From Micavibrio sp. (GTDB taxonomy: Bacteria; Pseudomonadota; Alphaproteobacteria; Micavibrionales; Micavibrionaceae): 39,357 nucleotides of DNA. Below, piece by piece: positions 1-39,357 of this stretch. The translations under genes and the position numbers were made by a program. Within the stretch, counting starts at the first letter, position 1. Each line of letters starts with the position of its first letter. The stretch is taken from positions 1-39,357 of the forward strand of contig JAHQVU010000040.1 in NCBI GenBank assembly GCA_019634145.1, given 5' to 3'. The notes under the pieces are model-generated. The model saw only the letters and a program-made list of their open reading frames with translations, ran no database searches and had not been told where the DNA came from.

Positions 1-3
1 GGA

Positions 4-1929
4 TTAGCCAATTTTAGGAATATCTGCCGGTTGAGTAATCATGCCCAACTTCCGGTCTTCGTTTTTAATTTGAGGATTATCGTCCGTCACATTCGGCTGG
101 TCTTCTTTTGGCTCCCAATTCGAGCGCGTTGCAAGCTTGATAACTTCTGCCGCATTGCTCATCTTACCCCATTCCATATTGGCAATAAATTCAGGGGTAT
201 TATTGCGTGCAGCGATTACGGACGGATCTTTCGGATCATCCACCAATCTCGCCGTAACACTGCCATCATCATGGCTCAGCATGATTTCCGCGCCGTCTCT
301 TGTTTGGGCAACCATGCCTTTTGATGTATCGAATGAAGTGTAGTTTTCCATGCCCTCGAAGGCATTTCCGAATTTTTCGGCCTGTTTATCTGTCAGGCGA
401 AGCTCTAGTTTATCCCAGTTGCGACCTTCAAGATTTGCGGCATCGCTTACAAATTCACCGACATTAAAACTTTCGAATTTATGCTCAACTGGATTGAAAC
501 GCGTGAGGTCGATTTTTTCATCACCGCCAAGGGTCAGAATGCCTATCTTTGCGGCTTCGATATTATCGGCGCCTTTGATCTTGTTACCATCCATCAAAAC
601 ACGCTTCCAATCTTCGGCGGCGGGGCTGCGACGGCTCGTGCGATCGAAGCCGTCCGTACGATCAACAACGTTGCGTTCAACTTCCCGAGGCTTATAGCCG
701 GGCTGTCCGGGCTTACCCTGACGTTCTTGGGTCACTTTTGTGGTCACTTCTTTTTCAAATTGAATGCCTTCGAAGCTGGCATTATTGTAACTATTACTTA
801 GCTCACCTTTTTCGACAGCAGATTTGGTGCCATCAGGCTCTTCTATCTTGCCTATTTCAGTTTTCGGCTTATCCTCTTCTGGCGCTGGATTAGATTCGGC
901 ATGATTGATCACGGCCTTGATATCTTCCGGATCAAGATTATTCTCGGTTGCGTATTCTTTCAATGCTTTTCGCGTACGTGAACCAAGCTTGCCATCAACG
1001 GCAGGTTGATCAACGCCATTGCTATCCGTCCATTTCAGATTTTCCTCATAAGATGGCTTGGCTTTGATCAGCGCGGCCTGTAGGCGTTTAACGGTATCGA
1101 GATCTGGCACTTTCTCAACTTTTGTCGCCTGTTCAAATTGCGATTTAGCTTTAGCGCCACCTGCTTGCAGCTCTTCTGCTTGCAGCTCTTCTGCTGGCGG
1201 CTCTTCTGCTGGCGGCTCTTCTGCTGGCGGCTCTTCTGCTGGCGGCTCTTCTGCTGGCGGCTCTTCTGCTGGCGGCTCATCTACTGGCGGCTCTTCTGCT
1301 AGCGGCTCGGCTGCTTGTGTCACCTGTGCGGCTTGTTCGGATACTTTTGTTTGTACACCCAGATTTTTCAGCACAGTGGCCGCAACTTCGGCATCATTAT
1401 CTTCAAGGAATATTTGTGCTGCCGCTTTATCCTGCGGTGAAATTGAATCTTTTGCGACTGTTTCACGTGACCGACCGCCCATTGATTGCGGATCAAGCTC
1501 ATCGAGCATGTTTTTTAATGCAATCTTTGAAATGGAGGCTACAGCAATACTAAGTTGATCCTTGATGCTTGCTTCTTCGCTGGCATATGAAGCAGCTCTT
1601 TTCTGAAAGCTGTCCGCATTTGCCATAGAGCCCCAAGGGTTTAAATCACTGTTTAAATTCTTAATATTATCTAATGAAATTTGTGAGCCTGCGTTTTCAA
1701 CAGCTGCGGCTTTAAGCTGTCCTTGGACATATTCTTGAACTTTTTCATTTACTTCGGGATCTTTAAGGGCGTTAAGGATGGCTGCTCGTTGATCATCGCC
1801 TGGCTTTGCGCCGGAAGCATCTCTGATAAGGATGTTGAAAGGATCATCGCCAAATGTTGGTAGCATTCTGCTCGACAGGAAAAATCCTGTATCACCAATT
1901 TGCAAAGTTTCTTTTAATTTCTCAGCCAT
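4..1929 (-). CDS. Large acidic protein with PPAEE repeats and a peptidoglycan-binding-like segment
   Basis: This 641-residue protein is not recognised as a named family. It starts at ATG 1929, preceded by a good ribosome binding site (GAGGG, 7-nt spacer). No signal peptide or membrane segment is visible. An N-terminal region of about 200 mostly helical-looking residues is followed by Pro/Glu-rich pentapeptide repeats (PPAEE, about residues 209-253). Next comes a stretch at roughly 275-340 resembling a PG_binding_1 fold: VKRLQAAL, then VDGKLGSRTRKALKEY, the usual 'D-G-x-x-G-x-x-T' turn before a helix. The C-terminal 300 residues are charged and rich in Asp, Lys and Asn. The repeat probably acts as a linker between domains. 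A cytoplasmic or non-classically exported protein with a wall-binding module is possible. The stop is 4 bp from the window edge, so downstream neighbours are unknown. Confidence 0.8.
   Translation of the reverse strand: MAEKLKETLQIGDTGFFLSSRMLPTFGDDPFNILIRDASGAKPGDDQRAAILNALKDPEVNEKVQEYVQGQLKAAAVENAGSQISLDNIKNLNSDLNPWGSMANADSFQKRAASYASEEASIKDQLSIAVASISKIALKNMLDELDPQSMGGRSRETVAKDSISPQDKAAAQIFLEDNDAEVAATVLKNLGVQTKVSEQAAQVTQAAEPLAEEPPVDEPPAEEPPAEEPPAEEPPAEEPPAEEPPAEELQAEELQAGGAKAKSQFEQATKVEKVPDLDTVKRLQAALIKAKPSYEENLKWTDSNGVDQPAVDGKLGSRTRKALKEYATENNLDPEDIKAVINHAESNPAPEEDKPKTEIGKIEEPDGTKSAVEKGELSNSYNNASFEGIQFEKEVTTKVTQERQGKPGQPGYKPREVERNVVDRTDGFDRTSRRSPAAEDWKRVLMDGNKIKGADNIEAAKIGILTLGGDEKIDLTRFNPVEHKFESFNVGEFVSDAANLEGRNWDKLELRLTDKQAEKFGNAFEGMENYTSFDTSKGMVAQTRDGAEIMLSHDDGSVTARLVDDPKDPSVIAARNNTPEFIANMEWGKMSNAAEVIKLATRSNWEPKEDQPNVTDDNPQIKNEDRKLGMITQPADIPKIG
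1171..1305 (-). repeat. 15-bp coding tandem repeat
   Basis: Nine 15-bp units in tandem. Six are identical (plus-strand unit CTCTTCTGCTGGCGG, 1186-1275), flanked by three variant units. Because 15 is a multiple of three the frame is kept, and each unit encodes one PPAEE-type pentapeptide. Near-identity of the central copies at the DNA level suggests recent slippage, so copy number may vary between strains. Confidence 0.95.
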
Positions 1930-2061
1930 TACACAGCCCTCTATTTTAATTTTACCTCTATATCCAATGCCTCTTATTTTCGGCTTTTGGATTTATGGGT
2001 TCATGATGACGGCAAGGTTTTAAAAAAGAGTTAATAAACTTAACTTTTCCATAAATATTTT

Positions 2062-2208
2062 TTATGAGGGTTGATAATCAAAGTCTTTTGCAGGAGATGT
2101 GGGCTGGCGGCCGGTGATATTCGAAGCATTTCTTTTGAACAAGCTTGTGACCTTCCCATCAATATTAGCTGTTTTTTCAGTTAAACCCTGATTTTCGCGA
2201 AAGACCAT
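2062..2208 (-). CDS. Possible 48-residue protein of unknown function
   Basis: A short reading frame in the otherwise empty 346-bp gap between the repeat protein and alr. It starts at ATG 2208, with AAGGGG 7 nt upstream acting as a plausible ribosome binding site, and ends at TAA 2062. The peptide begins MVFRENQGLTEKTANIDGK and ends DFDYQPS. It is hydrophilic, with no signal peptide or cysteine. It lies in the same direction as, and 132 bp upstream of, the 641-residue gene, so the two could share a transcript. I do not recognise the sequence. The remainder of the gap shows nothing further apart from a 6-bp inverted repeat (TGCCAT/ATGGCA, 2254-2274) next to the alr start. Confidence 0.4.
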   Translation of the reverse strand: MVFRENQGLTEKTANIDGKVTSLFKRNASNITGRQPTSPAKDFDYQPS

Positions 2209-2275
2209 AATGCACCCCTTAATAAATTAGATATTCCCAAGCCCCTAAAGCTATGCCATTTATAAAGTATGGCAA

Positions 2276-3406
2276 ATGAGCTTTAAAAATCCATTAAGAG
2301 CAATGACAAAATTTAAATCCTATAAAGGTGTTCTGGACATCAACCTGGCCGCGCTGCGCGAAAATTACCGCATCTTTAAGAATCGGGTGGATGAAAATGT
2401 GCGCGTGGCGGCATCTGTTAAAGCCAATGCATATGGCCTTGGCGCGCTGGAGGTTGTCGGCGCGCTTATAAAAGAGGGCGCAAGGGATTTTTATGTCGCC
2501 AATCTGGACGAGGCCTGCGCCTTGCGTGCGCATTATAAGGATATAAAACTTTATATTCTGAACGGATATTTTGAAAATTATGCGCAAAACTATCTGGATT
2601 ATGATTTGATCCCTATGCTTGATGCCTTGCCCGAAATCGAACAATTCAGGCTTTTTTCAAAAAAGCATGGCGGCGGTCTAAAGGCCGCGCTGCATTTTAA
2701 TATGCGGATGAACCGTTTGGGTCTTAGCGCATCCGAGCAGAGCGAATTGGTGAATAATCCGGATCTATTGAGCGGACTTGATATCGTAATGATCTCCAGC
2801 CATTTTGCCTGCGCCGATGAGGCTGATCATCCGATGAATGTCCTGCAGCGTGATTTATTTGCGAAGATGGCGGCGAATTTTCCGAATGCTACGGCCTGTA
2901 TGGCCAATTCATCGGCGGTGTTTTTAGGCAATGATTATCATTTCGATATGGTGAAGCCCGGGGCAAGTCTTTATGGCGTTAATCCCACGCCGTGTAAACC
3001 CAATCCGATGAAAGCGGTTGTTTCTTTGAAAGCGCCGATTATCAAAACACGCACGGTTTATAAGGATGCGGTGATCGGCTATAACACGACCTATAAGTTC
3101 GAGAAGGATACGGCAGTTGCCACAGTCGGCGTGGGCTATGCAGATGGGCTATTACGCTCATTAAGCAATCAGGGTGGGTTTTACTGGAACGGTATTCGCT
3201 GCCCCATACGTGGACGCGTATCGATGGATTTGATATCGGTTGATCTATCGGCTGTACCCGAAAGCCTGCGCCCGAAACAAGGGGATTATCTGGAGATTTT
3301 GGGTGAACACCAAAGCGTGGATGAACTGGGGCACGATGCGGGCACAATCGGCTATGAGATCCTGACCAGTCTCGGCGATCGATATGAGCGCATATATAAG
3401 GATTAA
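2276..3406 (+). CDS. alr: Alanine racemase
   Basis: PLP-dependent racemase that interconverts L- and D-alanine in the cytoplasm and supplies D-Ala for peptidoglycan. The protein is 376 residues, normal for the family. The N-terminal barrel carries the PLP lysine in VAASVKANAYGLGA (Lys49), and the C-terminal domain carries the second catalytic base in VGVGYADG (Tyr288). The KPGASLYG and RGRVSMDL segments are also typical. The start could instead be the ATG at 2303 (367 residues), since the first nine residues are not needed and neither start has a strong ribosome binding site. The gene converges on the VanX-like dipeptidase and their stop codons overlap. The pairing fits D-Ala metabolism: one enzyme makes D-Ala and the neighbour may release it from D-Ala-D-Ala. 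Confidence 0.95.
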   Translation: MSFKNPLRAMTKFKSYKGVLDINLAALRENYRIFKNRVDENVRVAASVKANAYGLGALEVVGALIKEGARDFYVANLDEACALRAHYKDIKLYILNGYFENYAQNYLDYDLIPMLDALPEIEQFRLFSKKHGGGLKAALHFNMRMNRLGLSASEQSELVNNPDLLSGLDIVMISSHFACADEADHPMNVLQRDLFAKMAANFPNATACMANSSAVFLGNDYHFDMVKPGASLYGVNPTPCKPNPMKAVVSLKAPIIKTRTVYKDAVIGYNTTYKFEKDTAVATVGVGYADGLLRSLSNQGGFYWNGIRCPIRGRVSMDLISVDLSAVPESLRPKQGDYLEILGEHQSVDELGHDAGTIGYEILTSLGDRYERIYKD

Positions 3407-4068
3407 TCGCAGCAGCAAAAATCCTGCGGCAAATCTTCGTCCGATAACGGCGCATATTGATCATAAATTTCAGGCGGTAAACGAAAATCCCACCACTCCT
3501 GCGGTAAAGGGAGAAGCGGTGTTCCGAGATTGTCCGCTGCGCTCATCATCAGATCATCCAGCATTTTACGGTTTTTATAAATTTCGGACGCATGACCTGT
3601 AAACTCTCTATGTGCAGGGTTTTTTTCAGGCGAAGGATCAGCAGCCAGATAATCAAAAGATGTGCCCATATCGACAAGCGTGCCGTCCACTGTCTCTAAC
3701 GATACATCAACGGCCATGCCACGCGGATGACCGCCTTTTCCAGGAGGTGAGAGCAGCCGCGGCTCTTGCAGCCACTGCGGATTGTCCTTAACAGCGCGGG
3801 TTTCAAGCATACGCGCTTGTGCGGTGCTGGTGCGCAGACCATCATAAAGGATAAGGCGGTGCTTCGCGGCATCGACATTTCGTGCCGCCTCGATCACTAT
3901 ATCGGAAAGAAGGCGATGCAAGATCAGCTTTGCATCACCCTTATAAATCCGCTCGCCGAAAAGCAGATTATCATCACGTGCATAAGCGATTTCGAAGCGT
4001 ATAGGCAACCCATCGAGGGCTGTATGCATATCGATCAAATCACGCGAAGCAATTGATTTTAGAGTCAT
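3403..4068 (-). CDS. VanX/DdpX-type D-Ala-D-Ala dipeptidase (M15 family)
   Basis: A 221-residue member of the M15D peptidases, zinc enzymes that split D-Ala-D-Ala. Family landmarks are present in order: the DGLRT segment with the transition-state arginine (Arg79), the zinc-binding stretch GGHPRGMAVDV (His114 and Asp121, corresponding to VanX His116 and Asp123), and the EWW motif with the catalytic glutamate (Glu191). The third zinc ligand, His in the usual EWWHF, is Asp here (EWWDF, Asp194). Asp can bind zinc, so this may be a variant enzyme rather than a dead one. No signal peptide is visible, so it should act in the cytoplasm on recycled or excess dipeptide. The C-terminus ends in three consecutive cysteines (FCCCD), which is unusual. 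It stands alone, not in a van cluster, so resistance is not implied. Confidence 0.85.
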   Translation of the reverse strand: MTLKSIASRDLIDMHTALDGLPIRFEIAYARDDNLLFGERIYKGDAKLILHRLLSDIVIEAARNVDAAKHRLILYDGLRTSTAQARMLETRAVKDNPQWLQEPRLLSPPGKGGHPRGMAVDVSLETVDGTLVDMGTSFDYLAADPSPEKNPAHREFTGHASEIYKNRKMLDDLMMSAADNLGTPLLPLPQEWWDFRLPPEIYDQYAPLSDEDLPQDFCCCD

Positions 4069-4146
4069 TTTGCACCTTTTACGACTAGACGGCCTGCTTT
4101 CAATGTTTTAGTCTGGCCTTGTTTGTAAACTATATAATAAAATTCA

Positions 4147-4953
4147 ATGACATCGCAATCCGAGCATACAAAGAAAGCGCCCTTTAATCCTTTCCAAACG
4201 GTGGGCGCCGCAGTTTTGGACTTTTTCGAAAAAGCGGGACATCTGTTCTCGTTTCTTGGGCGTGCACTCTATCATACATTCCTACCGCCATTTTTTCCGC
4301 GTCAATTTATGCGCCAGATCATGAATATCGGCTATTACTCTCTTCCCGTTGTGGGCATGACGGCTCTGTTTACAGGGATGGTTCTAGCGCTGCAGAGCTA
4401 TACCGGCTTTACCCGTTTTAACGCGGAAGGCGCGATTGCGGGTGTTGTTGTACTCTCTGTGACGCGAGAGCTTGCGCCAGTGCTTGCAGGCTTGATGGTC
4501 GCGGGGCGCGTGGGTGCATCGATTGCCGCCGAGATCGGGACAATGCGCGTGACCGAGCAGATCGATGCTTTGGTAACGCTCTCGGTTAATCCATTCAAAT
4601 ATCTGATCGCGCCGCGCATAGTGGCGGCGACACTGACACTGCCGATCCTTGTGCTGATCGGTGATATCATTGGTATTTACGGCGGTTATGTCGTGGCCAT
4701 CTATAATCTGGGTTTTAATCCGACAAGCTATATTTCCCAGACACTGGATGTTTTAACGACCATGGATGTGGTCTCGGGCTTGGTTAAAGCCGCTGTGTTC
4801 GGCTTTATCGTTGCGATTATGGGCTGTTATCACGGCTTTAATTCCGGCAGAGGCGCACAAGGCGTAGGCGCAGCGACAACCAGTGCGGTTGTGTCAGCCT
4901 CGATTTTGATCCTGCTGTTTAACTATCTTCTAACACAGGTGTTTTTCTCATGA
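4147..4953 (+). CDS. mlaE: MlaE-type ABC transporter permease
   Basis: Inner-membrane permease of the Mla (maintenance of lipid asymmetry) ABC system, which moves phospholipid between the inner and outer membranes. The protein is 268 residues, typical for the family. After an approximately 50-residue soluble N-terminus there are about five hydrophobic segments, with the family hallmarks GMVLALQSYTGF, VTRELAPVLAGLMVAGRVGA and AEIGTMRVTEQIDAL. It overlaps the ATPase gene mlaF by 4 bp (ATGA), indicating coupled translation. The substrate-binding MlaD gene usually following in proteobacterial operons is absent here. Related permeases also serve Mce or toluene-tolerance systems, so the exact lipid substrate is not fixed by sequence. 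Confidence 0.92.
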   Translation: MTSQSEHTKKAPFNPFQTVGAAVLDFFEKAGHLFSFLGRALYHTFLPPFFPRQFMRQIMNIGYYSLPVVGMTALFTGMVLALQSYTGFTRFNAEGAIAGVVVLSVTRELAPVLAGLMVAGRVGASIAAEIGTMRVTEQIDALVTLSVNPFKYLIAPRIVAATLTLPILVLIGDIIGIYGGYVVAIYNLGFNPTSYISQTLDVLTTMDVVSGLVKAAVFGFIVAIMGCYHGFNSGRGAQGVGAATTSAVVSASILILLFNYLLTQVFFS

Positions 4954-5723
4954 GCACTGACATCCCTAAAATAGAGCTAACCGGCGTCACAAAATCCTTC
5001 GGTCATAAGCAAATTTTGCGCGGGATAGATTTTACCGTACCCAAGGGTAAATCATTGGTGATCATCGGCGGTTCAGGTACAGGTAAATCCGTAACACTGA
5101 AATGTATTTTAGGTTTGCTCAAACCTGATGAAGGCTCAATCAAAATCGATGGTGAAGAAACCATTGAATACAGCAACAAGCAGCGCGATGCGATGATGGG
5201 CAAATTCGGAATGTTGTTTCAGGGCGCGGCTCTATTTGATTCCCTAAAAGTCTGGGAGAATGTTGCTTTCGGCCTTATCCACGGTCAAGGCGTGAGCAAG
5301 AAAGACGCGCGCGAGATCGCGGTTGCGAAAATCAAGGCTGTCGGCCTTAAGCCTGAAGTGGCCAATCTTTATCCGGCAGAGCTTTCTGGCGGAATGCAAA
5401 AACGTGTCGGTTTGGCGCGCGCGGTTGCAGCATCGCCCGATATTATCTTTTTCGACGAACCTACAACGGGTTTAGACCCCATTATGGCCGATGTAATCAA
5501 TAACCTGATTATAGATCAGGTGAAAGAGCTGGGCGCGACGGCATTATCCATTACACACGACATGGCCTCTGTGCGAAAAATTGCAGATTATGTCGCAATG
5601 ACGCATAATGGAGTTATCGTCTGGCACGGCGCTGTAGACGAGCTGGATCACTCTAACAACCCCTATGTAGAGCAATTTATTCACGGTCGCGCGGATGGGC
5701 CGATTACCCGCCGCGTCATATGA
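4950..5723 (+). CDS. mlaF: MlaF-type ABC transporter ATP-binding protein
   Basis: ATPase partner of MlaE. The 257-residue protein shows a complete ABC ATPase set: Walker A GGSGTGKS, Q-loop in LFQGAALFDSL, signature LSGGMQKRV, Walker B IIFFDEPTTGLD and a switch His in SITHDM. The A-L-F-D-S-L stretch after the Q-loop is characteristic of the Mla/Ttg2A branch. The start overlaps the mlaE stop, and the PBP1A gene follows 32 bp later on the same strand. The three could therefore be co-transcribed, linking lipid transport with wall synthesis. Confidence 0.93.
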   Translation: MSTDIPKIELTGVTKSFGHKQILRGIDFTVPKGKSLVIIGGSGTGKSVTLKCILGLLKPDEGSIKIDGEETIEYSNKQRDAMMGKFGMLFQGAALFDSLKVWENVAFGLIHGQGVSKKDAREIAVAKIKAVGLKPEVANLYPAELSGGMQKRVGLARAVAASPDIIFFDEPTTGLDPIMADVINNLIIDQVKELGATALSITHDMASVRKIADYVAMTHNGVIVWHGAVDELDHSNNPYVEQFIHGRADGPITRRVI

Positions 5724-5755
5724 AAAAAGCTACAATCAAAGAGCTTTTAAATTAG

Positions 5756-8422
5756 ATGAAATATCTCTGGTACGCATTTTTAGGTTTATTTTCGCTGGGC
5801 TGTCTTGGTTTTTTAGCCAGCGTAGCGCTGCTGTTTGGCCTATTTCGCTATTACGGTACCAATCTGCCTGAATATCACCAGCTGAAAGAATATGAACCGT
5901 CGATCATCACGCGCATTTACGCCGGTGATGGACGCCTCATGGCCGAGTTTGCACAGGAAAAGCGCGTCTTTATGCCCGTTGAAACCATTCCTAATTTGTT
6001 GAAGCAGGCTTTTATATCGGCCGAAGATAAGAATTTTTATTCGCATCAAGGCGTAGACCCAACAGCCATTGCAAGAGCGGTTGTGACCAATATCACCAAT
6101 TTGGGACGTGGTCGCAGACCCGTCGGCGCATCGACCATCACGCAACAGGTGGCAAAAAACTTCCTGCTGACCAATGAGGTTTCTTACGAGCGTAAAATCA
6201 AGGAAGCTATTTTGGCCTATCGCATGGAACAGGCCTTAACCAAAGACCAGCTGCTCGAGCTGTATTTAAACGAGATTTTTCTCGGCTATCGCGCTTATGG
6301 TGTGGCGGCGGCGGCGCAGCAATATTTCAACAAATCGCTGGACGAATTGACCATCGCGGACATGGCCTATCTGGCCGCCCTGCCAAAAGCGCCCAATAAT
6401 TACCACCCGATCCGCAAAAGAGAAGCCGCTGTAACGCGCCGTAATTGGGTTATCGGACGGATGTTGGAGGATGGCTATATCACGCCAGCCCAAGCCGATT
6501 TAGCGAAAACCGCACCTTTAGAGGTGATTAAGCGTGAAGAAGAACGCGTGGTTCGCGCACCGTTTTTTGCTGAAGAAGTGCGCCGCGAGCTGAAAGATAG
6601 ATACGGCGAGAAAAGCCTGTATGGTGGCGGACTGGCGGTGCGAACGACTGTTGATCCCTCTTTACAGAAAATTGCTGAGAAATCCTTACGTGAAGGGCTA
6701 ATGGCTTATGACCAGCGCCATGGTTATCGCGGGCCAGTTAAAACGGGTGTTGGCATACAAGAGTGGGGCTTTAACGAGATGACACGCCCCAATGGCATGC
6801 TTAACCATTGGAAACTGGCACTTGTTATAGATGTGGGCGAGGATGCCGCGATCAAATTCGAAGATAGCAGCGAAGGCACAATTGCCCTTGAGGATCTGAA
6901 ATGGGCGCGTAAATATTTGAATGAAGGCTACGCACGCGGGCCGGAGATTACTGCCGCTAGTGATGCGCTTTCAAAGGGCGATGTGGTGATGGTTGCGCCT
7001 CTTGAGGATCAGGACAATACATATGGCTTGCGTCAAATTCCTGACGTGCAAGGTTCGATCATTGCGCTTGACCCGCATACGGGGCGTGTATTGGCCATGC
7101 AAGGCGGTTGGAAATACGGCATTTCCGAATTTAACCGCGCCACGCAGGCCAAGCGCCAACCGGGTTCCGCTTTCAAGCCGTTTGTCTATCTGGCCGCGCT
7201 GGAAAACGGGTTTACGCCCGCAACGCTGGTGCTGGATGCACCTTTTGTTATTGAGGATCGTCCGGGGCATTTTTGGTCGCCAACTAACTATTCCAACGAA
7301 TATTACGGCCCAACACCGCTGCGTGTTGGCGTTGAAAAGTCACGAAATTTGATGACTGTGCGTCTAGCCGATTATATCGGTGTTGAGAAAATTTCTGATT
7401 ATGCTGCGCGCTTTGGCATTGATGATGATATGCCGCCGATGCTATCAAACGCGCTGGGCGCTGGCGAAACAACTTTATTGCAAATTACTGCTGCTTACGG
7501 CGTATTGGTTAATGGTGGTAAAAAAATCACGCCTTCTTTCATAGACCGTATCCAAGATCGTCACGGCTCGACCATCTATCGCCATGATGAGCGCGATTGC
7601 GCGGCATGCGGCAAGCTGATCCGTTGGGACGGACAAGCCGCACCTTTTGTGCCAGATGAGCGCGAACAGATTGCTGATCCAACCAGTGCCTATCAGATGG
7701 TTTCGATTCTGGAAGGGGTTGTCCAACGCGGTACAGGTGTCAGACTAAAAGAACTTAATCGCCCGCTGGCTGGTAAAACAGGTACAACTAATGAATCCAA
7801 AGATGCATGGTTTATCGGATTTTCACCTGATATGGTGGTTGGCGTGTTTGTCGGGTTTGATGATCCCCGCTCGATGGGCAAGCGCGAAACAGGCTCCTCG
7901 GTCGCCTTACCGATCTTTAAGGACTTTATGAAAGCGGCCTTAAAAGACGAGCCGTTGCTGCCTTTCCGTATGCCCGATGGCATCCGCAATGTTCAGGTAA
8001 ATGCGGAAACAGGCGCAAGAGCAAGACCAGGCGATTCTAAAGTGATTTGGGAAGCCTTTAAGGTCGGAACAGAGCCAACAGACCAAATGTATATTCTTGA
8101 TAGTAACGGCATTAATCTGATGCGTGATATTAATTCCCAGCGCCCAGCATATGCGCCGGAGATTTATCGCCCTACGCCTAATAATGCCGATACGCAGCCG
8201 ATGTATCCGTCGGAGATACCAAATGTGCAGAACAAGCCCAATTTAGTCTATCCGAACGGTCGCTATGACAATGAAGCGCCACAATTAACCCCTACGCAAC
8301 CTACTATACCGGGACAAAGGTCTGGCGGTTATGTGCCGCCGACATATCAGCCGCAGCAGCCTCAAGAACCAGAGCAACCTGTGCCTGTTAGCCCCAACAC
8401 GGGAACAGGTGGCTTTTACTAA
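5756..8422 (+). CDS. mrcA: Class A penicillin-binding protein 1A (glycosyltransferase/transpeptidase)
   Basis: Bifunctional peptidoglycan synthase of 888 residues anchored by an N-terminal transmembrane helix (about residues 5-30). The GT51 domain contains EDKNFYSHQGVD (catalytic Glu90) and GASTITQQVAKN. The transpeptidase domain contains SxxK at Ser471/Lys474 (PGSAFKPF), SxN in EKSRNLM and KTG at Lys674 (GKTGTTNESKDAWF). An extra domain (about residues 320-440) sits between the two, as in the proteobacterial PBP1A family with its OB-like insert. The C-terminal 100 residues are Pro/Gln-rich and probably a disordered periplasmic tail. All catalytic residues are present. Its stop codon overlaps that of the convergent aldo/keto reductase gene. 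Confidence 0.96.
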   Translation: MKYLWYAFLGLFSLGCLGFLASVALLFGLFRYYGTNLPEYHQLKEYEPSIITRIYAGDGRLMAEFAQEKRVFMPVETIPNLLKQAFISAEDKNFYSHQGVDPTAIARAVVTNITNLGRGRRPVGASTITQQVAKNFLLTNEVSYERKIKEAILAYRMEQALTKDQLLELYLNEIFLGYRAYGVAAAAQQYFNKSLDELTIADMAYLAALPKAPNNYHPIRKREAAVTRRNWVIGRMLEDGYITPAQADLAKTAPLEVIKREEERVVRAPFFAEEVRRELKDRYGEKSLYGGGLAVRTTVDPSLQKIAEKSLREGLMAYDQRHGYRGPVKTGVGIQEWGFNEMTRPNGMLNHWKLALVIDVGEDAAIKFEDSSEGTIALEDLKWARKYLNEGYARGPEITAASDALSKGDVVMVAPLEDQDNTYGLRQIPDVQGSIIALDPHTGRVLAMQGGWKYGISEFNRATQAKRQPGSAFKPFVYLAALENGFTPATLVLDAPFVIEDRPGHFWSPTNYSNEYYGPTPLRVGVEKSRNLMTVRLADYIGVEKISDYAARFGIDDDMPPMLSNALGAGETTLLQITAAYGVLVNGGKKITPSFIDRIQDRHGSTIYRHDERDCAACGKLIRWDGQAAPFVPDEREQIADPTSAYQMVSILEGVVQRGTGVRLKELNRPLAGKTGTTNESKDAWFIGFSPDMVVGVFVGFDDPRSMGKRETGSSVALPIFKDFMKAALKDEPLLPFRMPDGIRNVQVNAETGARARPGDSKVIWEAFKVGTEPTDQMYILDSNGINLMRDINSQRPAYAPEIYRPTPNNADTQPMYPSEIPNVQNKPNLVYPNGRYDNEAPQLTPTQPTIPGQRSGGYVPPTYQPQQPQEPEQPVPVSPNTGTGGFY

Positions 8423-9456
8423 TAAGGACGCGGATATTTCTTATAAACCGCTTGGATATCTTTCAGAACATCATCTGAAAGCTCGACATCAACTGAAGCG
8501 ATGTTTGTTTTAAGCTGCTCCATTGAGGTTGCGCCGATGATGTTTGCGGTTGTGAAAGGGCGTTGATTAACGAAGGCGAGCGCCATTTGCACCATATCCA
8601 GCCCATGTTTTTTCGCGATATCAATATATTCGCATAGCGCGGCATTGGCGTTATCGGTATTGCGGCTATTATCCTGGCGGATTGACCAGCGCGATCCCTC
8701 TGGGCGCTTGCCATCCAGATATTTTCCGCTGAGCATTCCCGTTGCCAAAGGTGACCAAGCGAGCAAGCCGACATCCTCGGCCATAGCGATTTCATGCAGA
8801 TCTGACTCGAATGTACGTGATAAAAGTGAGTATTCATTCTGGATCGAGGCCATGCGCGGCAGATTATGCTTTTTGGCTAGCTCCAGATATTTCATCGTTC
8901 CCCATGCCGATTCATTGGACAGGCCAACGGCTTTGATTTTTCCCTCTTTCACACATTCATCCAGTGTTTCGAGGACTTCGACAAAGTTGGTCTCGACCTG
9001 TTTTTCATCGAATGAGGGATTATAATTCCAATATTGCTGGAAGTGGTATGAGCCACGATTTGGCCAGTGCAGTTGATAGAGGTCAATATAATCGGTTTGC
9101 AGCCGTTTGAGCGAGGCATCAAGCGCGGCGATGATATTTTTGCGATCAATCTTATAATCTCCGCCTCTGATCCAGCCCACGCCAGGACCTGCAACTTTGG
9201 AAGCGAGCACGACATCTTTGCGGCGGCCAGTTTTGGCAAACCACGTGCCGATGATCTCTTCCGTTTTGCCGTAGGTCTCTACGCTCGGCGGAACGGCGTA
9301 CATTTCAGCCGTATCCCAAAAATTTACGCCCTTCTCAAGCGCATAATCCATTTGTTCGTGGCCTTCGGCCTCTGAATTCTGGCGTCCCCAAGTCATTGTG
9401 CCTAGGCAGATTAAGCTGACATCTATTCCTGTGCGGCCAAGTTTACGGTATTTCAT
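8419..9456 (-). CDS. Aldo/keto reductase
   Basis: NADPH-dependent oxidoreductase of the aldo/keto reductase superfamily, 345 residues, folded as a TIM barrel. It is similar to E. coli Tas-type proteins, whose physiological substrate is uncertain. The start MKYRKLGRTGIDVS was placed at 9456 because AAGGAG lies just ahead of it. An upstream in-frame ATG at 9486 would add ten residues and bury that ribosome binding site. Catalytic tetrad positions are visible: Asp in NFWDTAEMYAVP followed by Tyr, Lys in VLASKVAG, and His in LYQLHWPNR. The NADPH-binding end carries GATSMEQLKTNI. The gene stands alone, bounded by the rpoZ terminator upstream and the convergent PBP1A gene. Confidence 0.93.
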   Translation of the reverse strand: MKYRKLGRTGIDVSLICLGTMTWGRQNSEAEGHEQMDYALEKGVNFWDTAEMYAVPPSVETYGKTEEIIGTWFAKTGRRKDVVLASKVAGPGVGWIRGGDYKIDRKNIIAALDASLKRLQTDYIDLYQLHWPNRGSYHFQQYWNYNPSFDEKQVETNFVEVLETLDECVKEGKIKAVGLSNESAWGTMKYLELAKKHNLPRMASIQNEYSLLSRTFESDLHEIAMAEDVGLLAWSPLATGMLSGKYLDGKRPEGSRWSIRQDNSRNTDNANAALCEYIDIAKKHGLDMVQMALAFVNQRPFTTANIIGATSMEQLKTNIASVDVELSDDVLKDIQAVYKKYPRPY

Positions 9457-9480
9457 GGGAGACTCCTTGCTTTTTATTAT

Positions 9481-9507
9481 TTGCATTTAAAAGAACTTCA
9501 AATGCAA
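9481..9507. promoter_or_regulatory. 8-bp inverted repeat upstream of the aldo/keto reductase gene
   Basis: TTGCATTT and AAATGCAA form a perfect 8-bp dyad separated by 11 bp, about 25 bp upstream of the chosen start codon. A second dyad (GCATG/CATGC enclosing CGTTC/GAACG) lies at 9522-9550. The spacing and symmetry suit a dimeric repressor or activator site. No particular regulator can be named. Confidence 0.35.
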
Positions 9508-9571
9508 GCCCTCAACGCCGGGCATGCTTTCGTTCTGACGAACGCCATGCAGTCGCATGGTTCTAATTTTT

Positions 9572-9603
9572 ATTAAAAAATGCCGGCTATGAACCGGCAT
9601 TTA
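9572..9603 (-). terminator. Rho-independent terminator of rpoZ
   Basis: Stem AAATGCCGG / CCGGCATTT with a 7-nt loop (9578-9602), followed on the minus strand by a T-rich run. It lies about 30 bp beyond the rpoZ stop codon. Confidence 0.85.
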
Positions 9604-9630
9604 TAATAGATCGATAATGATAAAAATCAA

Positions 9631-10029
9631 TTATTCACTATCAGATGGGTTGCCGCCTGCGAGGTCTTCGAGAGATGGCTCGGACGCATCATCTTCGACA
9701 ATTTCGTCATCGGCATACATACCTTCGGCGCGCTTGTTGGCCATTGTGCCCCACTCTTCTTCGCCATCCATAAGGTCGATCTCGTCCTGATCTTCTTCAT
9801 ATGCAACCATGCGCTGGTGAGAGCGAGTAAGCTCTTCTTTCATCGCGGAAACTTCAACTGTTTCCTGTGCGATTTCGCGAAGGGCGATCACCGGGTTTTT
9901 ATCATTATCACGCTCGAGCGTCAGAGGTGAGCCAGAGCCGATCTTGCGGGCGCGCTGGGCAGCAACCATTACAAGCTCAAAGCGGTTTTCAACTTTATCA
10001 ATACAATCTTCTACGGTAACGCGTGCCAT
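9631..10029 (-). CDS. rpoZ: DNA-directed RNA polymerase omega subunit
   Basis: The small omega subunit helps beta-prime fold and assemble into RNA polymerase, and in many proteobacteria contributes to the ppGpp site. The N-terminal 60 residues match the family well: [20 protein letters not shown], the [11 protein letters not shown] motif, and [10 protein letters not shown]. At 132 residues it is longer than the E. coli protein because of an acidic C-terminal tail rich in Asp and Glu (from about residue 80), common in alphaproteobacterial members. It is transcribed alone and ends in a clear terminator. A spoT/rel gene, often next to rpoZ, is absent. Confidence 0.95.
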
Positions 10030-10507
10030 TTATTCATCCTGATAGGTTTTAGAATTTCGTTTAAAGGCGATTTATAGAGAATTATCCCCACTTATGCAAG
10101 TGTTGATATTCACTGCGGCAATCGCCTTCACTTTGTTCCCCGTTTTAAGAGGGGGTGGCGGTAGTTGATTGATTTTATTTATAGTTCTTTCAGTTTGAAT
10201 TGAGGGGAATTTATAGAGCATGGGTCATCCTTACATAAATTAAAATAAATAAAGATATAGGAATTTGCTCTTATTTGCAAGTTTGGTTGGTATATAGGTT
10301 AACTCAAATGGATTGCCTTCACCGCACTTTATGCAGGGCTAAAATGGCGAAAATGCTAGGTTATCCCCGCTATCCACGGGATAAATAATCGATTCATGTA
10401 GACATAATTTAAAAACATGAAAAAATTATAAGTAGCAGAATCGCTAAGTGATGTTGTGATCTGCTAATTAATAAAACATACATCACACCACTAAAATAGG
10501 AGTTTCT
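10030..10507. other. 478-bp intergenic region between rpoZ and the small HTH gene
   Basis: No convincing reading frame was found. It contains AT-rich DNA, TTATCCCCA at 10082, and an inverted repeat TTATCCC/GGGATAA around 10361-10384. GTGATGT near 10447 pairs with ACATCAC near 10480, just upstream of the HTH gene, and could be an operator. Divergent promoters for rpoZ and the HTH gene must lie here. A small RNA cannot be excluded. Confidence 0.4.
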
Positions 10508-10660
10508 ATGAAGAAACGGTCTAGTTCAATGACACCGGAAATGGTGGAGAGAATAAAAGCGCTTTTAGCCGAGGGCAATTACTTTCAACACCAAATCGCG
10601 GCAATCTTAGACGTCAACCAAGGTCGAATTTCTGAAGTGAAAAACGGCATATATGGTTAA
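10508..10660 (+). CDS. Small orphan helix-turn-helix protein (50 residues)
   Basis: A 50-residue protein starting at ATG 10508 with a strong ribosome binding site (AGGAG, 5-nt spacer). The sequence runs from MKKRSSSMTPEMVERIKALL into a compact helix-turn-helix: 'Q-H-Q-I-A-A-I-L-D-V-N-Q-G-R-I-S-E-V-K-N-G'. The Gln-x-x-Ile-Ala-x-x-Leu-x-Val-x-x-x-x-Ile/Val-Ser pattern is classic for recognition-helix domains, and 'VNQGRISEV' resembles stand-alone HTH proteins seen in other alphaproteobacteria. There is no room for a dimerisation or ligand domain. It is flanked by non-coding DNA upstream and a terminator downstream, so it forms its own transcription unit. Targets are unknown, and autoregulation through the upstream dyad is a guess. 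Confidence 0.8.
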   Translation: MKKRSSSMTPEMVERIKALLAEGNYFQHQIAAILDVNQGRISEVKNGIYG

Positions 10661-10721
10661 CTAGTACATATATATAATTTCATTATAGGCATAATAGTCT
10701 AATGGAACGTTAAGTGATTTT

Positions 10722-10754
10722 GAGTCGCCCTGCAAGGGGCGGCTCTTTTTTTTC
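10722..10754 (+). terminator. Rho-independent terminator after the HTH gene
   Basis: Stem GAGTCGCCC / GGGGCGGCTC with loop TGCAA and eight T residues following (10746-10753). It lies 62 bp after the HTH stop codon and immediately beyond the convergent leuA stop. On the minus strand it lacks a T-run, so it mainly serves the plus strand. Confidence 0.85.
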
Positions 10755-10759
10755 CCGCC

Positions 10760-12343
10760 TCATATCGCCCCTTTTTCAACGCCCGTTTGCGGATTTAGCG
10801 ATGTGCGTTTAATGAGGAGCTTGTTGAGAGCATTCACATAGGCGCGGGCGGAGGCGACAAGCGTGTCGGCATCGGCGCCTTGGCCATTGACGGTTTTGTC
10901 CTCTTCCTCTAAGCGTACTGTGACCTCGGCCTGAGCATCTGTGCCGCCTGTTACTGCATGGACTTGGTAGAGCTTTAAGCGCCCTTCAGGATGCGGATAG
11001 ATGGCGCGGATGGCTTTGAAAATCGCATCAACGGGGCCATTGCCCTCGACCTTGGAAAATTTTTGTTCCCCTTCAACTTTTAAAGTGAGCTCAGCCGTTT
11101 GAGGCCCGCTCGTCCCCGCCACAACTTGCAAGGATACGAATTGGAGCACAGCGTTTTTGCGCACGACTTCATCCTCAACCAGCGCTAGCAAATCATCTTC
11201 GAAGATTTCTTTTTTGCGGTCGGCAAGGTTTTTGAAACGGGCGAAAGCATCATTGAGCGCATCGTCTTCAAGCACGAATCCTAACTCTGCCAGCTTTGAG
11301 CGGAAGGCGGCGCGTCCGGAATGTTTGGCCATGACGAGTTTGGATTCGTTGAGGCCAACGCTTTCGGGCGTCATGATCTCGTAGGTCTGGGCGTTTTTCA
11401 GCATGCCGTCTTGGTGGATGCCGCTGGCGTGGGCGAAGGCGTTCGCGCCGACGATGGCTTTGTTCGGCTGGACGCTAAAGCCCGTAATGGTCGAGAGCGT
11501 GCGCGATGTACGCGTGATCTTTGTGGTTTCGATTTTGTTGGTATAGGGCAAGAGGTCTTGGCGGGTTCTGAGCGCCATGACGATTTCTTCCAGTGCGGCG
11601 TTTCCTGCGCGCTCGCCGATTCCATTGATGGTGCATTCAATCTGACGCGCGCCGTTTTGGACGCCCGCGATAGAATTAGCGACCGCAAGGCCAAGATCAT
11701 TGTGGCAGTGGGTTGAGATGATGGCCTGGTCGATATTGGGCACGCGATCGAAGAGCATTTTAATCTGGCGACCATATTCTTCGGGGATTGCGTAGCCAAC
11801 AGTATCGGGGATATTGATGACGCGAGCGCCCGCATTGATGGCGGTTTCGACCACTTGGCACAAGAAGTCATCTTCGGTGCGGGAGCCATCCTCGGCACTC
11901 CATTCCACATCATCGGTGAAATTTCGGGCGAGGGTTACACTTTCATGAATAGCTTCGATGACCGAATTTTCGCCCATTTTCAGCTTATATTTCATATGCA
12001 GCGGCGAGGTGGAGATGAAGGTGTGTATGCGCTTGCTCTCGGCCGCTTTGATGGCTTCACCGGCGGCGGTGATGTCGGCTTCACGCGCTCGAGACAGGCC
12101 GCAGACGGTTGCGTTTTTCACGATCTTAGCGATCTCGGAGACGGATTCAAAATCACCCGGTGAGGCGATTGGGAAGCCGGCCTCGATGACATCCACGCCG
12201 AGCTCGTCCAGCATGACCGCCATTTTCAGCTTTTCTTCCAAATTCATTGAGCATCCGGGGGATTGCTCACCATCGCGCAAAGTGGTGTCGAAGATGATGA
12301 CGCGGTTGGGGTCGGCTTTCACTAAATCATATGCGCGGCTCAT
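10760..12343 (-). CDS. leuA: 2-isopropylmalate synthase
   Basis: First committed enzyme of leucine biosynthesis: it condenses acetyl-CoA with 2-oxoisovalerate. At 527 residues it matches the long LeuA type. The catalytic barrel opens with IIFDTTLRDGEQSPG (metal-binding Asp, substrate-binding Arg), continues with STHCHNDLGLAVAN (HxH metal ligands) and NGIGERAGNAALEE, and is followed by the C-terminal allosteric domain (about 390-515) for leucine feedback. The start ATG 12343 has AAGGAG at a 7-nt spacer. No leucine-rich leader peptide was found in the 254 bp upstream, so attenuation is not evident. It is monocistronic here. Confidence 0.96.
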   Translation of the reverse strand: MSRAYDLVKADPNRVIIFDTTLRDGEQSPGCSMNLEEKLKMAVMLDELGVDVIEAGFPIASPGDFESVSEIAKIVKNATVCGLSRAREADITAAGEAIKAAESKRIHTFISTSPLHMKYKLKMGENSVIEAIHESVTLARNFTDDVEWSAEDGSRTEDDFLCQVVETAINAGARVINIPDTVGYAIPEEYGRQIKMLFDRVPNIDQAIISTHCHNDLGLAVANSIAGVQNGARQIECTINGIGERAGNAALEEIVMALRTRQDLLPYTNKIETTKITRTSRTLSTITGFSVQPNKAIVGANAFAHASGIHQDGMLKNAQTYEIMTPESVGLNESKLVMAKHSGRAAFRSKLAELGFVLEDDALNDAFARFKNLADRKKEIFEDDLLALVEDEVVRKNAVLQFVSLQVVAGTSGPQTAELTLKVEGEQKFSKVEGNGPVDAIFKAIRAIYPHPEGRLKLYQVHAVTGGTDAQAEVTVRLEEEDKTVNGQGADADTLVASARAYVNALNKLLIKRTSLNPQTGVEKGAI

Positions 12344-12428
12344 GGGGCGGCTCCTTAAAAATCTTACGTCGCGTTTTAGCGCGAATTTATCGGTTAATCA
12401 ATGTTTTGAAGATTTTCCCCTGAAGCGT

Positions 12429-12448
12429 AGGCGCATTAAAAAGCGCCT
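12429..12448. repeat. Inverted repeat between trm112-like gene and leuA
   Basis: AGGCGC and GCGCCT are separated by 8 bp of A/T-rich sequence. It lies between the leuA promoter region and the stop of the Trm112-like gene. A T-run after the stem is missing, so intrinsic termination is doubtful. Confidence 0.3.
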
Positions 12449-12597
12449 CATGCCCGCTCAGGGGGTCATAAGGAGGATGAGAGATAGTGATAATATGCTC
12501 GCTACTGTCATTAACATGGGCGGGAATAAAGCTTATTTGAAGATGGAGTGCAAGAATAATTTTTCACTTGCGATGTTATTTATAGTTTTACATCTCA

Positions 12598-12768
12598 CTA
12601 AACCTCCCGAGCCTCCTCAATAAGCATAATCGGGATGCCGTTGCGGATGGGGTAGGCGAGCTTGGCCTGATCACTGATGAGCTCTTGCTTGCCAGAATCA
12701 TAGCGCAGCTGGGATTTTGTCACGGGGCACACCAGAATTTCGAGAAGTTTAGGGTCGATTTGGCTCAT
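12598..12768 (-). CDS. Trm112/YcaR-like small protein
   Basis: A 56-residue protein of the Trm112/UPF0434 family, starting at ATG 12768 ([18 protein letters not shown]). The family signature is visible: L-L-E-I-L-V-C-P near the start, and '[13 protein letters not shown]' near the end, matching the usual 'YPIRDGIPVML'. Bacterial members are thought to stabilise partner methyltransferases or other enzymes, but the role is poorly defined. Only one cysteine of the zinc site remains. It follows the LON-domain and thioredoxin-TPR genes on the same strand, a grouping common in alphaproteobacteria, and may be co-transcribed with them. Confidence 0.88.
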
Positions 12769-12856
12769 ATATACTGATCCGTTTTTAAAGTTTATGTCTT
12801 TTTAGCTATCACAGCCATTTTGAAAAGAAAAGCATGCCCTTTAAATCCGGATGGGA

Positions 12857-13516
12857 TTAATGGCAGTTTTTATCGGCGCGTGCACCTGATTGCACCGCCA
12901 TTTCCAGCATACTCATAAACAGGCGCGAACGCTCCACGCAACAAATTTGCTCAAGCAGCATCTGTTTTTCACCGGCATCAAAAGGGCAAACCATGGATAG
13001 GCAAGTCATCAGCTTGCCATCTGGCACGCCGTCAAACATAGAAAAGTCGCACTCCATATCCTCTTGTTCAAAATAGGTCGAGAGTAATTTCATTAAGCGC
13101 TCGCGATCAATTTCCAGACAGCCGCGCCGCTGTAAATCATCTTCAAAGAGTGCCCAATCGGCATGAACGATGCGATAGGGTGTAGTAGCGCTTTGTTCGC
13201 TTAAAATTTTAAAGCGGCAAATGCCGGTAAGAGAGATCAGGTAGCGTCCATCATCGGTTTCGGTAAATTCGGTGATTTTTCCGGCACAGCCAATCTCATA
13301 AAGATCATTCTTATTCTGGATTTTATTGCGCGGCTGAATCATGCCGATCATTCTGTCTGTACGCATCGCATCTTCTATCATCCTGAGATAACGGGGTTCG
13401 AAGATATTGAGCGGCAATTGACCAAATGGCATGAGGAGGACACTGGTTAGCGGGAAAACAGGCAGTGTTTCCGGAAGATCTTTAAATAACGGTGCGAATG
13501 GATTGATGTCCTTCAT
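12857..13516 (-). CDS. LON N-terminal substrate-binding domain protein
   Basis: A 219-residue protein made only of the N-terminal (PUA-like) substrate-binding domain of Lon protease. The domain is recognised from LPVFPLTSVLLMPFGQLPLN, IFEPRYLRMIEDA, IGMIQP and the later GCAGKITEFTETDDGRYLI. There is no AAA+ or protease region, so it cannot degrade protein itself. Such stand-alone proteins may act as adaptors or chaperone-like factors, but the function is not established. It lies 21 bp downstream of the thioredoxin-TPR gene on the same strand, suggesting shared expression and a possible link to protein quality control. Confidence 0.92.
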   Translation of the reverse strand: MKDINPFAPLFKDLPETLPVFPLTSVLLMPFGQLPLNIFEPRYLRMIEDAMRTDRMIGMIQPRNKIQNKNDLYEIGCAGKITEFTETDDGRYLISLTGICRFKILSEQSATTPYRIVHADWALFEDDLQRRGCLEIDRERLMKLLSTYFEQEDMECDFSMFDGVPDGKLMTCLSMVCPFDAGEKQMLLEQICCVERSRLFMSMLEMAVQSGARADKNCH

Positions 13517-13537
13517 CTTTAAGAATATAGGTGTTAT

Positions 13538-14482
13538 TTACGAAAATAAAAGGGATGAGAGTTTTTTTCTGCTCTGTATCGTTAACGGATCGGCATTTCC
13601 GATCGCTTGAAAAAGCGTCACTAGCATTTTGCGCGCGGCTTGCTCGTTCCATTCACGATCTATAGCGATGCTGGCAAGCAGGGTCTCGATCGCCTCTTCG
13701 CGCTCTCCCGCGGCGAATTGAGCTTCAGCCAGATCAAGCCTGGCTTGTTGGTCATCGGGGTTCTTGGCTACATTTTCGATTAAAAGTGCTAGATCGCTGG
13801 CGGGTGATTTTAACGCCATTTCCAGCGCCGCTTTAGAATCGATAAATTTCGGATGGCGCGCGATCGGATCAGGCGCATTGTCGATCATTTGACGGGCGTA
13901 ATCGGCATTGCCCGCGGCGATCATGGTGCGGATCAGGCCGAGGAAGGCATCGGCATTGCCCTCTTCCTGCTCAAGAATATCAGCGTAGATACCTTGTGCC
14001 ACGGGGAAATTCCCCTCGGCCAGCGCATCGGCAGCCGCTTTTAGGCTTTCAGGAATATTCAATGCTTCGGGCGCATTTTGTTTTGCAAGCTCGATAAGGC
14101 TTGCAATAAAGGCCTTAATCTGGCTTTCGGGCTGATTACCCTGAAATGCCTCGACGGGGCGCCCACCGAAGAAAGCGAAAACGGTGGGAACGGATTGGAC
14201 GCGCAGCGCCTGTGCCAGTTCGGGGTTTTCATCCAGATTGACCTTGGCGAGCAAAACAGCGCCGCCCGCTTCATTAACAGCCTTTTCGAGGACCGGCATC
14301 ATCTGCTTACACGGGCCGCACCATGGCGCCCAGAAATCTACTAGAACCGGCTTTTCCATGGAAGCCTGAAGCACGCTTTGTTCGAAATCATTAGCGGTCG
14401 CATCAAAAATTATGTGCTGTGGCGAATTTGCTACGGGTGCAGCAGGACCATTTTGTGGCGTTTTTTGCGAGCCGAAAATCAT
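13538..14482 (-). CDS. Thioredoxin-TPR protein (CnoX/YbbN-like)
   Basis: A 314-residue protein with a thioredoxin domain (about residues 25-135) followed by a tetratricopeptide-type helical region (about 150-310). The active site WAPWCGPCKQ keeps both cysteines (Cys55, Cys58), and SVPTVFAFFGG contains the conserved cis-Pro loop. The layout is that of E. coli CnoX (YbbN), a chaperone-redox protein that protects substrates from oxidation and passes them to GroEL/ES. E. coli CnoX lacks an active CxxC, whereas the alphaproteobacterial (Caulobacter) homolog retains one, as here. No signal peptide, so cytoplasmic. First gene of the trio with the LON-domain and Trm112-like genes. Confidence 0.9.
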   Translation of the reverse strand: MIFGSQKTPQNGPAAPVANSPQHIIFDATANDFEQSVLQASMEKPVLVDFWAPWCGPCKQMMPVLEKAVNEAGGAVLLAKVNLDENPELAQALRVQSVPTVFAFFGGRPVEAFQGNQPESQIKAFIASLIELAKQNAPEALNIPESLKAAADALAEGNFPVAQGIYADILEQEEGNADAFLGLIRTMIAAGNADYARQMIDNAPDPIARHPKFIDSKAALEMALKSPASDLALLIENVAKNPDDQQARLDLAEAQFAAGEREEAIETLLASIAIDREWNEQAARKMLVTLFQAIGNADPLTIQSRKKLSSLLFS

Positions 14483-14699
14483 GGGTCTATTAACTTTCTA
14501 TCATTTTTTTAACGAAAATTCTTATTCTAGATCTAAAGCTTTTTGTAGAAAAAGCAAGGAGGAAGCCGATTCTCGTGAATAAAGAATTGCTTAAAATTTT
14601 ATGGAACATCAAAACTTTGTTAATAATTCTCATGTATGCTTGTGACATAATAATAAGAATAATCCTAAAACCAACAACATAAACGGACAAACGGGAAGT

Positions 14700-15026
14700 A
14701 TGACAGAGGGCGCACATAATTGGGAGGATATCTATGCGGAGCAGGCTGCAGAATGTGGCAACGCAATGTCCTTATTCGAATTAAAATCAATCTGGAACGG
14801 GTTTCCACCCGGTGCCTGTATTCTCAATCCACAATCTTTAAGTGAAGCAGTCGCGCAAAATGACGAGGTCTGTACACCCCTGAAAGTAGCGGCGGAGAAA
14901 CTGGAAGAGATGTGTGGGCCGCAAACAACGCTTGCTAATAAGAGCCAGTTCAATAAGTCGGCTAACCCTGATATTGATGAAGGCATTGCCTCGCTAAGCT
15001 ATGATAATACACCGAGGGTCGGATAA
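14700..15026 (+). CDS. Unknown 108-residue protein
   Basis: Not recognised. The peptide begins MTEGAHNWEDIYAEQAAECG. It is soluble and acidic, with cysteines at scattered positions and no signal peptide or membrane segment. The purine-rich GGGAAG ahead of ATG 14700 is closer than ideal, so a later start (Met23, MSLFELKSIW) is possible. The stop codon overlaps the start of the next gene (TAATG), so the two are translationally coupled. The 217-bp upstream region is AT-rich and holds a small dyad (GCTTTTT/AAAAAGC at 14538-14555). Confidence 0.6.
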   Translation: MTEGAHNWEDIYAEQAAECGNAMSLFELKSIWNGFPPGACILNPQSLSEAVAQNDEVCTPLKVAAEKLEEMCGPQTTLANKSQFNKSANPDIDEGIASLSYDNTPRVG

Positions 15027-15310
15027 TGAATATTGAACTGGGTATATTAAAAGATGGGCGGGTGATGCTAGTAAGCGATATGCCGTTGCCATCGGTGGTC
15101 AAGCGCGTGGAGTATTATCGCGATCAACGACTCTTCCAGCTGGTATACAAAAATAACGATCCTGGTGGCCATTTAATGGAGTGCGAAATTAACGAGGAAT
15201 TATCTGTTCCCGTCGAAAAATGCCCCAATGTCATTATATTTTCGATGTTTCCGGGTATGGATCCGCTGGCCTATAAAGTGCCTTTGGTCAAGGTTGGCGA
15301 ATTGTTTTAA
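15026..15310 (+). CDS. Unknown 94-residue protein
   Basis: Not recognised. The protein starts MNIELGILKDGRVMLVSDMP and looks like a small beta-rich fold. Alternating hydrophobic strands (LGILKDGRVMLV, RLFQLVYKN, NVIIFSMFPG) suggest a single domain. No membrane segment. The start overlaps the previous stop by one base, arguing for a two-gene operon and perhaps a complex. It ends 19 bp upstream of the predicted tRNA-Gly promoter. Confidence 0.65.
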   Translation: MNIELGILKDGRVMLVSDMPLPSVVKRVEYYRDQRLFQLVYKNNDPGGHLMECEINEELSVPVEKCPNVIIFSMFPGMDPLAYKVPLVKVGELF

Positions 15311-15329
15311 AAATCTTCGCATTTTTTTC

Positions 15330-15357
15330 TTGATTTCTTCTGCTAATCCTCTATAAA
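15330..15357 (+). promoter_or_regulatory. Sigma-70-type promoter of tRNA-Gly
   Basis: TTGATT (-35, 15330-15335) and TATAAA (-10, 15352-15357) are separated by 16 bp, placing the start site about 25 bp before the mature tRNA. Spacing and hexamers fit the housekeeping consensus. Confidence 0.6.
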
Positions 15358-15387
15358 TCACGCACCTGTTCGAAAGAACGCACGTTA

Positions 15388-15462
15388 GCGAGTGTAGCTC
15401 AGGGGTAGAGCACAACCTTGCCAAGGTTGGGGTCGAGAGTTCGAATCTCTTCACTCGCTCCA
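15388..15462 (+). tRNA. tRNA-Gly (anticodon GCC)
   Basis: A complete 75-nt cloverleaf including an encoded CCA end. The acceptor stem is GCGAGTG / CACTCGC, the D-arm has GCTC...GAGC, and the anticodon stem-loop AACCTTGCCAAGGTT exposes GCC, which reads glycine GGC/GGU codons. The T-arm contains the invariant TTCGAAT. A run of seven T residues follows directly and may act as terminator. Confidence 0.97.
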
Positions 15463-15718
15463 TTTTTTTCCCAAGCATACGTAAAAAATGCCCCCGATGT
15501 GGAAGCGTTTTGATATCTTTATATAAAAGATGGAACTGATTGTGCTGGCCTGTCATTGGAGGGGATGAATTGCATATGACGGATGACAATGCAGCGCAGC
15601 GATCATATCTGGAATTTTAAGTTCAATCGTTTTCTATATTTCCGATTGAAGATGCCTTTATGGGCTTTTCTAGAACTTTGCAGATTTCTTTCGTCTATGC
15701 CATTCATATTTATCTAGT

Positions 15719-16879
15719 TTACTTCTTAGGCAATAGAACCCAATAGCGGCCATCGGATTTCATCGGTCCGGCCATCGCTTCAGCGCGATCACCATGCCCC
15801 CAGAAGACATCCCCGCGCACAGCGCCGCGTATTGCGCCGCCAGTATCTTGCGCCATCATAAGACGTTGGAGACGACCAGAATTGGGGACGGGCGGGTCGA
15901 TATCAACCCACATAGGCAAGCCATAGGATAAAAGCGAGCGATCAATGGCGAGAGAGCGCGCAGGGGTCAGGGCGATATTCTCGCCGCCGATCGGGCCTTC
16001 GCCCATAATCTCTTCAAAAAACACATAGGATTTATTGGTGTTCATGATCTCATCAGCCTGCGCTGGGTTTGCGGCGAGCCATTCGCGGATGGATTGCATG
16101 GAGACGTTTTCTTTTGTGAGCGCGCCGCGTTTAATCAGCTCGCGCCCGATCGCGTAATAAGGGTGGCCATTTTGCCCCGCATAACCGATGCGCATTGTGC
16201 CGCCTTCGGATAGCTCGACAATGCCAGAGCCTTGGATCTGAACGAAGAAGGCATCGACCGCATCATCAACCCAGACCAAAATCTTATCATTATGTGGCCA
16301 ACGCCCTGAGACAATCTCGGTGCGGGTCTCATAAGGTTTGAGGCTGCCGTCCACCACACGGCCCGCGATGCGCTGGCCTTTGAGTTCGTCACGGAATTGA
16401 CCAAGATCGACCATGACCAGATCATCGGCGCGGGTGTAGAGCGGGATTTGATATTGTCCGCCGCGCGTTCGCGAGCCTTTCAGAGAAGCTTCATAATATC
16501 CTGTGAACAGGCCAATTGGGTTGTTGCCTGCGCGAACAGTGTGCGGTGTGAAGTAGGTTTCGAAAAAACGGCGCAGTGATGTTGAGTCTTTCGAAATACC
16601 TGCAAAAGCCTCGCACGGGGCGCGCCAATCGCTATGCTTGCCTGCGGCTTCCAAAGCGCCGAAAGAGCGATCAGCGGGGGCGCGCATAATTCGAGCGCAG
16701 GATTTTTCAAAAGCGGGGGCGAGGGTGAGAAGATCATCTTTGTTCCACTCCGGCAGATCAGCAAAGCTGGCCGCAACCAGTTTCAAATCTTTAGGCGCGT
16801 CCTCTTGTTTTTTTTCCGTGCCGCAAGCGGTTAGAAAGAGGATGAATGCAAAGGACATTAAAAAAGGGCTATATCTCAT
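15719..16879 (-). CDS. mltA: Membrane-bound lytic murein transglycosylase A
   Basis: Outer-membrane lipoprotein that cleaves glycan strands to 1,6-anhydro-muropeptides. The 386-residue precursor has a lipoprotein signal with lipobox LTAC (Cys19). The MltA barrel includes GLFTGYYEASLKGSRTRGG and VQIQGSGIVELSEGGTM. The C-terminal 3D domain includes MAQDTGGAIRGAVRGD and FWGHGDRAEAMAG, containing the aspartates of the active site. It sits directly downstream of timA on the same strand (45-bp gap), a pairing conserved in alphaproteobacteria. Confidence 0.95.
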   Translation of the reverse strand: MRYSPFLMSFAFILFLTACGTEKKQEDAPKDLKLVAASFADLPEWNKDDLLTLAPAFEKSCARIMRAPADRSFGALEAAGKHSDWRAPCEAFAGISKDSTSLRRFFETYFTPHTVRAGNNPIGLFTGYYEASLKGSRTRGGQYQIPLYTRADDLVMVDLGQFRDELKGQRIAGRVVDGSLKPYETRTEIVSGRWPHNDKILVWVDDAVDAFFVQIQGSGIVELSEGGTMRIGYAGQNGHPYYAIGRELIKRGALTKENVSMQSIREWLAANPAQADEIMNTNKSYVFFEEIMGEGPIGGENIALTPARSLAIDRSLLSYGLPMWVDIDPPVPNSGRLQRLMMAQDTGGAIRGAVRGDVFWGHGDRAEAMAGPMKSDGRYWVLLPKK

Positions 16880-16924
16880 AGCCCTGATTCTAGCTGATTC
16901 GTGCTGCTTTAAATAGAGGAATGA

Positions 16925-17656
16925 TTAATGCTTGTGCGTGTCAGGGATGATGTCATTGTCATCTTCGAAACCGCCGCGGGTCTCAGTCACCAACCATGCC
17001 GGATTGCGTGATTTTATATCACGAGCAAATGTCCAGATATCGCGCATTTCTGTGGTCGCATCAGGATGGCCAGCAATCGTGTTACCTTCTTCATCCTTAG
17101 TCACGCTTGTTTCATCAGCAATAATTTTTGCGGTGATGGCAGCTTTACCGCCTTCCAACTTGGTTTCCACGATTTCCACTTTACGGATAGCATGGATGTC
17201 GGTGATTTGAGTTTGATTTGCCTCTTCACGTGCGGTGATTGCTTCATCAAACGCGTTGTAGACATCATCGCCCAATAGGCCGCGCAGTGTTTCACGGTCA
17301 CCATCGGCGAAAGATTCTACGATAATGACGAAGGCATCCTGCGCCCCTTCTAAAAACAGTTTGATATCAAACGTCTTATCGGCACGGGCAATATCAAGAA
17401 GGCCGTCCTCGACCAATTTTCCAGCGATTGCATAAACCCCTGTCGGGTTCTCAGCCAATTCAGAAATTTCATCTTCTTGCGCGAATTTCTTACGAATTTC
17501 AGCAACGTTGGAGGGCGCGTCTTTAAGCTCGGTATCTTTGGCAACGAAAGGATCAGGGCGTGAGCGCTCCTCACCATGGCGAGTTCCCAAGATACTGCGT
17601 AACCAGAAAACCAGACCGGCGGCTACGATTGCATATACAAATAATTCAGCAGGCAA
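16925..17656 (-). CDS. timA: Tim44-domain membrane protein (TimA)
   Basis: The 243-residue protein has an N-terminal membrane anchor (ELFVYAIVAAGLVFWLRSIL) and a C-terminal Tim44-like domain (about 90-235), the fold shared with the mitochondrial import motor subunit Tim44. The likely start is a TTG codon at 17656 with GAGGG just upstream. The first residues match the usual beginning of this family, which supports it. In Caulobacter TimA is an inner-membrane protein, and a role in membrane-protein handling has been proposed. It is adjacent to mltA and divergent from fxsA, as is typical of this locus. Confidence 0.9.
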   Translation of the reverse strand: MPAELFVYAIVAAGLVFWLRSILGTRHGEERSRPDPFVAKDTELKDAPSNVAEIRKKFAQEDEISELAENPTGVYAIAGKLVEDGLLDIARADKTFDIKLFLEGAQDAFVIIVESFADGDRETLRGLLGDDVYNAFDEAITAREEANQTQITDIHAIRKVEIVETKLEGGKAAITAKIIADETSVTKDEEGNTIAGHPDATTEMRDIWTFARDIKSRNPAWLVTETRGGFEDDNDIIPDTHKH

Positions 17657-17782
17657 TCGACCCTCGCTACTTTAAAACTCTTGTTCCTAGCCTATTTTAT
17701 CACATTAATAGCATTGAGTGTAAAGGCACTCTTCTCTACATTGTGCCTTAAGCGCCTTAAAACAAGCTAAAGAAAAGAAATT

Positions 17783-18253
17783 ATGCCGATTATTTTAATA
17801 TTTATTATTATTCCTTTTATCGAATTAACGATTTTTGGCGTAGTAGCCGAGAAAATCGGTGTATGGACGACATTGTTCCTCGCCCTGCTGACCGCTATTA
17901 TTGGTGGAACACTGGTCAAACGTCAGGGCGTTCAAACATTATTGGCAATGCGCCATTCCATGGATAAAGGGCAAATGCCAGTATCTGAAATGTTTGACGG
18001 GTTTTGCTTGATCGCAGCAGGCGCTTTGCTGATAACTCCCGGGTTTTTTACAGATACAATCGGCTTTGCCCTGCTCATTCCGCAAGCAAGGGCGGTGGTG
18101 CGCGGCACTGTTGTTAAATACCAAATTTGGGGGGCGCACGATACGCATACATCATCATCACCGCCACCACATGAGCATTACAATGTTAATCAAGGCGATA
18201 TAATTGAGGGTGAATATGAGGAAGTGAAAGACCCTCATGACAAGAGCAATTAA
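17783..18253 (+). CDS. fxsA: FxsA family membrane protein
   Basis: A 156-residue membrane protein of the FxsA family (in E. coli, overproduction relieves phage T7 exclusion by F). Hydrophobic segments cover about residues 1-20, 25-50 and 70-95, with conserved PFIELTIFGVVAEKIG, GGTLVKRQGVQTL and GALLITPGFFTDTIGF. The C-terminal third is His- and acid-rich (THTSSSPPPHEHYN, then DIIEGEYEEV). The cellular role is not known in detail. secB follows 40 bp later on the same strand. Confidence 0.92.
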   Translation: MPIILIFIIIPFIELTIFGVVAEKIGVWTTLFLALLTAIIGGTLVKRQGVQTLLAMRHSMDKGQMPVSEMFDGFCLIAAGALLITPGFFTDTIGFALLIPQARAVVRGTVVKYQIWGAHDTHTSSSPPPHEHYNVNQGDIIEGEYEEVKDPHDKSN

Positions 18254-18293
18254 TCGTGATAATGAAAAAATATACGTAGGAGAAAATTACATT

Positions 18294-18803
18294 ATGGCCG
18301 AAGAACAAAATCAGGATCAGCCCATCAACCAGCAGCATTTTTTAAATGTACTTGCGCAGTATGTTAAAGATCTATCGTTTGAAAATACAAACGCGCCGGA
18401 TTCTTTGCGTGCCGGACAAGGACAGCCCGAGATGGATATTAAGATCGGAATGGATGCGCGCAAAATACCGCATGACAAAATTCCGTTTCTTTATGAGGTG
18501 GTTTTGAACTTAAATGCCACGGCCACACGCGGTGAAAAAAACGTCTTTATTGCCGAGCTACAATATGGCGCCACAGTCGAGATTAAGGATGTTCCCGAAG
18601 ACAAGCATCACCCGATTTTGCTGATCGAAATACCAACAATCATCTTCCCGTTCGCCCGACAGATTATATCGGATGTAACAATGCAAGGGGGCTATCCGCC
18701 TTTGATGCTTAATCCGATCGATTTTCAATCGCTTTACATGGATCGATATGAAGATGAAATTCTTAAGTCTTTGGAAGAAAAAGAAGCAGAAACCGAGCAA
18801 TAA
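18294..18803 (+). CDS. secB: Protein-export chaperone SecB
   Basis: Tetrameric cytoplasmic chaperone that keeps presecretory proteins unfolded and delivers them to SecA. The start is set at ATG 18294 (MAEEQNQDQPINQQ), preceded by AGGAG at 11 nt. The in-frame upstream ATG at 18237 would overlap fxsA and adds residues unlike the family. The 169-residue protein has the SecB core: QYVKDLSFENTNAP, 'YEVVLNLNATATRGEKNVFIAELQYG' in pieces, PFARQIISDVTMQGGYPPL and LNPIDFQSLY. It belongs to the conserved secB-dnaQ neighbourhood near the alphaproteobacterial origin. Confidence 0.95.
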   Translation: MAEEQNQDQPINQQHFLNVLAQYVKDLSFENTNAPDSLRAGQGQPEMDIKIGMDARKIPHDKIPFLYEVVLNLNATATRGEKNVFIAELQYGATVEIKDVPEDKHHPILLIEIPTIIFPFARQIISDVTMQGGYPPLMLNPIDFQSLYMDRYEDEILKSLEEKEAETEQ

Positions 18804-18824
18804 TTTTTTCATCAGGAGAAAAGC

Positions 18825-18947
18825 ATGCGCACTCTTACTATTTTATCTCTTTGCTTTCTGACTTTAAGCCTTAGCGCCTGTAGCAATACTTGGCAGGGCT
18901 TAGGTAAAGATATGGAGAAAGCAGGCGAGAACATGCAAAAGATGTAA
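18825..18947 (+). CDS. Entericidin-like small lipoprotein
   Basis: A 40-residue lipoprotein starting at ATG 18825 with a CAGGAG ribosome binding site. The signal peptide MRTLTILSLCFLTLSLSAC ends in lipobox LSAC (Cys19), leaving a 22-residue mature peptide (SNTWQGLGKDMEKAGENMQK) typical of entericidin EcnA/B proteins. These are tiny membrane lipoproteins of uncertain role. In E. coli they are described as an antidote/bacteriolytic pair. Only one member is present. It lies 21 bp after secB and 5 bp before the convergent dnaQ stop. Confidence 0.88.
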   Translation: MRTLTILSLCFLTLSLSACSNTWQGLGKDMEKAGENMQKM

Positions 18948-18952
18948 ATCTT

Positions 18953-19642
18953 TTAGCCCTGTTTTTTCCAGAGCGGCTCTTTCAATTTTTCTAAAAACCC
19001 TTCATGTGCCGCTAACTCATCTTCGCTGGGCGGAAAAGCTCTTGGCTCGCGGAATTTGCGGGATGCTGCCGCGACCTCTCTCGCTTCATTTTGCGCCTTG
19101 GCTGTTTCAGCGGCCAACCCCAGCCCATGCTGGCGTCCGCCCATAAGCTCAAGATACACTTCCGCCAGAAGCTCTGAGTCCAAAAGCGCGCCGTGATAGG
19201 TTCGGCTAGAGTTATCTATGCCAAAACGACGACACAGTGCATCAAGGTTGGCGGGTGAGCCGGGATATTTCTTACGCGCAATCGCGAGCGTGTCGATCAC
19301 GTTGTTCCATGACAGCGCTTTATGCCCGACTTTGGCGAGCTCGGCATTTAAAAATTTCATATCGAATTCGGCGTTATGAATGATAAGCCTGCCGCCCTCG
19401 ATAAAGTCCAGAAAATCGGTGTAAACTTCTGCAAAGACAGGTTTGTCAGCAACAAATTCATTTGTGATTCCATGAACAGCCGTTGCATCGGCGGGAATAT
19501 CACGCTCAGGATTTATATAAATCTGCAACGTATTACCCGTGGGTAAATGATTGAACAGCTCTACCGCGCCAATCTCGATTATACGGTCGCCCTTGCTTGG
19601 ATCCATGCCAGTTGTTTCTGTATCGAGAGCGATCTCTTTCAT
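18953..19642 (-). CDS. dnaQ: DNA polymerase III epsilon subunit (3'-5' exonuclease)
   Basis: Proofreading exonuclease of the replicase, 229 residues. DEDDh motifs are intact: Exo I in ALDTETTGMD (Asp7, Glu9), Exo II in IIHNAEFDMKFL (Asp94), and Exo III in YHGALLDSELLA (His150, Asp155). The C-terminal 60 residues would hold the polymerase-binding tail. The start overlaps the coaE stop by 4 bp (ATGA), and it is the last gene of the five-gene block from ppsR. Confidence 0.95.
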   Translation of the reverse strand: MKEIALDTETTGMDPSKGDRIIEIGAVELFNHLPTGNTLQIYINPERDIPADATAVHGITNEFVADKPVFAEVYTDFLDFIEGGRLIIHNAEFDMKFLNAELAKVGHKALSWNNVIDTLAIARKKYPGSPANLDALCRRFGIDNSSRTYHGALLDSELLAEVYLELMGGRQHGLGLAAETAKAQNEAREVAAASRKFREPRAFPPSEDELAAHEGFLEKLKEPLWKKQG

Positions 19643-20286
19643 GCTGCGATCCTTTTATGTTTTGATTTAATCTCGGATATGACGTGTTTAATCTCTCGCA
19701 TCATTTGGGCGCGCCCTAGGCCGCTGTGGATGACGAAATCAGCGCGCGCGCATTTTTCACCATCGGGCATTTGTCGATTGAGAATAGATTCGAATTTTTC
19801 CTCGCTCATATTCGGGCGCGAAAGCACACGTTTATGCTGCAAAAACTTTGGGGCGGTAACGGTGATGGTATAATCCATCTGATGATCAGCGCCCGTCTCG
19901 AATAAAAGCGGGATATCGAGAAGAACGATTTCTTTTCCTGACGCACGTTTCGTGCGGATAAATTCGCTTTGCGATAGACGCACATAGGGGTGAAGGATGG
20001 ATTCCAGGCGCAGGCGCAAATCATCATTTTCAAACACAAGCTTGCCAAGATTTTTGCGGTTTATGCCTGTCGGCGCTTGCCAGAATTTCCATGATTTTGT
20101 GTAAATAGATGGGTATTTAAGAGGCGGAAATGAATTTAACAACGCGTCCCATGCCGGGGATTTATGTTGCAGCAATTTATGAACAGCCGCGTCGGAATCA
20201 TGGACAGGGATGCCTTGCCTTGAAAACATAGTGGCGGCGGTTGATTTACCCATTCCTATCGAGCCTGTTATACCGATAACGATCAT
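19639..20286 (-). CDS. coaE: Dephospho-CoA kinase
   Basis: Catalyses the last step of coenzyme A synthesis, phosphorylating dephospho-CoA with ATP. The start was placed at ATG 20286 because the protein then begins MIVIGITGSIGMGKSTAATM, with the P-loop G-S-I-G-M-G-K-S in the expected place. The ATG also overlaps the aroE stop as ATGA. The 215-residue protein carries VHDSDAAVHKLL (substrate-binding Asp) and LLDIPLLFETGADHQMDY. Its own stop overlaps the dnaQ start. Confidence 0.94.
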   Translation of the reverse strand: MIVIGITGSIGMGKSTAATMFSRQGIPVHDSDAAVHKLLQHKSPAWDALLNSFPPLKYPSIYTKSWKFWQAPTGINRKNLGKLVFENDDLRLRLESILHPYVRLSQSEFIRTKRASGKEIVLLDIPLLFETGADHQMDYTITVTAPKFLQHKRVLSRPNMSEEKFESILNRQMPDGEKCARADFVIHSGLGRAQMMREIKHVISEIKSKHKRIAA

Positions 20287-21122
20287 ATTTGCGCCAAAAC
20301 TTTCTGCGTTAATTCTTCGTCCACTTCGGGATTCACATGAAACCATTTTCGGAAAGCTTGCTGCGCCTGATAGAGAAGCATACCGATGCCGGTCACTGTT
20401 TCAAAACCGCTGGCTTGCGCATCCTTTAAAAATTTAGTTTGAAGCGGTGCGTAGACAATATCATTGACGAGCGCGCCCTTTGATAATCGCCCAAAATCAA
20501 TTTCAAGATCAGGCTGGCCATCCATGCCCAGCGATGTCGTATTAACAATAAGGGTACATTGATCGAGAACCTGATCTTTTTTGTCCCAGGCAACCGGCAC
20601 AATTAAATCGGTGAACATGTTTAATTCATCGGCGAGTTTTTGTGCTTTTTCAAATGTACGATTTGTAACATAAATGCGTGGCATCCGCGTGCTCATGAGG
20701 GCGCTGACGATAGCGCGCGCTGCACCGCCCGCACCTATTACCAAAGCTGCGCCTCCTTGAAAATCAATGCCCTGTTTTTGGTGCGTTAAGTTTGCAAGGA
20801 AGCCATAGGAGTCTGTATTGCTGCCGATTTTCTTACCGTCTTTGACGCTGAGGCAATTCACCGCGCCAATCACTTCGGCGATCTGCTCAAGCTCATCGCA
20901 ATAGGGTAGGACAAGCTCTTTGTGCGGCAAGGTGAAGTTAAAACCGCTATAGCCTTGCGCGATTAATTTATCAAGTTCTGCGCTCAGATTATCGGGATGA
21001 ATATCAATAGCTTCATAAGAGCCGTTAAGCGCGTACTTTTCTATCCAATGATTATGGATGATCGGTGATTTACTGTGAGATATCGGGTGGCCGATAACTG
21101 CGGCTTTAATAAATTCACTCAT
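20283..21122 (-). CDS. aroE: Shikimate dehydrogenase
   Basis: NADPH-dependent reduction of 3-dehydroshikimate in the aromatic amino-acid pathway, 279 residues. The N-terminal substrate domain has VIGHPISHSKSPIIHNHW and FNFTLPHKELVLPYCDE, with the catalytic Lys and the companion Asp in SNTDSYGFLANL. The NADP domain has the glycine loop VIGAGGAARAIV and NRTFEKAQ. The C-terminus has GIGMLLYQAQQAFRKW, as in the family. It overlaps both neighbours by 4 bp (maf upstream, coaE downstream). Confidence 0.95.
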   Translation of the reverse strand: MSEFIKAAVIGHPISHSKSPIIHNHWIEKYALNGSYEAIDIHPDNLSAELDKLIAQGYSGFNFTLPHKELVLPYCDELEQIAEVIGAVNCLSVKDGKKIGSNTDSYGFLANLTHQKQGIDFQGGAALVIGAGGAARAIVSALMSTRMPRIYVTNRTFEKAQKLADELNMFTDLIVPVAWDKKDQVLDQCTLIVNTTSLGMDGQPDLEIDFGRLSKGALVNDIVYAPLQTKFLKDAQASGFETVTGIGMLLYQAQQAFRKWFHVNPEVDEELTQKVLAQI

Positions 21123-21712
21123 AGGCCAATTTCCTGCTCTTCGCGTAGATATGTTGTTAGTTTTAAAAGCGGCATACCGAGTATTGTATAGTAATCCCCT
21201 TCTATAGAGTCAAATAAGTGAATGCCATGGCTTTCAAGTTCGTAAGCGCCGACCGATCGGGTCAGAGCATCGGCGGCCTTCTCACAATAGCGCGCGAGAA
21301 AATCATCGCTGAAATTGTGCATGGTGAGATGCGCGCTTGACGTGTCGCTCCATAAAATTTGATTGTTTTTGGCAACCGAAACAGCGGAAATCAGGGTATG
21401 TGTTTTACCGCGCAATGTTTTCAATTTTACATGCGCATCTTCAGACGATTTTGCTTTGTTTAAAATTTTACCTTCAATTTCCAAAACCTGATCAGAGCCG
21501 ATGATAAGCGAGTCGGGATTTTTTACTGATATCGCTTTTGCTTTTTCTTCTGCAAGTTTTTGTGCGATTAATGTAGGCGTCATTTTCTGCGCCAACAACG
21601 CAGAAATAATTGATTTTTCACCTATGTTTGCAGGCGAGCAATCAAATACATATCCTGCATTTTCGAGCATCGTTTTTCGGGCGTGACTTTGTGAGGCGAG
21701 AATAAAATCCAT
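21119..21712 (-). CDS. maf: Maf-like nucleotide pyrophosphatase
   Basis: House-cleaning nucleoside triphosphate pyrophosphatase of the Maf/YceF family, 197 residues. Typical motifs are the N-terminal LASQSHARKTMLENAGY (normally S-x-S-x-R-R), the IIGSDQVLEIEGKIL stretch with the catalytic Asp, and 'VGAYELESHGIHLFDSIEGD'. Start ATG 21712 has GAGG at 8 nt and lies 3 bp after the ppsR stop. Which nucleotide it hydrolyses cannot be told. Confidence 0.92.
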   Translation of the reverse strand: MDFILASQSHARKTMLENAGYVFDCSPANIGEKSIISALLAQKMTPTLIAQKLAEEKAKAISVKNPDSLIIGSDQVLEIEGKILNKAKSSEDAHVKLKTLRGKTHTLISAVSVAKNNQILWSDTSSAHLTMHNFSDDFLARYCEKAADALTRSVGAYELESHGIHLFDSIEGDYYTILGMPLLKLTTYLREEQEIGL

Positions 21713-21715
21713 GGA

Positions 21716-22621
21716 CTAACCCTCCTCGTCTTGCTGCTCTTCAGCGGCCATTTCCGCCATTTCCTGTTCGCTGCGAATTTTTTCATTTCGCGTTTGTAAT
21801 AAAGCCATAATCTCGGCGGCGGTTTCTTCGATCGAGCGCTTGGTTACATCAATCACCGGCCATCCTTTCTTTGAAAAGAGGCGCCTTGCAAGACGTATTT
21901 CATCTTCAATACGGTCTTCATCAAGATAGGCGTTTTCTTCGATATGGGCGGCAATCTTTTTATCTTTTGAATTGGTGCTAAGGCGCGTCCTACGCAGTTG
22001 GATGAGGCGATCCGGTGTTGCGATCAACCCCACATACATAGGTTTTTTTAATGAGAGTTTTTCATCGGGTACATCAACGCCCGGTACCAGAGGGATATTT
22101 GCAGCCTTGATCCCGCGCCGCGCCAAAAAGATGCTGGTCGGGGTTTTAGAGGTTCGCGAAACACCCACCAAAATGACATCGGCTTTTGATAAGCCTTTGA
22201 GTGTTTTTCCATCATCATGGCTCATCGCATAATCAACGGCCTCAACACGTTTAAAATAAGCATCATCCATAGCGTGTTGCAGCCCAGGAACGCCTTTCGC
22301 GTGCTCACCCAAATAGCTTGAAAGAGATCTAATGATAGGATCGAGTACGGCGACACATGGCACACCCATTTCTTCGCAAAATTCAGCCAAACGCTCGCGC
22401 ATTGAATTATCCACAAATGTGAAGATTACAGGGCCGGGATTACTACGAATTTGAGCGATCACTTTTTCAAGCTGGCGCGTTGTTCTAACTAAAGGCCAGA
22501 ATTTCTGTATAGGGTCAACATGATCAAATTGCGCGATACAGGCGCGCGCTAAACCCAGAAGAGTCGTGCCGCTTGCATCGGAGACCAAGTGCAAATGAAA
22601 TTTCTTTTTATCTTCGTTCAT
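21716..22621 (-). CDS. ppsR: Pyruvate,phosphate dikinase/PEP synthase regulatory protein (DUF299)
   Basis: Bifunctional serine/threonine kinase and pyrophosphorylase that switches PPDK or PEP synthase off with ADP and on with phosphate. The start is put at ATG 22621 (MNEDKKKFHLHLVSDASG), which has AGGA at 7 nt; ATG 22627 is two codons earlier and lies too close to that site. The P-loop-like motif GVSRTSKTPTSIFLA and the N-terminal SDASGTTLLGLARA mark the family. At 301 residues it is slightly long owing to a Glu/Met-rich tail (about the last 25). It is the RP001/CC_0001 homolog, in most alphaproteobacteria the direct neighbour of the origin. Here three genes separate it from the predicted origin. 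Confidence 0.92.
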   Translation of the reverse strand: MNEDKKKFHLHLVSDASGTTLLGLARACIAQFDHVDPIQKFWPLVRTTRQLEKVIAQIRSNPGPVIFTFVDNSMRERLAEFCEEMGVPCVAVLDPIIRSLSSYLGEHAKGVPGLQHAMDDAYFKRVEAVDYAMSHDDGKTLKGLSKADVILVGVSRTSKTPTSIFLARRGIKAANIPLVPGVDVPDEKLSLKKPMYVGLIATPDRLIQLRRTRLSTNSKDKKIAAHIEENAYLDEDRIEDEIRLARRLFSKKGWPVIDVTKRSIEETAAEIMALLQTRNEKIRSEQEMAEMAAEEQQDEEG

Positions 22622-22675
22622 GCGCATATCCTAAGCATGCGCAGCGCGATAGAAAAGCTTTATATGAGAGAGACT

Positions 22676-23815
22676 TTATAAATCCCGTAATTTTTCGATA
22701 TCGGCTGTGAATTCACCACTAGGGAAAATACGTGAGGCGAGGTCTGCGTTACGGAACGGTACACCCTGAACACGGGTTACACTCATATCATGCAAAATTT
22801 GCATTAAGTGTGCCTGATTAACCATGCTGGTCATACCTGTGAACAAAGGATCACCCATGATCTCGCGCCCTTTATGGTGGAGGTAGGCCGTTCTGTCCGG
22901 TAAACAAGATAGACTTTCGATTTTAATCGGCGTCAATTTTTCATGGCCGAAAATCTGCTTTAACCCTTGTCTTTCAGTCATGATCATATCCAGATCATTC
23001 AAAATCTCATGTTCACACAGATCCAGACGCTCAGGGTTTCTGAACCATTGAACAAAGGAGGCTGCCAAAGCCTGGCCATTATCAAGCGAGGAAGGATCAC
23101 GATCCACATATCCCGCAAAACGCATGGCTATATCGCCATCTTCACTGCCAACCAGATGACGCCAGAGGCTGCCATGGCCTTCACCACGAATTTCCCAAGC
23201 GACCATGACTGCCATTACATCCAGATCAGCCGCGCGCACACGCTCAAGCATTAGGATATCGGCGGGCGCATAAATCTCGTCAAAGCCACCATGGCGCTTT
23301 TCCTGCCACACATCGCGAAGAGCGCGGGTAAAGGAAACAAGCAAAATATTACGGAAATATTCGCTGCGCCCTAATGCTGATAAAAGCATTCCTGCGCTAT
23401 CAAGTACGATTAGATGATCGGGCACATCAATGTGAAAATCAGGGCCGTTTAAATCTTCGAGAGACACTGTCCACCCTTCATTCATTGCCTCTTGCAACAT
23501 AATCGATCCGGCTGCGCTCATTGACACTTGCGCGCATAACCATGACAGAAGACCGAATTTGTCACTTAGCGAGATCTCGGCATCAAAATCATTTGAATAA
23601 TCATAGCATTCAGATTCATAGAACAAATCTTCTAATGACCAAATATCGTATATATCATCAACAATCGGTAAATCCGGCTCACAGATTTCCGTGAAATTTC
23701 GCAAAGCCTGAAATTTAGAGGTTTTTTGTGTCTTTTTTGAATGTGTATCGATTGGCTGCATATCTGAAGATCCTGCTTTCTTATTCTCCAGACCAGCGCC
23801 GTAGATAAACGACAT
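22676..23815 (-). CDS. Unknown protein B of a tandem paralog pair (DUF6782-like?)
   Basis: A 379-residue protein; start chosen at ATG 23815, which has AAAGGA about 10 nt upstream. The frame is open further to 23965, but that would put 185 bp inside the preceding gene. Residues about 110-300 align with the upstream paralog: TRALRDVWQ (163-171) with RELRRHYQH, AADLDVMAVMVAWE with SADLIVSVIRAAWE, and DNGQALAASFVQWF (245-258) with NNGQAMAAVFEAWF. The tail LTP..LP..YL..IM.D..FT is also shared. I associate this pattern, from memory only, with the putative metallopeptidase family DUF6782, in which an HExxH-like motif (HELRH) would sit where TRALRD is. The histidines are missing here, so catalysis is unlikely. 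No signal peptide. Function unknown. Confidence 0.75.
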   Translation of the reverse strand: MSFIYGAGLENKKAGSSDMQPIDTHSKKTQKTSKFQALRNFTEICEPDLPIVDDIYDIWSLEDLFYESECYDYSNDFDAEISLSDKFGLLSWLCAQVSMSAAGSIMLQEAMNEGWTVSLEDLNGPDFHIDVPDHLIVLDSAGMLLSALGRSEYFRNILLVSFTRALRDVWQEKRHGGFDEIYAPADILMLERVRAADLDVMAVMVAWEIRGEGHGSLWRHLVGSEDGDIAMRFAGYVDRDPSSLDNGQALAASFVQWFRNPERLDLCEHEILNDLDMIMTERQGLKQIFGHEKLTPIKIESLSCLPDRTAYLHHKGREIMGDPLFTGMTSMVNQAHLMQILHDMSVTRVQGVPFRNADLASRIFPSGEFTADIEKLRDL

Positions 23816-25130
23816 TTGATATTGATCCTTTATCTGATTTTGCTGCTTTTCGCTGTTTTGAAACGAGTTTTTTGCCAGATTTGGTTTTTGAGGCGCTATC
23901 AGACGCGGTGTCTGCTCCGAAGTTAAAGGAGATGATTTGCGCGGAAGCCTCGGTTGATTGCTCATTATTTTTACCTTGAGTTACTTTTGATGATTTAGCA
24001 CCGGAAGCGGCACCATTTTCAGATGTCCCTTTAGTTTGCAACTCCTGTTCCGTTTCACGGAATGAACGCTCGAACTTGATGAACCATAGGAAATTGGCAT
24101 TCGCGCGGTCACGCACATCGGTAAAAATGGCATCATCCATTATAGTGACGGCATGTTCTGCCAGGTAATTTTTGCCGAATGGTAGCTCGCCAAGCGCGGC
24201 GATTATTGCGGGTGTAAGAATCGATTCGCTTTCCTTAAATTCGAAAACATAACCCTGATGATCCGAAAGCATCTGATTGATGAGGATTTTGTCTTGTGAT
24301 CTACAACGCTCTGAAAGAAACCAAGCCTCGAAAACGGCGGCCATGGCTTGTCCATTATTAATTGTACGGAAATCCAAATAAGCTTCACGGGCAAAAGCGC
24401 GCCCTAAATCTGCCATTGATGAATTCTCGATATGTTCCCAAGCTTCCTTATAGCCTGATAGCTGTAATTCCCAAGCAGCGCGAATAACAGAGACGATAAG
24501 ATCAGCACTTTGAGCGCGGTGAACAAGCACGGCATTATCAGGGTGGAATGTTAATGGATTGATAAGTGCGCCAGCGCGGTGTTGATAATGACGGCGAAGT
24601 TCACGAATAGCCAAAAATACACGATCAGTCTCGTTAATTTCAGGGTTAATGAATATTTTCCCTGCCTGACGATCATAAAGTGCTGTTTCGATTTGTCCGC
24701 TGAAGCAAATTTCTATGCCATATTTTTCAGCCGTTTCCACATATCCAGCGGCTAGGCGTGATTTTTTAAGAAGAGCTATGAACTCTTTAAGTTCAACTTG
24801 ATCCTTTTTGTGCTGGCCGGTAATGAAATCGCTGTTCATGAAGAATGTTTCAACTTTTTTTTCTGTGCTTAGAGCGGATGAAAAATTAACTGAGTCAAAG
24901 CTATCGAGCTCACGCTTTAATACATTAAGCTCATTTTCGAAAATTCCATAGTCGGCTGCATCAAGGAGTATGTCATCGACATCTTCGTAACGGTGCTCAA
25001 AATCCATATAAAATAATGGTTGCGAGCCGATATAGGTGCATTCAACCGGTTGATGATTGTTGAGCGTGTAAGCTACACGCGGCTGTATTTTTATATCATC
25101 ACCTGATGTTGTTTTGTTGATATCACTCAT
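23781..25130 (-). CDS. Unknown protein A of a tandem paralog pair (DUF6782-like?)
   Basis: A 449-residue protein starting at ATG 25130 with AAGG at 8 nt. A variable N-terminus (1-115) precedes the domain shared with the neighbouring gene (about 120-350). A C-terminal tail (about 360-449) is rich in Ser, Thr, Lys and Ala and looks disordered. Within the domain, YDRQAGKIFINPEI leads into a helix with RELRRHYQH (176-184), where HExxH metallopeptidase relatives would have HELRHxxQ. The Glu is kept but both His positions are Arg. NNGQAMAAVFEAWF (258-271) is the best-conserved block between paralogs. It overlaps gene B by 35 bp, so the two are almost certainly co-translated. No export signal. Function unknown; a scaffolding or regulatory pseudoenzyme is an inference. 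Confidence 0.78.
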   Translation of the reverse strand: MSDINKTTSGDDIKIQPRVAYTLNNHQPVECTYIGSQPLFYMDFEHRYEDVDDILLDAADYGIFENELNVLKRELDSFDSVNFSSALSTEKKVETFFMNSDFITGQHKKDQVELKEFIALLKKSRLAAGYVETAEKYGIEICFSGQIETALYDRQAGKIFINPEINETDRVFLAIRELRRHYQHRAGALINPLTFHPDNAVLVHRAQSADLIVSVIRAAWELQLSGYKEAWEHIENSSMADLGRAFAREAYLDFRTINNGQAMAAVFEAWFLSERCRSQDKILINQMLSDHQGYVFEFKESESILTPAIIAALGELPFGKNYLAEHAVTIMDDAIFTDVRDRANANFLWFIKFERSFRETEQELQTKGTSENGAASGAKSSKVTQGKNNEQSTEASAQIISFNFGADTASDSASKTKSGKKLVSKQRKAAKSDKGSISNVVYLRRWSGE

Positions 25131-25282
25131 TGACCCGACCTTTTTTTATTTTACCCTGAAAGTTTTTTGGCGATATTGCCCCTTTCGAGTCTTATTATGC
25201 CCCCCAACTTCTTAACAGAACCTTTCTAAAAAGTAGAAAAATTCAAGAAAATCTGCGTATTATAGAAAATAAAAGTCATTCC

Positions 25283-25297
25283 TTAATCCTTCGTTTA
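25283..25297. promoter_or_regulatory. CtrA-like site (one mismatch)
   Basis: TTAA-N7-TTTA against the Caulobacter CtrA consensus TTAA-N7-TTAA, about 155 bp upstream of paralog A. The DNA is AT-rich, so chance occurrence is likely. It is listed because an exact copy lies on the other side of the predicted origin. Confidence 0.25.
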
Positions 25298-25373
25298 CCA
25301 AACAGTAACGAAGCATTAATAAACAGTGATTTTATGGAATTTAGATCGAGGGTATTGAATAAGGTTTTAGAAA

Positions 25374-25988
25374 TTATTGACCAAGCGTGTCATCGAGAAC
25401 TGGCATATCTTCCACCAAGAGTTCTTCGTCATGAATAGAAACAAAACCGTTAGGTTGAATTTTTACGAGTGAGCGAAAGAGCGAATCTTTAAAAATCATG
25501 CATACGCGCAGATGGTATGTTCCCTTCTCATCCACTTTTTCTAATTCTACTGGGCTGATCAATTCACCCACTGCTTTACGCGCGGCCGGTGGCGGATCAT
25601 CTTTCCATGCGATCGCATCAACATTTTCTACGATTAAAAAACGACCATAGCGTCCACGAACGAAATTAAAGAAAAACCTTAAATAATCCTGCGCATTATT
25701 CTCATTCAATGTAATTGGCAGTGATTGGTTGAATTCATAAATAGATTCATTGGAAAAGTTTAAAACCAGATCACGTTCATCATTGGTAACCACAAAGCGC
25801 TTAATTTCAGGCGTTAAGGACTGATTGGAAATCTCTAAAAGCCTAAAGCCGGGATAAAATGAAAGGTTCTGAGCAAGGATAATTGTCTCTTTTTCAGAGA
25901 ATTGAGTGCCATCAAACAAAGGATTAAGGCGATTTACAATTACACCTGCTTCCTTTGACCCTAGTTTTTTATAAATTTCCTGATTCAT
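25374..25988 (-). CDS. Unknown 204-residue protein next to the origin
   Basis: Not recognised. The protein begins MNQEIYKKLGSKEAGVIVNR and ends LLVEDMPVLDDTLGQ. It is soluble, rich in Phe, Asn and Leu, with several strand-like stretches (RFLIVENVDAIAW, GTYHLRVCMIFKD, VKIQPNGFVSIHDEELLVE). No membrane segment or catalytic motif is obvious. It is the gene nearest the predicted oriC on its left side, transcribed away from it, and is followed 243 bp later by the paralog pair on the same strand. A GANTC site overlaps its start codon (25982), which could tie its expression to methylation state during replication. Confidence 0.75.
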   Translation of the reverse strand: MNQEIYKKLGSKEAGVIVNRLNPLFDGTQFSEKETIILAQNLSFYPGFRLLEISNQSLTPEIKRFVVTNDERDLVLNFSNESIYEFNQSLPITLNENNAQDYLRFFFNFVRGRYGRFLIVENVDAIAWKDDPPPAARKAVGELISPVELEKVDEKGTYHLRVCMIFKDSLFRSLVKIQPNGFVSIHDEELLVEDMPVLDDTLGQ

Positions 25989-26412
25989 ATGATCTTATTG
26001 TGGTTTGTTCTTATACCCCTAGATACAACAGTGTTAGCATAGATTCGATTCGCATGACAGGTTAGTAAATGTCTTTGTATAAATTTGTGCATAAATGGGT
26101 AGAAAAATTATGGGGTAATTCAGGGAAAAACTTATCCAGATTCGATAAGATTTTTTCAAGGGCTGTTTTACCCATGAGGATAAGAGAGATGTATGAAAAT
26201 GTGTTTATCTGAACGAATCATAGCGAATCGCTGGAAATAGATGAGATTTAAAGAAAGCAGCAATGGGGATAAGTTCGGGGTTAAAAACTATACCCATGAT
26301 TCACAGCCCCTACTCTTTACTAATACCTTTAATTAAATAAATATTAAGATTGGTAAGGAGAGAAAAATAAGGCATTGTGCCGTTTAAATTTTGATCAGTA
26401 TTGGATGAACAG
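25989..26412. other. oriC: Predicted chromosomal replication origin (oriC)
   Basis: A non-coding region between divergent genes, on the hemE side where the alphaproteobacterial origin lies. It holds six GANTC sites within 261 bp (26042, 26047, 26139, 26215, 26225, 26298) plus one at 25982. It also holds three 9-mers one base from the DnaA box TTATCCACA: TTATCCAGA at 26132 (+), TTATCCTCA at 26175 (-) and TTATCCCCA at 26264 (-). AT-rich DNA follows at 26319-26400 and could be the unwinding element, and an exact CtrA motif is included. Genes on both flanks point outward, consistent with fork direction. GANTC is the target of the cell-cycle methylase CcrM in this class. Confidence 0.8.
26333..26347. 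promoter_or_regulatory. CtrA-binding motif upstream of hemE
   Basis: An exact TTAA-N7-TTAA match (spacer ATAAATA), 66 bp before the hemE start codon chosen here. In Caulobacter CtrA binds such sites in Cori to block initiation and to control the hemE-side promoters. AT-richness of the spacer lowers specificity, but position supports it. Confidence 0.5.
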
Positions 26413-27468
26413 ATGGCGGGAGAAATGGTTCCCAAAAAAATATTAAAGGTTTTGCAGGGGGAATGTTTCGACGTTCCGCCTTTCTGGTTTATGCGGCAAG
26501 CGGGGCGGTATTTGCCTGAATATCGAGAATTACGGGCTGAAAAGGGCGGTTTTTTGGCGATGGCTTTTGATCCGAAGGCGGCATGCGAGATTACTTTGCA
26601 ACCCATTCGCAGGTTTCAAATGGATGCAGCGATTATTTTTTCGGATATTTTGGTTGTCCCGATGGCTTTGGGTCAGCATTTGGAATTTGTGGCAGGTGAA
26701 GGGCCTAAGCTCGAAGCTTTAGCAGATACGCAGGATTTATGCAGATTATCGGATAAGCATTTTGATGTTCTTGATCCTGTTTTTGAAGCTTTAAACTTGA
26801 CCAGAGCGGGATTGAAGCAAGAAGGTTTTGAAAGTACCGCCTTGATCGGTTTTGCAGGTGCGCCGTGGACGGTTGCGACCTACATGATCGAAGGTGGGTC
26901 ATCGAAGGATTTTTATAAAACGCGGCTTTGGTCGTATCGTGATCCAGAAGGGTTTCAAGCCTTGATGGATATGTTGGTCGAGACGACGGCGCGGTATTTG
27001 ATCAAGCAGGTTGAAGCAGGCGCAGAAGCTTTGCAGATTTTTGATAGCTGGTCAGGTGCGCTTGACCCTATAAGTTTTGAAAAATGGTCGATTGCCCCAA
27101 CAAAGGAAATTATTGCACGTGTTAAAGCGGTTCATCCCGATGTTCCGATCATTGGTTTTCCAAAGGGCGCCGGGCATAATTTAGAGAAATACGTTTGTGA
27201 AACCGGTATTGACGGGGTGGGCATTGATCAATTTACGCCTCTCGATTATGTTTCTTCGAACATTCAGACCAAAATACCGGTGCAAGGGAATCTTGATCCA
27301 TTTGCGCTTTTAGCAGGCGGCGAAACATTGGATAGGGCGGCAAAAGAGGTTCTTGATAGCTTGAAGGGTAGGCCATTTATTTTCAATCTTGGTCACGGAA
27401 TTAACAAAGATACACCGCCGGAGAATGTCGAAAGGCTGGTTAAAATTATTCGCGGGGAAAGTGTATGA
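26413..27468 (+). CDS. hemE: Uroporphyrinogen decarboxylase
   Basis: Converts uroporphyrinogen III to coproporphyrinogen III in haem synthesis, by four decarboxylations. Family hallmarks are FWFMRQAGRYLPEYRELR near the N-terminus, IIFSDILVVP with the catalytic Asp, GFAGAPWTVATYMIEGGSS and 'FNLGHGI'. The start is uncertain. ATG 26413 (351 residues) is reported; TTG 26401 and ATG 26425 (347 residues, beginning MVPKKILKVLQGE, closest to the usual family start) are alternatives. It is the first gene of a hemE-hemH-hemJ operon with overlapping junctions, and borders the predicted origin as in Caulobacter. Confidence 0.95.
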   Translation: MAGEMVPKKILKVLQGECFDVPPFWFMRQAGRYLPEYRELRAEKGGFLAMAFDPKAACEITLQPIRRFQMDAAIIFSDILVVPMALGQHLEFVAGEGPKLEALADTQDLCRLSDKHFDVLDPVFEALNLTRAGLKQEGFESTALIGFAGAPWTVATYMIEGGSSKDFYKTRLWSYRDPEGFQALMDMLVETTARYLIKQVEAGAEALQIFDSWSGALDPISFEKWSIAPTKEIIARVKAVHPDVPIIGFPKGAGHNLEKYVCETGIDGVGIDQFTPLDYVSSNIQTKIPVQGNLDPFALLAGGETLDRAAKEVLDSLKGRPFIFNLGHGINKDTPPENVERLVKIIRGESV

Positions 27469-28532
27469 GCGAGAAAATTGCAGTTGTAATGTTTAATCTT
27501 GGCGGGCCGGATTCAAAAAATGCGATCCGTCCGTTTTTAATGAATTTTTTCATGGATAAAAATATCATATCCCTGCCTATCCCTTTTCGTTGCTTTATTG
27601 CGAATGCGATTTCTAAAAAGCGCTCTAAAAGAGAGGCTGCAGAAAGTTATAACGAGCTGGGGAATGTTTCGCCGTTATTAACAAATTCCAAGATGCAGGC
27701 AGTGGAGCTGGAAAAAGAATTAAACAAGGAAACAGGCGCGGAGTTTAAAACTTTTATCTGTATGCGCTATTGGCATCCGATGGCTGCGCAAGTGGTGCGC
27801 GAGGTCAGAGATTGGGGAGCGGATAAGATCGTGATTTTGCCGCTTTATCCGCAATTTTCAACGACGACGACTTGGTCATCTTTGGAGCAGTGGAATAAGG
27901 TCATGCATGTTGCGGGGATGGATTTACCGACCTCTACGATTTGTTGTTATCCGATGAATGATGGTTTTATCGAGGCTTCTGCTTTGAATATTATGCGATG
28001 TTTTGAAAAAGCCAAAGATGATGGGCATGAGAATATCCGTGTTTTATTTTCAGCCCACGGTTTACCGGAAAAAATCATTAAGGGCGGTGATCCTTATCAA
28101 TATCAATGTGAAAAATCTGCCGAAAAAATAGCAGCCAAATTAAAAGAAAAAACAGGCCAAAAACTTGATTGGCAAATTTGTTATCAATCTCGCGTCGGGC
28201 CGATGAAATGGATTGGCCCTTCTTTGGATGAGGCTTTGGAAAAAGCAGTAGTCGATGAAAAGGCGGTGATTATCTATCCGCACGCTTTTACGCAAGAGCA
28301 TGTGGAGACGCTGGTCGAGCTGGATATTGAATATCGGGAAATGGCAGAGCATAGCGGCATTAAAGGCTATTATAGGGCTGATACTGTTGGTATCCATGAT
28401 GAATATATCAATGAAATGGCGTCTTTGGTTAAAAAGCATACTGATGTAAGTGGTGTTCATGCAGAGGGGATGGAAAGCCTTTGCCCTTCTGGTTTTTCGC
28501 GCTGTTGTATGCGTAATGAGGTTCAGGTCTGA
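27465..28532 (+). CDS. hemH: Ferrochelatase
   Basis: Final haem-synthesis step: inserts ferrous iron into protoporphyrin IX. The 355-residue protein has VMFNLGGPDSKNAIRPFL at the N-terminus, the catalytic His198 in FSAHGLPEKIIKGGDPY and the metal-path glutamate in FTQEHVETLVELDIEY. The C-terminus contains cysteines (LCPSGFSRCCM) reminiscent of [2Fe-2S]-type ferrochelatases, whose cluster uses C-terminal Cys residues. It overlaps hemE by 4 bp and hemJ by 1 bp. Confidence 0.95.
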   Translation: MSEKIAVVMFNLGGPDSKNAIRPFLMNFFMDKNIISLPIPFRCFIANAISKKRSKREAAESYNELGNVSPLLTNSKMQAVELEKELNKETGAEFKTFICMRYWHPMAAQVVREVRDWGADKIVILPLYPQFSTTTTWSSLEQWNKVMHVAGMDLPTSTICCYPMNDGFIEASALNIMRCFEKAKDDGHENIRVLFSAHGLPEKIIKGGDPYQYQCEKSAEKIAAKLKEKTGQKLDWQICYQSRVGPMKWIGPSLDEALEKAVVDEKAVIIYPHAFTQEHVETLVELDIEYREMAEHSGIKGYYRADTVGIHDEYINEMASLVKKHTDVSGVHAEGMESLCPSGFSRCCMRNEVQV

Positions 28533-28981
28533 TGCAAGAGTGGCTTTTACTTCATTATGATTGGCTCAGGGCGCTACATATTATTTCGGTGATATCGTGG
28601 ATGGCGGGAATGCTGTATTTGCCGCGCCTTTTTGTTTATCACAGTGAGAGCGAGATTGGATCTGATAAAAGCGAGACCTTTAAAGTCATGGAGCGGAAGC
28701 TTTTGAAGATTATTATCAATCCTGGTATGGGCTCATCTTGGCTTTTCGGTCTTGGAATGCTGTTTGCGAATCCGGGATTATTACAAGGTCAGGGCTGGAT
28801 GCATGCAAAGTTATTCCTGGTTTTGGTTTTATCAGCGATCCATGGTATTCTGGCTAAGGCGGTAAAAAAGTTTGAGCGGGACGAAAATACAAAGAGTTCG
28901 AAATATTATCGCATCATAAATGAAGTTCCGGCTGTATTAATGATTTTAATCGTTATATTTGTGGTTGTTGAGCCATTCTAA
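28532..28981 (+). CDS. hemJ: Protoporphyrinogen IX oxidase, HemJ type
   Basis: Membrane enzyme that oxidises protoporphyrinogen IX before iron insertion. It replaces HemG/HemY in most alphaproteobacteria. The 149-residue protein has four hydrophobic helices and the family motif LRALHIISVISWMAGMLYLP with the conserved His, then RLFVYHSES, and 'GWMHAKLFLVLVLSAIHG' with a second conserved Lys/His set. The start overlaps the hemH stop (TGATG), so the three haem genes form one operon. The usual next gene rho is not here; a carboxypeptidase gene follows instead. Confidence 0.93.
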   Translation: MQEWLLLHYDWLRALHIISVISWMAGMLYLPRLFVYHSESEIGSDKSETFKVMERKLLKIIINPGMGSSWLFGLGMLFANPGLLQGQGWMHAKLFLVLVLSAIHGILAKAVKKFERDENTKSSKYYRIINEVPAVLMILIVIFVVVEPF

Positions 28982-29067
28982 GTTAGATTATTAAACACTG
29001 TTTTTCTTGTTGTTAACCTATAGGAATTATGGACAGTTAAAATAAAAGCTAATACTATAGGTAGAGT

Positions 29068-30489
29068 ATGAGAACCGCGCTTTTAACACTTTTGATCACA
29101 TCATTTATAATTTTTTCCAGCGCCGCTGCGTTTGCGAAAGGAAATCCGCGCTATGCTTCTATTATTATGGATGCGCAAAGCGGTGTGATATTAGAAGAGC
29201 AACGCGCGGATAAACCGCTCCACCCGGCCTCATTGACCAAAATCATGACTTTGATGATGCTTTTTGATGCAGTTAATAGCGGTAAGTTAAGTTTGAATAG
29301 TAGAATTCCTATGACGACTTATGCAGCCAGTAAACCTCCTAGCAAGATTGGTCTTAAGCCCGGCGAAACGATTAAAGTTAAAGATGCTATCGGGACTCTC
29401 GTTACCAAATCGGCAAATGATATTGCTACTGCTGTTGGTGATTATTTAGGTGGTAGTGAAAAAGGTTTTGCAAGGATGATGAACCGTAAGGCTATACAGA
29501 TTGGTATGACTCGTACAACCTTCGTTAATGCATCTGGTCTTCATCATCCGCGTCAAATATCAACTGCACGTGATATGGCTAAGCTAGCCCGCTATATTAT
29601 TCTTAATTACCCTAAAGAATACCGTTATTTCTCAATGACGAATTTTAATTATAACGGTAAAAATTACCATAATCATAACCGCTTGCTCGGTAAATATGCA
29701 GGGATGGATGGGATTAAAACCGGGTATGTGAATGCATCCGGGTTTAACCTTGTGGCCTCGGCAGTGAAAGGAAATAGACGCATCATTGCAGTTGTTTTTG
29801 GTGGACGCACATCACAAACGCGCAATGCACATATGGAAGTTTTGCTTGATCGCGGGTTTAAAAAAATGGGACAAGTTAGAATTGCGAGTACTCCTGCACC
29901 AACCACTACTGTTGCAAATCTTACATTGATTGAACCTCCTATTCCGGGTCGTAAGCCAGCGGTATTGGGGGCAATTGCAGCCATTACTAATGCTAGCGAA
30001 CAAGGCGGTCAAAAATTGGCGGCGTTAAGTCCGAGTGTTAATGACAATTTTAAATCCTTACTCGGTGAAGGCGATAGCGACCCGTCAGAAGTTTTGCGGG
30101 TTCAAGCAGGCTTGAGTGCCATTAGTTCATATAGTCAGGTAAAAGGTTTTGGCACGCATGTTCCTGTGTTGGAGACTTCGAATGATCATACGCAGAAAAG
30201 CGCTGATCAGATGCCTGCGCATATGCGTCAAAATACGTCTAGCTCTCGTCTCGAGCCTTGGTCTGTTCAGATAGGCGCGTTTAACAGCCGCGCAGCGACA
30301 GATAAGGCCATCCATAATACACTCCGTACGCTTCCTGCGCCCTTCTCATCCGCTCAGCCATTGGTTGCACCATTGCAAACCCAGCAAGGCTGGCTTTTCC
30401 GCGCACGCTTGAGTGGGTTTTCAAAAGATGAAGCTTATGCTGTTTGTAAGCATATTTCGGAATGTTTACCAATCGCGCCTCGAAATTAA
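29068..30489 (+). CDS. D-alanyl-D-alanine carboxypeptidase with SPOR domain
   Basis: Low-molecular-mass PBP (DacA/PBP5-like) that trims the terminal D-Ala of muropeptides. The 473-residue precursor has a signal peptide ending near residue 23 (AAAFA), then the S11 peptidase domain with SxxK at Ser55/Lys58 (PASLTKIMT), SxN at Ser115-Asn117 (TKSANDIA) and KTG at Lys217 (GIKTGYVNASGFN). A low-complexity linker (about 275-390) leads to a C-terminal SPOR domain (about 395-470; WSVQIGAFNS...). SPOR domains bind denuded glycan at division sites, so septal localisation is likely. A PBP5-type C-terminal amphipathic anchor is absent. It lies 86 bp after hemJ. Confidence 0.94.
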   Translation: MRTALLTLLITSFIIFSSAAAFAKGNPRYASIIMDAQSGVILEEQRADKPLHPASLTKIMTLMMLFDAVNSGKLSLNSRIPMTTYAASKPPSKIGLKPGETIKVKDAIGTLVTKSANDIATAVGDYLGGSEKGFARMMNRKAIQIGMTRTTFVNASGLHHPRQISTARDMAKLARYIILNYPKEYRYFSMTNFNYNGKNYHNHNRLLGKYAGMDGIKTGYVNASGFNLVASAVKGNRRIIAVVFGGRTSQTRNAHMEVLLDRGFKKMGQVRIASTPAPTTTVANLTLIEPPIPGRKPAVLGAIAAITNASEQGGQKLAALSPSVNDNFKSLLGEGDSDPSEVLRVQAGLSAISSYSQVKGFGTHVPVLETSNDHTQKSADQMPAHMRQNTSSSRLEPWSVQIGAFNSRAATDKAIHNTLRTLPAPFSSAQPLVAPLQTQQGWLFRARLSGFSKDEAYAVCKHISECLPIAPRN

Positions 30490-30519
30490 AATCTTAAGTC
30501 ATTAATATTGGAAAAAGAT

Positions 30520-31242
30520 ATGTCCGCCTATTCAGAACAAAAGAAGTATAATGAGAGCGGAAATGTTCTTTTTATTATCCTTATCGCTATTGTTCTTATC
30601 GGCGCTCTAACTGCGGCGGTTCAGCAATCTAATAATAGTGAGAGCAGTAATATTGATAATGAAACGCTGGCCATCCGAGCCAGTGAAGTGCAATCTTATG
30701 CTTCTGAATTAGAGAGGGCGGTGCGCTTCGTTCTAGAGAACGGCGTTAGCGAAATTGATATTCGCTTTGCGCATGCGAGTGCACATGCTGATTATGGCGA
30801 TATCGATGATAGTGTAGACGGCAGACAATATGTTATGCAGGTTTTCCATCCTGATGGTGGAGCAGCGACTTATCGGAATGTTCCATCCGGTATAACAACG
30901 AGCGCTTCGGCCTGGGAATTTACCGGAGCATCGCATATGCCAGGCGTTGGGACGGCGGCACGCAGTGATCTAATAGCAGTATTGCCAAATGTTACGGCTG
31001 CATTTTGCGAAAAGATTAATGAACTGAATAACCAGACGGCCACTCCTGCTGCGACAAGCTGCCCTTATACGGACGCTGGACGTTTCGATAGTGGAACTAA
31101 TTTTGACGATGATGTTGATGAGAGCAGCACTACTATTCCTCCTGTCATGACTGAAGCGACATTTAGTACTCAACCGGCATTACAGGCATGTGTGGTTTGT
31201 GGCGGTAATAATTATTTCTATCATGTGATTATGGCGCGGTAG
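30520..31242 (+). CDS. Prepilin-like membrane-anchored protein, function unknown
   Basis: A 240-residue protein; ATG 30520 is preferred over the in-frame TTG 30508. An N-terminal segment ESGNVLFIILIAIVLIGAL follows a short charged leader and resembles a type IV pilin signal (cleavage after Gly, then a long hydrophobic helix). The usual Glu at +5 is missing. The rest is soluble and extracytoplasmic in character, with four cysteines in the second half (AFCEKI, TSCPYTD, ACVVCGG) that could form disulfides. I recognise the N-terminal pattern from alphaproteobacterial hypothetical proteins but know no function. It lies 30 bp after the carboxypeptidase gene and may share its transcript. It converges on the small gene at 31259. 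Confidence 0.7.
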   Translation: MSAYSEQKKYNESGNVLFIILIAIVLIGALTAAVQQSNNSESSNIDNETLAIRASEVQSYASELERAVRFVLENGVSEIDIRFAHASAHADYGDIDDSVDGRQYVMQVFHPDGGAATYRNVPSGITTSASAWEFTGASHMPGVGTAARSDLIAVLPNVTAAFCEKINELNNQTATPAATSCPYTDAGRFDSGTNFDDDVDESSTTIPPVMTEATFSTQPALQACVVCGGNNYFYHVIMAR

Positions 31243-31258
31243 GATCTATTCGCCAGAT

Positions 31259-31489
31259 TTATTCTTCGCTGAACGTCACATTAACGCCGCGTTTTTTAAA
31301 ATAGCTTTGCATCATTTTACGCCCGGCGCGATTATTCTGCGCGAGTTTTGAAGGGGCGAATTCAACGGATTTTGTTCCTTCTTCCCGCATCGCTTCTTTT
31401 AGATTGGCAATATGAAAATCGATGTCTTGGTTATTCATCTCAAGAGATTGGTAAACGGCATCTTTTGCTTTTTCTACACTTAAGGTCAT
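31259..31489 (-). CDS. Unknown 76-residue protein
   Basis: Not recognised. It starts at ATG 31489 with AAGGA at a 7-nt spacer, strong support for translation. The sequence MTLSVEKAKDAVYQSLEMNN is followed by a charged, mostly helical-looking region rich in Lys, Glu and Gln. No membrane segment or cysteine. It lies 80 bp downstream of rsmB on the same strand. Confidence 0.7.
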   Translation of the reverse strand: MTLSVEKAKDAVYQSLEMNNQDIDFHIANLKEAMREEGTKSVEFAPSKLAQNNRAGRKMMQSYFKKRGVNVTFSEE

Positions 31490-31569
31490 TTTCTATTCCT
31501 TTTCGTTCAAGCGCCACTGAGGCTTTCTCGGCATTAGGCGCGCGTCGCAGTCGCACCGTATGTTTTTTA

Positions 31570-32853
31570 TCATGAAGACTTTTTTACTAGCACTGCTGCA
31601 AAAAATCCATCGGTATTATGACGGTGTGGAGTCAGGCGCATAAAGGCGGTGCCAAGCTCATTAGGCACGGCCTCTACTTCGAATTCTGGATGATTGCCCA
31701 AGAACGCCTCGATTTGCGCTTCATTTTCTTGTTTGTAGAGTGAGCAGGTTGCGTAAACCAAACGTCCGCCATTTTTCACACACGAGGCGGCTTTCTCTAA
31801 AATTTCAGCTTGTATAGGCAAAAGTTCATCGAGCGATGGGCCATAATTCGTCCAGCGCATATCCGGGTTGCGCCGCCATGTACCAGACCCTGAACAAGGC
31901 ACATCGGTCAGGACAATGTCGAATTTCTCTTTTTGGCGCTTAAGCCATTTACGGTTCTTCTCATCTTCGAGCGAGCGCACTTCAACGATGTCGGAGATTT
32001 GCGCCTTTTTATAGCGGCGTTTACCACGCTCAAGACGCCTTGTGCTGTTATCTAAGGCGACAATGCGCCCTTTTCGTTGCATTGCTGCGGCCAATGCTAA
32101 TGTCTTACCGCCCCCGCCAGCGCAAAAATCAAGAACCTGCATTCCGGGCGCTGCCTTGCAGAGATGTGCGATCATTTGTGATCCTTCATCCTGAATTTCT
32201 ACCCATCCTTTATTGAAAGCTTTGGTTTTGGATAGATAAGCCTTATCAAGGCAACGCAATCCACAAGGGGAGAGGGGGGTTTCTTTTGTTTCGATCCCGT
32301 CTTTTTTCAATGAGTCAGCAGCATTTTCCCGGGGCATGATGAATGTGTTTACGCGTAAATCAAGGGGCGCGGGATTAAGCATAGCCAGAAGCTCTGCTTC
32401 AAAATCATCACCGAAGACGGCTTTGAGATGCTCTTCTGATTCAGCGGGGCATTCAACCTTCACGGTTAAGGGCATTTCTGGATGCTCGATTTTTTTACCT
32501 GCATTGGTGAGTATCTTTTCTTCTTCATCGGACAAAGGATCAGCAGAGTATTTTGTACCATCGAAGAGATCGCGAACGCGCTTTGCATCCAAGCCTTCAC
32601 CAAGTAGCAGATAATAAATCACATAGGCGCGCGCAGTGATGGCGCCTTTTTCATGTTTGATCCACCACGTTAGTTTGGCGTAGTTGCGAATTATATTATA
32701 GGCGCGGTCAGCAATTTCGTTACGGTCTTTAGATCCGATATAGCGACGTTGACGCATATAATCGCCCACTACGCTGTCCATTGGTATGCGGCTTTGCGCA
32801 GCTGCGCGCTCTAAAATCTCGATATTGGCTTGTATGCGCGATGATGGCTTCAT
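31570..32853 (-). CDS. rsmB: 16S rRNA m5C methyltransferase RsmB-like (NOL1/NOP2/Sun family)
   Basis: SAM-dependent RNA cytosine-C5 methyltransferase, 427 residues. An N-terminal NusB-like helical region (about 1-130) precedes the Rossmann domain. Motif I is VLDFCAGGGGKTLALAA; the motif IV catalytic region is DVPCSGSGTWRRNPD; motif VI contains YATCSLYKQENE with the nucleophile cysteine. The N-terminal domain points to RsmB (position C967) rather than RsmF, but the exact target base is inferred. Upstream on the same strand is a small exported protein gene. Confidence 0.9.
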   Translation of the reverse strand: MKPSSRIQANIEILERAAAQSRIPMDSVVGDYMRQRRYIGSKDRNEIADRAYNIIRNYAKLTWWIKHEKGAITARAYVIYYLLLGEGLDAKRVRDLFDGTKYSADPLSDEEEKILTNAGKKIEHPEMPLTVKVECPAESEEHLKAVFGDDFEAELLAMLNPAPLDLRVNTFIMPRENAADSLKKDGIETKETPLSPCGLRCLDKAYLSKTKAFNKGWVEIQDEGSQMIAHLCKAAPGMQVLDFCAGGGGKTLALAAAMQRKGRIVALDNSTRRLERGKRRYKKAQISDIVEVRSLEDEKNRKWLKRQKEKFDIVLTDVPCSGSGTWRRNPDMRWTNYGPSLDELLPIQAEILEKAASCVKNGGRLVYATCSLYKQENEAQIEAFLGNHPEFEVEAVPNELGTAFMRLTPHRHNTDGFFAAVLVKKSS

Positions 32854-32903
32854 GCGGGGGCTTTTTTTCTTAATTATAAATTATGAGAAATTCGGGTGTT
32901 AAT

Positions 32904-33116
32904 TTATCGCCCGTCTTTCGGTGTATATGCACTATCGGCTTCTGCTTCGGGGTAAATTTCAGAGTCTTCGATTACTGGATTGCCTTGATCATCGAGTAAA
33001 ACTGTATCGTTCTCAACAATCGTTTCCTCAACGCTTACTTCCTGTGCGACTGCGTGGATAGCCAAAGGCGCTGCAAAGATGATTGCTATAAACGCAAAAG
33101 TGGCGATGTTTTTCAT
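32904..33116 (-). CDS. Small exported acidic protein
   Basis: A 70-residue precursor with a clear Sec signal peptide (MKNIATFAFIAIIFAAPLAI, cleavage near HAVAQ, residue 25). The mature part of about 45 residues is strongly acidic (about a third Asp/Glu) with no cysteine. Not recognised. It lies upstream of rsmB on the same strand, and its upstream region holds a 9-bp inverted repeat with a DnaA box. Confidence 0.7.
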   Translation of the reverse strand: MKNIATFAFIAIIFAAPLAIHAVAQEVSVEETIVENDTVLLDDQGNPVIEDSEIYPEAEADSAYTPKDGR

Positions 33117-33130
33117 TGCATTTCCCCGAT

Positions 33131-33169
33131 TATTGTCTTGTGGATAAGTTTTATTCTATAAAGACAATA
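33131..33169. promoter_or_regulatory. Inverted repeat enclosing a consensus DnaA box
   Basis: TATTGTCTT and AAGACAATA form a perfect 9-bp dyad separated by 21 bp. An exact consensus DnaA box (TGTGGATAA, i.e. TTATCCACA on the minus strand) lies at 33139-33147, sharing one base with the left arm. It sits 15-53 bp upstream of the start codon of the small exported protein gene. Confidence 0.5.
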
Positions 33170-33200
33170 TGGACATTTTCAAAGGATATGCAAGCGATTA

Positions 33201-33923
33201 TTACGCAAATATACTTTTATAGATCAAAAGTAAAACAGTGATTGTGAGTATAATTTCTACGGCGGTATAATATATTTTTTGCGGTATTTTATTATGCAGA
33301 ATTTGTCCAAGAATAATCGCGGCCAAAAAGGCGGGGAAAACAATTAATGCTGTTTTTAACAATTCAGGATTATAAAGGTCGGCAAAAGTACCAAAAATGG
33401 CGCGCGGGATGTTGGTGAGAAACAATACTGCCGTTATGTCGGCGCGAAAATGGATGGCGCTTTTACCTATGTTTTTTAAATAAATAATATATGCGGGTGC
33501 CCCTCCGCCAATCATGGCATTAAAGCTTCCGCCCAATAGGCCAGCAAGATGCGCTCCGCCCTTTTTTATCGCTCTTCCCATGAGGTCAAAACGCGTGTGG
33601 GTTTTAAGAAGATGTAAAATAATATAGGCGGCTAAAATCAAACGCATGGGGTCGGCGGGAATATATTTTAAAGCCAGCGTCCCAATAGTAACGCCAACCA
33701 GCATAGTGGGAATTATAGATTTTATGACGCCCCAGTCAGTTTGACGCCAAGTTTTGAAAATGATTAATCCCATCGAGAATTGGAAAATTATCAAGGTAGA
33801 TACGACATCTTTTACCGGTATAAACAAACTTAATATTGGAACAGCAATCAGTCCGCCACCAAAACCAAGTAGGCTTTGGGTGAAAAAAGCGAAAGCTATA
33901 ATGGCCGCTAATAAAAGAGTCAC
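33201..33923 (-). CDS. TauE/SafE family permease
   Basis: A 240-residue inner-membrane protein of the sulfite exporter TauE/SafE family, with seven or eight hydrophobic segments. Both halves carry the family glycine motif (LLGFGGGLIAVPIL near the N-terminus, GGSFNAMIGGGAPAYIIYL in the middle). Members move sulfite, sulfoacetate or other organosulfur anions, but the substrate cannot be read from sequence. The start codon is GTG at 33923, 10 bp after the guaB stop, so it is likely the second gene of a guaB transcript. Confidence 0.88.
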   Translation of the reverse strand: MTLLLAAIIAFAFFTQSLLGFGGGLIAVPILSLFIPVKDVVSTLIIFQFSMGLIIFKTWRQTDWGVIKSIIPTMLVGVTIGTLALKYIPADPMRLILAAYIILHLLKTHTRFDLMGRAIKKGGAHLAGLLGGSFNAMIGGGAPAYIIYLKNIGKSAIHFRADITAVLFLTNIPRAIFGTFADLYNPELLKTALIVFPAFLAAIILGQILHNKIPQKIYYTAVEIILTITVLLLIYKSIFA

Positions 33924-33932
33924 AGTTTGTGA

Positions 33933-35435
<1,503 letters not shown>

Positions 35436-35536
35436 TCATCTGAAGATTAATTTGCAAGCGAGTTATACAAGAATTTGGATCAATGTAAAGCTTTTTCATC
35501 TTGATAAGCGTTTTTCATCTCTATAGCGTTGTATTC

Positions 35537-36373
35537 ATGCAAACGCAAAACCAACAATTCGCCGCTGATTTGGCTGCTCTGCAATTCTATATAGATGCAG
35601 GCGTGGCGGATATTTCTTTGGATGAAGCGCAGGATAAATTTGCGCTAAAAGAAGAGGTTTCAGTTTTGGTTGCGGAAAAAAAATCGACTGGTGCTGGTTT
35701 AGATTTGCACGTGCAGGTAGAGCAGGCACCCGCCATACCGATCGGTCGGAATGAGGCGCGAGAGGAAGCAGAGAGACTTGCCGAGCAGGCCGTTAGCTTA
35801 GAAGATTTGCAAAAAAATATCTCCGAGTTTGATGGCCTTGCCATTAAGCGCACTGCGATGAATATGGTGTTTGCGGACGGTAATAAAGATGCGAAAATTA
35901 TGATTGTGGGTGAGGCTCCTGCTGCCGAGGATGATCGTGAGGGAAAGCCATTTATGGGTGTAGAGGGGCAACTTCTGGACCGCATACTCGCCAGTATCGG
36001 CCTTGATCGGGATCAAGAAGACGCCAGCTCAGCAGTATATATGAGCCACATGTTGAATTGGCGCCCCCCGGGCGGGCGTTCGCCAAACCAAAGCGAGATC
36101 GAGATTAGCCTTCCTTTTCTTCGCAGGCATATTGAATTGATTAATCCCGATGTTTTGCTGCTTCTTGGGGGCGTGCCGGGTAAGGCGCTGCTTGACAGAC
36201 CGGAGAGTATTTCTCGTATGCGGGGAAAATGGTTTGGGTTCAGCACATCCAAGCTAGGCAAGGAAATACCGAGCATCGTCACTTATCATCCTGCTTATCT
36301 TATAAGCACGCCGCTGCAAAAGCGAAGTGTTTGGCAAGATATGCAGTCTATTTCTTTAAAGCTTTCTTCATAA
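35537..36373 (+). CDS. Uracil-DNA glycosylase family 4-like protein lacking cysteines
   Basis: A 278-residue member of the uracil-DNA glycosylase superfamily, closest to family 4/5 by motifs. Motif A is IMIVGEAPAAEDDREGKPF, followed by MGVEGQLLDRILASIGLDR, then NWRPPGGRSPNQSE, and motif B is TYHPAYLISTPLQKR. Family 4 enzymes normally bind a [4Fe-4S] cluster through four cysteines, but this protein contains no cysteine. The first ligand position, usually in a 'G-C-x-L-K-x-T-A' context, reads GLAIKRTAMNMVFADG. An N-terminal extension of about 95 residues is Ala/Glu-rich. The TTG start at 35501 is a less likely alternative to ATG 35537. Activity on uracil is probable by fold but not certain. Confidence 0.85.
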   Translation: MQTQNQQFAADLAALQFYIDAGVADISLDEAQDKFALKEEVSVLVAEKKSTGAGLDLHVQVEQAPAIPIGRNEAREEAERLAEQAVSLEDLQKNISEFDGLAIKRTAMNMVFADGNKDAKIMIVGEAPAAEDDREGKPFMGVEGQLLDRILASIGLDRDQEDASSAVYMSHMLNWRPPGGRSPNQSEIEISLPFLRRHIELINPDVLLLLGGVPGKALLDRPESISRMRGKWFGFSTSKLGKEIPSIVTYHPAYLISTPLQKRSVWQDMQSISLKLSS

Positions 36374-36429
36374 TCACCCCTTAGAATAAGATAGACACTT
36401 ATTAACTAATCTTATAAAAACAGGCCATT

Positions 36430-38313
36430 ATGAAGGCTTTTTTTCAAATCTTATTATTTTGCGCCTTACTCGCTCCTGCATTTGATTCATTTGCGCAGGA
36501 TGCCCCAATTCCACAAAAAAAACCCAGTCAATCTCAGGGATCTGAGGGGATTATTGATCGTATAGGGAGTTTTTTTAGCGCTGATGATGCATCAGCTCAA
36601 AATGATGTTATGCCACAAGGTGAGGAACGCGTTGGTAAGTCGATTGTCGAAAAGCCCATTCAAGTTAAAGCCGCTGATTTTTCGAAAGCACCGATAGGCA
36701 AATCCCTTAGTTCTAATGATGTGGAGCTGTATAAGAGGATTTTTTCGTTACAAAAAAAAGGCGACATGATTGCTGCGAATGCTCAGATCAAGAAGCTCGG
36801 AAATTCACTTTTGATAGGGCACGTCTTGTTTCAGCGTTATATGCACCCGACCGCTTATTCATCCACGCCGGAGGAGCTGCAAAGCTGGCTGGGAAAATAT
36901 GGTGATCATCCGGGATCAGATAAAATTTATGCTTTGGCCATTCGAAAAGGTGCAGCTGCATCCTCACTTGTTAAGCCCAAAGATATATCGCCCCTACCGC
37001 GTGTACGCGAGCCGACTATGCGGCCTGCGAAGCTGTATGTCTCTTCTGCGGATCGTGGCCGTAGCCATAAAAGTATGGTCGTGCAAATTAAAAACAAAGT
37101 GCGCTCACTCGTTCGCGGGAAGGGTTCACACGCGGCTTTGAGTTATTTTAGACAAGATGATGTTCAGAAATATCTTGATTCCATAGAAAAAGACGTTTTA
37201 AAGGGCGAGATCGCTGCCGGATTTTTATATCAGGGAAAAATTGATGAGGCGTACACTCTTGCAACGCAAGCGGTTATAACTTCACCAAATCATGCACCTA
37301 AGGCGGCCTGGGTAGCGGGCTTGATCGCATGGCATAAGGACGATTATGACCGTGCGGCCAAATTCTTTGAATTGGCGGCGACATCTCCATATTCATCGGG
37401 TTGGTTGATTACCGCGGCTTCATATTGGGCGGCGCGCTCGAATATGCGCTCGGGCAAAGTTACGGAAATCAGTACATGGCTGCAAAAAGGTACAGAGCAT
37501 CCTCGTACATTTTACGGTCTCATTTCTACCCGTGCTTTAGGTGTAGATTTTGATTTTAAATGGGATTTACCAACATTTACCAAGCGTTATCATGATTTAT
37601 TGACGAGCATGGACTATGGCGCACGTGCAATAGCTCTGGCTAAGACGGATCGTGCAATTGCCGCTCAAGGTGAACTCTTAAATCAAAAGCCACGTAGTGC
37701 TGAAGAGACGCAAGCTTATCTTGCTTTTGCGGGGTATGCGAATTTGCCGGCGCTGGCAATGCGCTTAGGGAGTGCTGATGCCATTTCAAATCAACATTAT
37801 TATGATGCTGCAATATATCCGCTTATTCCATGGTCGCCGCCCAAGGGCTATATAATTGACCGCGCTTTTATGCATGCGATTATGAAGCAGGAGTCACGGT
37901 TTGACCCTACGGCGGAAAGCCATAGCGGTGCGAAGGGGCTTATGCAGATTATTCCCTCTACTGCGCGCGGTATAGGCGGTGATAAGGCCACCATGTTAGA
38001 TGATCCTGTAACTAATTTAGAGTTGGGCCAGGCTTATTTGCAGAAATTGCTGACCCTTCAGGCGGTTGATAATAATTTTCTTTATCTTCTTATTGCCTAT
38101 AATGCGGGGCCGGGCAATTTAGTGAAATGGAAAAAATTATGGCCGGATATTAAAGACCCTTTGCTTTTTATCGAGCTGATCCCGTCTGCGGAAACGCGTA
38201 GCTATATCGAGCGTGTGCTTGCTAATTATTGGATTTATCGTTTGCGCGATGGTAACGATTTATCCAGCCTAGACAAAATAGCCGCAGGGCAGCCGGCCTA
38301 TTATTCGCCTTAA
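36430..38313 (+). CDS. slt: Soluble lytic murein transglycosylase (Slt70-like)
   Basis: Periplasmic muramidase-like enzyme of 627 residues that cleaves glycan with 1,6-anhydro bond formation. The signal peptide (MKAFFQILLFCALLAPAFDS) is followed by an approximately 75-residue linker and a long helical superhelix (about 100-460) as in Slt70. The C-terminal SLT domain has catalytic Glu488 in IMKQESRFDPTAESHSGAKG and continues LMQIIPSTARGIGG, YLLIAYNAGPGN and TRSYIERVLANYWIY. Stand-alone gene between udg and alaS. Confidence 0.93.
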   Translation: MKAFFQILLFCALLAPAFDSFAQDAPIPQKKPSQSQGSEGIIDRIGSFFSADDASAQNDVMPQGEERVGKSIVEKPIQVKAADFSKAPIGKSLSSNDVELYKRIFSLQKKGDMIAANAQIKKLGNSLLIGHVLFQRYMHPTAYSSTPEELQSWLGKYGDHPGSDKIYALAIRKGAAASSLVKPKDISPLPRVREPTMRPAKLYVSSADRGRSHKSMVVQIKNKVRSLVRGKGSHAALSYFRQDDVQKYLDSIEKDVLKGEIAAGFLYQGKIDEAYTLATQAVITSPNHAPKAAWVAGLIAWHKDDYDRAAKFFELAATSPYSSGWLITAASYWAARSNMRSGKVTEISTWLQKGTEHPRTFYGLISTRALGVDFDFKWDLPTFTKRYHDLLTSMDYGARAIALAKTDRAIAAQGELLNQKPRSAEETQAYLAFAGYANLPALAMRLGSADAISNQHYYDAAIYPLIPWSPPKGYIIDRAFMHAIMKQESRFDPTAESHSGAKGLMQIIPSTARGIGGDKATMLDDPVTNLELGQAYLQKLLTLQAVDNNFLYLLIAYNAGPGNLVKWKKLWPDIKDPLLFIELIPSAETRSYIERVLANYWIYRLRDGNDLSSLDKIAAGQPAYYSP

Positions 38314-38488
38314 AAGCGCGCCTTTAGAGACATCATATCTAAATAATGTGAAACAAATTCGGTAGAAATTTGCGATTAAAACGCCAGATGGTCTAGGGAA
38401 TTTTTAATTCACTTTATGACTTATCTTTAACCTTGCGAATTGGCTTGAGGCGCTCTATTTTCATAGGTTCAAGAAGGATTAAGCCATT

Positions 38489-39357
38489 ATGAAAACCGTA
38501 AATGACATTCGCGCAGAATTTTTAAATTTCTTTGAGAGTAAGGGGCACGAGATTGTGCCCTCCTCTTCTCTTGTGCCGCAGAACGACCCGACATTGATGT
38601 TTACCAATGCGGGGATGAACCAGTTCAAGGATGTTTTTACAGGCAAGGAAACAAGGCCCTATAGCCGTGCAACGACATCGCAAAAATGCGTGCGTGCGGG
38701 TGGGAAGCATAATGACCTTGAAAATGTTGGTTATACCGCGCGTCACCATACCTTTTTCGAGATGCTGGGTAATTTTTCATTCGGCGATTATTTCAAGGAA
38801 GATGCGATCGCGTTTGCGTGGGAGCTTATAACCAAGAATTTCGCGTTGCCGCCGGAAAAGCTTTTGGTGACTGTGCATTCTTCGGATGAAGAAGCGGCGG
38901 CGATCTGGAAGAAGGTTTCAGGCTTTAGTGATGATAAGATCATCCGTATTCCAACTGATGATAATTTTTGGCGTATGGGTGATACAGGGCCTTGCGGGCC
39001 GTGTACCGAGATTTTCTATGATCATGGCGAGCATATATGGGGCGGGCCGCCGGGTAGCGCTGAAGAAGACGGCGATCGTTTCATCGAAATCTGGAATAAC
39101 GTGTTTATGCAGTATGAGCAAATTGATGCCGATACACGCGTTGATCTGCCAGCGCAAAGTGTTGATACCGGCATGGGGCTGGAGCGGATTGCCGCGACCT
39201 TAATGGGGTCAAACAATAACTATGATATTGACATTATGCGAAGCCTTATCGAGCACAGTGCCGATCTGACGGGCTATGATGTAAGTAGCGCCTCTCACAA
39301 GGTGATTGCCGATCATATCCGTGCGTCGGCGTTTTTGATGGCTGATGGCGTGATGCC
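38489..39357 (+). CDS. alaS: Alanyl-tRNA synthetase (5' part, runs off the window)
   Basis: The first 289 codons of alaS; the gene continues past the window edge. The start ATG 38489 has AAGGA at 10 nt. The protein begins [15 protein letters not shown] and continues with class II motifs of AlaRS: '[20 protein letters not shown]', [50 protein letters not shown] and [10 protein letters not shown]. No truncation or frameshift appears within the visible part. It charges tRNA-Ala in the cytoplasm. recA, commonly upstream of alaS, is not here. Confidence 0.97.

Follow-up and report, generated by a model that had tools for sequence, protein, structure and literature searches.

Introduction

In E. 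coli, the origin oriC carries GATC sites, and Dam and SeqA are the proteins associated with them. In Caulobacter and its relatives the origin neighbourhood is of the hemE type, with hemE on one side and PPRP, maf, aroE and coaE on the other; PPRP is the classic left-hand gene at such origins. The ori1 of Agrobacterium we take to be a DnaA-type origin.

According to the available portion of the work by Gonzalez and colleagues (PMC3973325), the origin of Caulobacter holds several GANTC motifs. The same portion cites extra chromosomes upon over-expression of CcrM, and it reports that cells without ccrM have a wild-type-like DNA content in minimal medium, CcrM being judged dispensable for the control of initiation. 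For Agrobacterium, the accessible text of PMC11514494 describes GANTC motifs that overlap ori2 and over-initiation at this origin when CcrM is over-expressed; in that text, ori1 numbers show no significant change on either depletion or over-expression of CcrM. The repABC origins are described as GANTC-rich in the excerpted part of a review (PMC6090056). Origins of the hemE type, BUS elements and GANTC sites in Caulobacter origins are known. Our literature search, which covered few subscription journals, returned no account of hemE-type origins that share a GANTC cluster across an order, and none of a BUS box that contains a GANTC site.

The hemE neighbourhood of the window

The window, meaning the whole stretch of 39,357 nucleotides analysed here, is the complete contig 31 of an assembly of 87 contigs and 1.87 Mb (completeness 92%). 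By hemE, the relatives of this genome are Alphaproteobacteria. The original prediction had placed a replication origin between a divergent gene of 204 residues and hemE, and this is now strongly supported by synteny, the GC skew of relatives, DnaA boxes and a conserved unwinding element. The features of the neighbourhood are as follows.

25989..26415, no strand: predicted oriC, the gap between the divergent 204-aa gene and hemE (ATG at 26416), assigned by synteny, the skew flip of relatives and DnaA boxes
26416..27468, plus strand: hemE, right neighbour of the origin, from profile matches
27465..28981, plus strand: hemH and hemJ, from profile matches
25374..25988, minus strand: gene of a 204-aa protein, left neighbour of the origin, present in 55 of 57 genomes searched (window genome included)
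21716..22627, minus strand: PPRP-type kinase/pyrophosphorylase (Kinase-PPPase), from a profile match

As had been proposed, hemE is the right-hand neighbour, and the nearest genes on both sides diverge from the gap. On the left side, the 204-aa gene and two further open reading frames are followed by PPRP, maf, aroE, coaE and a DnaQ-type exonuclease, and each of these is oriented away from the gap. The gene order is thereby that of a hemE-type origin, with three additional open reading frames separating PPRP from the gap. Two of these (22676-25130, minus strand) overlap each other and both match DUF6782, a putative metallopeptidase; they lie between PPRP and the 204-aa gene.

A copy of the 204-aa gene adjoins hemE across the gap in 45 of the 47 searched genomes in which hemE was also found, and diverged paralogs occur elsewhere in the genomes. 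The protein had no match in Pfam or NCBIfam. Its AlphaFold model is confident (mean pLDDT 90.4); Foldseek gave no match to it at E ≤ 0.001, and the VIA-align rows, with Z values of at most 5.2, held no clear PDB match, a result that does not in itself make the fold a new one. A search of positions 25000-27000 with Rfam at gathering score found no RNA family. At 1459-1474 (plus strand) the window carries its one parS-like sequence with 3 mismatches, a result reached by 15 of 100 shuffles.

GC skew of single-contig relatives

As the window genome is split into 87 contigs, the GC skew was followed in single-contig relatives. For G029, of whose 2.46 Mb 800 kb were sampled, the skew changes sign between two 2-kb bins, those of 224 and 226 kb, within 2 kb of the gap upstream of hemE (start at 224,638, minus strand). 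In G074, a member of family f5 (400 kb sampled of 2.67 Mb), the flip is located between 2,596 and 2,606 kb, a range that includes hemE (2,601.6 kb). The contig of G027 (400 kb sampled of 2.46 Mb) begins 262 bp before the hemE match; here the skew is positive in the first half and negative in the second. Each of the three shows the opposite change about half a chromosome away. In the window itself the local skew changes sign, from -0.035 at 22-26 kb to +0.166 at 26.4-30.4 kb. A cumulative skew minimum at the gap, taken over the complete chromosome, had been suggested as a check. The flips of all three relatives lie at the homologous gap, in agreement with an origin here; the cumulative minimum of the window alone is at 1981, outside the gap.

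This minimum at 1981, as well as the incomplete chromosome of the window genome, would suit a gap that is merely a divergent promoter region, with the true origin elsewhere among the 87 contigs. We give this explanation hardly any credence, given the sign change at the homologous gap in three single-contig relatives, and the DnaA boxes and conserved unwinding element within the gap argue against it as well. The chromosomal origin, where DnaA fires, is very probably the gap 25989-26415, judging from the sequence data.

DnaA boxes and a CtrA-like site

The gap contains the following boxes and one further motif.

26086..26094, minus strand: DnaA box TTATGCACA, 1 mismatch
26132..26140, plus strand: DnaA box TTATCCAGA, 1 mismatch, overlapping a GANTC site
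26175..26183, minus strand: DnaA box TTATCCTCA, 1 mismatch
26264..26272, minus strand: DnaA box TTATCCCCA, 1 mismatch
26333..26347, no strand: TTAAN7TTAA, CtrA-like site, the single one in the gap

Three DnaA-like 9-mers with one mismatch had been announced for this region; the boxes are indeed present, but their number is four (26086, 26132, 26175 and 26264). They cluster within 187 bp, where about 8 such boxes are expected per 39 kb of window. Across the whole window one-mismatch boxes are not enriched, as 11 of 100 shuffles reach the observed count of 12, and both perfect boxes of the window (22407 and 33139) are located outside the gap. In family f1, to which the window genome belongs, the mean is only 1.13 one-mismatch boxes per 500 bp.

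Control by CtrA in the manner of Cori was considered as well and rejected: several conserved sites would be required, and the gap has a single TTAAN7TTAA, at 26333, that is not conserved in f1. Since the mean in this family is 0.11 per genome, the site is probably there by chance.

A putative BUS-type unwinding element

In the right part of the gap, two further features were recognized.

26288..26318, plus strand: BUS-type unwinding element, consisting of the weak box CTATACCCA, the box TGATTCACA with a GANTC site at 26298-26302, GCCC and three DnaA-trio-like triplets
26319..26350, no strand: A+T-rich stretch and presumed melting region, with about 0.8 A+T in 40-bp windows starting at 26310-26330

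The search rule for BUS elements, as worded in the available text of PMC8287927, asks for a DnaA box with at most 2 mismatches, a spacer of 0-16 and at least 3 NAN triplets. It is matched at 26297 (box TGATTCACA with 2 mismatches, spacer of 4, 3 triplets), though the rule is loose and has 40 matches in the window. More specific evidence came from the relatives. Matches to hemE were found in 82 of 94 genomes, the window genome counted, and 70 of the 82 were analysed (the other 12 were not fetched). A string conserved upstream of hemE could be anchored in 41 of the 47 f1 members with full-length upstream DNA and was turned into a profile. Its order (TATCCCC box, NNNTCACAG box, GCCC spacer, CTA-rich triplets, A+T-rich run) is the order of a BUS. 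With the window genome left out of the profile, its element scored 39.7 at 26284-26325. The best score in the remainder of the window was 7.9, and none of 20 further stretches of the genome (320 kb) exceeded 11.3. Scores of at least 15 were obtained for 60 of the 70 upstream regions, a count that is partly circular, as 41 of the f1 sequences had trained the profile. In 23 of these 60 elements a GANTC site lies, at one of two registers, inside the trio-proximal DnaA box. Unwinding probably uses the element at 26288-26318, as far as its order and conservation indicate.

Taken together, DnaA would load on the boxes at 26086-26305 and open the A+T-rich stretch beside the BUS-type element at 26288-26318. 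Helicase loading would then set up two forks, one running along hemE and the other along the 204-aa gene, PPRP, maf and aroE.

GANTC sites in the gap

25982..26302, no strand: cluster of seven CcrM-type GANTC sites, at 25982, 26042, 26047, 26139, 26215, 26225 and 26298
26225..26229, no strand: conserved GANTC site, present in 34 of 47 f1 members, middle base free

All seven sites that the original prediction had counted were found. None of 2000 dinucleotide shuffles of 25975-26305 reached this number (shuffle mean 1.34). The description of the sites as lying between the two genes needs a correction: six are intergenic, while 25982 already belongs to the 204-residue gene, at its 5' end. Within 25989-26400 alone there are 6 sites, against a shuffle mean of 1.16, and at least 6 were seen in 1 of 2000 shuffles. 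The motif is 11.9-fold more frequent in the gap than in the window, and none of the other 15 palindromes of the form XYNY'X' exceeds 2-fold. Over its full length, the window has fewer GANTC than expected (70 against 153). The G+C content of the gap (25989-26415) is 0.34.

The sites could be a by-product if coding DNA avoids GANTC and long gaps escape this avoidance. In line with this, the sampled sequence of the window genome has 2.14 GANTC per kb in non-coding and 1.42 in coding DNA, and an about 2-fold intergenic excess in Ensifer is given in the consulted part of PMC8725594. Furthermore, the origin gap of G029 ranks only second of 117 gaps, another being denser. The gap of the window, however, has 14.6 sites per kb, far above other non-coding DNA, and ranks first among 69 gaps sampled in its genome; the excess over dinucleotide expectation in f1 and the retention of one site with a free middle base, both described below, also speak against a by-product. 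We regard this explanation as very unlikely. Instead, the sites look kept as methylation sites, and the cluster at hemE appears to be old, as read from the comparison of relatives that follows.

GANTC sites across relatives

The full 500 bp upstream of hemE were available for 47 genomes of f1, 2 of f2, 9 of f3, 6 of f7 and 4 of f5; per-family means exclude two of the 70 genomes, G056 and G027, in which the upstream DNA is truncated. Members of f1 average 5.11 GANTC in these 500 bp, and 1.03 per 500 bp in the rest of the locus. Similar means were found in f2 (4.50), f3 (4.33) and f7 (4.50). The sister family f5 has a mean of 1.00, with 0-2 sites in all four genomes (L032, L048, L051 and L061). 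Individual f1 members also have no cluster: G046 has 1 site, and G008, G009, G022 and G028 have 2 each. Relative to dinucleotide expectation, GANTC in f1 is 2.68-fold over upstream of hemE and 0.53 elsewhere, and with a 4.94-fold upstream enrichment it tops 16 comparable palindromes (runner-up 2.39). CcrM sites, avoided in the rest of the genome, are thus kept at the origin core in 4 of the 5 families compared.

The position 26225 of the conserved site follows from the window's row in the alignment and from the distance of 10 bp between columns 518 and 528. Its column counts (n = 47) are G 38, A 43, N (A 25, C 16, T 3, G 3), T 38 and C 42, a pattern more readily explained by a methylation site than by a binding site whose sequence is fixed. 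At 26215-26229, two GAATC sites 10 bp apart adjoin a TTATCTG string; the aligned columns read GANTC in 17 and 34 of the 47 f1 members, respectively.

When the 60 of 70 genomes with an element were aligned on it, the GANTC density peaked at 23 per kb, 50-100 bp to the left of the element. Between element and hemE there are 18 sites in 6177 bp, or 2.9 per kb, which is near background. As the density peaks beside the element and drops toward hemE, the sites do not track the hemE promoter.

A wider sample consisted of 78 of 80 alphaproteobacterial loci selected by hemE similarity, i.e., best matches and not a random draw (L184, with only 31 bp upstream, and L198 were left out). In 58 of the 78, the 500 bp before hemE held at least 4 GANTC (mean 4.87, expectation 2.44, rest 1.02). 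Splitting this sample did not favour an origin effect: the mean was 4.16 for gaps of at least 250 bp (n = 32) and 5.37 for shorter ones (n = 46), and it was 4.59 at element scores of at least 15 (n = 17) and 5.08 at scores below 10 (n = 52).

GANTC clusters at other genes

Several other clusters were observed. On contig 83 of the window genome (L002 2689-2811) there are 8 GANTC in 123 bp upstream of ccrM, which is denser than the origin cluster, and G004 has seven in 300 bp upstream of ccrM. G029 has a cluster upstream of gcrA (L113 13031-13190; 8 in 256 bp), and G027 has 5 sites in a gap that precedes dnaA by roughly 0.5 kb (L119 15125-15270). On contig 25 of the window genome (L142 16356-16572), 6 sites in 217 bp cover the start of a short FtsB/DivIC-like open reading frame, named by eye, and the gap to enolase.

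CcrM and the possible role of methylation

A CcrM homolog, whose presence had been named as a check, was found in the window genome. It is an N6-adenine methyltransferase with a RAMA domain and a DPPY motif, and it scores 615 bits to NF050803, the NCBI model of CcrM, under the model cut-off of 830. GcrA and DnaA are encoded as well. A match to the CcrM of the window genome (E 0.001) occurs in 91 of the 94 genomes, the window genome included, and in 69 of the 69 of good quality, some of the matches being weak or partial (e.g., G043 and G058). Sequestration of the Dam/SeqA type was rejected, since the 92%-complete window genome has no match to PF03925 (SeqA) and the E. coli control was positive.

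The GANTC cluster does not accompany CcrM and a hemE origin everywhere: f5 has CcrM and, in the member tested (G074), an origin at hemE, yet no cluster. This family represents either a natural loss of the cluster or an independent state. For a second and broader comparison, 192 genomes of the class were searched; hemE was matched in 159, and from these 30 RAMA-positive and 30 RAMA-negative ones were chosen. The picture was weaker here and heterogeneous. G272, in which the contig ends just upstream of hemE, was dropped, leaving 29 RAMA-negative genomes. RAMA-positive genomes had 2.47 GANTC upstream of hemE (1.54 expected, n = 30) and RAMA-negative ones 2.00 (1.71 expected, n = 29). The upstream excess did not differ significantly between the two groups (Mann-Whitney p = 0.19, Fisher p = 0.40), nor when the contrast was limited to genomes with at least 2 DnaA boxes (p = 0.34). 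The RAMA split agrees with the CcrM protein search except for G102 (43%-identity match). As several RAMA-negative genomes are themselves depleted of GANTC, the split may say little about the recent history of CcrM.

If the seven GANTC sites are CcrM targets maintained by selection, they would be hemimethylated after firing until CcrM acts late in the cycle, assuming the timing of Caulobacter. The hemimethylated state would most likely adjust the binding of DnaA or GcrA at the origin. Methylation might in this way modulate initiation, as the original prediction of CcrM-type timing had suggested. We put this step forward tentatively: f5, the contrast by RAMA and the wild-type-like DNA content of Caulobacter without ccrM speak against it, and the ori1 result from Agrobacterium makes it slightly less likely still.

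The same place could be oriC while the cluster serves transcription, with GcrA reading methylated GANTC at the promoters of the divergent 204-aa gene and hemE, and initiation not being directly affected. As GANTC clusters are also found upstream of ccrM, gcrA and dnaA, and thus mark other regulatory gaps, this role is a live rival. The window genome has the gcrA gene, and the consulted part of PMC8116508 ties CcrM and GcrA to promoter control in Caulobacter. Against it stand the density maximum beside the unwinding element and the low density toward hemE, although for the sites on the left a role at the 204-aa gene is still conceivable. The GANTC sites within the trio-adjacent DnaA box of 23 of 60 elements also speak against it, as does the lack of GANTC in the stretches upstream of gcrA and dnaA in the window genome. 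All in all, transcription is a serious possibility that we do not favour. We assign a probability of roughly 0.6 to the whole account we prefer: an oriC opened by DnaA at a BUS-type element, with selected CcrM sites adjusting the binding of DnaA or GcrA.

A stricter version would make the GANTC site inside the trio-adjacent DnaA box a direct gate of CcrM on melting. The methylated or hemimethylated adenine would alter the docking of DnaA, and the other sites would tune its loading or recruit GcrA. We consider such a gate unlikely; if true, it would parallel Dam control without the help of SeqA in several families of the order, and f5 would be a case of natural loss. Together, the conserved site, the site in the unwinding box and the cluster-less f5 offer a concrete comparative test of a direct role of CcrM at DnaA/hemE-type origins.

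Comparison with known origins

The result would locate the replication origin of a lineage whose genomes are mostly in many contigs. The GANTC site in the BUS box, together with the order-wide cluster, is a testable twist and possibly new.

The locus resembles Caulobacter Cori and other hemE-type origins in that hemE follows it immediately, while PPRP, maf, aroE and coaE lie on the opposite side. It also shares with them DnaA boxes and several GANTC sites, the latter as given for Caulobacter in the available portion of PMC3973325. It differs from Cori by the three extra open reading frames between PPRP and the origin (two of DUF6782 and the 204-aa gene), and by having only one CtrA-type TTAAN7TTAA, not conserved in the family. 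In its order of boxes, its 4-bp GC spacer and its three triplets, the unwinding element fits the BUS rule published in PMC8287927, as far as the accessible text of that paper goes; compared to that text, the boxes of the window are weak (2 and 3 mismatches) and the trio-adjacent one holds a GANTC site.

With E. coli oriC the locus has in common a cluster of sites for a solitary adenine methyltransferase that is encoded in the same genome. Here, however, the motif is GANTC and the enzyme CcrM, SeqA was not found, and the genome is otherwise depleted of the motif. The repABC origins, including Agrobacterium ori2, are alike in that GANTC overlaps the origin and that the CcrM level alters initiation at ori2, according to the excerpts available from PMC11514494 and PMC6090056. 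As presented in these excerpts, they belong to RepABC replicons and ori1 is without a significant response, whereas the origin described here would be a DnaA/hemE-type chromosome origin.
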